Shown here: in pieces, positions 1 through 43,480 of the stretch | Numbering within the stretch: position 1 is the first letter of the stretch | Layout: each line of letters opens with the position of its first letter | DNA from: a virus | Length of the DNA: 43,480 nucleotides | IMG/VR virus record: IMGVR_UViG_3300010403_000030 | Span: 1 to 43,480 of that record | Reading direction: 5' to 3' (one strand) | The notes under the pieces: generated by a model | What the model was told of the DNA's origin: nothing | The model's database searches: none | What the model saw: the letters and a program-made list of their open reading frames with translations, nothing else | Program-made: the position numbers and the translations under genes

Positions 1-2597
1 AGCACGTTCTCCGGGTTCTTGATCGCGCCCATGACTATCTCGCGCAGGGACTTGAGGTCTCCAGCCGGGATGTCCTTGACGATGGCATTCACGGCCGGGA
101 GCGCCTCGACGGCAGCCTCAGGCACGATGCCAATGTCGTGAGCCGCGCCCGCGAGCACGTCCTGAGCGGCCATCTTCTCGGCCGGGCCTGCGTCGCGAGT
201 CAGGCCCATGGCCTCGTGCAGGGCCTTGTTCTCGGCCTGGCCGAGGTCCGGCATCTTGAAGCCCCGAGACTTGAGCGTCTGCTCCACGAGGTCGATATCG
301 CCCTGGAAGGCGTCACGGAGCTCGCGGTACAGCTGCTCGGGCGCTCGCTGCAGCTTCGGCTCGCCGCCCATGGCAGCGCGGAAGGCCTTGCCCTCTGTGG
401 TCTGGTCGGTGGCGCCCTTGTACGGCCCCTCGGCCTGGGCGACGGCCTCGTCGAGTGCGCGAGCCACGCCCTGTCGGCGGGCCTCCGGCGCGGTCTCGAT
501 CTTGCGGACCGTGTACCCACCACCCGGCTCGCGCGTGTACCACAGATACCCGAGGTCGTTCCCGTTCTTGTCGAGCGCCACGACCATGTTGTCGTTGGGA
601 CCCATCGTCGCGCGCTTAGAGGCGCCGTTGAAGTTCACGTCCTCAACGATGCGAGCCACAGGCGAGGGCTTCTCGGTAGGAGTGTGATGGTACTCGGCCT
701 TAGCAGCCCATTCGGCCGGGAGTACATGCTCCTCCCCGATCTTTCCAAGGCCGCCAGCCAGCTTGTCCAGATCCGTCCCGGCAACTCTTGCCGCCTCAGC
801 TACTGCCTTCGGAACGTCTACGGAGATGATTCTTCCGCCCTCTCCGCCCATGTCTGCGTAGGTGCTAGCGATTGTCGGATTGGTAGTGAACCAGTTACCC
901 TGTAGCTCGGCCCGCTGAGGGTCGAGATGCGTCATCTCTTCCGCCGACCTAGCACCCTCGCCCCGGTACATGCGGACATGACCTTCTGGCACAGGAGAGG
1001 CGTCAACCTGATACTTGACCCCAAGAACGCTCTCGATCTCCTTGGTGGCGGCAGGAGCAGCAGCCTGCGGCTCTCCAGCCGTGTGCATGTCCGGCGCGTT
1101 CTGTGCGAAGATCTCGTCGATGGACGCCTTAGCCTCAGGCTGGGCCTCGAGCGTGCGGAGCTTCTCGTCGGCCCCCATGCCTCCGCCCACGCGCTTCGGC
1201 GTAACGGCTTCCTTTGCGGCAGGTGCAGCCGCCCGCTCAGCCATGGCCTTCTCGCCGGCCGCCGCGATGGTCGCGATGCGGGCTTCCTTAGCGGCAGCGG
1301 CAGCGTTGCGGGCCTGTCCGAACGCGCTCTTGACCGCGCCAGGGATCCCGAGCGTCATCGGGAGAGGAGCCATCCCAGCTATCGCCTCACCCGTGGCCCT
1401 GAACGCGTCTTCCGCCTGCTTCACGCGCTCGTCGTGGGGCATGCGGAGCAGGCCCTCGAGACCGGCGATCTGGTTGGCGCGAGTGGGCAGGGTGCCTCCG
1501 CCGATATCGCCACCGAGCTCAGGAGACGGAGCGGTCTCCTCAGGGGCGCCGGACGCGATCTCCTGCTTCAGTTGCTCGATGCGCTGGCGGATGCCTTCGT
1601 CTGAAAGCTCATGGGCAGACGCCGCAGTGCCGGCTTCCCCCATGGCCTGCCCGGCAACGCCCATGACCCCACCAAGCGGCGTGGCGTTGATGGCCTCACC
1701 GACAGCCCCGAGCACCTTGCCTCCGAACTCCTTGGCCCCAGACAGCGGATCGAGGCCCTGCCGGCGCTGTGACTCCTGGGGCGACTGCGGCATGAGCTCG
1801 CCAATGGCCCCAGGCAGGCGACCGACGCCTCCGGCCATGGTGTCGATGCCCGCGTCGGCCATCCGGCGCACGACGTTGCCGTCCTTGACGGGGGCCGGCG
1901 GCACGAGGAAGTCGGCCACGGGCTTGCCCACGGAGCCGAGAGACTTGAACGCGGAGCCGACGCTGTCGAAGAAGCCTCCGGCCTCTTGGGCCTTCGGCGC
2001 TTCCGGCTTCTTCTCGCCTGGCTGCGGCTCTGGCTTGGCCGCCTCGCGGCGGGCCTTGCCCTTCTGGAGCCAGTCCATCACCTCAGCGTCCTGAGACTCC
2101 TGGTAGTGTTTGGTGACAGCCTGCTCTGGGTTCACGCGCTGGCGCGGGCCAGGGGCGAACGACGCGGGGACGGGGTCGGCGGCCGGAGCGGCTGGCGCCT
2201 GCTGCTGCGGCTGCACGCGAGCCATCACGCTCGAGAGGTAGTTCCCGGCGTCGTACTGCACGCCTCTGGCGTTCGTGCCCTTCGGCAGGAACTTCCGCCA
2301 GTCGCCCTCGGGGCCGGCCTGCTTGATGGCGCGGTTGACGCCGCCCTCGCCCGCGTTCCAGGCCGCGATGATCTTCTCGTCGTCCTCGCCGTACTTCGAC
2401 CTCAGGCTCGCCAGATGCTTCTGGGCCAACGCAGTCTGGGCCTCGGCATTCCCCTTGATGCTGGGCTTGCCGCCGAGGCGATTGAGCGTGTCCGGCATGA
2501 ACTGGTACATGCCGATCTCACCGGACTTGCCAACCGCGTTGGGGTCGCCACCGCTCTCCTGCTGCGCGATGGCTGCGAGAAGTTCCTGATCTGTCAT
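1..2597 (-). CDS. Giant internal virion protein, N-terminal part (lytic transglycosylase + ADP-ribosyltransferase-like + GNAT-like)
   Basis: This is the first 865 codons of a frame that runs off base 1 and continues in frame from base 43480 if the molecule is circular (total 1638 residues). The N-terminus is a lytic transglycosylase (SLT) fold with candidate catalytic Glu14 in QQESGG, then GEIGMYQFMPDT and AAWNAGEGG. Such a domain locally opens peptidoglycan during DNA ejection, as in T7 gp16. After a Pro/Ala-rich stretch, residues about 540-610 look like a polyvalent-protein ADP-ribosyltransferase (MYRGEG with R545, then NWFTT at 568 and a Tyr-Ala segment). Residues about 650-735 look like a GNAT acetyltransferase (RRQGVA at 707-712). 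The start ATG overlaps the stop of the upstream core protein as TAATG. The SLT call is firm; the other two domains are recognised by motif only. Confidence 0.88.
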   Translation of the reverse strand, partial: MTDQELLAAIAQQESGGDPNAVGKSGEIGMYQFMPDTLNRLGGKPSIKGNAEAQTALAQKHLASLRSKYGEDDEKIIAAWNAGEGGVNRAIKQAGPEGDWRKFLPKGTNARGVQYDAGNYLSSVMARVQPQQQAPAAPAADPVPASFAPGPRQRVNPEQAVTKHYQESQDAEVMDWLQKGKARREAAKPEPQPGEKKPEAPKAQEAGGFFDSVGSAFKSLGSVGKPVADFLVPPAPVKDGNVVRRMADAGIDTMAGGVGRLPGAIGELMPQSPQESQRRQGLDPLSGAKEFGGKVLGAVGEAINATPLGGVMGVAGQAMGEAGTAASAHELSDEGIRQRIEQLKQEIASGAPEETAPSPELGGDIGGGTLPTRANQIAGLEGLLRMPHDERVKQAEDAFRATGEAIAGMAPLPMTLGIPGAVKSAFGQARNAAAAAKEARIATIAAAGEKAMAERAAAPAAKEAVTPKRVGGGMGADEKLRTLEAQPEAKASIDEIFAQNAPDMHTAGEPQAAAPAATKEIESVLGVKYQVDASPVPEGHVRMYRGEGARSAEEMTHLDPQRAELQGNWFTTNPTIASTYADMGGEGGRIISVDVPKAVAEAARVAGTDLDKLAGGLGKIGEEHVLPAEWAAKAEYHHTPTEKPSPVARIVEDVNFNGASKRATMGPNDNMVVALDKNGNDLGYLWYTREPGGGYTVRKIETAPEARRQGVARALDEAVAQAEGPYKGATDQTTEGKAFRAAMGGEPKLQRAPEQLYRELRDAFQGDIDLVEQTLKSRGFKMPDLGQAENKALHEAMGLTRDAGPAEKMAAQDVLAGAAHDIGIVPEAAVEALPAVNAIVKDIPAGDLKSLREIVMGAIKNPENV

Positions 2598-4678
2598 TAT
2601 CTTCCCTTCGGACCCATGGACGGGCCGCTGGAGCTAGAGCCACTGGACGGCTGCGCCATCCCCCTGCTCTGACCTGAGGTGCGTGCGAACTCCTCGATGG
2701 CTGTCTCGAGCTTCTGCAGGCGCATGAGCTCGCGGGCCTTGTTGAGGATCGTGCGGCGCTGGGCGTTGCCCTCCTGCCCAGGCGGAACGGCATCCAGCTG
2801 CTTCGTGAGGTCGGACTGCATCACGTCGATGGACTCGGCGGCGGCCTTGGGGTCTTTGGTGAGCGGGAGGCCCAGGAGCTTGCGCCGGGTCGTCACGTCG
2901 ACCTTCGCGGGCACGCCCACGCGCGCCTTGTGCAGATCGAGGTTCTCGTCGAGCACCTGCATCGCGCCCTTCGGGTAGCCGGCCTTGGCGTCCTCGTCGA
3001 TGAGGCGGAACATGCTCTCGACCGCCGCGTTCTCCGCCTGCTTGAGCGGCCCCTGCGCGAACGGACCCGTGACGCGAAGCGCCTCAGTCACACGACGCTT
3101 GGCGTCTGTGGCCTCCTGCCGCTTGCCGTAGTCCTGCTCCTCGTGCTTGGCCTTCGCGTTCAGCTTGTCGAGCAGCTGCGTGCCGATGTCGCCAGGCCCA
3201 CCGGCCGGGACGCGACCGTCGATGATCGCCTGCTTGAGATCGTCCAGGACGACCTTCGCCTCTTCTGGCGTGGTCGCCATGGCGGCATCGCGGTTGAGGC
3301 GCCCGATGGTGTTGGCGTCGCCGTAGCCTCCAGTCTGCGCGGTGCCTGAGCGCTGCACTGTCTCGAGGCGCGTGCGCCACAGGTCGAGATCCTTGCCCTT
3401 GATCAGGCCCTCTTCGGCGGCCTGGTCCAGCCACTCATGCGTGAGCGTCCCGTACTTGTCGGGGTTGCGAATCTTCATCTCGGCCATCGTGGTCGTGGCC
3501 TCAGAGAGCTCCTCGGTCATGCGCTTTGTCTCGAGGCGCTCCTGGTTCTTTCGCTCGCGCTCCATGGACAGGAGGTGCTCACCACGGGCCTCAACCTGAC
3601 GCTGGAGCTCCGCGCGCTTGGCCGGCGGGATGTGCTTGAGGTACGTGGAGCCGCCCTTCGGCCCCTCGCCGTTGTAGAGCGACTCCTGCTGCCTGTGCAG
3701 GGTCTCGGCGTAGGCCGTCGCTTCTCCAGGCGTGGCGAAGGCGCCGAGCATCTTGCCGGTGTCGTAGTACTGCTTGATGGCCTCTTCCGGCGACATCACG
3801 CGGCCATCGTCGGAGATCGTGGGCACGAGGACCTCGTGGCCGTTGTCGTCCTGGAAGCTCATGCTGCGGACCGTGGACTTCGTGCCGTCAGGGTTCTTCA
3901 CCACGGGCCGGTCCGCGAGGTTGATGTTGCCCTTCTTGAGCAGGCCAGCCGGTGCCGCGTCGGCCATGTAGATCGGCTTGTTGGCTTCGAGCTTGAAGAC
4001 GTTCGCCGCGTCCTGCACCACGAGCGGGTCGTCGGACGTGACGGCCCTGAGCACGCGGCTGGTGGCGCCGGCCTGGAGCGCAGCCTGGACCTTCTTGTCG
4101 GCCTGCTCGCGCGTGTAGTACCCGGCCGCTGCCCCCTTGGCGAAGTAGTCCTTCAGGTCCGCCATCTCCCGCGTCTCGGTCCCGTCGGTCGGGCCGGTGC
4201 GGCGAGACTGGAGCTCCGTGAAGTCGCGAACCACGGCGTCGCCCGTGACCTCGTACTGGTCGGCGTGGTTCTGGTGCTCGACCTTGTAGGCGTGGCGCTG
4301 GTACTCGATGAGCTTCGGCGCGAGCCGCTGCTCGAGGACTTTCGTGGCGCCCGGAGACAGACCCTTGAACCAGTCCTGCCGCTTCTGGTCGACGGTCTTC
4401 GAGAACTCGGCCTTCGCGTTGTAGCCGATGTCCGGCTTCGTGAACGTCTCATTCAGATCCTGCAGATCCCTGTCGGCCTGCATGAGCCGCTGGGTCGCGG
4501 TGGCCTCGTCGTCGATGGCCTGCCGCTTCTGCATCAGGTGCGTCAGGTTGTTGCCGAGGTTCTCGGTCGCCTGGCCCACCTGCGCCAGCTGCTTGATCGC
4601 CGGGTCAGCCGGGAGATCTGGCGTGGCCTGGGTCGCGATGCTGGTGGAGACGCCACCGTACGTCGGGAAGATCGGCAT
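2597..4678 (-). CDS. Internal core/virion protein (T7 gp15-like position)
   Basis: This 693-residue protein is mostly helical and rich in Gln, Ala and Lys. It lies between the gp14-like protein and the giant transglycosylase protein, the position of the T7 inner-core protein gp15. Residues about 248-335 form a distinct module (GNINLADRPVVKNPDG, then VLVPTISDDGR and a C-terminal LHRQQE). I recognise this from many phage internal or polyvalent proteins, but its function is unknown to me. The rest has coiled-coil character, and the C-terminus is a Ser/Gly-rich tail. The start is coupled to the upstream stop as TGATG. The role as a core or ejection protein is inferred from position and composition. 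Confidence 0.75.
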   Translation of the reverse strand: MPIFPTYGGVSTSIATQATPDLPADPAIKQLAQVGQATENLGNNLTHLMQKRQAIDDEATATQRLMQADRDLQDLNETFTKPDIGYNAKAEFSKTVDQKRQDWFKGLSPGATKVLEQRLAPKLIEYQRHAYKVEHQNHADQYEVTGDAVVRDFTELQSRRTGPTDGTETREMADLKDYFAKGAAAGYYTREQADKKVQAALQAGATSRVLRAVTSDDPLVVQDAANVFKLEANKPIYMADAAPAGLLKKGNINLADRPVVKNPDGTKSTVRSMSFQDDNGHEVLVPTISDDGRVMSPEEAIKQYYDTGKMLGAFATPGEATAYAETLHRQQESLYNGEGPKGGSTYLKHIPPAKRAELQRQVEARGEHLLSMERERKNQERLETKRMTEELSEATTTMAEMKIRNPDKYGTLTHEWLDQAAEEGLIKGKDLDLWRTRLETVQRSGTAQTGGYGDANTIGRLNRDAAMATTPEEAKVVLDDLKQAIIDGRVPAGGPGDIGTQLLDKLNAKAKHEEQDYGKRQEATDAKRRVTEALRVTGPFAQGPLKQAENAAVESMFRLIDEDAKAGYPKGAMQVLDENLDLHKARVGVPAKVDVTTRRKLLGLPLTKDPKAAAESIDVMQSDLTKQLDAVPPGQEGNAQRRTILNKARELMRLQKLETAIEEFARTSGQSRGMAQPSSGSSSSGPSMGPKGR

Positions 4679-5223
4679 CAGTACTCTCTCGCGTAGGTGT
4701 TACGTGATGGGACGATGCCGGGGCTGTCGACGTTGAGACCTCCGCCGGTCTGCGTGCCTGCGCCAGCGCCCTTCGTGCCGTAGCTGGTGGCCACCGAACT
4801 CGCGGAGCTCAGGAGGCTGATCCCCGCCTGGGTCTCCGGGCTGATGCGGTCGGCCTGGTACTTGGCGAAGTTCGACCGGGTCTTGGCCTCGGCCGCGCGC
4901 ACGTCGTATCCGTGCTGCACGTTCAGGGCTTGGAGCTCGGAGTCTTCGGCGAAGTTAAGCTCCTTGAGCAGTGAGCTCCCAGTTCCGGCCACCACGTTCG
5001 CCCCAGCCGCCCGAGCCCTGAAGCTATTCATGGCCGCCTCGTCAGCTTTGCGCTGGCGCTTGGCGGCCTCGCGGCCAGCCTCTTCCTGCACCGCCGCGTT
5101 GTGCTCCTCGATGATCGCGGTGTTGCGGAGGTTGTCCTGCTGCTGTTGGGCAGACGCGTACGCGGCGTAGGCGGAGACCGCCGCGCCGATGGCAGCGATT
5201 GCTAGTGTGGCGATTGTGGCCAT
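4678..5223 (-). CDS. Internal virion protein, T7 gp14-like
   Basis: A 181-residue protein with an N-terminal hydrophobic Ala-rich segment (residues about 4-24), then a long Gln/Ala/Glu-rich helix and the pattern ALNVQHGYDVRAAEAKTRSN near residues 100-120. This pattern is typical of short-tailed phage internal virion protein B, which is ejected early and placed in the outer membrane in T7. It precedes the gp15-like and gp16-like genes in the canonical order. The C-terminus is Gly/Thr-rich. The family call rests on pattern and gene order. Confidence 0.78.
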   Translation of the reverse strand: MATIATLAIAAIGAAVSAYAAYASAQQQQDNLRNTAIIEEHNAAVQEEAGREAAKRQRKADEAAMNSFRARAAGANVVAGTGSSLLKELNFAEDSELQALNVQHGYDVRAAEAKTRSNFAKYQADRISPETQAGISLLSSASSVATSYGTKGAGAGTQTGGGLNVDSPGIVPSRNTYAREY

Positions 5224-5229
5224 GGGTCT

Positions 5230-5355
5230 CTAGTTCTTCTCGCAGGGGCAAGTGGGCTGGTCCCACCGGCGCAGAGGGCACTCTTCGGGGCTGGGGTTCA
5301 CGCGGGCTGGCGGAGGCCCGACCTTTGAGTGATCGACGGCCTTCTCAAGCTTCAT
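5230..5355 (-). CDS. Small cysteine-containing protein, unknown
   Basis: A 41-codon frame starting with ATG inside the end of the acetyltransferase gene and ending 6 bases before the gp14-like start. The product has a basic, Pro-rich middle and three cysteines near the C-terminus (EEC and CPC), a possible metal site. It fills an otherwise empty gap and matches the tight packing of the late operon. No family recognised. Confidence 0.5.
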   Translation of the reverse strand: MKLEKAVDHSKVGPPPARVNPSPEECPLRRWDQPTCPCEKN

Positions 5356-5848
5356 GGTCGTGGGCGCCCGCGTTGATGTAGATGATCCCGTCCTGTCTCG
5401 ACGCAGCAGAGACATCATCGGGAAGGTCGTTGTACTGGAAGGCCATCGGCACCGTCTGGCAGGCGTGGAATCCTTCGGACTCGAGGATCGCGCGCATCGG
5501 CTTGTTGTCCGGCCACGTCATGCCGACGAACATCGCGCAGCCGACCTGTCGGCCGACCTGCATACGCTTCTGGATCAGCGCGCGGCCGATGCCCTGGCCT
5601 CTGTAGTCCGGGTCTACGGCGCTGTCTCGGAGGTACTGGATGAAGCTGCTGCCGGCCGGATGGTTGTCTACGGTGTATGAGCCGTAGCCGACGATGCGCT
5701 CACCATCTAGGTCTAGCGAGCAGACGATGGTCGGGTTCGCGTGGTACCAGAACTTCGGTCGAGCAGGCCAGGTGGGGTGGCACTTCTTCGTGAGCTCTCG
5801 AACCTTCGGCTCGTCAGCCGTCTCCATGTGCCTGTACAGGAGGTCCAT
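5345..5848 (-). CDS. GNAT-family N-acetyltransferase
   Basis: A 167-residue GNAT protein. The acetyl-CoA binding motif A is clear at about residues 89-105 (AVDPDYRGQGIGRAL, giving the R-x-x-G-x-G/A loop), followed by a C-terminal strand region with MAFQYND. The substrate is unknown. It sits between tail tubular protein B and the internal virion proteins, where T7-like phages carry a GNAT-fold internal protein (gp13), so it may be packaged. A GAAAGGACAC ribosome-binding region precedes the ATG. Confidence 0.85.
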   Translation of the reverse strand: MDLLYRHMETADEPKVRELTKKCHPTWPARPKFWYHANPTIVCSLDLDGERIVGYGSYTVDNHPAGSSFIQYLRDSAVDPDYRGQGIGRALIQKRMQVGRQVGCAMFVGMTWPDNKPMRAILESEGFHACQTVPMAFQYNDLPDDVSAASRQDGIIYINAGAHDHEA

Positions 5849-5860
5849 GTGTCCTTTCGG

Positions 5861-8542
5861 TTAGCTGTTGCCGTCGTCGTACTGCGCTGCGCGCGAGACA
5901 CCGAGGACCGTCATGCCGAATGGCTGGTCCTGGATGATCTCGACCTGGGCGAGCTCGTCCCACCCGAGGTGGGCCTCGCGGTGGAAGTCCAGAATCTCGT
6001 TGTTCTCGAGGAGCAGTCTCGGGACGCTCTCTCCGTTCACGGTCACGCCCTCGCCGTGGGAGCAGTAGAACTTCACGTAGACGGCCGAGTTCCGCTTCTT
6101 GCGGGCGTGGAGCGTGCCCTCCTGCGTCTGGGCCTCGAGTGGGAGGGTCTTGATCGTGGTCTTGTAGTGGAGCCCTACCTCGATCCGCACGGACTCGCGC
6201 GAGATGGTGATGGCCCCGGCCTCGACCGTGCCGACCTCGTACTTCGTGCGCTGGCGTTGGAAGGCGCCCATCTGGAACGCGCTCTTCTGGAAGGCCGACT
6301 GCGCCGTGAAGAGCACGTCCACGTCGCCGGCCTGGTCCAGGTGGCTGAGTCCAACGAGCGTGTCCGCGAGGACGGTGTCGTCGTAGACCAGTGCCGACTC
6401 GGTATTCAGCTGCCCGTCGAAGACCTCGATGTGGCGCTTGCCGTCGCGCTCGACCATGATCCAGATCTCGTCGCCGGTGCCGCACTTCGCGGGGATGACG
6501 CAGACCGACTTCACGAGGCCCGTGCTGGGCCATCCGTGCATCTGGAACTGGGTCCAGGCCACGACCTCCTGGTCGCGCTCGTACGTGGCCACCGCCATCC
6601 GGCCGTCGCCCAGGACCACCAGGACGTAAGAGTCAGGGCTCGAGCACCAGGCCATCTCTATGGCCCCGGTGCGGAACAGGTGCTCCGACAGGATCGCGAT
6701 GTCCGTGGCGTTGTACCCGCCCGAGGCGCCGGCCTTGTTGAAGTCGAACCCCATCTCACGGATCTGCCGCCTGCCGCGCTGGATGAAGAGCAGGGCATCA
6801 GCCGCACGCATAGCGTCCGGCTCAGGGTCGGAGCCCCACTCAGACTGCGGCTGCGTGCGCGGGGGGTCGTTCGCCGTGATGGTGCTGTCGTTGCCGCCAC
6901 GGATCGCGTATTCCGTGCCCGTGGATCCGACCAGCATGTCCTGCATCGACTTCACCCAGCGGATCACGTCTACCTGATTGGAGCCGTTGACGATGGGGAA
7001 CACGATGGCGTCGTCGTCGTTGGGGCCGATTCCGAAGTTCTCGAAGTCGCCCACGCGAGAGCCGTACATGATGAAGTTCTTGTAGAAGTAGAGCCGCTGC
7101 TCGAAGAAGTTCACCACGCCAGGGAAGCCCTGCGTCTCAGACCACGAGTCGGCCTCGAGCGTCCAGTTGCCGGCCACCACGACTGCCAGCGTGTCGGGGA
7201 TGACCTTGATGATCTTGGCCTTCGCGGCGGTGGAGGTCGTGACCTCGGTAATCTCGAAGATCCCGTCCAGGGCCTTGATGAACATCCCCACGTCGGTAGA
7301 CCGGAAGCCGGCCTGCGAGAGCGTCAGGTCCACGATGGAGTTGATGGGCTCCTTCGCACTGATCGTCAGGGCCGCGAACGGGGAGCCGTCCAGCGACCAC
7401 AGGCCCGAGGCCACCGGGTTCGTGTTCAGGAACGGCGAGATGATGTCGGCATGGACCTGGGTGGTGCTGTCCACGACCGTGATCACGGCCACTCCCCCGC
7501 GCGAAAGGATCTGGCGGTTCTCGTCGCCGTCCACAAAGGCCGCTACGTCAGTCGTGAACGAGACGTTCTGGCCGGTGGTCGCGCCTGGGGTCAGGGTCGC
7601 GAAGGGCTGGAGCGGCACCTCTTCGGTCGGTGGCGGAGAGAAGACGACTTCCTGCAGCGTCCACAGGCGGTCCGAGATTCGGATCAGCTTCTGCGGCGCG
7701 TGGTCAGGATGACAGATATACATCCAGTTCGCGGACTGGGCGAAGCGGAGGGACCGGAGCTCGTCCGGCTCGTAGGGAGTGGCGATCTCGAGCGGTGCAG
7801 ACAGGTGACCCGACACCGCGTCAAGCGACGTGTTCGAGAGCGGTACTGCCGAGGACCACCAGATCACAGCGATGCCCGACGAGGGGGCCACGAACGTCGC
7901 AGTGATGCTGCCAGCCGGGACGGTGCGGGCCGTGATCAGGCTGGCGTTCCCGGCCGAGGAGCCGGCGCCGAACTGTATGCTCGAGCCGCCGATCTGGAAC
8001 GTCACCACGTAGGTGTCGCCAGGTGTCAGACCCGAAAGCTGCTGACTGATCATCGCGAAGCCAGCTGCGCCAGTGTCGATGTGCGCCTGGCCGGTGGCCT
8101 GCGTGATCGTGGCGCCGTTGTCCTGCTGCAGCGTCCATCCGCTCAGGTCGGTCGTGAATTCGCCATTCGTGACGAGCTCAGCGCCGGAGGGCGTGCCGAG
8201 CAACTGCTCGCGGTTGCGGTAGAAGCGGATGTACCGCGCCCCGAACTCGAGGACGTAGGCCTCGCTCGGGCTGAACACGAACTTCACCAGCCGGGCGCTG
8301 TCGCCCTGCGAGGTCTGGAAGGCGCTGTTCTGGAAGGCTGAGGCCTGAAACGCGGAGCGCTCCTGCTCGGCCGCGATCCACCCGGTCCCGCCCCGGCGGC
8401 TCGCGCCGCCCGTGACCTTGATGACCGCGTTGATCAGCGTCTCGGCGCCGTTGGGGTACTTCTTGAAGTCCACCCGCGAGTAGAGGAATGGAGAGAGCTC
8501 CCCTCCCGTGAAGTTGGTCTGGTACGGGTGGGCCGAGGACAT
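5861..8542 (-). CDS. Tail tubular protein B (T7 gp12-like nozzle)
   Basis: An 893-residue protein beginning with the family signature NFTGGELSPFLYSRVDF, then GGASRRGGTGW. This is the start of the T7 gp12 / tail tubular B family that forms the tail nozzle. Two clusters of a five-residue repeat built on SAFQ occur, at about residues 65-80 and again near residue 760 (SAFQKSAFQMGAFQ). The start overlaps the stop of tail tubular A as TAATG. The large size and its position after tail tubular A support the call. Confidence 0.92.
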   Translation of the reverse strand: MSSAHPYQTNFTGGELSPFLYSRVDFKKYPNGAETLINAVIKVTGGASRRGGTGWIAAEQERSAFQASAFQNSAFQTSQGDSARLVKFVFSPSEAYVLEFGARYIRFYRNREQLLGTPSGAELVTNGEFTTDLSGWTLQQDNGATITQATGQAHIDTGAAGFAMISQQLSGLTPGDTYVVTFQIGGSSIQFGAGSSAGNASLITARTVPAGSITATFVAPSSGIAVIWWSSAVPLSNTSLDAVSGHLSAPLEIATPYEPDELRSLRFAQSANWMYICHPDHAPQKLIRISDRLWTLQEVVFSPPPTEEVPLQPFATLTPGATTGQNVSFTTDVAAFVDGDENRQILSRGGVAVITVVDSTTQVHADIISPFLNTNPVASGLWSLDGSPFAALTISAKEPINSIVDLTLSQAGFRSTDVGMFIKALDGIFEITEVTTSTAAKAKIIKVIPDTLAVVVAGNWTLEADSWSETQGFPGVVNFFEQRLYFYKNFIMYGSRVGDFENFGIGPNDDDAIVFPIVNGSNQVDVIRWVKSMQDMLVGSTGTEYAIRGGNDSTITANDPPRTQPQSEWGSDPEPDAMRAADALLFIQRGRRQIREMGFDFNKAGASGGYNATDIAILSEHLFRTGAIEMAWCSSPDSYVLVVLGDGRMAVATYERDQEVVAWTQFQMHGWPSTGLVKSVCVIPAKCGTGDEIWIMVERDGKRHIEVFDGQLNTESALVYDDTVLADTLVGLSHLDQAGDVDVLFTAQSAFQKSAFQMGAFQRQRTKYEVGTVEAGAITISRESVRIEVGLHYKTTIKTLPLEAQTQEGTLHARKKRNSAVYVKFYCSHGEGVTVNGESVPRLLLENNEILDFHREAHLGWDELAQVEIIQDQPFGMTVLGVSRAAQYDDGNS

Positions 8543-9402
8543 TAGGGCATCCGGGACGCGATCAGCATGTCGGAGCCGGAGTCGTCGGGCGTGCCCTCCT
8601 GGCCGTCCATCGAGCGAGCCTCTGCGAGGATGGCCCGGTATGCGTCGAACTCAGTCCGAACCACCTGCAGGGAGCCGGTCACCGAGTAGGCGATGCGCGA
8701 GCAGAGCAGGCCCACGTACGCGCTCAGCGAGAGCGGATCCCAGGTGTTGAGGTCTTCACGGTCAGCCGTGTAGGCGGTGTAGAGGGTCGGCCCGTCCAGC
8801 GACATCAGGAAGTCGCCCTCGCGCTTGAGCACCGAGGCGAACACGTCCGTCGTGATGCCCCTCCACCAGACCGCAGTCGTGGCGATGCCGCGCAGCGAGG
8901 TCGGCTGCACGTCCCACGAGCGGAGGTAGTTGGCCGGAAGGGCGTAGCGGTAGGTGAACTCCCAGAGCGGAGAGAAGCGCCAGTCGCCAGAGGCGATGGC
9001 CGTGAGGTCTGCGAAGGCGGTGTCGATCTCAGCCAGCACCTCGGTCGGGGAGACCACCTCGGCGATGCGAGCGCGGCCGCTGTTGCCGACCAGGACGAAG
9101 TCCTCGTCACGGTCCGCGAGGAACCCGGCCGTCACGCCGGTCAGCGTGAAGGTAACGCCCGTCGAACCCTGCGTATCAGCGCCGGAACCAGGGTTGAGCG
9201 TTCCAGGCACAACGGAGGTCAGCTTCGCGCGCCGTCGGGCGTGGTGCCAGGGGTGCGCTCGGAGGGTCTCTAGCCGGCACGGGTCCATCTCGATGTTGCA
9301 GACCCGCGCCCGGTCCGTGTCCTCGGACAGGCTGCTGATGACGTACTTCGCCCCCAGGCGCAGAAGCGCGCGGTTCGCGATGTCGAGAGTCGTGATGGCC
9401 AT
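8542..9402 (-). CDS. Tail tubular protein A (T7 gp11-like gatekeeper)
   Basis: A 286-residue protein with the family N-terminus: ANRALLRLGA, ISSLSEDTDRARVCN and LRAHPWHHARRRA within the first 65 residues, then LWEFTYRYALPANYLR. This is the head-tail adaptor ring between connector and nozzle. A sequence near residues 75-95 looks like an inserted beta-rich segment. An AGGAACCC motif precedes the ATG, and the gene is coupled to the nozzle gene downstream. Confidence 0.92.
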   Translation of the reverse strand: MAITTLDIANRALLRLGAKYVISSLSEDTDRARVCNIEMDPCRLETLRAHPWHHARRRAKLTSVVPGTLNPGSGADTQGSTGVTFTLTGVTAGFLADRDEDFVLVGNSGRARIAEVVSPTEVLAEIDTAFADLTAIASGDWRFSPLWEFTYRYALPANYLRSWDVQPTSLRGIATTAVWWRGITTDVFASVLKREGDFLMSLDGPTLYTAYTADREDLNTWDPLSLSAYVGLLCSRIAYSVTGSLQVVRTEFDAYRAILAEARSMDGQEGTPDDSGSDMLIASRMP

Positions 9403-9408
9403 GGGTTC

Positions 9409-10737
9409 CTATTCCTGACAGTCGGGGGTGATGACACCGCCGCAGAGCAGTAGCTTGCGGGCCGTAGCGAGTCCTGCATTGGCGAGCGGGCAGATGACGC
9501 GAAGGTCAGCCACTCCGCGCGCCTTGCTGCTACTGACGAACACGCCGCCGTTCCGAGAGACCACGATGGGGGTGCCGCCGGAGCGCACAGCTACCATGAC
9601 CGGGCTCTCGCCTGTAGCTGAGATCAGCCACGGCTCGCTCGCGAGGAATGTCTCCCCGCCGTCGGCCGTGTAGTACGAAGCGGTCTGCGTGGTGGGATCC
9701 GCGAAGCCTGGGGCCACGAGCAGCGCCTCGGTCGGGCCGAGCTTCTTCATGAACCCGGTCTGGTTCTGCGGCACCACGTCCACGCCAGTCCCGTTGAAGT
9801 TCTCCCCGTCGTCGCAGGAGACCCAGGCCCCACCAGGCCCTGTCAGCGTGCCCTGGCTGAACGTGAGCCACGTACCGCCGAACATCGGCTCGAGCGTCCC
9901 GCGCACTCCGGCTGCTCCGCCGAAGACCGACGTGTTCCAGGTGGCGTGCTCGAGATCGTCCGTGTCATCGGTGTAGAAGATCGAGCCGCCGCCCCCGGTC
10001 ACGAGGAACAGCCGGCCGGACGTGGGGCTCATCACTAGCTGCTGGTACGGGTTGATCCCGGTGACCGGCTCCATGTCGCGAGCGATCTCCCACGAGACCC
10101 CGCCGTTTAGCGAGCGCCAGAGCGATGCGGCCTTGAAGTGGGTCCGATTCGCGAGGCCGCCAGCGATCAGGTCGAACGACGAGACGAGCCACATCGCGTC
10201 TACGCCTGCAGGCCCAGAGCCTGGGATCAGGATCGGGTTCGTCACCGACGGCAGAGTCGCGAAGAGCGAGGCCCCGCCGTTCCCGCCTATCTCATTCAGG
10301 GCTGGCCATGTGTGAAAGTCCTGGAGCTTGTAGAAGCTCGAGCCACCTTCGCTCACCCAGAGCTCGATGCCGCCGGGCTGGATCGTGCCCTCGGCGACGA
10401 GGAACGCCTTGCTCCACTTGTAGCGGACCTGGTAGTGGACCCGGCCGAAGCCCTCTGGCCCGTCGAGCGACCAGCCGGTGAATACGACCTGTTGCGCGTT
10501 CACGCCCTCATCGAAGGACGTGGCCCATGAGCCGCCATCATCAAACGAGATCTGCGCCGTACTCGCGAAGCCCTGGAAGTGGTGAGCAACCTTGCTGAAG
10601 GTCTGGATCACGCGCGAGACCGGGTCGTAGACAGCGTTGACCGGCCCCTGCACGATCCCCGAGTAGACCCCGTTAAGCGGGATATTCGGGACGCTGGTGC
10701 GCTGAACCCAGGTATCTGCTCCGAACGGAGTGGGCAT
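9409..10737 (-). CDS. BNR/Asp-box beta-propeller virion protein (putative spike or glycan-binding)
   Basis: A 442-residue protein with several Asp-box (BNR) repeats of the form S-x-D-x-G-x-x-W: SFDDGGSW near residue 64, SLNGGVSW, SCDDGENF and TADGGETF. This pattern belongs to sialidase-like beta-propellers. No full sialidase active site can be assigned by eye, so glycan binding or hydrolysis is an inference. The ATG lies directly after the U-tract of a long hairpin, with no Shine-Dalgarno sequence visible, which is unusual here. The C-terminus has two cysteines. Confidence 0.78.
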   Translation of the reverse strand: MPTPFGADTWVQRTSVPNIPLNGVYSGIVQGPVNAVYDPVSRVIQTFSKVAHHFQGFASTAQISFDDGGSWATSFDEGVNAQQVVFTGWSLDGPEGFGRVHYQVRYKWSKAFLVAEGTIQPGGIELWVSEGGSSFYKLQDFHTWPALNEIGGNGGASLFATLPSVTNPILIPGSGPAGVDAMWLVSSFDLIAGGLANRTHFKAASLWRSLNGGVSWEIARDMEPVTGINPYQQLVMSPTSGRLFLVTGGGGSIFYTDDTDDLEHATWNTSVFGGAAGVRGTLEPMFGGTWLTFSQGTLTGPGGAWVSCDDGENFNGTGVDVVPQNQTGFMKKLGPTEALLVAPGFADPTTQTASYYTADGGETFLASEPWLISATGESPVMVAVRSGGTPIVVSRNGGVFVSSSKARGVADLRVICPLANAGLATARKLLLCGGVITPDCQE

Positions 10738-10739
10738 GT

Positions 10740-10787
10740 AAAAGTGGCGGCCGGACCTCAGGCGTTGAAGCCTGAAGCCCGACCGCC
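10740..10787 (-). terminator. Long hairpin with U-tract (intrinsic terminator or attenuator) after the capsid-associated gene
   Basis: On the minus strand an 18-bp stem (including three G-U pairs) with a six-base loop is followed by ACTTTTAC. The + strand arms are 10746-10763 and 10770-10787. The U-tract ends three bases before the ATG of the BNR protein. It would end or reduce transcription between the head genes and the tail genes. Confidence 0.8.
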
Positions 10788-10796
10788 TGGGTGTGA

Positions 10797-11240
10797 CTAG
10801 TCGCGGGTGTACTCGACCATCACGTACGCGAAGGCGGCCGGGGATGAGCCAGCGCCAGCGGTACCGATAGTCGCGATGAGCTCTTCGTCGGCCGTGAGCA
10901 CCTGACCGTTGATGAGGGCCGCCGTGTCGTTGGCGGTCAGCTGCACCGCAGCCGCGCCGACAGCGCCGGCCGAGAGGTACTTGGCCGTGGTGCCGGTGAT
11001 GCCGAGCGAGATGGTGGAGGTGGCGGCGAGCTTGTTAGCCGCGCACACGAACTTCATGCCGAGCAGACGCCAACCCTTCTTGAGCGCCCCGAGGCGGATG
11101 GTGTCGGTGGCCACGAGGCCAGTCACGTCTCCGATCTCGAAGATCGCCACGCGCTTACGGGCATCGTAGTCGCGGGCGGGGTTCTGAACGACAGGGGCGG
11201 ATTCGGCGTTGGTCAGCTGAGTGGACTTGAAGGTAGCCAT
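10797..11240 (-). CDS. Capsid-associated / head decoration-like protein
   Basis: A 147-residue Ala/Thr-rich, beta-strand-rich protein immediately after the coat gene, where related podoviruses carry a small, highly expressed head protein. Features include FEIGDVTGLVATDTIRLG near residue 35 and a C-terminal AYVMVEYTRD. A strong AAAGGG ribosome-binding site precedes the ATG. It is flanked by two strong hairpins, as if made from its own processed mRNA segment. The function is inferred from position; cement or fibre protein are alternatives. Confidence 0.6.
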   Translation of the reverse strand: MATFKSTQLTNAESAPVVQNPARDYDARKRVAIFEIGDVTGLVATDTIRLGALKKGWRLLGMKFVCAANKLAATSTISLGITGTTAKYLSAGAVGAAAVQLTANDTAALINGQVLTADEELIATIGTAGAGSSPAAFAYVMVEYTRD

Positions 11241-11281
11241 GGTGAGACCCTTTCGGTATGGGACTTGAGTTGTGAACTGCT

Positions 11282-11307
11282 GGCCGGGGGCGAGATTGCC
11301 CCCGGCC
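11282..11307 (-). other. Strong GC hairpin downstream of the coat gene
   Basis: A perfect 10-bp stem GGCCGGGGGC / GCCCCCGGCC with a six-base loop lies 17 bases after the coat stop. No U-tract follows, so it is more likely an mRNA-stabilising or attenuating hairpin than a full terminator. A closely similar stem lies at 23713-23742. Confidence 0.7.
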
Positions 11308-11323
11308 TACGGCTGATCCTCGA

Positions 11324-12205
11324 TTACTCGAGGGTGGTGATCTCTACGACCTTCTTCTCCTGCATCCGCACCGCGCCGGAACCGGCCACAGCGTAGACGT
11401 AGACGGAGCCGCGCTTGTCCCAGCGGCGCTCCACAGCGGTCTCGACATCAGGAGCAACGGCCAGGAGCAGGCCGCTCTTGGCCCAGGCCAGCGTCAGACG
11501 CTGAGCCGTCGGGCTCGTGCCGGTCACCGTGAGAAGCTCGGTGTGGACGAACTCGAAGCCCATGAAGGAGTTGATCTCGCCCTTCACGAGCGCCTTCACC
11601 GAGTTGTAGTCGGCGGAGGTGACTTCCGTGGTGTTGAGCAGGTCGGCCAGAGCCTGCGACGCATAGGCGAGGTACTGAGGCTCGTCCATGTCGTTCTCAC
11701 CCTTCACCAGGATCCGGCGCGCCTCAACGAGCTTCGCGACGGTCAGGCCCACGTTCGTGCCGCCGAAACCGACGGCGACCTTCTGCGTGGCGGGAAGCGC
11801 GATAGGAGTCGCACCAGCGTGGCCGGTCGCGGCAGAGCCGCTCGCGGCTTCGATGATCCGCTGGTCGTACGTACGGCCCAGCGCGTACACCGCGTTCTGG
11901 GTGTAGGCGTTGGTCGGGTCGATCAACATCTGGACCTTGTCGATCCGGTCGATGAAATCGCCCCAGTCGAAGAAGCGCAGGGTGACCCGGCGCCGGTCGT
12001 GCACGCTGTCCACCTGCGGGCTGTCGCCATGGCGGGTGGTGATTTCCACCGCGTCCGTGGGACCGATCTGCTCGTAGAACTGCGCCTCGCCCTTCTGGGA
12101 CTCGACGCGCACGCACGAACGGAGACGGCTGCCCTTCTGCTGCAGGAGCATCTCGACATCGGCGTGGTACTGGTTGACGAATGCTACGGGGATCTGCTGC
12201 GACAT
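11324..12205 (-). CDS. Major capsid protein
   Basis: A 293-residue protein starting SQQIPVAFVNQYHADVEML, with RVTLRFFDWGDFIDRIDKVQM at about 75-95 and DPTNAYTQNAVYALGRTYDQ after it. This is the coat type of BPP-1-like podoviruses, an HK97-fold-class shell protein with no protease gene seen nearby. It follows the scaffold gene and has the best ribosome-binding site in the window (AGGAGG, eight bases before ATG), as expected for the most abundant protein. Confidence 0.9.
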   Translation of the reverse strand: MSQQIPVAFVNQYHADVEMLLQQKGSRLRSCVRVESQKGEAQFYEQIGPTDAVEITTRHGDSPQVDSVHDRRRVTLRFFDWGDFIDRIDKVQMLIDPTNAYTQNAVYALGRTYDQRIIEAASGSAATGHAGATPIALPATQKVAVGFGGTNVGLTVAKLVEARRILVKGENDMDEPQYLAYASQALADLLNTTEVTSADYNSVKALVKGEINSFMGFEFVHTELLTVTGTSPTAQRLTLAWAKSGLLLAVAPDVETAVERRWDKRGSVYVYAVAGSGAVRMQEKKVVEITTLE

Positions 12206-12245
12206 AGTTCACCCTCCTGGGTGTGTTTGGATTTCGCTACACATC

Positions 12246-12274
12246 GGTCGGAGGGTTGCCGGCTGACGCCGACC
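12246..12274 (-). promoter_or_regulatory. Hairpin in the leader of the coat gene
   Basis: The 154-base gap between scaffold and coat holds a 6-bp stem (GGTCGG / CCGACC) with a further self-complementary GCCGGC inside. No convincing sigma70 promoter was found in the gap. It may serve to uncouple coat translation from the operon. Confidence 0.35.
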
Positions 12275-12359
12275 CTTCTTGCCCCTTACGGGAGCCGCTC
12301 GCCTCTGCTTTCGAGGGTGCGCCCGGTCTCTCTCGAGATTGCCGGGTCTGTTCTGCGGA

Positions 12360-13187
12360 CTACCGAATAGCGTTACTCGTGTACTGCGTGAGGAACTGCA
12401 TCCTCTCCACGGCGGCCTTGTGGCCGGGGTGGCTATTGTTCCAGTAGGCGCTCTTCTGGTCGCCGGACCGGATCGCGGTCATTTCCTTCGCTGCGTCCTC
12501 GAGACTCAGGCCGCCAGGCGTCGGCTGGATCATGCTGTCCTCGCCCAGCTTGCTCGCGATCTTGGCCATCCACTCGAGGAACACCGGGTGGTTTCCGGCT
12601 CCGGTCTCATCGAGCGCAGCCTTGAGCTCGGCATCTCCGGTCTCTGACACCAGGGTGTGAACGAGTGCGAGGTTGTGCTTCTTGGCCGCGCCCCACTTCG
12701 TGTCGAGCTTGGCCATTGTCTCGTTGTAGGCCTCGGTCTTCTGGGCCTCGAGCGCGGTGTTCGCCTGCAGGTGCGTCCCGATGAACCACTCCTGCATGGC
12801 GTTGGCCTGGGCCTTCGACATGCCGGCCTTGAAAGCGGCTTCCTTGAAGCCACCGACGATGGTCGGGTCTACCTGGTACCCATCGGGCACCTTCACGTCC
12901 TCGTACCCGCTGGCGGCCTCTGGCACGCCCATCGCGGTACGAACGCGAGCCGCGACAGCCGGGTCGGCGTCGGGCTTCAGGTGCTCCTCGAACTTCTTGC
13001 CGAAGGCGCTCTCGATGTTGACGTACGCCTTGAGCGCTTCGTCGGCGGTCTTGAACTTGGTGAGGCTGGCGTTCCCGCGAAGCTCCTGCGGGATCCATGA
13101 CGGCCCCTGCTCTGCCGGGGGTGTGGGTGTTGGGGGATTGCCTGCTGGGCTCTCTGGCGCCGCTGGTGCGACGTTCTCGTCGGGCAT
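12360..13187 (-). CDS. Scaffolding (capsid assembly) protein
   Basis: A 275-residue acidic, Pro/Ala-rich protein. It has a low-complexity N-terminus, then WIPQELRGNASLTKFKTADE at about residues 31-50 and a helical C-terminus with HPGHKAAVERMQFL. This is the phage capsid-assembly family found directly upstream of the coat gene. It acts inside the procapsid and leaves before DNA packaging. The ATG follows the upstream stop directly (TAAATG). Confidence 0.85.
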   Translation of the reverse strand: MPDENVAPAAPESPAGNPPTPTPPAEQGPSWIPQELRGNASLTKFKTADEALKAYVNIESAFGKKFEEHLKPDADPAVAARVRTAMGVPEAASGYEDVKVPDGYQVDPTIVGGFKEAAFKAGMSKAQANAMQEWFIGTHLQANTALEAQKTEAYNETMAKLDTKWGAAKKHNLALVHTLVSETGDAELKAALDETGAGNHPVFLEWMAKIASKLGEDSMIQPTPGGLSLEDAAKEMTAIRSGDQKSAYWNNSHPGHKAAVERMQFLTQYTSNAIR

Positions 13188-13493
13188 TTACAGATCCTCG
13201 ATGGCCACGTTCATCATGGCTTCCTGCTGTTGGGGTTTGACCTTCTCTCGCTCCATCTCCTCGAGCCCATCACCGACGGCGGCAACGATGTCGAGGTACA
13301 CGGAGCGTCGGCCGGCCTTGTACGCTGTCTCCAGCGCATCTTGTCCTGGCCGATAGGAACTACCATCTAACGAATCCTTGAGGTACCGCAGGATGCGCGG
13401 CCCCTCGATGCTGTTCTGGAAGAAGCTGGCGTAATCGACCAGCCGCTTCAGTGACTCCTGCTCGATCTCTTCCTCAGTCAGGGGACGAGCCAC
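13188..13493 (-). CDS. Bbp19-like head protein
   Basis: A 101-residue helical protein with the core ETAYKAGRRSVYLDIVAAV. It resembles the small Bbp19-type protein encoded between portal and scaffold in BPP-1-like phages. Its exact role is not known. It begins with GTG in a TAGTG overlap with the portal stop. Confidence 0.65.
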   Translation of the reverse strand: MARPLTEEEIEQESLKRLVDYASFFQNSIEGPRILRYLKDSLDGSSYRPGQDALETAYKAGRRSVYLDIVAAVGDGLEEMEREKVKPQQQEAMMNVAIEDL

Positions 13494-15226
13494 TATCTAC
13501 CCACTCCTCCTGTGACCGCGCCCTGGCCCGACAGCCCGCCCTGTGGCAGGATGCCGCCCTTGGCCGCAGCGGTGATCGCCTCGAGGGCCGGTGCCGCCTG
13601 GCCCATCGCCTGAGCGGACTGCATCGTCTGCGCCATCTGCTTGTCCTTTGCCTCGGCCTCTGCGTTGGCCTGGCGAAGCTCGTCCATCTCGCCCTTGTCC
13701 CGGATGATCTCCGGCGTGACGCCCGTATTGCGAGCGGACACGCGGACCACGGCGTCCATGTCGATGTTGTCCAGTGACTTGGGGTTCATCTGGGCCAGCG
13801 GCAGCACCAGCTGCAGGAACCGCTGGATCGTCACCACATCGCCGAGGCGCTGAGCGCGCTGCAGCGGGCCTTCGTACTCGATGTCGAAGCCACGGCCGAG
13901 CTCCTTCATCTTGGCCACGAGCGCGGCCGGAGGTGCGTCGATGCGCTGCCCGCGCTCCAGGAGCCGAAACACGCGAGTTACGACGGGGTTCAGGAACTCC
14001 ACGTTGAGGCGGCCAAGCGTGGGGCCGAGGATGCGCTGCATCAACTCGTACCGAACCTGAACCTCGAAAGCCGTCATCTGCGGCCCTTCCTGAAGCTGCA
14101 GCTGGTCCGTGAAGAAGCCCTGCCGGACCATCTCCTGCATCGCCTTCTCGTTCAGCATGGCGGAGTCGATGCCGCCACGATCAGTGAACAGGGGCTCCAC
14201 GGCGTCCATGTCGCGGACGTGGGTCAGGCCTCCTGGGCTGAGCTTGACGACACCGAGCACGCCCTGGTCCCGCACCTTCATGGGCGGGTACACCTTGTTG
14301 GCCAGCGCCCTCAGCTTGAGCTCGACCAGCTTGTTGAGCGTCTTCAGGTGGGCCAGGATAGTGAACGCGGGCGAGCGACCGTAGACTTCATCCGAGGACT
14401 TAGTCCAGCGGCCGACCGCGAACGGGAACTCCTCGTACCCGGAGTCCTTCACGACTTGAGGCGCCCCGCCTGCGTATATGTGGACCGAGGCGAACGGCTT
14501 ACCATTCGAGAACTTCGCGGCGCCGGCATCGGCCCAGCGGTCGGTCCTCGGGAAGATCGCGTTGATGAAGTCGAAGGGTCGCTCGGTGTCGGTGCCCTGG
14601 AGAACGTGTCGCCTGATCTCGTCAGGCAGGTTCTCCATCCCGAACTTCTGGGTCGCCTGGCGGCCGGTGTAGCGGTACTTGTAGTACAGCGTGTCGACGA
14701 TGCCGTCCTCGTTCTCAGCGACGGCGTAGCTGGCAGGCGGCAGCGTCTTGAAGCGAAGCCCCTGCCACGGGTTGCCGGGCTTGGGATCCTTCTTCTCGAT
14801 GAACATCGCTGAGGTACCGATGCTGCCCAGGTCGGTGTAGAACTCGTGGGCCTCGGCCGAGAAGTTCGACTGCCGGAGCTCGTCGTAGGCGGTGTTACCG
14901 CTCTTCTCAAGCCAGCGGTCGATGGTGATGTCCTCACCGTACGGGATGCCCCGCAGCCGGAAGTAGAACCACCGGATCGACTCCGATGTGAGGGCGCCCT
15001 GCATGGACGCCGCCAGGAGCTCGAGGGCGTGCGGGGCCACGCTGTCCAGCATCCTCTCCGTGTTAGTGCGCCCCTGCGAGCGCGAGGGCTGGTGCATGAG
15101 CGACAGGTTCGCCTTGCGCGGCAGAACCAGTTCGCAGATGTCACGCCACGTGGGGAGCCAGAGGTTCAGCTGCCCGAAGAGCTCCTCTGAGCGCCGGACG
15201 TGCGCCTGAGCGCGGGAGTCGGCCAC
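13493..15226 (-). CDS. Portal (head-tail connector) protein
   Basis: A 577-residue member of the short-tailed phage head-to-tail connecting family. Recognisable parts are LNLWLPTWRDICELVLPRKA near the N-terminus, RTNTERMLDSVAPHALELLA, and LGSIGTSAMFIEKKD. Twelve copies form the portal vertex used for packaging and ejection. The C-terminus is Gln/Ala/Gly-rich. It starts at GTG three bases after the preceding gene, with a weak ribosome-binding site, suggesting coupling. Confidence 0.94.
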   Translation of the reverse strand: MADSRAQAHVRRSEELFGQLNLWLPTWRDICELVLPRKANLSLMHQPSRSQGRTNTERMLDSVAPHALELLAASMQGALTSESIRWFYFRLRGIPYGEDITIDRWLEKSGNTAYDELRQSNFSAEAHEFYTDLGSIGTSAMFIEKKDPKPGNPWQGLRFKTLPPASYAVAENEDGIVDTLYYKYRYTGRQATQKFGMENLPDEIRRHVLQGTDTERPFDFINAIFPRTDRWADAGAAKFSNGKPFASVHIYAGGAPQVVKDSGYEEFPFAVGRWTKSSDEVYGRSPAFTILAHLKTLNKLVELKLRALANKVYPPMKVRDQGVLGVVKLSPGGLTHVRDMDAVEPLFTDRGGIDSAMLNEKAMQEMVRQGFFTDQLQLQEGPQMTAFEVQVRYELMQRILGPTLGRLNVEFLNPVVTRVFRLLERGQRIDAPPAALVAKMKELGRGFDIEYEGPLQRAQRLGDVVTIQRFLQLVLPLAQMNPKSLDNIDMDAVVRVSARNTGVTPEIIRDKGEMDELRQANAEAEAKDKQMAQTMQSAQAMGQAAPALEAITAAAKGGILPQGGLSGQGAVTGGVGR

Positions 15227-15229
15227 GAC

Positions 15230-15451
15230 TTAGCCGAGCTTCGAGACGGTGCCGACGGGGTTGCCGCCACCGGTGGCGACAGACGAGCCGAGGTTGCTGC
15301 TCTGATCGCTGGGACCGATGGTGGACATGAAGCCCTTCGCGTAGCGGGCCTGCGACAGGCGGCCGGCGCGAGCGTTCTGGACGTTAGGATCCGTCGCGGT
15401 CGGCGTCGGGGCGGCTTGCTGGATCTTCGGGGCGGGGGAGGACTTGCCCAT
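15230..15451 (-). CDS. Small portal-adjacent protein, unknown
   Basis: A 73-residue Ser/Pro/Ala/Gly-rich, likely disordered protein beginning MGKSSPAP, with a helical patch GRLSQARYAKGF. Short proteins of this composition are common just upstream of podovirus portal genes. It has an AAGGAG site before the ATG and overlaps the end of the upstream GNAT-like gene by 68 bases. Confidence 0.7.
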   Translation of the reverse strand: MGKSSPAPKIQQAAPTPTATDPNVQNARAGRLSQARYAKGFMSTIGPSDQSSNLGSSVATGGGNPVGTVSKLG

Positions 15452-15935
15452 CGGGGTGTTGCTCCTTCAAAGAGATTGAGTACCAGTCTGCGTAGTCGTT
15501 GATGCCGTACTTCACGTACCCTCGACGCAACGCCCACTTCTCGAGTCGGTCGCGCTTCGGGTGGTCGTGGTGGATGCAAAGGACCAGGCGGTGGATGCCT
15601 TTGCTGCGGCAGATGTCGGCGATGAGCGACGGCAGGAGGTTCATAATCTCCAGCTTCCGCCGCGCCTCGGGCTTGATGATGAAGTGCTCGAGGAACCCGA
15701 CGTGCTCACCAGGGAACCCGAAGGCGCCCCACTCGGTCCAGCCGGTGACCAAGGCGACAAGGTCGCCGTCTTCGTACCAGGGGAAGACCGCCATGCTTCT
15801 GATGCCGGCCCACTCGTACATCTCGGCCACCTGCTCTAGCGTGACGTGCCCGATGATGCGCTGTGGCCTAGGCGGGTCGTACCTGAGTACGCGCCTCATG
15901 CGGTCGTAGTCGCTGGGCTCGTAGTCGATCTTCAT
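15384..15935 (-). CDS. GNAT-like virion-region protein
   Basis: A 183-residue protein with a GNAT-type layout: a central FLEHFIIKPEARRKLEIMNL segment and a C-terminal KWALRRGYVKYG. The R-x-x-G-x-G loop is degenerate, so it may be a non-catalytic GNAT fold like T7 gp13. The ATG at 15935 (ATGA overlap with the upstream stop) is preferred over an earlier in-frame start. It is the second of three GNAT-type segments in the late operon. Confidence 0.65.
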   Translation of the reverse strand: MKIDYEPSDYDRMRRVLRYDPPRPQRIIGHVTLEQVAEMYEWAGIRSMAVFPWYEDGDLVALVTGWTEWGAFGFPGEHVGFLEHFIIKPEARRKLEIMNLLPSLIADICRSKGIHRLVLCIHHDHPKRDRLEKWALRRGYVKYGINDYADWYSISLKEQHPDGQVLPRPEDPASRPDADRDGS

Positions 15936-16249
15936 GCTCCCGGCATCCAGCCTTCCTGACACGCTGTGCTTAGCGGGTCGCCGCAATCCTCGAGGCGGCC
16001 TATCGGGCGTGCGACCCGGATCGTGCCCGCCCCGATGATCACGAGCAGGCCGGCCGCGACCATCAGTGTCTCAGTCGTCAGGACACCAGCCCCGCTCAGC
16101 GTGAGCGTGCCTGACGCGATGTACGACGGGAAGTCGGTCAGGACGGCCGACCCGCTCAGGACGAGCGAGCCTGTCGCGACGAGGTCTCCCCCGCCGCCAG
16201 TATCGAAGACGCCTGAGTCAAAGACCCCCGCGTCGAAGACGCCGGCCAC
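15932..16249 (-). CDS. Repeat-containing virion protein (20-residue repeats)
   Basis: A 105-residue protein beginning with a five-residue repeat (GVFDAGVFDSGVFDTG), then two and a partial copy of a 20-residue repeat (TGSLVLSGSAVLT, SGTLTLSGAGVLT, AGLLVIIGAG) at residues 26-79. The same repeat builds the protein at 17461-17928. Beta-solenoid or fibre structure is inferred from the alternating pattern. The GTG start lies three bases from the upstream stop. Confidence 0.7.
   Translation of the reverse strand: MAGVFDAGVFDSGVFDTGGGGDLVATGSLVLSGSAVLTDFPSYIASGTLTLSGAGVLTTETLMVAAGLLVIIGAGTIRVARPIGRLEDCGDPLSTACQEGWMPGA
16013..16174 (-). repeat. Two-and-a-half 60-bp coding repeats, related to those at 17.6-17.9 kb
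   Basis: These encode residues 26-79 of the 105-residue protein. The period is 60 bases and the translated units share the L-x-L-S-G-x-x-x-L-T core with the larger array. Confidence 0.7.
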
Positions 16250-16252
16250 TGC

Positions 16253-17053
16253 CTACCCGCGAACCGAAGCCCAGAGGTGGGCCTTGGAAGTCCCGATGCT
16301 CGTGTCTGTGGCGGTGCAGAGCGTCGCGGTGCCACCGCTTACGCGCCCGAGAAGGGAGAGCAAATGCCGCCCCTCGGACTGCAGCTGAGCGAGCGAGAGG
16401 CTCCACGCCTGGCGCTGGTTGGCGTTCGTGATCGTGTGTCCCACGTCGGAGATGGGAGTCGAGGTGCTGTCCACCGCGAGGCCCATGTGCGAGGCCTGAC
16501 CGCCGCTGCTATTCGAGACCGTTCCGCTCGCAGCCGCGAACACGGCCTCATCGGCCCACGACAGGAACTCGAGGCTGATCTCTGAGTTGATGTCCGCGAA
16601 GGCGCCGGTCCCGTTGAAGGTGCGGTCGGCGCTGTAGGTGCCGTGGAGATCAAGGCTCCTGCGGTTGAACCAGTTCAGGCAGAGCCGCCGCGTGACCGAG
16701 TCGATGAACGTGCCTGGGGTGCCGGCCCCCATGTAGACCATCCCGACGAGCGTGCGTGAGGCGTCTGCGTTCTTGATCTTGACGCCTGTATCGGCGTCGA
16801 TGGCAGGGGCCGTCGTGCTCGCCTCGAGCGTCAGGGTGCCGCCGCTGTCGAACGCGTAGATGTAGTAGAGCGTCGCGGCAGTCAGTCCGGAATTCGACAG
16901 GGTCGGCGCCGTGCCAGGGATCAGCTTCGCCGACCACGTCCCGCTGATCTTGAGCGGGATGTAGGCCCCAGCCCAGCGCTGGAGCGACAGCTGCGAAGAG
17001 GAGTCAACCGTGAGCCGACACTGGCCCGGGGCGACGTTGACGAGGTCAGCCAT
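16253..17053 (-). CDS. Putative tail fibre / virion protein
   Basis: A 266-residue Ser/Thr/Gly-rich, beta-strand-rich protein (LSLQRWAGAYIPLKISGTW, ATLYYIYAFDSGGTLTLEAS, GTFIDSVTRRLCLNWFNRRS). It has the look of phage fibre or appendage proteins that carry an N-terminal small beta domain. No enzymatic motif was seen. It lies between the two repeat proteins, suggesting they act in one structure. Confidence 0.6.
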   Translation of the reverse strand: MADLVNVAPGQCRLTVDSSSQLSLQRWAGAYIPLKISGTWSAKLIPGTAPTLSNSGLTAATLYYIYAFDSGGTLTLEASTTAPAIDADTGVKIKNADASRTLVGMVYMGAGTPGTFIDSVTRRLCLNWFNRRSLDLHGTYSADRTFNGTGAFADINSEISLEFLSWADEAVFAAASGTVSNSSGGQASHMGLAVDSTSTPISDVGHTITNANQRQAWSLSLAQLQSEGRHLLSLLGRVSGGTATLCTATDTSIGTSKAHLWASVRG

Positions 17054-17464
17054 TTACGCGAAAGTGAAGCTGAGTGAGCCGGCCAGGAACTTCGGCGCCG
17101 CGTCTCCGTTGTTGATGGTCTTCGGCGTGGTCAAGGTCGCGTAGCAGATCAAGTTGCCGACAGTCGCGGCATCCCAGACCCCGACGTGCGTCACGATGCC
17201 CCAGTTCGCGGAAGGCGTGGGGAAGACGATGTCCGCGACGTTGGCCGTCAGGCCTCCGGTCGAGTCTGGCGCTGACCAATTGGCATCGCCTGGATCGCGT
17301 TGTACGCGAGCGTACGAGCCACCAGATACCTCGGCGCCACCGCCCGCGTCCGTGGGGTTCGCGGTGTGTAGCGACACATGGAGCGCCGCCGGCTTGGTCA
17401 TCGAGCCGGTGCGGAAGATGTGCTTCCGTAGCTCCACTTCGAGGAAATCGCTCATCTGGCTCAT
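17054..17464 (-). CDS. Virion-associated protein with fibre-type fold
   Basis: A 136-residue protein with a recognisable phage pattern: ALHVSLHTANPTDAGG, then EVSGGSYARVQ and ATVGNLICYATL. Proteins of this type occur among tail or appendage genes of many phages; biochemical function is unknown. The start ATG overlaps the upstream stop as ATGA. Confidence 0.65.
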   Translation of the reverse strand: MSQMSDFLEVELRKHIFRTGSMTKPAALHVSLHTANPTDAGGGAEVSGGSYARVQRDPGDANWSAPDSTGGLTANVADIVFPTPSANWGIVTHVGVWDAATVGNLICYATLTTPKTINNGDAAPKFLAGSLSFTFA

Positions 17465-17928
17465 CGCCGCTTGGTTCTCCTGTTGGGGGTGTAGTCGCCT
17501 GCGCCGCTGCCACCATCTGTCGTGAGATCTGGGAGTCCTACCCCTCCGGCACCTGTACCGAGGAGCACGAGATCACCGTTCGCGACCATGAGGATGATCG
17601 TGTCGAGAACGCCTGTTCCGAGCAGTACTAGGTTCCCGGCTCCGGCCATCTCGATTGAGGCCGTGAGTACCGCTGATCCGTTCAGCACCAGCTGGGCGGC
17701 TGCGGCCATTCGGATCTCGGCCGTCAGCGCCGCTGATCCGCTGAGCACCAGAGAACCGGAGCCGGCCATGCGAATCTCGTTGGTGAGAGCCGCCGCTCCG
17801 CTAAGGACCAGCGACCCGGCTGCGGCTGCGGTGATCTGAGCCGTGAGGCCGGCTGAGCCTGAGAGTACGAGGCTCCCCGCTGCCTCTAGGAGCGCCCCGC
17901 CCCCCTGGAGGGCGAGGAGGAGCGACAT
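17461..17928 (-). CDS. Repeat protein: five tandem 20-residue repeats
   Basis: A 155-residue protein. After a 16-residue start, residues 17-116 are five uninterrupted 20-residue units of the form xGSLVLSGSAALTAEIRMA, followed by a degenerate sixth unit and a basic Thr/Arg tail (NRRTKRR). Each unit would give two short beta strands, consistent with a solenoid or fibre shaft. The function is unknown; location in the fibre region suggests a virion surface or appendage role. Confidence 0.72.
   Translation of the reverse strand: MSLLLALQGGGALLEAAGSLVLSGSAGLTAQITAAAAGSLVLSGAAALTNEIRMAGSGSLVLSGSAALTAEIRMAAAAQLVLNGSAVLTASIEMAGAGNLVLLGTGVLDTIILMVANGDLVLLGTGAGGVGLPDLTTDGGSGAGDYTPNRRTKRR
17581..17880 (-). 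repeat. Five 60-bp tandem coding repeats
   Basis: Exactly five 60-base units encode residues 17-116 of the repeat protein. Units are diverged at DNA level, more so at third bases, so the repeat is maintained at protein level and is not a recent slippage product. Confidence 0.85.
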
Positions 17929-17929
17929 G

Positions 17930-18631
17930 CTAGGCCCAGCCGTCTACGAGAGAGGGGTCGAGCTCTGCCCACTCGGCGTTGATCGAATACTGCCATGTGC
18001 CGGTCGCCGGGACGGTGGCTCGGACCACGATGCCCTCGTTCTGCTCTAACAAGATGGGATACTCGTCGTGGGTATTCCGCTGCCAAAGGTACGTTCCTGG
18101 CGCGATGAACGGGCTAGAGGCGGCAGTGGTCGCGACAGAGGAAACGTAAGACGAGAGCGAGGCCATCCGGTTAGTGTCGAGGGTCTTGGTTCCGGCCGTC
18201 AGGGCCGCTGTCGCGGAGAAGCGGACTCCGGTGTCAGAGAATAGAGACAGCGGGAAGTCGGTCCGCTTCTTGTTGGTGTTGGCCGTCGAGAAGACGACAG
18301 CGGTCCCGGCGCCGCCATCCGCCGACCAGCCGCGAGCGACAGTGAGGTTGAATTCAATCGGCCCCGCCGTGAAAGCCGTGGTACCTGGGGCCGCCGAGAT
18401 GATCAGCGAGCGGAGCAGCATGACGCGGGTAGCGTCTACCCACCGCATCTGGAAGATCTCGGCATTGGCACCCAGGCCGGCGGCCATGACGCCAGAGACG
18501 ACCCCGAGCGCGTAAGCACCTCGGGCTCCAACCTCCATCGGACGCCCGCTGATACGAGCAGCGAAGTGCTTGGAATCGACCGCGAGTTGAGTCGTGCCGT
18601 CCTTGCCGAGTACCCGGTGCAGCCAACTCAT
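17930..18631 (-). CDS. Putative virion/appendage protein
   Basis: A 233-residue protein starting MSWLHRVLGKDGTTQ. It is beta-rich with EIFQMRWVDATRVMLLRSL in the middle and a C-terminal half rich in Thr/Ser (YLWQRNTHDEYPILLEQNEG). This resembles a phage structural protein family found in fibre regions. No catalytic motif seen. Confidence 0.62.
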   Translation of the reverse strand: MSWLHRVLGKDGTTQLAVDSKHFAARISGRPMEVGARGAYALGVVSGVMAAGLGANAEIFQMRWVDATRVMLLRSLIISAAPGTTAFTAGPIEFNLTVARGWSADGGAGTAVVFSTANTNKKRTDFPLSLFSDTGVRFSATAALTAGTKTLDTNRMASLSSYVSSVATTAASSPFIAPGTYLWQRNTHDEYPILLEQNEGIVVRATVPATGTWQYSINAEWAELDPSLVDGWA

Positions 18632-18632
18632 T

Positions 18633-18917
18633 CTATGTCCAGGCCCATTTCACCTTGAACGTCCCGATACCGAGGACCCCAAGCGTGTTCGCGAAGATGG
18701 TGAATCCGGTCGCGGCCACGATGGCGCCACAGACCAGTTGGCACATTGCCGATGCTTCGTTGTGTTCGTCCGATCCGTTGTCTGCTGTCGTGTCGTCCTG
18801 CATGAACCATGCTTCTACAAGAGACCCCGAGACTATGCCGGCCTGGCCCGTCACGACCACCGAGGCTACATCTGTCGGCGTCGAGCCGAAGTCTAGTGTT
18901 GCAGTCCCGGTTGCCAC
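18633..18917 (-). CDS. Small virion-region protein
   Basis: A 94-residue protein with the pattern ATGTATLDFGSTPTDVASV, VVTGQAGI, and a C-terminal GTFKVKWAWT. I recognise this as a recurrent small phage protein near fibre genes, of unknown function. It begins with GTG in a TAGTG overlap with the upstream stop. Confidence 0.7.
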   Translation of the reverse strand: MATGTATLDFGSTPTDVASVVVTGQAGIVSGSLVEAWFMQDDTTADNGSDEHNEASAMCQLVCGAIVAATGFTIFANTLGVLGIGTFKVKWAWT

Positions 18918-19360
18918 TACGCCTTCTTCAGGGCCTCGAGCGCCGCCTCGGCCCTCTTCACGCGGGCCTCAGCCGCGTCAGCCTCTACCTCGGCCTTGGC
19001 GATCCGCTGGGCTGCCTCGGCCTCGATCTTCGACGCATGGCCATGGACCAGCGCGATCTTCTTCTCAGCTGCGGCTGCAGCCTCGGACACGAGCTTGCTG
19101 TAGTGCTCGATGTTCGTGGCGTGCTGCTTCGCTAGGCTCTTCTCGGCATCTGCGTACTGGGCCTTGAGGTTGTCGATGGCCTCTATGATCTGGGCGCGCT
19201 CGCTATGGGCCTGGCGGTAGCCAGTCTCGGCCTCGAGCTTCTGCTTCGCGAGAGCCTTGATCTCCTGTTCGGACTTCGATGCGCTCTCCAGGCCAGCCTT
19301 GATTCCAGGGAGCAGGGCTTCTAGTTGCCCAATGCCGACCAGCGCGTTATGGAAGTCCAT
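18917..19360 (-). CDS. Coiled-coil protein
   Basis: A 147-residue protein that is almost entirely heptad-like Ala/Glu/Lys/Gln helix from residue 20 to the end, with no membrane segment. The ATG at 19360 (MDFHNAL), two bases after the upstream stop, is preferred over an earlier non-ATG start. A structural rod or adaptor in the virion appendage is possible; function unknown. Confidence 0.7.
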   Translation of the reverse strand: MDFHNALVGIGQLEALLPGIKAGLESASKSEQEIKALAKQKLEAETGYRQAHSERAQIIEAIDNLKAQYADAEKSLAKQHATNIEHYSKLVSEAAAAAEKKIALVHGHASKIEAEAAQRIAKAEVEADAAEARVKRAEAALEALKKA

Positions 19361-19361
19361 G

Positions 19362-19649
19362 CTAGCCACCGTAGATGAAGAGCGTCCCGCCCGCACCGCT
19401 CAGCACCGACACCTTCAGGCCGACGGCCACGAAAGCGTCGGCATTGAAGTCGATCTCGTCAGACGAGCCGATAGGCGCCGCGAGCATCGCGATGACCTTG
19501 TCGGCGCCGTCAGTTACCGTGGCCAGGGTCGCAGCCGCAGCTGACACGAGTACGATCTTCTTGATCTTGACTCGAGCCGAGGCCACCAGCGTAGCTGGGG
19601 CGTCGGCCTGAGGGACGACTGTGACTCCCTGGTTCGTTGCGATGGCCAT
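19362..19649 (-). CDS. Small beta-rich virion-region protein
   Basis: A 95-residue Ala/Val-rich protein beginning MAIATNQGVTVVPQAD and ending LFIYGG. It has a good TAGGAG site before the ATG. Composition resembles small phage appendage proteins. No family recognised with confidence. Confidence 0.62.
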   Translation of the reverse strand: MAIATNQGVTVVPQADAPATLVASARVKIKKIVLVSAAAATLATVTDGADKVIAMLAAPIGSSDEIDFNADAFVAVGLKVSVLSGAGGTLFIYGG

Positions 19650-19658
19650 GTCGAGCTC

Positions 19659-20279
19659 CTAGTTGAGGTACTCGACCGTCGTACAGTCGAGAAGAATGTC
19701 GCTGCTGCCGGTGCCGGACTGGCCGGTTATCTTGGCTACGATTGCGGCGCCGTCGTCTTCGGTGCGGCCCGTCTTCGAGACAACGTCGAAAGCCGCGAGG
19801 CCAACGAGGGACGTGATGTAGACATCCTGAGCGTCCACACCGGTGCGGATGACGAGGATCTCTACGTCGAAGCGCACACCGTTAGGGGATCCCGTTACCG
19901 GGTTCAGGACGATGGTCGCGCCGCCGCCGAGCTTGAAGCGGAGGGTCTTGACGTTGGCGTTCGCCGCGAACGACCCCTTCGCCTTAATGCGGATGGCCCG
20001 CTTGTTGGCGTTGAAGTAGTCGGCCGCGATGGTGAAGGAGTGCAGATCGGTCTCGCCCGTGCCGCTATTCGCGGCCTGGGTCGCGTTAATGAAGGCGAGC
20101 GGAGCGCCGAGGTAGATGAGCTCCCAGCCGTCAGGAGCCGAGGTGCGGCGGATCATCGACTGCCCGTCAGCGCCGCCGGACACAACTAGAGCATCGTTCC
20201 ACTCGTCGGGACCGACCTCAGTCGATACCCCTTCGTCGGGAACGGTGCTAACGAACGCGTGCTTGATCTCGCCGGCCAT
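19659..20279 (-). CDS. Putative tail fibre or head-fibre protein
   Basis: A 206-residue protein whose N-terminus (MAGEIKHAFVST, then DGVxT-like EGVSTEVGPDEWND) is a common fibre anchoring start in phages. A beta-rich C-terminal domain (DLHSFTIAADYFNANKRAIRI) follows. Host-contact or decoration function is inferred. Confidence 0.62.
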   Translation of the reverse strand: MAGEIKHAFVSTVPDEGVSTEVGPDEWNDALVVSGGADGQSMIRRTSAPDGWELIYLGAPLAFINATQAANSGTGETDLHSFTIAADYFNANKRAIRIKAKGSFAANANVKTLRFKLGGGATIVLNPVTGSPNGVRFDVEILVIRTGVDAQDVYITSLVGLAAFDVVSKTGRTEDDGAAIVAKITGQSGTGSSDILLDCTTVEYLN

Positions 20280-20285
20280 CGTCGT

Positions 20286-20480
20286 CTACTTCGAGTCGAG
20301 GTCTACGTCGATGACCTTGCCGACGATGCGGTACTCGGTGGGCGAGGACGTGTAGGTCAACTCAATCGTGTTGGGACCGGGCTGGGTGTTCGCGCCACGC
20401 TCACCCACGACCGGGACCAGGGTGATGCCGGTCCCAGCGGTGACCGCGCTCACCTTGTACTGCCTTCTGTAGTTCGACAT
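20286..20480 (-). CDS. Small protein, unknown
   Basis: A 64-residue beta-rich protein (MSNYRRQYKVSAVTAGTG, ending KVIDVDLDSK). Its ATG overlaps the upstream stop as TAATG. No family recognised; its position among appendage genes suggests a virion component. Confidence 0.6.
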   Translation of the reverse strand: MSNYRRQYKVSAVTAGTGITLVPVVGERGANTQPGPNTIELTYTSSPTEYRIVGKVIDVDLDSK

Positions 20481-20650
20481 TACGCTTTCCCCTTTTCCCT
20501 GTTGTAGGCGTGCTCGAGTGCTTTTTCTCGAGCCGCATTGAGCTTCGCCGCATCTCTGCGGTCGTCAGCTTCCTTCATGCGTCGCGCTTCCTTGATCTGT
20601 CGGCCGGCCTCATCGAGGACTCGGTCGCTGTAGTACTTGGTCCTGGTCAT
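20480..20650 (-). CDS. Small basic helical protein
   Basis: A 56-residue protein, highly charged (Lys/Arg/Glu/Asp) and predicted to be a single long helix (YYSDRVLDEAGRQIKEARR onward). It overlaps both neighbours: ATGA with the upstream gene and TAATG with the downstream one. Function unknown. Confidence 0.65.
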   Translation of the reverse strand: MTRTKYYSDRVLDEAGRQIKEARRMKEADDRRDAAKLNAAREKALEHAYNREKGKA

Positions 20651-20808
20651 TTGCCCCGGCTCCCTACGGAGTGGTATTCGGGCTTGCTGCTGGCCTTCTC
20701 GGAGAGCATGATCGCGATGGCCTGTTTCCTGGACGTGACCTTCTTGCCGGAGCCGCCAGACTTGAGCTTGCCGGCCTTGAACTTATGCATCACTTCTGTG
20801 TATGGCAT
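20647..20808 (-). CDS. Small basic protein of the KSRKQAIAI type (DUF6496-like)
   Basis: A 53-residue basic protein with the pattern HKFKAGKLKSGGSGKKVTSR and KQAIAIMLSEKA. This pattern recurs in phages and is annotated as DUF6496-like; function unknown. Its start overlaps the terminase stop as TAATG. Confidence 0.72.
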   Translation of the reverse strand: MPYTEVMHKFKAGKLKSGGSGKKVTSRKQAIAIMLSEKASSKPEYHSVGSRGK

Positions 20809-22280
20809 TAGCTCTTCCACCAGTCATCGCCACGATCCACCTCGGTCAGGCCTTCGGTGGGGGCGGTCTCGTTGAAGTGGGATCTGTCTACGTTCCAGCG
20901 AAGGTCGGCTTCATCAGCCACACCTGCGGCGACGTGCTGGCGGTGGAGGTAGTAGCGGGTCGCGGCCCAGGTCTCTGGATTCGCGGCCATCGAGCTACTC
21001 CACGCCATCGCGCGGGTGCGGAAGGCGTCGGCAGCGTGCGAGGCCCAGTCGTGAACTGGGGTATTCTTGAAGGTGCCGAGCTTCTCGTCTTTCTCTCGGC
21101 GGTAGGACTTCAGCGCGTCGATGCCCTTTTCGCACCGCTCCGCGTCGAAGAAGCAGAGCGGGATGAGCCGGCGCGCGGACTCGATCCCGTCCTCGACTGC
21201 GAGCTTCGGTTGCGGTTGGAAATGGATTCCAAGTCGCGCAGCAGTCTGGAGGCGGGTGTTACCCGTGCCCCACTCCTTGACCTTGATGTCGTGGGGCGCG
21301 AAGTGCTGGCCGTACTGGTAGGGCCGGCGCCGGAGCTCCGTCGCGTACCAATCCAGGCCATGACCCGCTGACGCCAGATAGTCAATGACGTGGAGCCGAT
21401 TCGGCGCCACCTGCTGCGTGAACCAGATGACTGTCTCATCGTCCATCCCCAAGTCCCACGCGGTGTCTACCGGGAACTCCGGGTCGTAGGCGCACACGCC
21501 GATGCGGCCTTCCTTATCGGCCATCGCCATTTGATGCGCGTAGTAGGCGCCTTCCATGGCGCCCTCGAAGCTGCAGTAGAACTCCTGCTGAACGAGCTCT
21601 TCGGACATGCCGGAGAGCCGCTCGTCGTTGACATCCTCTTCCGTGACGACAGCACCGCCAGGCTCGCCATCTGCATCGCGCTCGGTGTCCTTGACGCCAA
21701 GCAGGCTCCGGTACCAGCGCGGGCTGTCCTTCGTTTCGTCCCAGAGCTTGAACGCGTGGTTCTTGCCTCGAGGCGTGAAGACGAAGAGCGCCCAGCCCCC
21801 GTTCTCGCGCAGGATCGGTCGAACCAGATCCCACGCCTTCGGGTTCATGAGCGGGTACTCAGAGAATATGCAGCCGACGGGGTTCGTCCCGACGATGCTG
21901 TCTATGTTGTCGCCGCCGATCAGCTGATACGTGCTCCCGAAGGGGGCGCGATCCGTTGGGCGGTAGGTGATCTTGAGCTCGGTCTGGTGTGGCTCGTGGG
22001 CGAACATCGCCTCGTTGAAGTACGAGAGGAATGGCTTGCCGGCCCGGTCCTTGCCGTCCCAGATGATCTTCTTGGCCTGCGTGTAGGTGGGCAGGAAGTG
22101 GAAGTACGTCCCTGAGCGAGTCATCATGGCACGCTCGCAGAAGTTCAGGGCCGTGAGATCCTTCCCGGCTCTTCGATGCCACACCAAGATGCCGCGCTTG
22201 ATGGGGGCGGCGTCCCAGTTGTTGAGGATCGGCCAGAACGCTTTCAGGAAGTCGTGCTGGTAGGATCTAGGGCTGTACAT
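20808..22280 (-). CDS. terL: Terminase large subunit
   Basis: A 490-residue packaging ATPase-nuclease. The ATPase Walker A is HRRAGKD at 35-41 and Walker B ends CIFSE at 137-141. The nuclease domain begins at about 265 with DTAWDLGMDD (likely metal ligand in WDLG) and ends with HDWASHAADAFR. Length fits the family. It cuts and translocates DNA into the prohead through the portal. It overlaps the upstream small zinc-ribbon gene by 14 bases. Confidence 0.95.
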   Translation of the reverse strand: MYSPRSYQHDFLKAFWPILNNWDAAPIKRGILVWHRRAGKDLTALNFCERAMMTRSGTYFHFLPTYTQAKKIIWDGKDRAGKPFLSYFNEAMFAHEPHQTELKITYRPTDRAPFGSTYQLIGGDNIDSIVGTNPVGCIFSEYPLMNPKAWDLVRPILRENGGWALFVFTPRGKNHAFKLWDETKDSPRWYRSLLGVKDTERDADGEPGGAVVTEEDVNDERLSGMSEELVQQEFYCSFEGAMEGAYYAHQMAMADKEGRIGVCAYDPEFPVDTAWDLGMDDETVIWFTQQVAPNRLHVIDYLASAGHGLDWYATELRRRPYQYGQHFAPHDIKVKEWGTGNTRLQTAARLGIHFQPQPKLAVEDGIESARRLIPLCFFDAERCEKGIDALKSYRREKDEKLGTFKNTPVHDWASHAADAFRTRAMAWSSSMAANPETWAATRYYLHRQHVAAGVADEADLRWNVDRSHFNETAPTEGLTEVDRGDDWWKS

Positions 22281-22458
22281 CTAGTGATCGATCCTCGCAG
22301 AGCCAGTGCGGCGCGCGCACCTCTTCGAAGCAGACGGGGCAGGTCTCGAGGATCGTCTCCTGCGTCTGCACCTTGTTCCACACCCAGCACTCGTGCATCT
22401 CGCCGAAGGCGACGCGGTCGCCGCAGGCGCCGCAGTTCGTGTACTCGTACTCGCTCAC
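22267..22458 (-). CDS. Small zinc-ribbon-like protein
   Basis: A 63-residue protein with two CxxC pairs (CGAC at 9-12 and CPVC at about 40-43) and further Cys/His residues, consistent with one zinc site. GTG start in a GTGA overlap with the upstream gene. It immediately precedes and overlaps terL. Function unknown. Confidence 0.65.
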   Translation of the reverse strand: MSEYEYTNCGACGDRVAFGEMHECWVWNKVQTQETILETCPVCFEEVRAPHWLCEDRSLDVQP

Positions 22459-22877
22459 GCTAGGCCGTGCTGGGTCATGTAGTTGTTGAGCTCGAGGCGC
22501 GCGGTGTACGCGGCCTGGCGAGCGGCGTTGGCTTTCTCACCCAGCCGCTCTGCGGCAGCCTCGAGCTTCTTGGCCTTTGACATCAGGCCCGCGAGGTGCC
22601 GGCCGTCGGCGGTGATGCGACCTGTGAGTGAGGGCTTGAGTGGCGGCTCTGTCTCGGTCAGCATGCCGGAGACCGTGTACTCGATGCCGACCGGGGCGCC
22701 TTCGCCGAGAGGGTCGGGCCTTGGAGTCGTGACCGGAATCTTCTCCTTGAGGCCCGCGAGGAGCTCGGCCTTCTCGCGCTCGAGCCGGTCGATCTCAGCC
22801 TGCGGGAGGTCGAGGTGCTTCGGCACATATACTGCCTCCGCGATCATCTGCGGAATGTCGCCGTGTCGCCCAGACAT
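22455..22877 (-). CDS. Hypothetical coiled-coil protein
   Basis: A 140-residue protein with helical ends (AEIDRLEREKAELLAGLK and a C-terminal KKLEAAAERLGEKANAAR) around a Pro/Thr-rich middle. It starts at ATG in a TGATG overlap. Its position two genes before terL makes an alternative small-terminase role conceivable, but no motif supports it. Confidence 0.65.
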   Translation of the reverse strand: MSGRHGDIPQMIAEAVYVPKHLDLPQAEIDRLEREKAELLAGLKEKIPVTTPRPDPLGEGAPVGIEYTVSGMLTETEPPLKPSLTGRITADGRHLAGLMSKAKKLEAAAERLGEKANAARQAAYTARLELNNYMTQHGLA

Positions 22878-23023
22878 CAGTTCCTCGACTGGATCATCGG
22901 GACGACGCGCACCTCTTCGAAGAGGTCCTCGTGCGCTCGCATGATCGGCAGGATCAGATTCGTGAGGTACAGCGCGTCGCCGCTCTCTGGGAGCGGCTTG
23001 GTGTAGCCGTCTGGGACGTTCAC
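22877..23023 (-). CDS. Small protein, unknown
   Basis: A 48-residue frame beginning with GTG (GTGA overlap with the upstream stop) and ending in a TGATG overlap with the next gene. It carries an amphipathic helix (YLTNLILPIMRAHEDLFEEV). The precise double overlap supports it being real. Confidence 0.6.
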   Translation of the reverse strand: MNVPDGYTKPLPESGDALYLTNLILPIMRAHEDLFEEVRVVPMIQSRN

Positions 23024-23130
23024 CAGCTGTCCGGGTCTGAGCCAGCGACGCCGAGCATGAGCAGGAAGACGAACATCAGGATGCAGCCTGCCACCCCACC
23101 AGCGATGAAGGCGAAGATCTGGTCTTCCAT
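23020..23130 (-). CDS. Small single-span membrane protein
   Basis: A 36-residue protein with one membrane helix (IFAFIAGGVAGCILMFVFLL) and a short acidic tail. It overlaps both neighbours (TGATG upstream, GTGA downstream). Function unknown. Confidence 0.62.
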   Translation of the reverse strand: MEDQIFAFIAGGVAGCILMFVFLLMLGVAGSDPDSW

Positions 23131-23369
23131 CAGCGACCCAAGATGTAGCGAGCCCATCTATCGGCCGTGTACTCGAAGTAGTGCGCGATGTCCTCGAGGT
23201 CAGCGTCGCGCAGGAGCATGCCGGCGTAGAAGAGCTCGGTGCCGAAGACTATGTCCTTCATGGCCTCGTCTGCGGCGCGGCGAAAGGCATCGTCAATCTC
23301 CGCACATCCTGCGGCGAAGCTCTCGCGACACTCTGTGGCCGTGATCGGTCCGCGCCCGTACTGTTCCAC
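23130..23369 (-). CDS. Hypothetical protein
   Basis: A 79-residue acidic protein (CAEIDDAFRRAADEAMKDIV, DADLEDIAHYFEYTADRW). The GTG at 23369 is chosen because GGAGG lies four bases upstream. The frame extends further upstream, but that part has a Ser/Thr-rich shadow-like composition and the overlapping frame carries a cysteine motif. No family recognised. Confidence 0.6.
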   Translation of the reverse strand: MEQYGRGPITATECRESFAAGCAEIDDAFRRAADEAMKDIVFGTELFYAGMLLRDADLEDIAHYFEYTADRWARYILGR

Positions 23370-23469
23370 TCGGCCTCCGGTGATGGTGCAGGCACCCGAC
23401 TGGGGAGCCGCACTCAGGACATTCTGGGTCAGAGAACGAAACGTCGCCGCCGTTGTCGATGCCGTCCAT
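23293..23469 (-). CDS. Possible small Cys/His (zinc) protein
   Basis: A 58-residue frame with PECPECGSPVGCLHHH near residues 15-30, a plausible zinc-binding cluster. It overlaps the next gene by 77 bases and has no clear ribosome-binding site. An alternative TTG start lies at 23499. Supported mainly by the cysteine/histidine spacing. Confidence 0.4.
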   Translation of the reverse strand: MDGIDNGGDVSFSDPECPECGSPVGCLHHHRRPSGTVRARTDHGHRVSRELRRRMCGD

Positions 23470-23622
23470 CGGGGGTCGCTCACGCGAGCCCCAGGCCAAG
23501 CGGGGCGGATATGGCCGGGTTGATGTTGGAGCGGTGGGCCGGGGAGTCCGTTGCCCCCGTTTAACCTGGGCCAGCGCCGACGGCCCGCCTAGGAAGGCCG
23601 CATCTCAGGCACCCACTCGCAT

Positions 23623-23698
23623 TGGCGATCCCTGCGGGGTTCGAACCCGCGATCTCCACCGTGACAGGGTGGCGAGGACTCCGCTCCTCCAAGAGACC
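23623..23698 (-). tRNA. tRNA-Asp (GUC)
   Basis: A full cloverleaf reads on the minus strand. The acceptor is GGTCTCT / AGGGATC (two wobble pairs), the D-stem GAGG / CCTC, and the anticodon stem CCACC / GGTGG with loop CTGTCAC (anticodon GTC, T33 present). The five-base variable loop is AGATC and the T-stem GCGGG / CCCGC has loop TTCGAAC. CCA is encoded. It lies inside the late operon. Confidence 0.95.
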
Positions 23699-23712
23699 AA
23701 GTCGGTACTGCA

Positions 23713-23742
23713 GGCCGGGGGCAGGTTGCCCCACCCCCGGCC
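23713..23742 (-). other. GC hairpin between the collagen-like gene and tRNA-Asp
   Basis: A 9-bp stem GGCCGGGGG / CCCCCGGCC with a 12-base loop. It is nearly the same stem as the one after the coat gene. There is no U-tract. It could mark an RNA-processing point for the tRNA or protect the upstream mRNA end. Confidence 0.6.
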
Positions 23743-23754
23743 GTTGGTTGCTTG

Positions 23755-24330
23755 TTACCCGTTAGCCAGCGCGTCCAGCCGAGCCTCGAGGGCCACGGTC
23801 TTGTCCGCGTTCAGCTTGATCTCCGCCGACAGGCGGGCGATCTCGGTGGTGCTGGTGGTCTCCAGCGCAGCCACTCGGGCCGTGAGTGCGTCCACGTCCG
23901 CTCGCAGTGCGTCGGTTACGGCGGGGTCGGCATCCTGCCCGTCCTCACCGTCTACGCCGGCAGCCCCATCGGCACCAGCCGGACCCTGCTCACCCTGAGC
24001 TCCGGCCTCGCCTTGCGGCCCAGCCTCACCCTGGATGCCCTGCTCTCCCTGCGGGCCTGCAGGCCCCTCAGGACCGACTTCGCCCTGCGGACCCTGTTCG
24101 CCCTGGATGCCGGCCTCGCCTTGCGGCCCAGCCTCACCCTGGATGCCCTGCTCTCCCTGGGGACCCTGTTCGCCAGTGTCCCCCTTGTCGCCCTTCTCCC
24201 CGGTGTCGCCCTTGAGCACGCCCTTGACGGCGTTGCCCACGGCCTCGACCAGCGACGCTACCTGCTCCACCGGGACTCCGGTCTCGCAGCACTGCATCTC
24301 CATCTGGTCCTCATCGTTCCAACGGCTCAT
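23755..24330 (-). CDS. Collagen-like (Gly-X-Y) protein
   Basis: A 191-residue protein. A 45-residue N-terminal domain (with CC near residue 15) is followed by about 90 residues of uninterrupted Gly-X-Y triplets rich in Glu, Gln and Pro ([25 protein letters not shown]). The C-terminal part is a heptad coiled coil likely to trimerise the helix. Collagen-like shafts occur in phage fibres, so a virion fibre is the best guess. The ATG at 24330 is used because GAGG precedes it; a longer upstream frame lacks coding character. Confidence 0.85.
24002..24159 (-). repeat. 50-bp direct repeat inside the collagen-like gene
   Basis: Bases 24002-24051 and 24110-24159 are identical over 50 bases, offset by 108 bases (36 residues, 12 triplets). 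This indicates recent in-frame duplication of the Gly-X-Y block. Confidence 0.9.
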
Positions 24331-24549
24331 CGTGCTACCTCGCGTACTGCCAGTAAGCGGGCCGGCATGCGACGCCTGGCCCCACAGGCTTCGACTCCTG
24401 CCCGTGTTATCCCGGTCCACTACGGCGGCCGGGGATCCTTCAGAGAAAGGGCCGGCGGGGCTACTCCGTCGCCGGCACCCCCAGCCCGGTGAGGGGGCCT
24501 GTCGGCCCAGCCCAGGCGCGAGCGCACGCGTCCCGGTTAAGGGGGTATG
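24331..24549 (-). promoter_or_regulatory. Structured leader upstream of the collagen-like gene
   Basis: About 220 bases without a credible gene, very G+C-rich. On the minus strand it can form several stems, including a perfect 7-bp GCCGGCG / CGCCGGC stem and a CCCCC / GGGGG stem. The stretch between the intrinsic terminator and the start codon must supply initiation or readthrough for downstream genes, but no clear sigma70 promoter is visible. Confidence 0.4.
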
Positions 24550-24572
24550 AAAAACCTTCACAGTCAGTGAAG
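24550..24572 (-). terminator. Rho-independent terminator
   Basis: On the minus strand a 6-bp stem CTTCAC / GTGAAG with loop TGACT is followed by GTTTTTC. It lies about 100 bases after the putative small-terminase gene and would end or reduce that transcript. Confidence 0.75.
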
Positions 24573-24666
24573 CCCTCCCCACGCGCCCGACTCGAGCTAA
24601 CTTTTTGGGGGTGGGGGTGCCTCGACTTCCAGAATCGGGGCCGGGGGCCGAATGCTGCCGGCGCCC

Positions 24667-24686
24667 AGCCTAAGGTGCATTAGGCT
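24667..24686 (-). other. Hairpin over the stop codon of the putative small-terminase gene
   Basis: A perfect 7-bp inverted repeat AGCCTAA / TTAGGCT with a six-base loop includes the TAG stop. No U-tract follows. G-rich tracts lie just downstream (24606-24655), a possible quadruplex region on the + strand. Confidence 0.5.
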
Positions 24687-25053
24687 CGACGTCAATGACT
24701 TCGCTACCTTGCGCGACATTGATCGGTCGAGCCTTGCGGCCCGGCTCGGGCGGTGCGTCGCCGATGTTAATGATAACGGGAGCTTGCGAGCCTGAGCCGA
24801 TGCCTGGTAGCTTGGGCGGCCGGATATCCATGATATCGCGAACTAGCAGCTTGGCCCATGCTGCCTTCGCGAATGGGTCAAGCTCGGGGTTATCCAGCAT
24901 CTCTTCTGCACGCGCTACGATTTTTGATAGCAGGCCGGCAAGCTTCCCAAGGTCAAGCTCTGCCTTTTCGAGCATTCGCAGACGGTGCGAGGTTTCGGCT
25001 AGGGCCGCCTGTTTCGCGATGGTCTTACCTAGCTTGGGTCTGCCTCTGGGCAT
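24670..25053 (-). CDS. Putative terminase small subunit
   Basis: A 127-residue protein with a basic N-terminus (MPRGRPKLGKTIAKQAA), then two long helices (SHRLRMLEKAELDLGKLAGL and EEMLDNPELDPFAKAAWAKL) and an acidic Pro-rich tail. Size, a basic DNA-binding start, an oligomerising helical core and its place at the head of the late operon fit a small terminase. No signature motif is certain, so the call is mainly positional; a regulator is the alternative. Confidence 0.45.
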   Translation of the reverse strand: MPRGRPKLGKTIAKQAALAETSHRLRMLEKAELDLGKLAGLLSKIVARAEEMLDNPELDPFAKAAWAKLLVRDIMDIRPPKLPGIGSGSQAPVIINIGDAPPEPGRKARPINVAQGSEVIDVEPNAP

Positions 25054-25088
25054 GGCGCTACCTTGACATTGAATAGACTGCGTAACAG

Positions 25089-25117
25089 ATGTTGAGTAGT
25101 TGTGGACGTGGTGTCAA
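25089..25117 (-). promoter_or_regulatory. Candidate leftward late promoter
   Basis: On the minus strand TTGACA (25112-25117) is followed by a 17-base spacer and CAACAT (25089-25094), about 36 bases before the putative small-terminase ATG. The -35 is perfect and the -10 weak, as expected for a regulated promoter. The -35 contains the ATTGACA heptamer seen twice more near the repressor. Confidence 0.45.
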
Positions 25118-25158
25118 TCTGGTGACGCGATGTAGGGCGCGACACGGCGACACAAGGC

Positions 25159-25294
25159 TACAGAAGCCCGCGATGCCCTATGCGATGCTGGGAGGGTGTG
25201 TGTCTGATATGTGTGTTATAAGCCCTTCTAAGGCCTTATACCCCAGATATCACACACACACACCACCACAACCGCTCATAGAGAGGCTTCTGTA
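25159..25294. repeat. Nested imperfect inverted repeats beside the repressor gene
   Basis: An outer perfect 10-bp inverted repeat (TACAGAAGCC at 25159-25168, GGCTTCTGTA at 25285-25294) encloses a second, imperfect one spanning 25196-25261. That one has GT-rich and CA-rich arms joined by TGATAT / ATATCA, and an A+T-rich centre TATAAGCCCTT / AAGGCCTTATA. There is no gene here (25054-25298). It could be a replication origin, recombination site or regulator target. Confidence 0.7.
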
Positions 25295-25298
25295 CAGG

Positions 25299-25667
25299 CT
25301 AGGTCACCAAAACCACCACCGTAGAGGCTAGGGCTGCCTTAATAATGAGCAGCACCCGCCTCTGGCCCGCCGGTGGCAGGCTAGGCATGGTGCGAGCGAT
25401 CATCTGGATAGCCTCTAGCACGTCGCCATCTACCTTAGGCTGAGGCTGGGCCACCGGAGCCGGGCCGCCATTCCCGGTCAGTAGGTGCCCAGCCTCTACC
25501 CCGAGCGCTACCGCAAGCCTAGCGACCGTGGCCGAGCCTGGGGTTCGCTCCCCTGCCTCTATCCTAGAGACCGCGCCGGGCGATAGGCTCGTGGCCCGAG
25601 CTAGGTCCGACATCGTCATACCCTGCCGCGCGCGTGCCTCACGTACCCTCGCTCCGAGCGTATCCAT
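25299..25667 (-). CDS. Cro/CI-type (XRE) transcriptional repressor
   Basis: A 122-residue protein with a helix-turn-helix of the HTH_3 family at about residues 17-40 (MTMSDLARATSLSPGAVSRIEAGE). A Pro/Gln linker and a hydrophobic C-terminal helix follow. It lacks the Ser-Lys protease domain of lambda CI, so SOS self-cleavage is not expected. It is transcribed away from the early operon and has its own promoter. It likely maintains lysogeny by binding the adjacent operators. Confidence 0.88.
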   Translation of the reverse strand: MDTLGARVREARARQGMTMSDLARATSLSPGAVSRIEAGERTPGSATVARLAVALGVEAGHLLTGNGGPAPVAQPQPKVDGDVLEAIQMIARTMPSLPPAGQRRVLLIIKAALASTVVVLVT

Positions 25668-25691
25668 GACGTAGTACCCCCTTAGCCTGGC

Positions 25692-25721
25692 ATCCTAGCG
25701 TCCAATCCTTGTCACTGTCAA
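25692..25721 (-). promoter_or_regulatory. Repressor promoter (sigma70-like)
   Basis: On the minus strand TTGACA (25716-25721), an 18-base spacer and TAGGAT (25692-25697), 25 bases upstream of the repressor ATG. AAGGGGG serves as ribosome-binding site. The -35 lies within a candidate operator, so autoregulation is possible. Confidence 0.72.
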
Positions 25722-25782
25722 TGACATATTGTGCCCACTTGTGACGCCCGGCACCCCACCACGGCAAGCCTAACGCGTTAGG
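25716..25782. promoter_or_regulatory. Candidate operators: TGTCA-A-TGACA and a 14-bp palindrome
   Basis: TGTCAATGACA at 25716-25726 is a dyad centred on one base and covers the repressor -35. CCTAACGCGTTAGG at 25769-25782 is a perfect 14-bp palindrome midway between the divergent genes. Either could be bound by the XRE repressor. Confidence 0.55.
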
Positions 25783-25835
25783 TGCCGTGCCAGTAGTCAA
25801 CAATGCTAGATACTTGCCAAGCCTTGCCTCGAGCA

Positions 25836-25867
25836 TTGACACGTGGCACGTACCCTGCACCTAGGTA
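25836..25867 (+). promoter_or_regulatory. Candidate rightward early promoter
   Basis: TTGACA at 25836-25841 precedes the first early gene by about 73 bases. The best -10 (TAGGTA, 25862-25867) is at a 20-base spacing, longer than ideal, so the -10 assignment is uncertain. The -35 again carries the ATTGACA heptamer. Confidence 0.4.
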
Positions 25868-25913
25868 TGCCATGCGACACAATCCCACAGCCGAACGAAA
25901 GGGTAACGCAACC

Positions 25914-26075
25914 ATGAATCAGCCACAGCCGGAGTCAATCGCTTTCGAGTGCGCCAAGTGCGGCGCGCTCCCTGTGTTCTCACGTCGCGCGTCATGGGGT
26001 TTCAACATGGCCGACGCGTACTGCCCCACGGTCACGTGCGGCGGCGTGTCGTTCCGCCCTCGGGAGAGCAAGTAA
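25914..26075 (+). CDS. Small zinc-ribbon-like early protein
   Basis: A 53-residue protein with CAKCG at about residues 12-16 and a second CPTVTCGG cluster, a probable four-cysteine zinc ribbon. It is the first gene of early operon 1. AAAGGG lies upstream of the ATG; an earlier in-frame ATG at 25872 is less likely. A host-takeover or regulatory role is only a guess. Confidence 0.65.
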   Translation: MNQPQPESIAFECAKCGALPVFSRRASWGFNMADAYCPTVTCGGVSFRPRESK

Positions 26076-26230
26076 TGATCACCTATAACGTCTATTGGGC
26101 ACCAGAAGGGCGAGTCATCGCCACAGTGCAGGCTCGCAGCATGCGGGCCGCGAAGCGCATGGCGCCGGCCCCGTATCGCGCCTATCTCGGCGAGCTCTAC
26201 TGCATCCCCGTCGTGATGGAAGGGGTGTAG
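26075..26230 (+). CDS. Small early protein, unknown
   Basis: A 51-residue protein (MITYNVYWAPEGRVIATVQA, then a basic helix RSMRAAKRMA). It starts in a TAATG overlap with the previous stop. The form resembles a small beta-alpha fold; no family recognised. Confidence 0.65.
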   Translation: MITYNVYWAPEGRVIATVQARSMRAAKRMAPAPYRAYLGELYCIPVVMEGV

Positions 26231-26233
26231 CCC

Positions 26234-26464
26234 ATGAGCACCCCTCTTATCACCTATCAGGACCGCGTCGTAGCAGACCGCTACCGCAAGGCTGCCGCTA
26301 GCTTCAAGCGCGCCACCACGAACCACCTACGCGAGCAGCACAAGGGCTTGACGGACGGCAGCGTAGCCCAGACCCGCCGCATGTACTTCGCGGCAATGGC
26401 CCTCATGCGGGCCGGTCACAAGTACAGCGATGCACAGCGAGAGCTATTCCAGGGGAGGAGCTAA
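26234..26464 (+). CDS. Small helical early protein, unknown
   Basis: A 76-residue basic helical protein (DRYRKAAASFKRATTNHLRE, ending SDAQRELFQGRS). It begins three bases after the previous stop and precedes the Gp88-like gene by two bases. Function unknown. Confidence 0.68.
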   Translation: MSTPLITYQDRVVADRYRKAAASFKRATTNHLREQHKGLTDGSVAQTRRMYFAAMALMRAGHKYSDAQRELFQGRS

Positions 26465-26466
26465 CC

Positions 26467-27213
26467 ATGTCTCTGCTCAGTATCTCAGCCGACGCTAAGA
26501 CCGTGAAAGGCGAAAAGCAAGGCTACCTCACGGGCATCCTGTACCTTGCGCCCCACACCATCGCGGGCATCGGCAACCTATGCCCGGATGCCAGCGAGGG
26601 ATGCAAGGCTGCCTGCCTCTACAGCGCAGGGCGCGGCGCATTCAACTCGGTACAGGCGGCCCGCATTGCCAAGACTAAGCGCTTCAAGGCAGACCGTGCG
26701 GGTTTCATGGCCGAGTTAGCCAAGGACATTGCGGCACTAGTACGCAAGGCGAAGCGTAGCGGTCTTGTCCCCGTGGTTCGTCTCAATGGCACGTCGGACT
26801 TGCCGTGGGAAAACATAGGCCCAGTGAACTATGACCGGGATGGTGGGCGATTCCAGGTAGCTAACATCATGGCCGCGTTTCCAGACGTGCAATTCTACGA
26901 TTACACCAAGTCTGCCCGCCGCGCTATCGCGCACGCGTTCGGCGACATGCCCGCCAACTATCATCTGACGTTTTCGCGCTCTGAGTGCAATGACAGGGAT
27001 GCTCTGAATGTCCTAGCTCGCGGTGGCAACGTCGCCGTGGTGTTCTCCACGCGCAAGGGTGACTGGCTGCCCGCCACGTGGCGCGGCCACGAGGTCATCA
27101 ATGGCGACGAGTCTGACCTACGCTTTCTCGATGCGCGTGGCGGATTCGTGGTCGGTCTCTATGCCAAAGGCAAGGCCCGCCGAGACCGCAGCGGTTTCGT
27201 GGTGGGGGTGTAG
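26467..27213 (+). CDS. Gp88-like phage protein with conserved cysteine cluster
   Basis: A 248-residue protein of the phage gene product 88 type. The hallmark is LCPDASEGCKAACLYSAGRG at residues 38-57 (Cys39, Cys46, Cys50), followed by SVQAARIAKT and VVRLNGTSDLPWE near 100-115, then a conserved FYDYTKSARRA. Cysteine spacing suggests a metal or Fe-S cluster. The biochemical function of the family is not established to my knowledge. GGGGAGG precedes the ATG. Confidence 0.8.
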   Translation: MSLLSISADAKTVKGEKQGYLTGILYLAPHTIAGIGNLCPDASEGCKAACLYSAGRGAFNSVQAARIAKTKRFKADRAGFMAELAKDIAALVRKAKRSGLVPVVRLNGTSDLPWENIGPVNYDRDGGRFQVANIMAAFPDVQFYDYTKSARRAIAHAFGDMPANYHLTFSRSECNDRDALNVLARGGNVAVVFSTRKGDWLPATWRGHEVINGDESDLRFLDARGGFVVGLYAKGKARRDRSGFVVGV

Positions 27214-27215
27214 TG

Positions 27216-27407
27216 ATGGATAACTGCGCCGAGTGCGGCACCATCACGAACCACACCACAGCACAGCATCTCGCCGTGGTCGAAGAGTCAAGCCGCTGCA
27301 TCGAGTGTGACTCGTCACCCCGCCGCGACGGAGACCCCGACACGCTGCTCTGCGAGGGGTGCCACATCAGCCGACAGGCTAGCTACTACTACCCCGGAGG
27401 TGACTAA
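27216..27407 (+). CDS. Cysteine-rich zinc-finger-like early protein
   Basis: A 63-residue protein with three CxxC pairs (CAEC, CIEC, CEGC) and several His, probably two zinc sites. It follows the Gp88-like gene and ends in a TAATG overlap with the next gene. A GTG three bases upstream is an alternative start. Confidence 0.68.
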   Translation: MDNCAECGTITNHTTAQHLAVVEESSRCIECDSSPRRDGDPDTLLCEGCHISRQASYYYPGGD

Positions 27408-27574
27408 TGCCTAGCATGAAGTGCCACCAATGCGGCAAGGTCAAGCGCTGTCAGATGGTAGTGACTGACGATCATGAGTGCGAGACGTGTGACGACATGC
27501 GCTCGCGATGCACTGGCGACGTGCCGCGCATCGAGTACCTGTGCAAGCCATGTCGTCGTGAGCTAGGCCGGTAG
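27407..27574 (+). CDS. Zinc-ribbon early protein
   Basis: A 55-residue protein with CHQC near the N-terminus, CETC in the middle and CKPC near the C-terminus, typical of a small zinc ribbon that binds nucleic acid or protein. Coupled to the previous gene. Function unknown. Confidence 0.68.
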   Translation: MPSMKCHQCGKVKRCQMVVTDDHECETCDDMRSRCTGDVPRIEYLCKPCRRELGR

Positions 27575-27605
27575 GCAGCAAGGCGCAACGGAGAAGGCGC
27601 CAACC

Positions 27606-27782
27606 ATGACCCAAGACTCGTCGCGACACAAAACCGCAAAACAGCAGCTAGCATTCCTGGCTGCGCTGTTCGAAGGGCTACAGAAGGAAGGCTACACAGG
27701 AGTAATCAAGATCCACATGCACTCAGGCGGGATCCGCTCCGCCCGGCAGGAGCAGGCGATTGACCTGGATTGGCATGCATAG
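27606..27782 (+). CDS. Small early protein, unknown
   Basis: A 58-residue protein (LAFLAALFEGLQKEGYTGVI, then IKIHMHSGGIRS). It has a good ribosome-binding site, GGAGAAGG. Helix-strand composition; no family recognised. Overlaps the start of the next frame by eight bases. Confidence 0.6.
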   Translation: MTQDSSRHKTAKQQLAFLAALFEGLQKEGYTGVIKIHMHSGGIRSARQEQAIDLDWHA

Positions 27783-27933
27783 AACAAACCTCGACGCAGC
27801 ACCGAGCCTGAATAAGTGGCTCGCGGCGCTAGGACTAGCGCTGTGGCTGCTGGCGCCTGCCGCATTGGAGAGCGGGCGCCTGGATCCACCACTCGCTGAC
27901 ACTCTATTCACCACGGAGGACTCTTCGCGATGA
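27775..27933 (+). CDS. Small single-span membrane protein
   Basis: A 52-residue protein with one hydrophobic helix (WLAALGLALWLLAPAALE) and an acidic tail. Starts inside the previous gene and ends in an ATGA overlap with the next. Function unknown. Confidence 0.5.
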   Translation: MHRTNLDAAPSLNKWLAALGLALWLLAPAALESGRLDPPLADTLFTTEDSSR

Positions 27934-28055
27934 GGAACTACAGACTCGAAGCTCGACTCACGAGCCGCACGACCGACAACCGCAACCCGCAGGACATGGC
28001 CGGCTGGAAGGCTACCGTGATCCTGCCCAAGAGGGAGCAGCCTACCCGCAAGTAA
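27930..28055 (+). CDS. Small basic protein, unknown
   Basis: A 41-residue protein (MRNYRLEARLTSRTTDNRN, ending KREQPTRK) that starts in an ATGA overlap. It is the last gene of early operon 1 before the terminator. Confidence 0.55.
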   Translation: MRNYRLEARLTSRTTDNRNPQDMAGWKATVILPKREQPTRK

Positions 28056-28130
28056 CGACTCTTCGCACGGACTGGCCGTAACCCGGCCCCCGCCTAACAA
28101 CCTCAACCGGACTGTAGGGTTCTGACCCCA

Positions 28131-28157
28131 CCCCGGCGTTAACAGCGCCGGGGTTTT
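28131..28157 (+). terminator. Rho-independent terminator, end of early operon 1
   Basis: A perfect 8-bp stem CCCCGGCG / CGCCGGGG with loop TTAACAG, then TTTTCCTTT. Genes downstream must be expressed by readthrough, antitermination or an unseen promoter. Confidence 0.9.
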
Positions 28158-28190
28158 CCTTTGACTCTTGGCGCCCTGAAAGGGCGACCC

Positions 28191-28754
28191 GTGACGGTAC
28201 TCGAGTTCGAAGCGTGGGTGTCTGACAACTACGGAGAGTTGACGAAGCGGGCCAGGATCGCAACAAAGCACTCTGACGAGCATGCAGTGCCTGTGCTGCA
28301 TCAGGTGGTGGAGTACGTCCTAGAGCAGCCAGAGAAGCGCATCCCGAAGCGTGGCGACCTGTTCGCCTGGTTCTACTCGGCCATGGCAATGACCCACAAG
28401 GCTAACCTGCGCGGCCAGTACATCAGGGCCGGTCTTGACAAGGGGATCCTGGCCGACATTGAGACCCTAGGCGAGGGCGAGGCCTTTGCTGATACCAGGC
28501 GTGCCGCCGAAGCCAACCGGCACATCCGCAAGCAAAGCAATGTCAGGGTGGAGGGGTTGGAGACGCTGGAATGGGACGGCCCGATGCCAGGGGTAGCCCG
28601 GTGGCGCTTCCAGACTCTCCGCGACAACCGCCTGTTCGATGAGCGCGCAATTCGTTCACTCGCGGGGAGCATGCACAGGGCCTCGCAGGCCTACCGGCAT
28701 TTCGGGGAGCACGGCTTCGCGTTCTCCGAATTCGGTCAGGAGGCCTCCCGGTGA
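28191..28754 (+). CDS. Hypothetical early protein
   Basis: A 187-residue protein from GTG (MTVLEFEAWVSDNYGELTK). The helical N-terminal half (EHAVPVLHQVVEYVLEQ, FAWFYSAMAMTHKANL) has a faint resemblance to small sigma-factor region 2, but I would not assign it. The ribosome-binding AAAGGG sits in a small stem (CGCCC / GGGCG, loop TGAAA), which could limit translation. It is the first gene after the terminator. Confidence 0.7.
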   Translation: MTVLEFEAWVSDNYGELTKRARIATKHSDEHAVPVLHQVVEYVLEQPEKRIPKRGDLFAWFYSAMAMTHKANLRGQYIRAGLDKGILADIETLGEGEAFADTRRAAEANRHIRKQSNVRVEGLETLEWDGPMPGVARWRFQTLRDNRLFDERAIRSLAGSMHRASQAYRHFGEHGFAFSEFGQEASR

Positions 28755-28918
28755 GCCCCGCCCGACTCGCGAAGTTGACTCGTCGCAATAGGCCAGGCGT
28801 CGAGACCGAGCACGGCATGTACGTGACGGTCGAATACCTGATGTGGCGCGACGAGCGGCGGCACTGGAAGTGGGTCCAGACAGATCACGGGACGTACGTG
28901 CAGGTGGAGGACAAGTAA
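28751..28918 (+). CDS. Small protein, unknown
   Basis: A 55-residue Trp- and Arg-rich protein (YLMWRDERRHWKWVQTD) starting at GTG in a GTGA overlap with the previous gene. Beta-strand-like ends. No family recognised. Confidence 0.62.
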   Translation: MSPARLAKLTRRNRPGVETEHGMYVTVEYLMWRDERRHWKWVQTDHGTYVQVEDK

Positions 28919-28957
28919 ATCTAGTTGAGGAGGGAGCTTGAGAGGCTTGGAGGATTG

Positions 28958-28985
28958 CTGCGGGGAGCCGGGGGGCTCCTCGCAG
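28958..28985 (+). other. 12-bp hairpin in an intergenic gap
   Basis: Stem CTGCGGGGAGCC / GGCTCCTCGCAG (one G-T pair) with a GGGG loop. No U-tract follows. It lies between two small genes, and a possible TTG-started frame across it is not convincing. Confidence 0.6.
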
Positions 28986-29010
28986 CGCAGTCCTCTGGCT
29001 CTCCACCATC

Positions 29011-29106
29011 ATGAACGACCTCGACGCATTCACGGGACTCATCGTCGGCGCCGCCCTCGGAGCTTGGATCTGGGCCGGCATCGCGTATCTCATCTACCTC
29101 GGATAG
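29011..29106 (+). CDS. Tiny membrane protein
   Basis: A 31-residue protein consisting of one membrane helix (FTGLIVGAALGAWIWAGIAY). No strong ribosome-binding site is seen. Tiny membrane proteins are common in phage early regions; the role is unknown. Confidence 0.5.
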   Translation: MNDLDAFTGLIVGAALGAWIWAGIAYLIYLG

Positions 29107-29116
29107 GAGACCACAC

Positions 29117-29341
29117 ATGTTCAGAGTCATCACGCAGAACAGCGTCTACCTCGTGAGCGCCCAAGGCAACGGCTTCTATGTGACGCGTGTGGCCGACATG
29201 TGGGGCCGCAATGTCAAGGACAGCCATGGTCACTACACCGCGTACCTGCATATCCAGGTTGGCGGCGACTTCATCACCGACGAGATGACCTCGCAGTCGC
29301 CGGTCCAGGCCGTGACCTCTGGTATCCCGCCCAAGAAGTGA
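29117..29341 (+). CDS. Small beta-rich protein, unknown
   Basis: A 74-residue protein (MFRVITQNSVYLVSAQGNGF, HYTAYLHIQVGGDF) preceded by TAGGAG. Its TGA overlaps the GTG of the next gene. No family recognised. Confidence 0.68.
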   Translation: MFRVITQNSVYLVSAQGNGFYVTRVADMWGRNVKDSHGHYTAYLHIQVGGDFITDEMTSQSPVQAVTSGIPPKK

Positions 29342-29769
29342 ACCAAGAACTGTGGCACGCGTTCGACCGTATCAAGGATGGCCTAGACAAGCAGGAGCGA
29401 ATGCGCTCCACGCCTACCTTCCGAGAATGGTACGTGAAGGCGCTGCCGCAGTTCTCGAAGTACCTCGACATCGTAGACAAGGCCGATGACGCATCGCCAG
29501 GCGGTCTGCTCTGCGAGTGGATGGATTGGCTAGACGCTCGAGGTCTCGCGTTCCGGGGCCAGCGCAAGTGGAAGATCCCGGAGAAGGGCCCCTTGAACTT
29601 CTACCCGCCGACGATGGAGGGGGTGATGAAGACAGCGGCCGAGCTCACCGAAAGCCTCGGGCTCAGAGATTCAATGCGACGTTCGGCAGCATTACGCGAG
29701 GCCCTTACGACAAAGACCCCTGGGGCCAGTGGCGCAAAGAAGGCAAGGAAGTCTCCGAAGAAGAAGTAG
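29338..29769 (+). CDS. Hypothetical protein with Lys-rich tail
   Basis: A 143-residue helical protein (ELWHAFDRIKDGLDKQERMR, FREWYVKALPQFSKYLDIVD) with a strongly basic C-terminal tail (KKARKSPKKK). Starts at GTG in a GTGA overlap. From about 29640 the -1 frame is also protein-like and leads into the next gene; see the frame-overlap finding. A DNA-binding accessory role is possible. Confidence 0.68.
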   Translation: MNQELWHAFDRIKDGLDKQERMRSTPTFREWYVKALPQFSKYLDIVDKADDASPGGLLCEWMDWLDARGLAFRGQRKWKIPEKGPLNFYPPTMEGVMKTAAELTESLGLRDSMRRSAALREALTTKTPGASGAKKARKSPKKK

Positions 29770-29852
29770 CGCAGTGGTTCGCGGAGCTCGCATCCCGGAG
29801 CCTCCCGCTCACAACGGACAACCTCAACAAAGCATGGGAGGAAGAAGAACGC

Positions 29853-30188
29853 ATGGCTGAGTACGGGCAGAGACAGGCCGCCAAGACTGGCGGCGCTGAG
29901 ATCTGGGACTTCAAGGAAGTGGGCGACAAGCACGAGGGCGTGTACAAGGGCGAGAAGACTCTCGACCCTCAGTACAAGCCGCTGTTCGTGATCGGCGACA
30001 AGCTGGTCAAGAACGTGAAGCAGACGGCCGATGCCATCGAGCCGCTCCCGCTCGGGGCCTACGTGTGGCTCGAGTTCCGGGGCAAGGTCGCCATCAAGGG
30101 CGGCAAGACGGTCAACAACTTCAACATCGAGTTCGCGCTGCCGGCCAATGAGGGTGCGCCGTCGAAGGGCGACGAGGAGCCCTTCTAG
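29853..30188 (+). CDS. OB-fold-like protein (possible ssDNA-binding protein)
   Basis: A 111-residue protein. The core EGVYKGEKTLDPQYKPLFVIGD, ADAIEPLPLGAYVWLEFRGK and a C-terminal acidic tip GDEEPF are consistent with an OB-fold and the acidic tail typical of single-strand binding proteins. GGGAGG lies 11 bases upstream of the ATG. It sits among replication/recombination genes. The assignment is by pattern only, and the true N-terminus may lie further upstream. Confidence 0.5.
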   Translation: MAEYGQRQAAKTGGAEIWDFKEVGDKHEGVYKGEKTLDPQYKPLFVIGDKLVKNVKQTADAIEPLPLGAYVWLEFRGKVAIKGGKTVNNFNIEFALPANEGAPSKGDEEPF

Positions 30189-30370
30189 TGAAGGCCTCCG
30201 AGCGCTGGCTCATGGCCGAGGTCAACACCCACGTGCCCCAGCTAACCAAGGAAGGCCGGGACACGCTGGTCGAGTGGCTCCGCAGCACCGCCAACAGGAT
30301 CGAGATGCTCAAGTGCGACAGTCGTTGGTCACAGCCGCTTCGCAAGTACAGCCTGCGGGTCGGCGAATGA
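30188..30370 (+). CDS. Small protein, unknown
   Basis: A 60-residue helical protein (RWLMAEVNTHVPQLTKEGRD) starting at GTG in a TAGTG overlap with the previous stop. No family recognised. Confidence 0.65.
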   Translation: MKASERWLMAEVNTHVPQLTKEGRDTLVEWLRSTANRIEMLKCDSRWSQPLRKYSLRVGE

Positions 30371-30627
30371 TCAAGACCCCAAAAGCCCTGTTTCACCCCG
30401 ACGGCGCGCTGTTCGTGGTGTGGCACAAGGACAATACGTGCTACTGCCCGGTGATTAGCGACGACGATTACCCGACACCGGCCAAAGGCCTCGACCTCGA
30501 TCATGGGTCGGTCACCGATGTCGAGACCTTGGTGTGGCGCCCGATCCGTATGACGGCCGAGCGCCAGGTCATAGAGTCCGAAGTCGTGCTCTTTCCCTAC
30601 GACTCCGACACTGGCGACGAAGTCTAA
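30367..30627 (+). CDS. Small acidic protein, unknown
   Basis: An 86-residue protein (KALFHPDGALFVVWHKDNTC, PVISDDDYPTPAKGLDLDHG) with an acidic C-terminus, starting in an ATGA overlap. Beta-rich; no family recognised. Confidence 0.65.
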   Translation: MIKTPKALFHPDGALFVVWHKDNTCYCPVISDDDYPTPAKGLDLDHGSVTDVETLVWRPIRMTAERQVIESEVVLFPYDSDTGDEV

Positions 30628-30648
30628 CCCCTAACCAGAAAGGTGGAC

Positions 30649-31227
30649 ATGAAGAAGATTCTCTCGGCAACGGTTGCGGTACTTCTCCTCACCCCGATGC
30701 TCGCCCTCGCGGCCCCGGGCAACAGCGGCAACGGCGGCAACAGCGGTGGCAACGGCGTAGGTAGCGGTGGACAGGGCGGAGGCCAGGGCGTCGGCAACGG
30801 CGGCTCGGGCAACGGAGGCATCGGCGGTGGCAACGGCGGGAACGGTGGTGGCAACGGTGGGAATGGCGGCGGGGGCAATGGCGGCAATGGCGGTGGCGGG
30901 AGTTCTTCGGGCGGCGGCTCGACTTCTGGATCGTCTGCGGGCGCGTCGGCTCCGTCGGCGGGTGGCGCGAGCTCGGGCACGTACGACGGTGGTGCCTCGG
31001 GGCGCGGGGCGTCGTACACGGTAACGGAGCGCGAGCAGGTGCATGCGGACGCTCGCGCCTGTGACCCCATGGGCGACATCACGTTCCGCACGAATGGCGT
31101 GCGGCGCACGTTCACCTACGGCGGCCTCGAGTTCCACCTCCCCACGTTCGTGCAGTGCATGAAGGACAAGGGCTACGAGCTCTCGTCTGCTGGGCGCAAC
31201 GAGCTCACGAACTTCGGCACGCGGTAA
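30649..31227 (+). CDS. Secreted glycine-rich protein
   Basis: A 192-residue protein with a clear Sec signal peptide (residues 1-21, cut after LALA). Next comes about 65 residues of Gly/Asn repeats (GNGG, GGGN units), a Ser/Gly/Ala linker, and a 70-residue C-terminal domain with two cysteines (DARACDPMGD and FVQCMKDKGY). AAAGG precedes the ATG. It is placed in an early operon, so it may act in the periplasm or at the cell surface during infection or lysogeny. No family recognised for the C-terminal domain. Confidence 0.78.
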   Translation: MKKILSATVAVLLLTPMLALAAPGNSGNGGNSGGNGVGSGGQGGGQGVGNGGSGNGGIGGGNGGNGGGNGGNGGGGNGGNGGGGSSSGGGSTSGSSAGASAPSAGGASSGTYDGGASGRGASYTVTEREQVHADARACDPMGDITFRTNGVRRTFTYGGLEFHLPTFVQCMKDKGYELSSAGRNELTNFGTR

Positions 31228-31230
31228 CGC

Positions 31231-31289
31231 TCTGGGGGTTCTGACGGCAGACGCAAGCGTGGCAATGACCGAATGCCACGGCCCCCAGA
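31231..31289 (+). other. Structured intercistronic RNA element
   Basis: An outer 8-bp stem TCTGGGGG / CCCCCAGA encloses a single-stranded stretch and an inner perfect 7-bp stem CGTGGCA / TGCCACG with a nine-base loop. No U-tract follows. It separates the Gly-rich gene from the next gene by 83 non-coding bases, an unusually long gap in this operon. Confidence 0.55.
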
Positions 31290-31310
31290 TTCCACCCCAG
31301 GAGCACAACG

Positions 31311-31619
31311 ATGTGGCTACGCCAACCATGTGGCGACTGCGGACGTGAGAAGTTCACCCGTTGCCGTTGCAAACGAAAGGTGAAGACGATGAAAGACGGC
31401 TATCCCTGGAAGCGCGGCGGCCAGACCGACCGCCTGTTCATGCACCTCTGCACCGGGAAGACGCTCACGCGCTACGAGGCCGTGATGATGTTCCGGGTGC
31501 AGAACCCCACGGCTCGCATCTCCGAGATCCGCGCCGAGGTCGGTGACGCGCTCAAGGTCACGACCAAGCGCGACCCCAACGGCCAGCGCTACGCCGAGTA
31601 CCGGCTGCTGGTGGGCTGA
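31311..31619 (+). CDS. HTH_39-like winged helix protein with Cys-rich start
   Basis: A 102-residue protein. A Cys-rich basic N-terminus (CGDCGREKFTRCRCKRK) is followed by a winged-helix-like domain of the phage HTH_39 type (DRLFMHLCTGKTLTRYEAVM, ending GQRYAEYRLL). A DNA-binding regulatory role is likely. CCAGGAG lies before the ATG. Confidence 0.68.
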   Translation: MWLRQPCGDCGREKFTRCRCKRKVKTMKDGYPWKRGGQTDRLFMHLCTGKTLTRYEAVMMFRVQNPTARISEIRAEVGDALKVTTKRDPNGQRYAEYRLLVG

Positions 31620-31999
31620 TGAGGCGCCTACTCCTACTGCTCCCGCTACTGCTGGCCGGCTGCATGAGCGACGCCGACGTGGCGTCCTACAACACGTCGA
31701 AGGCGGCGGACATGTTCGAGGTTGAGCGCCGTGTCGTGTTCTACAACGGCATCACCGGCGAGTACATGCTCACCATCGAAGGCCGGTGCTCGCTCGGCAA
31801 CAATGACAAGGAAGGCCGCCTGTCGGTCACCTGCAAGGTGGGCGAGGGGCAGTACAAGAAGCACTTCCTCGGCCTGTCCGACAACGTGACCTTCTTCTTG
31901 GAGCAGATGGAGCCCAAGAAGGCGAGCGCGTACCACTACCGCGTCATCTTCAAGCCGCAGACCATCATCCCCGACATCGACGTGCGGATCGGTAAGTGA
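31619..31999 (+). CDS. Beta-sandwich lipoprotein
   Basis: A 126-residue protein with a lipoprotein signal (LLLAGC, lipidated Cys15) and a beta-rich body with the recurrent phage pattern FEVERRVVFYNGITGEYML, LTIEGRCS and HYRVIFKPQTIIPDID. It is a widespread phage lipoprotein family of unknown function; placement with early genes suggests a membrane or periplasm task such as exclusion. Starts in a TGATG overlap. Confidence 0.75.
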   Translation: MRRLLLLLPLLLAGCMSDADVASYNTSKAADMFEVERRVVFYNGITGEYMLTIEGRCSLGNNDKEGRLSVTCKVGEGQYKKHFLGLSDNVTFFLEQMEPKKASAYHYRVIFKPQTIIPDIDVRIGK

Positions 32000-32745
32000 G
32001 CGAGCCCAAGCGGGACAACTTCGGCCGGCCCCTCATCATCCCCCCGGATGGTGGGGAGCCGGTCGCGTACCGCCGATGCACGACGTTCATCGACGTGCTC
32101 GGCGACCGCTCCAACCTCGAGAAGTGGAAGCAGCGGCAGACGGCCATCGGCCTGTCCGCGCGCAAGGATCTGCTCCTGCGCGTGGCCACAGCCAAGAAGG
32201 ACAACAAGGCGCTCGACAAGGTGTGCGAGTGGGCGCTGCAGGCGGCCGGCGCGGATGCCTCGGCCAACATCGGCACGGCGATCCACGCCCTGACCGAGGA
32301 GATCGACAGGGGCGAAACGCCTGAGATCCCAGAGGCTTGGGCCAAGGACATTCAGGCCTACCTTCAGGCCACCAAGCATCTACGGATGGACCAGATCGAA
32401 GTGTTCGTGGTCAACGACGATCTCAAGGTCGCGGGCACGTTCGACCGGCAAGTCGCCACACTCGAGGAGCACCGATTCGTGGCCGACCTCAAGACCGGCA
32501 GCATCTACGACGGCGGCAAGATCGCGATGCAGCTTGCGGTCTACGCGAACAGTCAGATCTACAACGTCGAGACAGGCGAGCGCTCCGAGCTCACGGCCAG
32601 CAGAGAGACCGGCATGGTGATCCATCTTCCGCAAGGGGAGGGCAAGTGCTCGATCCTCGAGGCCGACCTCGTGGAGGGCTGGAAGGGCGCGCAGCTTGCG
32701 GCCGACGTGTGGGCGTGGCGGGCGAAGAAGGGGTTCTTGAAGTGA
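31996..32745 (+). CDS. PD-(D/E)XK exonuclease (Cas4/RecB-like)
   Basis: A 249-residue nuclease: GTAIHAL at 93-99, GTFD at 147-150, DLKTG at 164-168 (Asp164, Lys166) and the QxxxY helix (QLAVYA) at 179-184. These form the metal-dependent active site of the RecB/Cas4-type fold. It probably resects DNA ends in phage recombination or replication. GTG start overlaps the lipoprotein stop (GTGA). Confidence 0.88.
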   Translation: MSEPKRDNFGRPLIIPPDGGEPVAYRRCTTFIDVLGDRSNLEKWKQRQTAIGLSARKDLLLRVATAKKDNKALDKVCEWALQAAGADASANIGTAIHALTEEIDRGETPEIPEAWAKDIQAYLQATKHLRMDQIEVFVVNDDLKVAGTFDRQVATLEEHRFVADLKTGSIYDGGKIAMQLAVYANSQIYNVETGERSELTASRETGMVIHLPQGEGKCSILEADLVEGWKGAQLAADVWAWRAKKGFLK

Positions 32746-32885
32746 CGCATTACGTCCGAGAGATCCTGCTCCTCCTTGCAGTCACCTACATGAGCTACAT
32801 GATCGGATACCGGGACTCGAGCGACGCGTGGCGTACGTGGTGTCGCACTGGCACATGCCAGTCTACGCAGGCGCCGCCGCGATGA
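32742..32885 (+). CDS. Small membrane protein
   Basis: A 47-residue protein with one hydrophobic helix (EILLLLAVTYMSYMIGY) and two Cys in the tail (WCRTGTC). It overlaps both neighbours (GTGA, ATGA). Function unknown. Confidence 0.6.
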   Translation: MTHYVREILLLLAVTYMSYMIGYRDSSDAWRTWCRTGTCQSTQAPPR

Positions 32886-33175
32886 CCGACGATAAGAAGC
32901 TCGCGGCCCGCGCTCGCCGCTACGGGCTGACGTCGTTCCAGCTTGAGGCCCTGCTCGCGATCAAGCCCGGATGCTGGATCTGCCACCGACTGCCACCGAA
33001 GCCGCTCATGCGTCGCTACATCGACCACGACCACAAGACGGGGCGCGTGCGCGGGGTGCTCTGCTTCACGTGCAATTATCGGCTGCTCGGTAAGGGCGCC
33101 CTGAACGAGGCGAGCCTGCACCTTGCGGCCTTCACGTACCTCCGCGACCCGTTCGACGCGAGAAAGGATCTATGA
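32882..33175 (+). CDS. Recombination endonuclease VII-like protein
   Basis: A 97-residue member of the endonuclease VII family: CWIC at 31-34 and CFTC at 61-64 bind zinc around the catalytic YIDHDHKTG (His/Asp at 48-51), followed by GVLCFTCNYRLLG. Such enzymes cut branched DNA before packaging. ATG in an ATGA overlap. Confidence 0.9.
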   Translation: MTDDKKLAARARRYGLTSFQLEALLAIKPGCWICHRLPPKPLMRRYIDHDHKTGRVRGVLCFTCNYRLLGKGALNEASLHLAAFTYLRDPFDARKDL

Positions 33176-35034
33176 GCGAGCCGTTCCGCAACCTCCTGAG
33201 CCGGCTCAGCGCTTACGGCAGCATGCTCACCATGCAGCGCGGTGGGAAGGCTGCTGTGGCCCACTGCCCGGCGCATGAGGACAACAAGCAGTCGCTCTCC
33301 CTCAAGCTCGGAGACGACGGCAAGGTGCTGGTGCATTGCTTCGCCGGGTGCGAGACCGAGGCGGTGGTTGAACGCCTGGGGCTGACGATGAACGACCTCT
33401 TCGCCGACAGCCCCGCGAGGCAAGCGCAAGCGTCCGAAGTCAAGATCGTCGCCACGTACGACTATCGCGACGAGAAGGGTGAGCTCCTCAACCAGGTCGT
33501 GCGTCTCGAGCCGAAGTCCTTCCGCCAGCGCAGGCCCGACGGGAAGGGCGGCTGGGTCTGGACTCTGGGCGACGTGCGCCGGGTCCTGTACCGCCTACCT
33601 GAGATGAACCGCGACCGCAAGCAGCCATTGTGGATCGTGGAGGGAGAGAAAGATGCTGACGCTCTTGCGGTACTTGGCTTTCGCGTTACTACTACGCTCG
33701 GAGGAGCGTCAGCCTGGAAGACGGAATATGTGGATTCGATCAAGCGCTGCAAGGTCGAAGGCGTCTACGTCGTCCCCGACAACGACGCCCCCGGCCGCAA
33801 GTACGCCCACGCCATCGCGACCAGCCTCCACGCGGCGGGGATAGCTGTCAAGATCGTCAACCTCCCCGGAGTCCCGGAGAAGGGCGACGTAAGCGACTGG
33901 CTCAAGACCGCGCAGTACCCGGCCGGTGACTTGCGCCGCCTGGCACAGGCCGCGCCCCTCTTCACGGGCCAAGAGGCCCCACCCGTGGACCCTACGAAGG
34001 CCTCGCGCCCACGGGCTGCGAGGCTGAGAAGGCCGGCTGACTTGGACCCCACGAAGACCTCGTTCCTGATTGATGGCCTGATCCCGCTCGGCTGGTTTGG
34101 AGAGATCGCTGGGCGCGACGGGCGCGGTAAGACCCTGCTCGCGATGAACATCGCCAAGTCTGTTCTGACAGGCGAGAAGCTGTTCAACACCTTCGCCGTG
34201 AACAAGACCGGGCCGGTCGTGATGTACATGCTCGACGACCCGGAGAACCTGGTCCGCGAGCGCATTGAGCAGCTTGGCCTGATCAGCCACCCGGATCTGC
34301 ACGTCGGGACCGAGAACGACCTCGACAAGAACGACCCTCATCTCTTCGAGGATCTGACCGAGCTATGCCTCGAGGTAAAGCCGGTGCTCGTGATCGTGGA
34401 CGCGCTGTACCTCTTCACGCCCGAGAACAAGAAGGGCAACGACAGCGACCAGGCCAACTCGAGCGGGGCGATGGGGCCTATTGTGGCGGCCTTCAATAGG
34501 ATCTGCTCTGAGACGGGTGCCACCATCGCGCTCGTGGCCCACGACAACAAGGCCGGTAGCGACGTGGCTGGGTCTCAGGTCATCCGCAACATGGCCAAGT
34601 GGATCCTGCGTATGGCCTTGCCGAAGCAGTACGAGAAGGACAAGCAGGGCGGGCGCACCACGAACGACCGGATCCTCGAGCTCGACAAGCTCAAGGTGTC
34701 GAGCTCGAAGGTCTGGGGTATGACGATCACCACGTCGGAGAAGCATGGCGGGGCCGAGTTCGAGATCGTTCCGCTGGACCACGTCGAGAAGAAGAGCAAG
34801 GCCGGCAAGACGGTAGAGGAGATGGCCGAGAGGCGCACGCACGTGGTCGATTGGCTGCGCTTCTTCCTCGAGCCTGGAGCGCGCACCACCACCGAAGTGA
34901 TGGAGGCGGCGCTCGAAGCCAAGATAAAGAAGAAAGAGCTCGAGGACAAGGGGATGCTCGAGCTCGCTGGCGTGGAGAAGTCTCACCCGCATCCTGACGC
35001 CCCCTGGCTTTGGGCGTTGAAGAAGCCTAGCTAG
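33172..35034 (+). CDS. Primase/helicase (zinc finger + Toprim + RecA-like ATPase)
   Basis: A 620-residue protein. The N-terminal CHC2-like zinc site is HCPAHEDN at 31-38 with HCFAGC at 55-60. The Toprim domain has VEGEKDA (Glu158) and PDNDAPG (Asp203, Asp205). The RecA-like ATPase has Walker A GRDGRGKT at 314-321 and Walker B VLVIVD ending at 410. The C-terminus is a winged-helix-like region. It likely primes and unwinds DNA for replication by the host polymerase, as no phage polymerase is present. Confidence 0.92.
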   Translation: MSEPFRNLLSRLSAYGSMLTMQRGGKAAVAHCPAHEDNKQSLSLKLGDDGKVLVHCFAGCETEAVVERLGLTMNDLFADSPARQAQASEVKIVATYDYRDEKGELLNQVVRLEPKSFRQRRPDGKGGWVWTLGDVRRVLYRLPEMNRDRKQPLWIVEGEKDADALAVLGFRVTTTLGGASAWKTEYVDSIKRCKVEGVYVVPDNDAPGRKYAHAIATSLHAAGIAVKIVNLPGVPEKGDVSDWLKTAQYPAGDLRRLAQAAPLFTGQEAPPVDPTKASRPRAARLRRPADLDPTKTSFLIDGLIPLGWFGEIAGRDGRGKTLLAMNIAKSVLTGEKLFNTFAVNKTGPVVMYMLDDPENLVRERIEQLGLISHPDLHVGTENDLDKNDPHLFEDLTELCLEVKPVLVIVDALYLFTPENKKGNDSDQANSSGAMGPIVAAFNRICSETGATIALVAHDNKAGSDVAGSQVIRNMAKWILRMALPKQYEKDKQGGRTTNDRILELDKLKVSSSKVWGMTITTSEKHGGAEFEIVPLDHVEKKSKAGKTVEEMAERRTHVVDWLRFFLEPGARTTTEVMEAALEAKIKKKELEDKGMLELAGVEKSHPHPDAPWLWALKKPS

Positions 35035-35103
35035 ACAGCTGGCATATGGCGAAAGGCAGCGGGAGTTCTGCGTCTGAGGCTGTGCCAGATGGCAAGCTGA
35101 AAC

Positions 35104-35550
35104 ATGAGTAGGCGCAGGCACAACTACCTGCCATGGGTGTCAGAGCTAGACAGGGAGAAGATACTTGCAAAGATCTACGCTAAATGTGAGCTAGGTCCAG
35201 TCATGAGGGAAGAGCTCGGTGACTGCTGGACCTACTACGGAAGTTGGACAAGAGGAGGTCATGCGGCGTTCACTATATCGGGGATTCAGTACCCGGCTCC
35301 ATACGTGGTCCAGTGTCTAGAGAACAGGCGCCTAGAGGGTGACGAGGAGCCTGATCATATCTGTCACAACAACCTGTGCTGCCGGCCGTCTCACTTGGTG
35401 GCCTCCACCCCGAGCGAAAACCAAAAGAGCCGCAGGAAGTACAAGAACAAGACCCGCGAAGAGAAGCGCGCGTGGGCTAGGGAAAACATCAAAGGAGACT
35501 GGAGAGAACATCATGGGCGATGCCCGCAGACGCAGACTGGCACTGATTAA
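35104..35550 (+). CDS. HNH homing-type endonuclease
   Basis: A 148-residue HNH endonuclease: the signature DHICHNNLCCRPSHLVASTP lies at about residues 83-102, preceded by CWTYYGSW and a beta-rich DNA-contact region, and followed by a basic tail. It is flanked by a 69-base gap, uses more A and T than its neighbours, and overlaps the next gene. It looks like a free-standing mobile homing endonuclease inserted between operon genes. Confidence 0.85.
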   Translation: MSRRRHNYLPWVSELDREKILAKIYAKCELGPVMREELGDCWTYYGSWTRGGHAAFTISGIQYPAPYVVQCLENRRLEGDEEPDHICHNNLCCRPSHLVASTPSENQKSRRKYKNKTREEKRAWARENIKGDWREHHGRCPQTQTGTD

Positions 35551-35821
35551 GGGCGGTAAAGCCGACGTGGCACGAGGTGCCTACGTCGCCCCAGAGCGCT
35601 TGACAAATGTCACGATCCAGATCGCCTCGATCCAGGCCCTCGCCGCGAACGCGATCTACGATCAGAAGGTTGACAAGAAGACGTGCCCCACGCGGAATGA
35701 CTTCTTCAAGGCCGTGTTCGAGGCTGGCCTCATCGAGTTCGAGAAGTACTACCAGGCTGAGAACGCGCCGAAGCTGCCGGACATCGCGCTCGATCAGCCG
35801 GAGGAAGGCGGCGAGGCATGA
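35513..35821 (+). CDS. Hypothetical early protein
   Basis: A 102-residue protein with a basic start (MGDARRRRLALIKGGKAD) and a central helix (IQALAANAIYDQKVDKKTC). The ATG at 35513 has GGAGAGAAC upstream; it lies within the HNH gene end. No family recognised. An anti-host or DNA-binding role is possible. Confidence 0.62.
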   Translation: MGDARRRRLALIKGGKADVARGAYVAPERLTNVTIQIASIQALAANAIYDQKVDKKTCPTRNDFFKAVFEAGLIEFEKYYQAENAPKLPDIALDQPEEGGEA

Positions 35822-36012
35822 GACACCCGCTGTCCGCAGAGCTTCAAGCGCTGCTGACCGAGTACCGTGACGCCGCCGCTCAAGTCAAGTACCGGGACCA
35901 GCTGATCGAGGAGGCGCAGCGTGACCTCCGCAACAAGAACGAGGATTATCAGATCGCGAAGTACAAGATGGAAGAGGCGCTCAAGGCTCTGATCGAGGAG
36001 TGCGACGCATGA
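35818..36012 (+). CDS. Small coiled-coil protein
   Basis: A 64-residue protein that is nearly all charged helix (VKYRDQLIEEAQRDLRNKNE). Starts in an ATGA overlap and ends in one. Function unknown. Confidence 0.68.
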   Translation: MRHPLSAELQALLTEYRDAAAQVKYRDQLIEEAQRDLRNKNEDYQIAKYKMEEALKALIEECDA

Positions 36013-36419
36013 TCTATCTCATCGGCTCGCTCCGCCACCCTCGCGTCCGTGCCGTGGCCCGAGAGCTTCGCGACCGTCGCATCGAGGTCTTTGACGACTG
36101 GCATGCGGCCGGACCAGAGGCCGATGACATCTGGCAGAAGTACGAGCAGGATCGTGGGCACACGTTTCGTGAGGCACTGAGGGGCAAGCACGCCCAGGAC
36201 GTGGTCGCCTTCGACCGCCGCAACCTCGACGCCTCGCGCGCTGGCATCCTCGTGATGCCAGCCGGCAAGAGCGGGCACGTCGAGCTCGGATACCTGATCG
36301 GGCAGGGCAAGCCGGCGTACATCCTGCTCGAGAAAGAGCCGGAGCGCTGGGATGTGATGTACGGACTCGCGACGAAGATCCTCTACGACCCACTCGACGT
36401 GATCAAGGAGCTAGAATGA
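36009..36419 (+). CDS. Nucleoside 2-deoxyribosyltransferase-like protein
   Basis: A 136-residue protein with the family pattern: MIYLIGSLR at the N-terminus, VFDDWHAAGPEADD at about 30-43, and ILVMPAGKSGHVELGYLIGQG at about 82-102 (catalytic Glu in the ELGY segment). The family transfers or hydrolyses deoxyribose from nucleosides or nucleotides. ATG in an ATGA overlap. Adjacent to a second protein of the same superfamily. Confidence 0.78.
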   Translation: MIYLIGSLRHPRVRAVARELRDRRIEVFDDWHAAGPEADDIWQKYEQDRGHTFREALRGKHAQDVVAFDRRNLDASRAGILVMPAGKSGHVELGYLIGQGKPAYILLEKEPERWDVMYGLATKILYDPLDVIKELE

Positions 36420-36772
36420 AGAAGATCTACCTGGCTGGCCCCATGCGGGGCATCCCCGAGTTCAACTTCCCCCTCTTCAACGCGACGGCGGCATTGCTGC
36501 GGGCGGATGGCTACGAGGTATTCAATCCGGCCGAGCGAGACGAGGCGAACTTCGGCAACATCGCGAACGCCCAGGGCGATGAGGTCGTCTTCGCGGAACA
36601 GGTGAATCTGTCTGTGATGGGGCTGCGCCGGAAGGTGTTCTACGAGGACATGGCCTGGATCTGCCTGCAGGCCGACACCGTCGCGCTGCTACCTGGGTGG
36701 GAGTGGAGCAAGGGGGCTCGCGCAGAGAAGGCCCTGGCCGAAGCGCTGGGCCTCGAGGTGATCGAACTGTGA
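36416..36772 (+). CDS. DUF4406-type nucleoside 2-deoxyribosyltransferase-like protein
   Basis: A 118-residue protein starting MKKIYLAGPMRGIPEFNFPLF with VFNPAERDE, then DMAWICLQADTVALLPGW and KGARAEKALA. This is the DUF4406 pattern within the deoxyribosyltransferase superfamily. It follows another member of the superfamily, suggesting paired roles in nucleotide turnover. Confidence 0.82.
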   Translation: MKKIYLAGPMRGIPEFNFPLFNATAALLRADGYEVFNPAERDEANFGNIANAQGDEVVFAEQVNLSVMGLRRKVFYEDMAWICLQADTVALLPGWEWSKGARAEKALAEALGLEVIEL

Positions 36773-37149
36773 ACGACTTCAAGATCAAGGACTCCGGCAA
36801 CCGCGAGGTCTTCGTGACTGGCATGCACCGCGACACTTCCGAGGGGAAGCTCGACTATACGTTGGTGTTCGACGGCCCGATGCTGGACCGCTACGCCGAG
36901 CACCTGACGAAGGGGGCCAAGAAGTACGCGGCCAGGAACTGGATGCTGGCCGCGACGCCAGAGGAGATGGAGCGGTTCAAGATCTCCGCCGCCCGCCACT
37001 TCCGACAGTGGATGCGGGGCGACACAGACGAGGATCACGCGGCGGCGGTGATCTTCAACCTGAACGGCTTCGAGTACGTGAAGGATAAGTTGTGCCGGCA
37101 GGCCGACAATCAGGCCGACGCCGAGCGCGCTGACCTAGCATGGCCTTGA
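36769..37149 (+). CDS. dATP/dGTP diphosphohydrolase-family protein
   Basis: A 126-residue protein with the family pattern TSEGKLDYTLVFDGPMLDRY, HLTKGAKKYAARNW and RHFRQWMRGDTDEDHAAAV. These all-alpha NTP pyrophosphohydrolases convert dNTPs to monophosphates, altering the dNTP pool. GTG start in a GTGA overlap. The integrase promoter begins inside its last codons. Confidence 0.8.
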   Translation: MNDFKIKDSGNREVFVTGMHRDTSEGKLDYTLVFDGPMLDRYAEHLTKGAKKYAARNWMLAATPEEMERFKISAARHFRQWMRGDTDEDHAAAVIFNLNGFEYVKDKLCRQADNQADAERADLAWP

Positions 37150-37174
37150 CACCTGGCACACAGGCTGGTAAGAT
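37146..37174 (+). promoter_or_regulatory. Integrase promoter (sigma70-like)
   Basis: TTGACA (37146-37151), a 17-base spacer and TAAGAT (37169-37174), 37 bases before the integrase ATG. The -35 begins at the stop of the preceding gene. It allows integrase expression apart from the early operon. Confidence 0.78.
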
Positions 37175-37211
37175 CGGTCGTGTTATGATCCCGACCCTCA
37201 GGGAGGACACG

Positions 37212-38102
37212 ATGCAGCTATCAGCCCTCAGCCGGCAGTACCTCCGTTTCTTCATGGCCCGTGGCGCCAGCCCGCGAAGTGCCGACTGCTACGACCTGAC
37301 GCACCGGCAGTTCATCGGGTATCTGCAGGCACAGGGCCTGACAGACGACATCCGGCACTTCACTGCGGAGAATGTCCAGGCATTCGCCGCATACCTTGCG
37401 GAGAATGGGCGCAAGGCGAGCAGCGTCAACGTCAAGCTCGCGGCCCTGCACTCGCTCGGAGAGTACGGGGTCAAGACCAAGGACGCCAAGGGCCGCTACC
37501 TCCTGGCCGAGAACCCGCTGCTCCGGGTGTACCGGCCGAAGCGGCAGCGCCCGCCCGAGAAGTACCTGAGCCGTGACGAGATCATGGCCCTGCTCGCCGA
37601 GCCGTGCCCAGCGCCAGTCAAGCTGGTGGTGGACATGCTGGTGGACACGGCGCTGCGGGCCTCCGAGCTCGCGACCGCGAACGTCGAAGCCTTACGGGCC
37701 GACGGCGAGCGCGTGATCCTCTCGGTCAAGGTCAAGGGCGGGCGGCACCAGGAGATCGTCCTCGGGGCCGAGGTCGCCGGCCGGCTGCTCGAGTCGCTGC
37801 GCTTCCGTGAGGCGAAGCCCACAGACCCGCTGCTCGTGAACGAGAAGGGCGACCGCTACACTCGCACGACCCTGAGCGAGGCGGTGCTGCGGCTGGCGAG
37901 GCGGGCTGGTATCACCCGGATCCTGGTTCGCGCCCACGTCCTGCGGCACTCGGTCGCGACCATGGCCTCGAGCCTCAAGGTAGACGTGCCCACCATCGCG
38001 GCCATGCTCAACCACTCAGACATCCACACCGCCCAGCGCTACGTCCACCGGCACGATGCCGTGGACGCGGCACGCGAGGCCATCAGGGAGGCGCTGCGAT
38101 GA
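37212..38102 (+). CDS. int: Tyrosine recombinase (integrase)
   Basis: A 296-residue protein with an N-terminal SAM-like core-binding domain (residues 1-85) and a catalytic domain. The residues are Arg149 (LRASEL), Lys175, His242-x-x-Arg245 (HVLRHS), His268 (MLNHSD) and Tyr277 (RYVH). The ATG at 37212 has GGGAGG upstream; longer frame extensions would cover the promoter. It lacks the arm-binding N-terminal domain of lambda Int, so it is XerC/D-like in size. It should insert the phage into the host chromosome. Confidence 0.93.
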   Translation: MQLSALSRQYLRFFMARGASPRSADCYDLTHRQFIGYLQAQGLTDDIRHFTAENVQAFAAYLAENGRKASSVNVKLAALHSLGEYGVKTKDAKGRYLLAENPLLRVYRPKRQRPPEKYLSRDEIMALLAEPCPAPVKLVVDMLVDTALRASELATANVEALRADGERVILSVKVKGGRHQEIVLGAEVAGRLLESLRFREAKPTDPLLVNEKGDRYTRTTLSEAVLRLARRAGITRILVRAHVLRHSVATMASSLKVDVPTIAAMLNHSDIHTAQRYVHRHDAVDAAREAIREALR

Positions 38103-38470
38103 GCGAGCCGACTCGCGCGCGGGCTGAGGAAGTGATCGAGCGAGCGAAGCAGGAAGTGTTCGCCATCTGCAAGGGCCGACATCATGGGGGCCACGAGTGG
38201 CGGATGAGCATCCCCGTGAATGAGGAGCGCGACTCTGATCGGATCATCATGGCCGGGCTCAATGCGGCGAACGATTTGCTGGCGGCCGAGGTCCAGCGGG
38301 CGGTCGAGGGGGAGCGGGAGGCATGCGCGAAGGAAGCTGGAGGACTCGTTTGCACCAGCGAGGATTGTCGTGTCGGTGACGCGCTTGCTTACCGCATTCG
38401 TGCCCGCCAGCGCGCGGGTGGTTACGATCCAGAGATCGGCTATTTCGACGCGTGGAAGGGGAGCGATTAA
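38099..38470 (+). CDS. Hypothetical protein downstream of integrase
   Basis: A 123-residue protein with a helical body (EEVIERAKQEVFAIC, LNAANDLLAAEVQRAVEGER) and three Cys (CAKEAGGLVCTSEDC). Starts in an ATGA overlap with the integrase. Position next to the integrase suggests but does not prove a role in recombination direction control. Confidence 0.66.
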   Translation: MSEPTRARAEEVIERAKQEVFAICKGRHHGGHEWRMSIPVNEERDSDRIIMAGLNAANDLLAAEVQRAVEGEREACAKEAGGLVCTSEDCRVGDALAYRIRARQRAGGYDPEIGYFDAWKGSD

Positions 38471-38659
38471 ATGAGCCCAGAGCTTGAGCAGGATATTCGA
38501 GACTTCCTCCTACGCTGCATCCGCGAGCACGAGGAAGAGTGGCTGGCGATAGAGGCTGAGAGCTTGCTGAGGCGGATAAGAGAAGAGCCGATGAAGGAAA
38601 TCCAGGATCGCGTCGATCTTCACCAGCGGCTCCAGAAGTTAGTAGATGGGGAGCCATGA
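38471..38659 (+). CDS. Small acidic helical protein
   Basis: A 62-residue Glu-rich helical protein (LEQDIRDFLLRCIREHEEEW). It is the last rightward gene before the terminator. Could be a small accessory or excisionase-size protein; no motif supports a choice. Confidence 0.62.
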   Translation: MSPELEQDIRDFLLRCIREHEEEWLAIEAESLLRRIREEPMKEIQDRVDLHQRLQKLVDGEP

Positions 38660-38683
38660 ACCTGTAAGGCCAACAGACATAAC

Positions 38684-38717
38684 AAAGCCCCGAGAGCATT
38701 ATGCCCTCGGGGCTTTT
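38684..38717. terminator. Bidirectional intrinsic terminator at the convergent junction
   Basis: AAAGCCCCGAG and CTCGGGGCTTT form an 11-bp stem around an 11-base loop, with TTTTG on the + strand and a short T run on the minus strand. It separates the rightward early/integrase genes from the leftward late/lysis operon. Confidence 0.88.
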
Positions 38718-38783
38718 GTCTTTGTTGCATGTGAGATGCGCGACAGTCGATCCTTACCCAGTTCAGGTTAGAGTCTAGGATTA

Positions 38784-38809
38784 TTGACCATTTGCGTGGT
38801 ATGGTACAA
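38784..38809. other. Candidate recombinase core-type site
   Basis: TTGACCAT and ATGGTACAA form imperfect inverted arms (one inserted base) around a nine-base spacer, in the only non-coding stretch near the integrase. Its size is that of a tyrosine recombinase core, but no attachment sequence can be proven from the phage alone. Confidence 0.25.
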
Positions 38810-38836
38810 CATCGTTGACCTTACCGGCTGGCATTA

Positions 38837-39031
38837 CTACGAGGAGCTACCGTTGCGGGGCTTGGGGATCTCGACCCGGATGCAGTCCGAGGCGAACAGG
38901 CCCGACTGACGAACCTGAGCGACGGCCTGAGAGCAGGCCTCGGCGCTGTCGAAGACGCCGAAGCGCGGAGCCCCGTCTGCCCCGAAGGCGCAGGCGAGGT
39001 ACACGATGAGGGCGGTGACCATGTCAGCCAC
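38837..39031 (-). CDS. Small protein, possibly exported
   Basis: A 64-residue protein with a hydrophobic start (VTALIVYLACAFGADG) and three Cys. The GTG at 39031 overlaps the upstream stop; ATG at 39022 is an alternative. It is the last late gene. Function unknown; perhaps periplasmic. Confidence 0.55.
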   Translation of the reverse strand: MADMVTALIVYLACAFGADGAPRFGVFDSAEACSQAVAQVRQSGLFASDCIRVEIPKPRNGSSS

Positions 39032-39158
39032 CGATCTTCGAGCCGAGGCTCGTCATCAGCGAGCCGAGGCCGCGCCGGATGTACCCGCCGAACACGATGC
39101 CAGCAGCCAGACCACCGAGGCCAGAGAGGAACACGGACGATACGAGGAACTCAGTCAT
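39024..39158 (-). CDS. Small membrane protein in the lysis region
   Basis: A 44-residue Gly/Leu-rich protein with one membrane helix (FLSGLGGLAAGIVFGGYI) and a short basic tail. It starts in an ATGA overlap with the lipoprotein stop. Possibly an accessory lysis or membrane protein. Confidence 0.55.
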   Translation of the reverse strand: MTEFLVSSVFLSGLGGLAAGIVFGGYIRRGLGSLMTSLGSKIGG

Positions 39159-39352
39159 GGGACATCTCCAAAGTCGCACAGGATGGTGTCGCCTGGTCCG
39201 AGGCGTGCGTGTCCACCGGACAGGATGCAGTCTTGGATCGCGTACTGCTTGGCGAGGAGCCGAGCAGCGTAGGTCGAGCAGCCGCCCAGCGCGATCAGGC
39301 AGATCAGTATGGCCAGAAACCCAAGCAGCCAGATCAGAGAATCATGCTTCAT
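39155..39352 (-). CDS. Small lipoprotein of the lysis region (possible outer-membrane spanin)
   Basis: A 65-residue protein with a lipoprotein signal (LGGC, lipidated Cys25) and a short mature part with two Cys. Size, lipidation and location fit an o-spanin, which joins inner and outer membranes at the last step of lysis. It is not nested in an Rz gene, so the role is tentative. Its start overlaps the previous gene by 11 bases. Confidence 0.58.
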   Translation of the reverse strand: MKHDSLIWLLGFLAILICLIALGGCSTYAARLLAKQYAIQDCILSGGHARLGPGDTILCDFGDVP

Positions 39353-39623
39353 CGGTGTAGCGCCCGTCCCGCCAGTGAGGTTTCCCTAGTAGGCGCACGA
39401 GCGAGTGATACTGCTCGGCCCTCTCTACATCCATCCCGGTCTCGAGCAGCCCAATCAGCAGCTTCGCGTCTGCTATCGCTCGCTGCCTCTTGGAGCCGCC
39501 GTTGTTGTAGGCCAGGTCGTGGCCAACGCATACGGCAATCTGCTCTGGCGTCTCGTGCGGAATGAGCAATCTCAAAGCTCGAGGCACAGAGCAGACGAGA
39601 TCGGGGTTCGTCTTGAGCGTCAC
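39342..39623 (-). CDS. Phospholipase A2-like / DUF1353-like lysis-region protein
   Basis: A 93-residue protein with AVCVGHDLAYNNGGSKRQRA, where His-Asp followed by Tyr, Gly-Gly and a later Ala-Asp resembles the HD...Y...AD pattern of phospholipase A2-like and DUF1353 folds. It is found in the lysis cassette. GTG start in a GTGA overlap with the holin stop. The fold assignment is tentative. Confidence 0.5.
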   Translation of the reverse strand: MTLKTNPDLVCSVPRALRLLIPHETPEQIAVCVGHDLAYNNGGSKRQRAIADAKLLIGLLETGMDVERAEQYHSLVRLLGKPHWRDGRYTDEA

Positions 39624-40075
39624 GACCCTACCTTCGTGGCCGTGGTGGTCTCCCCCTTGACCTTCTCGTACGAGCGCATGGCGCCCAGTCCGAGCATGCC
39701 GCCCAGCACCGTGAGCATCGGCATCATGTCGAGCGTTGGGAGCGGCGGGGTGGACCAGGTCATGGTGACCGTGATGAACACGGCCATCGGCTGGATGATG
39801 AAGGTGTACGCGAAGGCCGTCCCGCAGACCCAGCCAACGAACGGGCGCCAGCCGGCGACGAAGATCGAGTCGTGCTCGGCTTCCTTGGCGTTCACATTCA
39901 GCTGCGCCAGGATAGGCTGGAGCTCGTTGTTCATGATCGCCAGCGTGAGCTCCTGGTTCAGGCGCAGCGCCGTCTCTTCGGAGACCTTCTCCGGGAGGAT
40001 GCGCTGGAGGATGCCGTTCAGCAGCTTGCTGGTTGCGGCGATGGCCTCTCCGTATGGGGCTATATCGAATGCCAC
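39620..40075 (-). CDS. Holin (three-membrane-segment type)
   Basis: A 151-residue protein with a cytoplasmic helical N-terminus (residues 1-70), a characteristic RPFVGWVCGTAFAYTFII membrane entry and two further hydrophobic segments, ending in a charged tail. This is the pattern of 3TM phage holins, which form the timed inner-membrane lesions for lysis. GTG start, overlapping the DUF5675 gene by 16 bases. Confidence 0.85.
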   Translation of the reverse strand: MAFDIAPYGEAIAATSKLLNGILQRILPEKVSEETALRLNQELTLAIMNNELQPILAQLNVNAKEAEHDSIFVAGWRPFVGWVCGTAFAYTFIIQPMAVFITVTMTWSTPPLPTLDMMPMLTVLGGMLGLGAMRSYEKVKGETTTATKVGS

Positions 40076-40473
40076 GTTGGTTCTCCGTTCGTGATGGTGA
40101 TCCAGGCCGGCAGCCGCAGCTTGTCGATCAGGGCCGCGAGCGCGAGCCGGCTCGAGGAGATGTAGTCTCCGTCCAAGTTGTAGCCCACGAGGATACAGCC
40201 CTCGGTGTCACGCTCGGTGTTGCCGGCGTGGATGCGGATGCCCTCGAACCCAGGCACGTTGAGCAGGAGCGGGAGCACGACCTTGAAGCGCGGGGAGTAG
40301 GTCATGGTCATGGCGTAGCGGCCAGCCGGGATGGCTGTCTCGCCTGGGATCTTCACTCCGTCAGGGCGAACCCGGTCCTCTAGGGTGTAGCACAGGCGCT
40401 CACCGTCGATGCCGAGATGCCCGATGGTGCGCTTTTCGCCAATCAGGAAGCGGTCGATGGTGAGCTCCATCAC
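40060..40473 (-). CDS. DUF5675-family protein (putative cell-wall enzyme)
   Basis: A 137-residue protein with the family core: RTIGHLGIDGERLCYTLED, GETAIPAGRYAMTMTYSPRF, and GIRIHAGNTERDTEGCILVG (conserved His and Cys). The His...Cys arrangement suggests an L,D-transpeptidase-like active site. It occupies the endolysin slot next to the holin, and no other endolysin is visible in the lysis cassette. A GTG or ATG start overlaps the upstream stop. Confidence 0.82.
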   Translation of the reverse strand: MMELTIDRFLIGEKRTIGHLGIDGERLCYTLEDRVRPDGVKIPGETAIPAGRYAMTMTYSPRFKVVLPLLLNVPGFEGIRIHAGNTERDTEGCILVGYNLDGDYISSSRLALAALIDKLRLPAWITITNGEPTWHSI

Positions 40474-40760
40474 GGAGCCCCGCGCCGGTTGATGTACAGC
40501 TGGTTCTCAAGCCGGTCCAGGCGGCGGATGATCTCGTTGTACTGCAGGAGGAGCGTCACCTTCTGGGACGCGAGGTCGATCTCGAGCGCCTGGGTCTTGC
40601 GCTGGAGTAGGTCGATCTGCTGCGCTTGGGCCTCGGTGCCCCTGTCGATGCCCTTGAAGATGTACCCGCCCATGCTCATCGTGAGAAGGATGAGCGTACC
40701 GACTAGCCACTTGTTGGTGACGAATGCCCCGAGCTTCTGGTTGCTCGAGTCGGTGTTCAC
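40470..40760 (-). CDS. Membrane-anchored coiled-coil protein (possible inner-membrane spanin)
   Basis: A 96-residue protein with one N-terminal membrane segment (WLVGTLILLTMSMGGYIF), then a heptad coiled coil (QQIDLLQRKTQALEIDLASQ) to the end. This topology fits an i-spanin, but similar proteins precede holins with other roles. GTG start in a GTGA overlap. Confidence 0.62.
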   Translation of the reverse strand: MNTDSSNQKLGAFVTNKWLVGTLILLTMSMGGYIFKGIDRGTEAQAQQIDLLQRKTQALEIDLASQKVTLLLQYNEIIRRLDRLENQLYINRRGAP

Positions 40761-41164
40761 TGCGTTGGTCCCCTCTCGTTGTATCTGTCGATGCTCTCCA
40801 GTGCGTGGAGGAACGCTGCGATGATATAGATGCCCTGATCCATCATGATGAAATACGGAGACCGCTCGACCCCGTCCGGGTAGTGCCCAGCCGTTATTGC
40901 TACTATGGCGCTGATCCCTGACAAGATGATGAGCACCTGCTGCGGGAACACGCTCAGCAGCCCGATCACGCTGCCAGGCTTCCACAGCAGTACGGCCGGC
41001 AGCAGCGCCGCCGTGATGTACATCATCCCCCGAAGGAAGTAGTGCCCAGGTCCTACAATCTCCAGCAGCGCTGACGTGGCAGTGATGTGAAGGGCGCCAC
41101 CATTGGCGATCAGCGTCAGCCCCCAGAGGATGTGCATCATGGAGACGAACAGGACTAACATCAC
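40757..41164 (-). CDS. Polytopic membrane protein
   Basis: A 135-residue protein with about four membrane segments (LVLFVSMMHILWGLTLIA, YFLRGMMYITAALLPAVLLW, VLIILSGISAIVAIT, GIYIIAAFLHALES). It follows the giant virion protein in a GTGA/TGATG overlap at its start. It may be a second holin-like or antiholin protein; no family is certain. Confidence 0.68.
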   Translation of the reverse strand: MMLVLFVSMMHILWGLTLIANGGALHITATSALLEIVGPGHYFLRGMMYITAALLPAVLLWKPGSVIGLLSVFPQQVLIILSGISAIVAITAGHYPDGVERSPYFIMMDQGIYIIAAFLHALESIDRYNERGPTQ

Positions 41165-43480
41165 CGACCCTGACCCGCGCTCTCCCGGACCATGTCCCGT
41201 ACCGGATCCTTCAGATCCTCGAGGCTCTTGGGGTACTTCAGCTGGTCACGGTCGGTCTTCCGCATCTGGACCGCGATGTCGAGCTTGGGGTACTCCTCGA
41301 GCAGCTGCATCTCAGCCTGATGCACGAAGCTGTCGAACTTGTTCTTGATCATGTCCACCTTGCCGGCGTCGCTCGCGTCCTGGTAGTCCTCATCGCTCTT
41401 GAGAGAGTTCATCGAGTCGTGTAGCGTGTTGCCCTCGTAGTCGGTGATCTCCTTCGCGAGGATCTGGCCCAGGCGGTGGCGCTCAGAGTCGGAGAGCTTG
41501 ATGCCCTCGCGGATCATCTTCTCCTTGCTGCCGGACAGGTTGAACGGGCTGGCCCCCTGCGACCCGCCGATCACGCGCGGCACCTCGAAGTCGATGCTCG
41601 CGCCGCCGAGGCGTACGGCCTCGTGCATGATCCAGCTGTCCGTGAGGGTGGATACCCGCCACGGAGCCACAAACCCGAGCCACTGGTTCTCGTTGGGGAT
41701 CGCTTCTCCCGTGAAGACGTTCGTGGCCGCAGGACGTGGCTTGTAGCCAGCGAGCTCAGACACGTCGTGCGAGCCCCAGCCGGGGATGTTCTGGCGGAGG
41801 ATGTTGACGAGCTTCTCCCACTCGCGCATCTCGGGGTTCTCGTTGTCGGCCACAGTCTTGCTGTCGAGCTTCTCGGGCGAGGTGGAGTTCTGGATGTAGC
41901 GCCACGTAGCCGCGCCAGGGATGGCGGATCCGACCTTGCGCGCAGCCCACACCGCAGCCGCGTCGCCGTTGCCTTCCTTCACGGTCCCGGTGATCGCGTC
42001 GCCCATGTCGATCACGCCCTGGAACCACTGCTTGCTGAGCGCGCTGCGAGCCAGCGCCAGAGCCCCGGCCGAGTAGTACGACTGGATGCTGTGGTCGTCC
42101 ATGTCCGGCGCCGCCTCGATGAACGTCGCCACCGTGCTGAGGATGGTGGACAGGGGCTCGAGGTTGTCGTACGAGCGGTACTTCCCGCCAATCCAGACAC
42201 TCTTCTCCATCCAGCCTGAGGCCGTCATCTTCTTCCTGAGCTCTGGGTCGGTCGGCCCCATGCCCGTGATGTAGCCGTTCATGGCGTAGTAGCCGGTCAG
42301 GCCCATGATCCCCAGGCCGGTCACCATCTTCGCGACCGCGAGGTTCGCCTTGGCGCCACCGGAGGCGATGTCAGACCAGGTCTGCTTGGCCAGGACGTTG
42401 AGCAGCGGTGTGTGGACGGTGCTGAACTCGGCGAGACGCACCGGGGTCCTGAAGAACGGTGTCACCAGGGCCTTCGCGATGGGCGTGTTGGCTGCCGTCT
42501 CGATGGCGCTGGCGGTGGTGCCAGGCGTGAAGGCCTTGGTGAAGGTGTTCTCGTGCGCGAACTCCTGCGCGCCCTTGAGCATCTTCGTGGTGGGCTCGTT
42601 CATGAGCTTGTCGAAGGCGGCCACTCGGTCGGCCCCGGACAGGTGAGCAGTGTTTCGGGTCGCGAGGGAGCGGAGCTCGCCCTGGAACGAGAGCACCTTG
42701 TAGAACTCGTCCACGCTGGACATCAGCTTCATGTTCTTCTCGGCCAGCGAGGACATCACGCCGATGATCCCGCCGACGGTGCCCTTCCCAGCCTCGAGCG
42801 AAGCCTGGATGGTCTCGAGCGCCTCGGCGTTCTTGGTCGCACCGAAGGTGGACTTGCCCGTGTCCCACGAATCCTTGGCGTAGCCGAAGGCGCCCTTCTT
42901 GGCACCGGCCCGAAAGCTGTCGGCCACGGTGTCGAAGATGCCGCTGACCATGGCCATGGTCTCGCCACCCTGGACCATCCCCTTGCCACCGCCCAAAGCC
43001 CGGAACGGCATCGACAGGATCTCGCCAGCGCCACGGTCTACTACCGCCATCGCCAGCGCGCCCGTGTTGCCGATCATGTTGCGAAGGTGCGTGAGCGGGG
43101 AGCCCAGCAGGTTGAGGCCGTAGTAGATGTTCCACAGCGCCTCGGGCCACTTGCTCGCGGCGTTGGCCAGCTTCGTGGCCGCAGCCTTGTCGGACAGATC
43201 CATGACCATGTCCACGAACTGGGCCGGCGTGACGTTGCCACGCTTCAGGAACTCAGCACGCGCAGCCTCGAGCTCCTTGGCGAAGGTGCCGAGTTCGAAC
43301 TTCGAGGCCTGGGTGATGTCGGTCTCGATGCCCAAGGCGTTCATGCCGCGAGCGTAGGCCGTCTTCAGGTTCTCGATCTGCTGGCTGAGCTTGCTGGTCA
43401 TGATGGCCTGGTCGATCACGGCCAGCTGACTCTCGGGCGTGGGGTTGAGCTTGGCGTGCGCGCCGAGCTCGATGGTCCGC
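41161..43480 (-). CDS. Giant internal virion protein, C-terminal part
   Basis: This is the C-terminal 772 codons of the protein that begins at base 2597, read across the joined ends (codon 866 spans the junction). An internal GTG at 43419 should not be taken as a start, because the frame stays open to base 43480. The region is largely helical with several hydrophobic stretches (WNIYYGLNLLGSPLTHLRN, GLGIMGLTGYYAMNGYITG), as expected for the part of T7 gp16 that forms the ejection channel across the inner membrane. It ends in a basic, Gln-rich tail and its stop overlaps the next gene. Confidence 0.82.
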   Translation of the reverse strand, partial: RTIELGAHAKLNPTPESQLAVIDQAIMTSKLSQQIENLKTAYARGMNALGIETDITQASKFELGTFAKELEAARAEFLKRGNVTPAQFVDMVMDLSDKAAATKLANAASKWPEALWNIYYGLNLLGSPLTHLRNMIGNTGALAMAVVDRGAGEILSMPFRALGGGKGMVQGGETMAMVSGIFDTVADSFRAGAKKGAFGYAKDSWDTGKSTFGATKNAEALETIQASLEAGKGTVGGIIGVMSSLAEKNMKLMSSVDEFYKVLSFQGELRSLATRNTAHLSGADRVAAFDKLMNEPTTKMLKGAQEFAHENTFTKAFTPGTTASAIETAANTPIAKALVTPFFRTPVRLAEFSTVHTPLLNVLAKQTWSDIASGGAKANLAVAKMVTGLGIMGLTGYYAMNGYITGMGPTDPELRKKMTASGWMEKSVWIGGKYRSYDNLEPLSTILSTVATFIEAAPDMDDHSIQSYYSAGALALARSALSKQWFQGVIDMGDAITGTVKEGNGDAAAVWAARKVGSAIPGAATWRYIQNSTSPEKLDSKTVADNENPEMREWEKLVNILRQNIPGWGSHDVSELAGYKPRPAATNVFTGEAIPNENQWLGFVAPWRVSTLTDSWIMHEAVRLGGASIDFEVPRVIGGSQGASPFNLSGSKEKMIREGIKLSDSERHRLGQILAKEITDYEGNTLHDSMNSLKSDEDYQDASDAGKVDMIKNKFDSFVHQAEMQLLEEYPKLDIAVQMRKTDRDQLKYPKSLEDLKDPVRDMVRESAGQGR

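Follow-up and report, generated by a model that had tools for sequence, protein, structure and literature searches.

This locus raises the question of whether a phage ejection protein can also carry enzymes into the host cell. The window, meaning the whole stretch of DNA analysed, is an IMG/VR virus record of 43,480 bases. The initial annotation placed at positions 1-2597 a virion protein of the T7 gp16 type, with a transglycosylase followed by an ADP-ribosyltransferase (ART)-like block and a GNAT-like block, and proposed that both would enter the host with the DNA.

The reading frame starts with an ATG, which overlaps the gp15-like stop codon (TAATG) and has GAAGG upstream. It runs for 865 codons (3..2597, minus strand) and is still open at the left end of the window. 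A second minus-strand frame enters at 43479 and stops at 41161 (41161..43480; 772 codons plus stop), and encodes a gp16/internal virion protein D core. It is the in-frame continuation of the first: the frames agree, and the codon across the record ends is CTG (Leu). Provided that the record is circularly permuted, the joined ejection protein has about 1638 residues. We infer circular permutation from the matching frame, from how the halves are ordered and from the gene order. The gene annotated at 1-2597 is therefore present but incomplete, since its membrane-channel part is encoded at 41161-43480. The record was cut inside the gp16-type gene, and a linear annotation would yield two broken genes.

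It is conceivable, though very improbable, that the record ends are unconnected, the SLT-ART-GNAT part and the gp16 core either being two separate genes or having been put together by an assembly error. A search of the record ends found no terminal repeat, no homologue spanning the join was found among the gp16-like proteins examined, and completeness of the record is not established; but the frames match, the halves match the N- and C-terminal parts of one protein type, and from the gene order a gp16 gene has to follow gp15. In addition, a giant virion protein from another record (L138/G010) is split alike, and there the two ends share sequence. Relatives of the N-terminal and C-terminal parts were sought in viral contigs and none were found, while queries with tail tubular protein B and the portal gave one relative (L002, 79-89%), a contig that ends before gp16.

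The ejection protein is encoded among virion genes, all on the minus strand. Preceding it are a gp15-like internal virion protein of 693 residues (2597..4678), for which no family match was found and which was assigned from its position and from the gene order in sister phages, and a gp14-like internal virion protein of 181 residues (4678..5223; phrog_418, E 7e-5; PF24072 T7_gp14, E 0.036). Before these come tail tubular protein B (5861..8542; phrog_376, E 1e-131) and, between it and the gp14-like gene, a stand-alone GNAT gene (5345..5848; PF00583, E 1e-14). The order tail tubular B, GNAT, gp14-like, gp15-like, gp16-like matches that of Pelagibacter HTVC035P, Nostoc Nsp-JY18 and similar podoviruses. 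An acetyltransferase is also found at the place of the stand-alone GNAT in both of these named phages. An integrase is encoded at 37140-38102 (plus strand; phrog_1, E 5e-36), and the phage appears to be temperate and short-tailed, with a T7-like ejection module. Identification as a lytic Autographivirus was dropped because of the integrase. The window also contains a tRNA-Asp (gtc) gene (23623-23698, minus strand). In the sister phages Vibrio MZH0603 and Nostoc Nsp-JY18, giant LPD22 proteins are found in the gp16 position (L168, 14887-20592, and L167, 15893-22273).

Residues 3-100 (2298..2591, minus strand), at the N-terminus of the protein, form an SLT lytic transglycosylase domain that matches PF01464 with E 1.8e-19. 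Its best match of known structure is T7 gp16 itself (chain 7eyb, E 9.2e-5), with residues 5-117 aligned to T7 residues 28-145, such that E14 is aligned with E37, the catalytic residue of T7 gp16 (PMC8954989). The C-terminal half matches phrog_6651 (E 1.8e-33) and resembles internal virion protein D/gp16 in 28 phage records, with which it has motifs in common; these come from cyanophages, roseophages, Pelagibacter phages and others. No direct match was found between the C-terminal half and the T7 gp16 core. A Gly/Ala-rich hydrophobic region at residues about 244-330 (1608..1868, minus strand) was picked out by hydropathy and is possibly the equivalent of TMH I of T7 gp16. Two membrane-inserting regions were sought in the joined protein, and the stretches found are only moderately hydrophobic. 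Judged from its sequence, the joined protein is a T7 gp16-type ejection protein. The annotation as a gp16-type protein with a transglycosylase is thus upheld by the PF01464 match, by T7 gp16 as best solved match and by the C-terminal core, and the two further enzyme-like segments do lie between the transglycosylase and this core, at the residues originally given. Neither domain is present in the gp16-like proteins of the other phages examined, and there is consequently no conservation at this exact position that would argue for a selected function.

The GNAT domain is the clearer of the two. It occupies residues about 664-745 (363..608, minus strand) and matches PF13508 with E 3.2e-5, at 24.7 bits against a curated cut-off of 27. 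The acetyl-CoA motif R/Q-x-x-G-x-G/A is intact as RRQGVA at residues 707-712 (462..479, minus strand), exactly where it had been annotated, with R707, G710 and A712 all present; RRxG and the Ala are invariant in the GNAT alignment (A4). An AlphaFold model covering both domains, made with 14 alignment rows, has a mean pLDDT of 75, and the top Foldseek matches of its GNAT part are GNAT structures (probability 1.00, E 5e-4 to 1e-3). The profile of A4 matches GNATs in the PDB with E 2e-5. It is concluded firmly that this block has a GNAT fold, as the initial annotation had suggested, and a chance resemblance is rejected.

The domain is a minimal one: the N-terminal helices and final strands usual for a GNAT are missing both here and in its relatives. 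A fixed-spacing pattern search of viral contigs gave seven GNAT loci. One of them (L148) encodes a GNAT that is 51% identical over the domain and lies in a 727-residue protein from the putative virion gene cluster of another phage, in which neither SLT nor ART was detected. L143, L144, L145 and L147 likewise have the minimal GNAT in giant phage proteins, and so does gp70 of Rhodococcus phage E3, annotated as structural and encoded two genes before the portal gene. Solo Actinobacterial GNATs were also seen in the genome scan. Because the minimal form recurs in unrelated giant phage proteins, its small size is a family trait and not decay.

The ART-like domain (residues about 518-640; 678..1046, minus strand) is less certain. 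The family ART-PolyVal (PF18760) matches the segment with E 0.015 and a score of 16.5 against a curated cut-off of 31.2, which is weak on its own. The signature of PF18760/Tox-ART-HYD2, a histidine in strand 1 and a tyrosine in strand 2, is absent, and these places are taken by R545 and W569-F570. Arg545, the strand-1 arginine, lies in MYRGE (963..965, minus strand) and is invariant in nine aligned sequences. In the alignment, W569-F570-T571-T572 (882..893, minus strand) is the equivalent of the STS motif of R-S-E ARTs, with T571-T572-N573 in the place of STS. The candidate catalytic glutamate is Glu623 in GEEHVLP (729..731, minus strand), which in the R-type alignment falls where the EFVLP/EFLLS of the relatives has its Glu, although the first residue of the ExE motif is replaced by G621.

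A model of the ART-like domain alone has pLDDT 77 and pTM 0.74. Tpt1/KptA, TreTu, pertussis toxin and PARP10 are all proteins of the ART superfamily. All of the top 16 Foldseek matches of the model are Tpt1/KptA or TreTu, albeit with poor E values (best 0.15, probability 0.25-0.38), and pertussis toxin and PARP10 are found lower in the list. Sequence comparison gave no match of known structure for the block, tblastn with the ART alone against phages found nothing, and a search of plasmids for ART-GNAT gave only matches with E 0.5 and 0.7.

Relatives of the ART were gathered by two WFT-motif pattern scans of viral contigs, and the pattern biases any profile comparison made with them. The scans yielded roughly a hundred giant phage proteins that contain GxWFT..P..A..YA; in the majority strand 1 has YHGT or YTGT, the published H-type region. 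A smaller R-type set is close to the window ART in sequence. It comprises L138, in which the domain occurs twice in tandem, L052/L094/L139, and small proteins that stand alone. The second copy in L138 reads PPVPEGHVRLYRG, against SPVPEGHVRMYRG in the window. The giant protein of L138 is encoded directly after the terminase and portal genes. This protein (L138 1-5352, L157 5112-7094) also has a weak ParB-like match, and the peptide RAEAQARGITDAEGLL from one end of the record that splits its gene is found again at the other. Ten loci (L023, L030, L034, L046, L062, L075, L089, L102, L124 and L132) encode stand-alone phage proteins of 146-186 residues, which have the R-type N-terminal motif and WFT and lack the C-terminal Glu. 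A profile match between the R-type and H-type ARTs (hhalign probability 94.6) was discounted, because both sets had been picked with the WFT pattern, and a combined alignment (A5) was left out because it set the ART C-terminus wrongly.

These data bear on the suggestion that only the GNAT is real and that an unrelated alpha/beta insert with a chance WFT motif makes up the ART-like block. Such an insert would account for the lack of a solved-structure sequence match, for the poor Foldseek and weak PF18760 values and for relatives that were retrieved by a WFT-containing pattern. It would not account for a similarity to L138 (E 6.5e-11) that reaches residues outside the pattern, with E 2.7e-5 for the residues before the search motif alone (PVPEGHVRxYRG), nor for fold matches that are uniformly of the ART superfamily, nor for the match of L138 to ART-PolyVal (E 0.0077). 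We consider this suggestion unlikely, and assign residues about 518-640 to an ART-like domain with moderate confidence. The R545 and NWFTT (at 568) of the initial annotation are where it put them and the model and its fold matches agree with an ART; the Foldseek E values and the glycine two positions before Glu623 leave that assignment less than complete.

Our preferred reading, which we consider probable, is that a polyvalent-type effector pair, an ART and a minimal GNAT, has been inserted in the ejection protein, of the gp16 type, that this temperate short-tailed phage encodes. It could be that both domains are real but no longer catalytic, and act in the ejectosome as folded modules or as binding modules (for partner binding or spacing) or are decaying polyvalent passengers. 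This has a substantial chance of being right, if somewhat short of even. It agrees with the altered ExE and the T-T-N in place of STS, with the minimal GNAT, with the loss of Glu from one of the two tandem L138 copies and with the absence of both domains from gp16-family relatives; on the other hand the protein keeps R545, E623 and its acetyl-CoA motif, RRQGVA, and the same minimal GNAT is found in several unrelated giant phage proteins.

If the inserted pair is considered in the light of T7 gp16, a mechanism can be proposed. According to PMC8954989, peptidoglycan is cut by residues 1-156 of T7 gp16. Putative membrane regions lie at residues 243-410 and 1119-1290, and residues 411-1118 make up a hub in the cytoplasm that binds DNA. 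In the window protein the pair would sit between the peptidoglycan-cutting, putative membrane-entry N-terminal region and a DNA-clamping, channel-forming C-terminal core. By analogy, the protein would be stored in the virion core, unfold, be ejected and cut peptidoglycan, and would then make up the inner-membrane and cytoplasmic part of the ejectosome. Their position, which corresponds to the place where gp16-C of T7 enters the cytoplasm, implies that ART and GNAT would face the cytoplasm after the first membrane region, and both enzyme folds would probably enter the cell together with the DNA. They may then refold where the DNA channel opens into the cytoplasm, and could modify host proteins before phage gene expression, through ADP-ribosylation with NAD+ and acetylation with acetyl-CoA. 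That the T7-type ejectosome is in this way an effector delivery device, with an active R-type ART and GNAT modifying host proteins at the entry site in the first moments of infection, is a tentative proposal that we consider rather doubtful at present.

The locus links two fields: work on the T7 ejection machine, which is understood in structural terms, and work on polyvalent effectors, which have been predicted computationally. Were the domains active, enzymes would be placed in the cytoplasm by the ejectosome, in a fixed number of copies and ahead of all phage gene expression; this would be a defined and testable case of injected counter-defence or host take-over enzymes. In that case an R-type group would also be added to the virion-borne ARTs.

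That disparate enzymes are injected as parts of 'polyvalent proteins', in some cases with ART and GNAT as neighbours, was described by Iyer et al. 2017 (PMC5512222). The window protein agrees with that description in having disparate domains (here SLT, ART-like and GNAT) in one large predicted virion protein, with ART and GNAT in one polypeptide; some polyvalent proteins also have a lysozyme or transglycosylase. A 4182-residue phage ORF (L084 413-12958), in which several copies of the ART occur along with one GNAT, fits the published pairing. Metallopeptidase and LPD domains, which are common but not required in polyvalent proteins, gave no Pfam match in the window protein. It differs from them in its carrier, a T7 gp16-type ejection protein, and in its strand-1 arginine where theirs is a histidine. 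The polyvalent ARTs are described as H-Y-D type, and genuine polyvalent proteins are stated to lack ARTs from the Alt/VIP2 (R-S-E) family (PMC5512222); that paper does not contain the terms 'gp16', 'T7-like' or 'internal virion'. On the tentative effector-delivery reading, the R-WFT-E ART would be an injected phage ART subfamily distinct from the published H-Y-D type.

T7 gp16 (7eyb) shares with the window protein the N-terminal transglycosylase with its catalytic Glu, the order gp14-gp15-gp16 and a large C-terminal part; it is shorter, at 1318 residues, and no ART or GNAT has been described in it. T4 Alt is a virion-borne R-type ART that is injected with the DNA (PMC5512222), and is alike by this description, but it is a separate protein outside the ejection channel. 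The minimal GNAT is shared with giant proteins including Acinetobacter phage Ab9 CDS0016, L144, L145 and Rhodococcus phage E3 gp70; L144 and L145 have RRxG[VI]A and TxxGxAF at equal spacing, while in Ab9 CDS0016 the GNAT is instead paired with PBECR5. A search with profile A3 detected no R-type ART in the ORFs that carry these GNATs. The concept and the ART-GNAT pairing have therefore been published already, and what differs here is the T7-type gp16 carrier and the R-type ART.

Follow-up and report, generated by a model that had tools for sequence, protein, structure and literature searches.

We report that a 1638-aa DNA-ejection protein of the T7 gp16 type is probably, at the same time, a polyvalent virion protein of small size, with a cargo of enzymes that would act early on the host. 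Sequence comparison identifies its domains and their order: an SLT lytic transglycosylase domain, an Ala/Gly/Pro-rich linker, an ART-like domain, a GNAT-like domain, and a gp16-type core. The operon context and the core homology are established at the same level. In a narrower reading, the channel subunit would be an effector carrier: while the DNA enters and before any phage transcription, host targets would be modified by a GNAT and an ART of the R-W-E type, both tethered to the channel at the inner membrane. We think this reading less likely than not.

Reading frame and operon of the ejection protein

The window analysed here is an entire virus record of 43,480 bases, taken to be a circularly permuted genome. 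The first-pass annotation placed the protein at positions 1–2597, but the window edge is not the protein end: the reading frame stays open through the record ends into 43479..41161 (minus strand), with codon 866 spanning record positions 2, 1 and 43480, and the joined protein has 1638 aa. Because the record ends carry no terminal repeat, the join of the two gene pieces rests on the frame, the domain order, and the gene order. The two pieces match PHROG families as complementary halves of one protein kind. Specifically, the N-terminal piece matches PHROG 342, “internal virion protein with endolysin domain” (9.2e-13, residues 3–328), while the C-terminal piece matches PHROG 6651, “internal virion protein” (E = 1.8e-33), and the core also matches podoviral internal virion proteins in tblastn. 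The chain is laid out as follows.

3..2597, minus strand: N-terminal piece of the gp16-type ejection protein (865 aa, ATG start, open at the low record end)
2298..2591, minus strand: SLT lytic transglycosylase domain, residues 3–100 (Pfam SLT, PHROG)
1038..2297, minus strand: Ala/Gly/Pro-rich linker, residues ~101–520 (composition, hydropathy; the PHROG 342 match reaches residue 328)
678..1037, minus strand: ART-PolyVal-like domain, residues ~521–640 (hhalign with shuffles, column counts, AlphaFold model, PDB matches)
363..662, minus strand: GNAT-like domain, residues ~646–745 (Pfam, profile with L181 and L140, Foldseek, profile against PDB)
1..350, minus strand: start of the gp16 core, residues ~750–866 (hhalign to relatives, weak before ~880)
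41161..43480, minus strand: remaining gp16-type core, residues 867–1638 (PHROG 6651, tblastn, jackhmmer set, open frame at the join)

Direct phmmer of the whole protein against PDB sequences gave no match. The whole chain lacks cysteine, as would be favourable for a protein that unfolds and meets an oxidising periplasm.

Upstream, and in the same direction, come the genes for tail tube A and tail tube B, followed by one for a stand-alone GNAT and then by the gp14-like and gp15-like genes.

5861..8542, minus strand: tail tube protein B (PHROG 376, 1.2e-131)
5345..5848, minus strand: stand-alone GNAT, flanked by the tail tube B and gp14-like genes (Pfam Acetyltransf_1, 1.1e-14)
4678..5223, minus strand: gp14-like internal virion protein (PHROG 418, 7.2e-5; Pfam T7_gp14, 0.036)
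2597..4678, minus strand: 693-aa internal virion protein, gp15-like from its position (gene order)

The 693-aa gene has no significant family match in Pfam or PHROG. Very similar gene orders are found in pelagiphages HTVC035P and Baldr, in BcepC6B, and in phiV10, and HTVC035P has an annotated acetyltransferase at the place of the stand-alone GNAT. The virus is a podovirus and has its relatives in pelagiphage HTVC010P, the phiV10/epsilon15-like phages, and BcepC6B. Its genome encodes a primase/helicase and a tyrosine integrase (37140-38102, plus strand; Pfam, 2.6e-23), so the phage may be temperate. It also encodes a Gene product 88 family protein (26467-27213, plus strand; PF17338, 4.1e-51) and an ORF with collagen-like repeats, possibly a tail fibre (23755-24582, minus strand; Pfam, 7.8e-17). 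The proposed identity as a T7 gp16-type ejection protein is supported by the SLT domain, the PHROG 6651 core, and the order of the gp14-like and gp15-like genes.

The gp16-type core and its relatives

A jackhmmer search with window residues 971–1420 as the core query detected the core in contig L193 (3300044949_001504) and in 28 other ORFs, which come from related contigs, phages and prophages and mostly have 940–1100 residues. In hhalign, window residues 759–1599 align with the relatives' columns 103–980, that is, with nearly whole ORFs, the alignment being weak before residue ~880. Since the core aligns with nearly whole relatives, the ART-GNAT block is an additional module; it lies between the SLT part and the core, as had been proposed from the sequence.

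The L193 ORF, of 2082 aa, joins a canonical ART-PolyVal domain to a homologous gp16 core. Among 30 loci with the core, an ART is clear in L193 only, and a second, fragmentary match lies in a core-adjacent ORF of L036. The L036 ORF, of 712 aa, directly precedes the one with the gp16 core (L036:14940-17075; ART-PolyVal-like match, 1.4e-6), a hint that one ejection protein can pass its cargo to another. This distribution bears on the idea that the enzymes act on phage parts. While still in the producing cell, they would modify the core itself, gp14 or gp15, or they would process packaged ejection proteins during assembly. That the block is encoded in the same structural gene run as its neighbours, with a separate GNAT gene three genes upstream, would fit such a role, but related phages assemble without the block, and we regard a phage target as improbable.

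In a Desulfovibrio contig, a 2440-aa ORF downstream of tail tube B has an ART-PolyVal-like match (L120:5613-12932, 1.1e-5). In Baldr, the 2329-aa protein at the gp16 position (L008:15422-22411) matches nothing in Pfam (E ≤ 1) or in PHROG (E ≤ 0.01).

Close relatives with the SLT-ART-GNAT block were not found by pattern scans of viral contigs, one of which re-found the L181 GNAT described below, nor among 398 genomes of one phylum. In phages and plasmids, tblastn with the block returned weak GNAT or chance matches only, and a MobF relaxase match in a Paraburkholderia plasmid was dropped as chance.

The transglycosylase, GNAT-like and ART-like domains

The SLT domain at residues 3–100 (Pfam E = 1.8e-19) retains its ESGG, GMYQFMP, and AWNAG motifs, confirming the lytic transglycosylase of the first-pass annotation. 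In the linker that follows, hydropathy indicates weakly hydrophobic patches at residues 296–314 and 404–422.

The GNAT-like domain matches Pfam Acetyltransf_7 below the curated cut-off: with the whole protein as query E is 5.6e-4, and with the segment alone it is 2.6e-5, just short of the cut-off. Its acetyl-CoA loop RRQGVA (residues 707–712; 462-479, minus strand) is complete and aligns to the Pfam Q/RxxGxG/A motif, in agreement with the GNAT-like block originally placed there. In a poor single-sequence model, in which the GNAT half has a pLDDT of 47–61, GNATs account for many of the best PDB matches, with probabilities up to 0.99 but E ≥ 0.0079 and low TM-scores. The nearest GNAT relatives found lie inside giant phage proteins, L181 and that of virus Rctr197k (L140). 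The embedded GNAT and these two relatives share a “T-x-D/E-G” tail motif and the acetyl-CoA loop, whose ARRQGV core is the same in all three. L181 carries InPase, LPD1, GNAT, LPD23, metallopeptidase, and ART-PolyVal domains; an arrangement with its ART directly before the GNAT was rejected, as the L181 ART lies ~500 residues downstream. The embedded GNAT is distinct from the stand-alone GNAT, and hhalign against a profile of stand-alone genes at the gp13 position gave no signal, leaving an origin as a duplicate of the neighbouring gene unsupported. We consider the predicted GNAT likelier to be catalytically active than inactive.

On sequence comparison, residues ~521–640 are a divergent ART-PolyVal-like domain. 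Pfam ART-PolyVal (PF18760) matches weakly, with E = 0.17 in the whole protein and 0.017 for the isolated segment, and its cut-off is missed (13–16 bits versus the curated 31.2). For a more sensitive comparison, we used a profile built from 102 ART-PolyVal domains taken from viral contigs. In hhalign, the ART segment matches this profile with a probability of 91.8% and a score of 40.7, while the best of 100 shuffles of the segment scores 23.9. Among tiled 140-aa segments of the 1638-aa protein, the sole other one above 18.2 is the overlapping 451–590. In addition, phmmer with the ART segment among 2516 ORFs gives ART-PolyVal domains as its best matches (e.g. L158, 1691–1747). The match is limited to the N-terminal half of the domain, from strand 1 to strand 3 (residues ~521–595), and the C-terminal strands, where the catalytic acid is expected, cannot be recognised confidently. 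It could be argued that the ART-like call is a chance resemblance and the GNAT alone is real, given a Pfam score far under the cut-off and a sequence match ~75 residues long. The margin over shuffles and non-overlapping segments speaks against this, as does the motif spacing YRG ... FTT.P..A..YA, which agrees with ART-PolyVal relatives, and we judge chance resemblance very improbable.

Structure prediction is consistent with the assignment. An AlphaFold2 model from 53 sequences has block-mean pLDDT values of 66–91 over residues ~531–600 and mostly below 60 in the last third, being confident for the first half of the ART only; as the alignment consists of ART domains, the model is a consistency check, not independent proof. 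Its leading PDB matches are nearly all members of the ART superfamily (Tpt1/KptA, ParT, PARPs, and bacterial ARTs), although all are weak, with no Foldseek E value under 0.058 and no VIA Z above 6.1. A single-sequence AlphaFold model of ART and GNAT together was unusable for the ART (pLDDT 39.5 overall).

The landmark residues Y544-R545-G546, N568-W569-F570-T571-T572, and R707-R-Q-G-V-A712 are located where the first-pass annotation had put them. The ART positions compared with the catalytic signature of PF18760 are encoded as follows.

963-965, minus strand: codon of R545
891-893, minus strand: codon of W569
729-731, minus strand: codon of E623

The strand-1 catalytic column holds His in 99 of the 102 ART-PolyVal relatives and Arg in two; the window has R545. 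At the strand-2 column, where the relatives have Y (55), F (29), or W (11), W569 is an allowed residue. The strand-5 acid is ambiguous: in one alignment, E623 falls on the Asp that is invariant in GYDG. Of the C-terminal motifs, GYDG and QIKS are either lost or no longer recognisable. The domain thus departs from the canonical H-Y-D signature in having R545 for His and an uncertain acid position, for which E623 is the candidate. The ART-like block of the first-pass annotation stands as a remote homologue, recognisable in its N-terminal half only. As for the confident folds and intact active sites looked for, the GNAT cofactor loop was found intact and half of the ART fold was recovered, while the canonical ART triad was not. 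The chances that the predicted ART is catalytically active are about even.

Topology and comparison with known systems

From this architecture we infer virion packaging, ejection, cytoplasmic exposure, catalysis and a target as follows. The chain would be packaged in the head with the gp14-like and gp15-like proteins and would leave with the DNA. The N-terminal transglycosylase would open peptidoglycan, the C-terminal core would build the envelope channel, and, within the first minutes of infection, the ART-PolyVal-like domain and the GNAT would modify a host protein, either at the inner membrane or immediately inside it. In short-tailed phages, the DNA-ejection protein would then be a chassis for cargo enzymes, here in a small 43 kb phage with everything in one chain, and would give a testable system for asking on which side of the membrane enzymes borne by the ejectosome act, and whether they do so while the genome enters.

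NAD+ and acetyl-CoA are cytoplasmic cofactors, and NAD+ and especially acetyl-CoA are expected to be scarce in the periplasm. The main difficulty for the cargo reading is topology, as the T7 segment after the transglycosylase is periplasmic: residues 1–228 of T7 gp16 are periplasmic, and the C-terminal part alone reaches the cytoplasm (PMC8954989). In the window protein, hydropathy indicates weak candidate membrane segments only, on both sides of the ART-GNAT block.

The T7 topology would also suit ART-like and GNAT-like blocks that are catalytically dead or decayed and serve in the periplasmic channel part as structural spacers or as binding domains for peptidoglycan, gp15, or DNA. The change of the ART catalytic His to Arg and the loss of the C-terminal ART motifs point the same way, and ejection proteins are mosaic and exchange domains (PMC8954989). 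However, the GNAT cofactor loop is fully intact, with its ARRQGV core identical in the two giant-protein relatives, Arg at the strand-1 position is the norm in R-S-E class ARTs (PMC5512222), and a canonical ART-PolyVal lies beside the same core in L193. We consider such inactive blocks rather unlikely and favour a cargo-bearing ejection protein.

Phage polyvalent proteins combine lysozyme, ART and GNAT domains, and the prediction is that they are packaged and injected; in one of the GNAT families, the domain typically adjoins an ART (Iyer et al. 2017, PMC5512222). The idea that such virion-borne polyproteins act before phage gene expression was published there, and the same group's survey extends it to NAD+/ADP-ribose enzymes packaged in virions (PMC9503650). 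Like those proteins, with their Tox-ART-HYD2/ART-PolyVal and GNAT families, the window protein is a large, putatively virion-associated chain with a peptidoglycan hydrolase and neighbouring ART and GNAT. It likewise carries several effector domains, SLT, ART-like and GNAT, beside a structural core, from which the virion association follows by inference. Unlike them, it has its cargo fused to a T7 gp16-like core, and its ART is shortened, with Arg for the strand-1 His. Pfam gave no LPD linker family at E ≤ 1, and LPD domains are not obligatory in polyvalent proteins.

T7 gp16 (internal virion protein D of the DNA ejectosome) resembles the window protein in its N-terminal SLT, C-terminal ejection core, and gene order gp14-gp15-gp16, but differs in that here an ART-GNAT block lies between SLT and core, and the core likeness is demonstrated for PHROG 6651 rather than for T7 itself. 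Caulobacter phage Jess A (gp39/gp40) and Podoviridae ctEw122 (MW202640) also have an ART-PolyVal at the gp16 gene position of a podoviral operon. In contrast to the window, both have LPD22, a canonical ART, no detected GNAT, and cores without sequence similarity to the window core. In neither is an SLT part of the same chain, and Jess A encodes it in the adjacent, preceding ORF. L193 shares the fusion of ART-PolyVal to a homologous gp16 core in one ORF, but its ART is of the canonical YHG type, and neither SLT nor GNAT was detected in that ORF. Phage T4 Alt is a virion-packaged ART injected with the DNA (PMC5512222, PMC9503650), as is predicted here, but it belongs to the R-S-E class and is a separate protein, not an ejection channel subunit. 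Our literature search found no paper on a single-chain SLT-ART-GNAT-gp16 core architecture, which does not prove that none exists. What is new here, next to an already established concept of enzyme delivery, is this single-chain architecture together with a non-canonical ART.

What the first reader, a model, noticed from the sequence alone, without database searches (positions are those of the whole stretch)
30649..31227. Secreted Gly/Asn-rich protein encoded in the early operon
A clean Sec signal, a long GNGG repeat region and a conserved-looking two-cysteine C-terminal domain are odd for early phage genes. Candidates are superinfection exclusion at the envelope, a lysogenic conversion factor, or an adhesive matrix protein. 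The unexplained C-terminal domain is the part to pursue.
Basis: partly seen in the sequence, partly recalled or inferred. Interest (0 to 1): 0.7.

Follow-up and report, generated by a model that had tools for sequence, protein, structure and literature searches.

The report
Exported Gly/Asn-rich orphan phage protein
A temperate podovirus carries, among its early replication genes, a real gene for a protein that should be secreted into the host envelope, with a long floppy glycine tract ending in a small two-cysteine domain; it has no detectable relatives anywhere searched and most likely acts on the host envelope early in infection, a known kind of phage protein.

Summary
The ORF at 30649-31227 (+) is a real gene of 192 aa. 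It has a ribosome-binding site, coding-type codon use, a Sec signal peptide with a signal peptidase I site and no lipobox, a ~100-residue Gly/Ser/Asn tract and a ~71-residue C-terminal part with Cys138 and Cys170. "Conserved-looking" is not supported: no relative was found in Pfam, PHROGs, NCBIfam, PADLOC, PDB, phage or plasmid records, viral contigs, 84,980 genomes (pattern scan, close relatives only), or by fold. Much of this phage's early region is equally orphan, so orphanhood is not special to this gene. Nor is export odd here: the gene two downstream (VG64/phrog_478, databased as 'RDF') is a lipobox-bearing exported protein here and in most of 80 viral relatives. The short element F..CM[KR][DE]KGY is very rare in cellular genomes, and the six credible cellular proteins found with it or a looser form are all predicted lipoproteins, which points to an oxidised extracytoplasmic domain. 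The phage is temperate (integrase, repressor-like HTH). Best reading: an exported accessory protein acting in the envelope early in infection, perhaps superinfection exclusion as by T4 Spackle. Export is likely; the specific function is a weak inference.

The parts
30637..30646 (+). ribosome-binding site AGAAAGGTGG
   Evidence: read directly, 5 nt from AAAGG to ATG
30649..30711 (+). Sec signal peptide, MKKILSATVAVLLLTPMLALA|AP, signal peptidase I type (inferred)
   Evidence: n/h/c regions and AxA site in translation; home-made export filter flags it as SPI; weak LPAM_1 hit only, no Cys
30712..31011 (+). Gly/Ser/Asn-rich low-complexity tract, about 100 residues, almost uncharged; likely flexible tether
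   Evidence: pLDDT mostly under 50
31012..31224 (+). C-terminal part, about 71 residues; Cys138 codon 31060-31062 and Cys170 codon 31156-31158, F..CMKDKGYEL element
   Evidence: coding statistics; model with helix-hairpin-helix, mean pLDDT 65; no homologue
31311..31619 (+). downstream neighbour, winged HTH (PF14090 HTH_39)
31619..31999 (+). lipoprotein of the Phage_VG64/phrog_478 family, databased as RDF; second exported protein in the same operon
25299..25667 (-). HTH_3 repressor-like regulator, divergent from the early operon
37140..38102 (+). tyrosine integrase (temperate phage)

Best explanation
The gene encodes an accessory protein made early in infection or on prophage induction. It is exported by Sec and cut after ALA. 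The mature protein carries a long, nearly uncharged Gly/Ser/Asn tether and a compact C-terminal domain likely closed by a Cys138-Cys170 disulfide, and it works in the periplasm or at the outer envelope of a presumed Gram-negative host. Its most likely job is to bind an envelope or phage tail component and so limit re-infection or protect the cell during the latent period, in the way T4 Spackle binds the incoming tail lysozyme. Shown here: gene reality, architecture, operon position, absence of detectable relatives. Inferred: export, disulfide, periplasmic site. Weakly inferred: exclusion as the purpose.
For: Coding frame, RBS and signal peptide. Early + strand operon next to replication and recombination genes, structural genes on the - strand. 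An exported lipoprotein of a widespread phage family lies two genes downstream. The strict element F..CM[KR][DE]KGY[DE] occurs 3 times in 84,980 genomes, all three in predicted lipoproteins. Looser versions in 299-398 genomes add three more, again all lipoproteins, with an upstream Cys. Temperate lifestyle. Precedent: Spackle is a T4 early product, periplasmic, 75 aa mature, with a disulfide, inhibiting gp5 lysozyme (PMC7677548).
Against: No homologue or fold match to any exclusion protein. The motif argument is post hoc and rests on six proteins; six viral matches to a looser motif are not evidently exported, and of the other cellular matches L197 is a cytoplasmic start and the rest look like chance frames. 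The structure models are of low confidence. Host is unknown and no expression data exist.
Confidence: 0.35

Rival explanations
1. Lysogenic conversion factor: the protein is made from the prophage and changes the lysogen's surface or envelope.
For: Temperate phage; exported protein.
Against: The gene sits inside the early operon among replication genes with no promoter-like or terminator-like site of its own by a simple consensus scan, so it should be silent in a lysogen if the divergent regulator represses that operon.
Confidence: 0.15
2. Lysis or latent-period regulator: a periplasmic protein that inhibits a peptidoglycan-degrading enzyme or tunes lysis, without a role in exclusion.
For: Export and likely disulfide; Spackle also affects lysis inhibition (PMC7677548).
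Against: No peptidoglycan hydrolase target was identified in the genes I scanned; position among early genes, far from structural genes.
Confidence: 0.15
3. Selfish or near-neutral accessory gene (moron-like), possibly of host origin, exported but with no role in the phage cycle.
For: No relatives found; a low-complexity tract with DNA repeats can form easily; it would sit as a 0.6 kb insert between 30370-30627 and the HTH gene.
Against: GC by codon position and codon use match the phage's own genes; no flanking promoter or terminator as in a typical moron; neighbours are equally orphan.
Confidence: 0.2
4. Adhesive or matrix protein: the Gly/Asn tract is the working part and forms an extracellular matrix or glue.
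For: Gly/Asn/Ser composition.
Against: No surface anchor, no secretion partner, no known adhesive repeat family in Pfam or PHROGs; a single tract of 100 residues.
Confidence: 0.08

Closest known systems
T4 Spackle (gp61.3), periplasmic superinfection-exclusion protein (PMC7677548)
   Same: Early gene, exported to the periplasm, small domain of about 75 residues with one Cys pair, no lipid anchor
   Different: No sequence or fold match found; Spackle is an all-helical bundle and its mature form is only 75 aa, with no long Gly-rich tether; our model has helix-hairpin-helix (low confidence)
Ltp-type exclusion lipoproteins of Streptococcus thermophilus phages (PMC3952083)
   Same: Exported protein of a temperate phage
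   Different: Ltp is a lipoprotein; ours has no lipobox and no sequence match
Phage_VG64 (PF25682) / phrog_478 lipoprotein encoded two genes downstream
   Same: Same early operon, exported, with cysteines in the exported part
   Different: Unrelated sequence; VG64 is a conserved lipoprotein found in 797 phage records
Cellular small lipoproteins bearing F..CM[KR][DE]KG[YWF] or similar (L169-L171, L186, L187, L190)
   Same: Export and the short element; in most, an upstream Cys as well
   Different: Only the short element is shared; a profile of five C-termini finds no further members and no common Pfam family

Membership tests
T4 Spackle-like superinfection exclusion proteins | sequence or fold relationship to Spackle | tested here: not met
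   no PDB sequence match at E up to 10, no Pfam match, no Foldseek match with E below 1; the fold test is weak because model pLDDT is 65
T4 Spackle-like superinfection exclusion proteins | early gene, signal peptide, one Cys pair in a small domain | tested here: met
   operon position and translation; the disulfide itself was not tested
T4 Spackle-like superinfection exclusion proteins | inhibits a tail lysozyme and blocks superinfection | not testable with these tools
   needs bench work
Ltp-type exclusion lipoproteins | lipobox with lipidated Cys | tested here: not met
   no Cys before residue 138; LPAM_1 score 13.9 below its cut-off of 20
virion structural proteins | homology to a virion protein or location in the structural module | tested here: not met
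   no PHROG match; gene on + strand early operon, structural genes on - strand
known or candidate anti-phage defence proteins | match to a PADLOC model | tested here: not met

The most novel reading that the evidence does not exclude
The C-terminal domain founds a new family of phage envelope effectors, a disulfide-closed binding head on a long glycine tether, that blocks superinfection or a host envelope function in a temperate podovirus of an uncultured host.
Probability: 0.12. Interest if true: 0.55.

Novelty: new member of a known kind. Interest (0 to 1): 0.3.

Why it matters
Exported early phage proteins can decide who else may infect the cell and when it lyses, and few have been tested. 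A gene of this architecture with a two-Cys head and no relatives is a concrete candidate. The finding itself is an orphan in a phage whose early region is largely orphan, so its weight is modest until a phenotype is shown.

Tried and rejected
Homology of the whole protein and of the C-terminal 73 aa: Pfam, PHROGs, NCBIfam, PADLOC, PDB, tblastn against phages and plasmids, viral contigs, genome contigs, 398 genomes of one phylum; the weak hits inspected look like chance. Relatives through neighbours: 80 primase loci, 80 VG64 loci, one portal locus, 12 terminase loci; none holds the gene. Scans with neighbours 28161 and 29634 found no relatives at all. A motif scan in viral contigs gave proteins without evident export signals. 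A profile of five motif-bearing C-termini recovered only its own members. AlphaFold without alignment gave low-confidence models and no fold match. Virion-protein and defence-system readings were rejected for lack of any match.

Full report
What is there. The window is a whole IMG/VR viral record of 43,480 bases. A portal/head-tail adaptor of the phrog_332 family, with closest isolates among Pelagibacter podoviruses at 34-40% identity, a terminase, a major head protein and an internal virion protein lie on the - strand. A + strand block from about 25.8 to 40.8 kb holds a GP88-like gene, a winged HTH, VG64, a PD-(D/E)XK nuclease, an endonuclease VII, a primase-helicase and a tyrosine integrase. 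A HTH_3 regulator reads away from it. The phage is therefore a temperate podovirus (inference from gene content), and the finding lies in its early block.

The gene. ATG at 30649, stop ending at 31227, AAAGG 5 nt upstream, 21 bp after the previous stop. Codon scoring trained on 15 genes of the window gives a clearly positive score only in this frame (0.31 overall, 0.53 for the C-terminal part, against 0.01 or lower for all other frames of that part), and third-position GC of 0.90 in the C-terminal part equals that of the structural genes. Two antisense ORFs of 163 and 232 aa overlap it, but no antisense frame has a coding-like score.

Architecture. Residues 1-21 form a typical Sec signal peptide with ALA|AP as likely cut; there is no cysteine before residue 138, so it is not a lipoprotein. 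Residues 22-121 are 52% Gly, 16% Ser and 12% Asn and almost uncharged. Residues 122-192 have mixed composition and contain Cys138 and Cys170, the second inside FVQCMKDKGYEL. AlphaFold without an alignment gives helix, hairpin, helix for this part with mean pLDDT 65; the tract has no confident structure. Neither PDB nor viral model libraries give a match.

Relatives. None detected. Negative searches: Pfam, PHROGs, NCBIfam, PADLOC, PDB sequences, 50,697 phage records, 72,556 plasmids, 2.9 million viral contigs, 84,980 genomes by exact 8-residue patterns, 398 genomes by protein search. The pattern-based scans reach close relatives only. The neighbours 28161-28754 and 29634-30188 are orphans as well, and of 25 early proteins tested only VG64 and the primase have wide relatives among 161 loci, which were fetched through those two genes and the portal. 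The gene is thus no more orphan than its surroundings.

The C-terminal element. To get information from the short element alone I searched F..CM[KR][DE]KGY[DE] in all 84,980 genomes. Three matches exist, in Streptomyces, Arenibaculum and Curtobacterium, and each lies in a protein with a lipobox signal. Looser forms in 398 and 299 genomes add three credible proteins, again all lipoproteins with an upstream Cys. The other cellular hits are short frames that look like chance, or in L197 the start of a cytoplasmic reading frame. Six viral hits to a form without the two basic positions are not evidently exported. A profile of five of these C-termini (ours included) finds no further members, so this is a shared or convergent element, not a family. 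It supports an oxidised extracytoplasmic domain, with the caveat that the comparison was made after seeing the element and rests on six proteins.

Context. The downstream VG64/phrog_478 gene, called 'recombination directionality factor' in PHROGs and RefSeq, starts MRRLLLLLPLLLAGC. In 80 viral loci with relatives of it, a simple home-made export filter finds 80 exported-type ORFs on the coding strand against 2 on the other, most of them VG64 itself. Relatives in a mycobacteriophage, a Bacillus phage and a Sinorhizobium phage carry the same lipobox. So export from this part of the early region is normal and the RDF label is doubtful. Some of these loci carry other small exported proteins, including a Gly/Ser-rich one in L148 and a Ser/Thr/Asn-rich one in L151, unrelated in sequence.

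Mechanism. An early, Sec-exported, likely disulfide-bearing domain on a tether most resembles T4 Spackle in logic (PMC7677548). It is not a member by sequence or fold. I give 0.35 to an envelope-acting accessory protein with exclusion or protection as its purpose; export itself I would put near 0.85. Lysogenic conversion is less likely because no separate promoter or terminator is seen near the gene.

Verdict. Real gene, correct description, conservation not supported, oddness weakened. A new orphan member of a known kind; interest modest.

Noticed in passing
31619-31999 and loci L082-L161, L213-L215: The VG64/phrog_478 family, labelled 'site-specific recombination directionality factor' in PHROGs and RefSeq, carries a lipobox signal peptide in most relatives, including phages of Mycobacterium, Bacillus and Sinorhizobium (797 phage records match). 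It looks like a conserved exported phage lipoprotein and the RDF label looks wrong.
   Followed up: partly
39155-39352, - strand: Small lipoprotein-like ORF (MKHDSLIWLLGFLAILICLIALGGCSTYAARLL...) antisense to early ORFs; could be a spanin-like or accessory lipoprotein, or chance.
   Followed up: no
36000-37149: Nucleoside deoxyribosyltransferase-like (phrog_12607) and dATP/dGTP diphosphohydrolase N-terminal domain (PF18909) close to each other, suggesting altered nucleotide pools or modified bases.
   Followed up: no
28130-28154: Strong terminator-like hairpin (11 pairs) inside the early block, upstream of 28161, hinting at regulated read-through.
   Followed up: no
L148:2558-2989 and L151:1254-1601: Exported low-complexity proteins, Gly/Ser-rich in L148 and Ser/Thr/Asn-rich in L151, near VG64 relatives in other phages, unrelated in sequence to the one here; possible analogues.
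   Followed up: partly
23623-23698, - strand: Complete tRNA-Asp (GTC) gene by ARAGORN.
   Followed up: no
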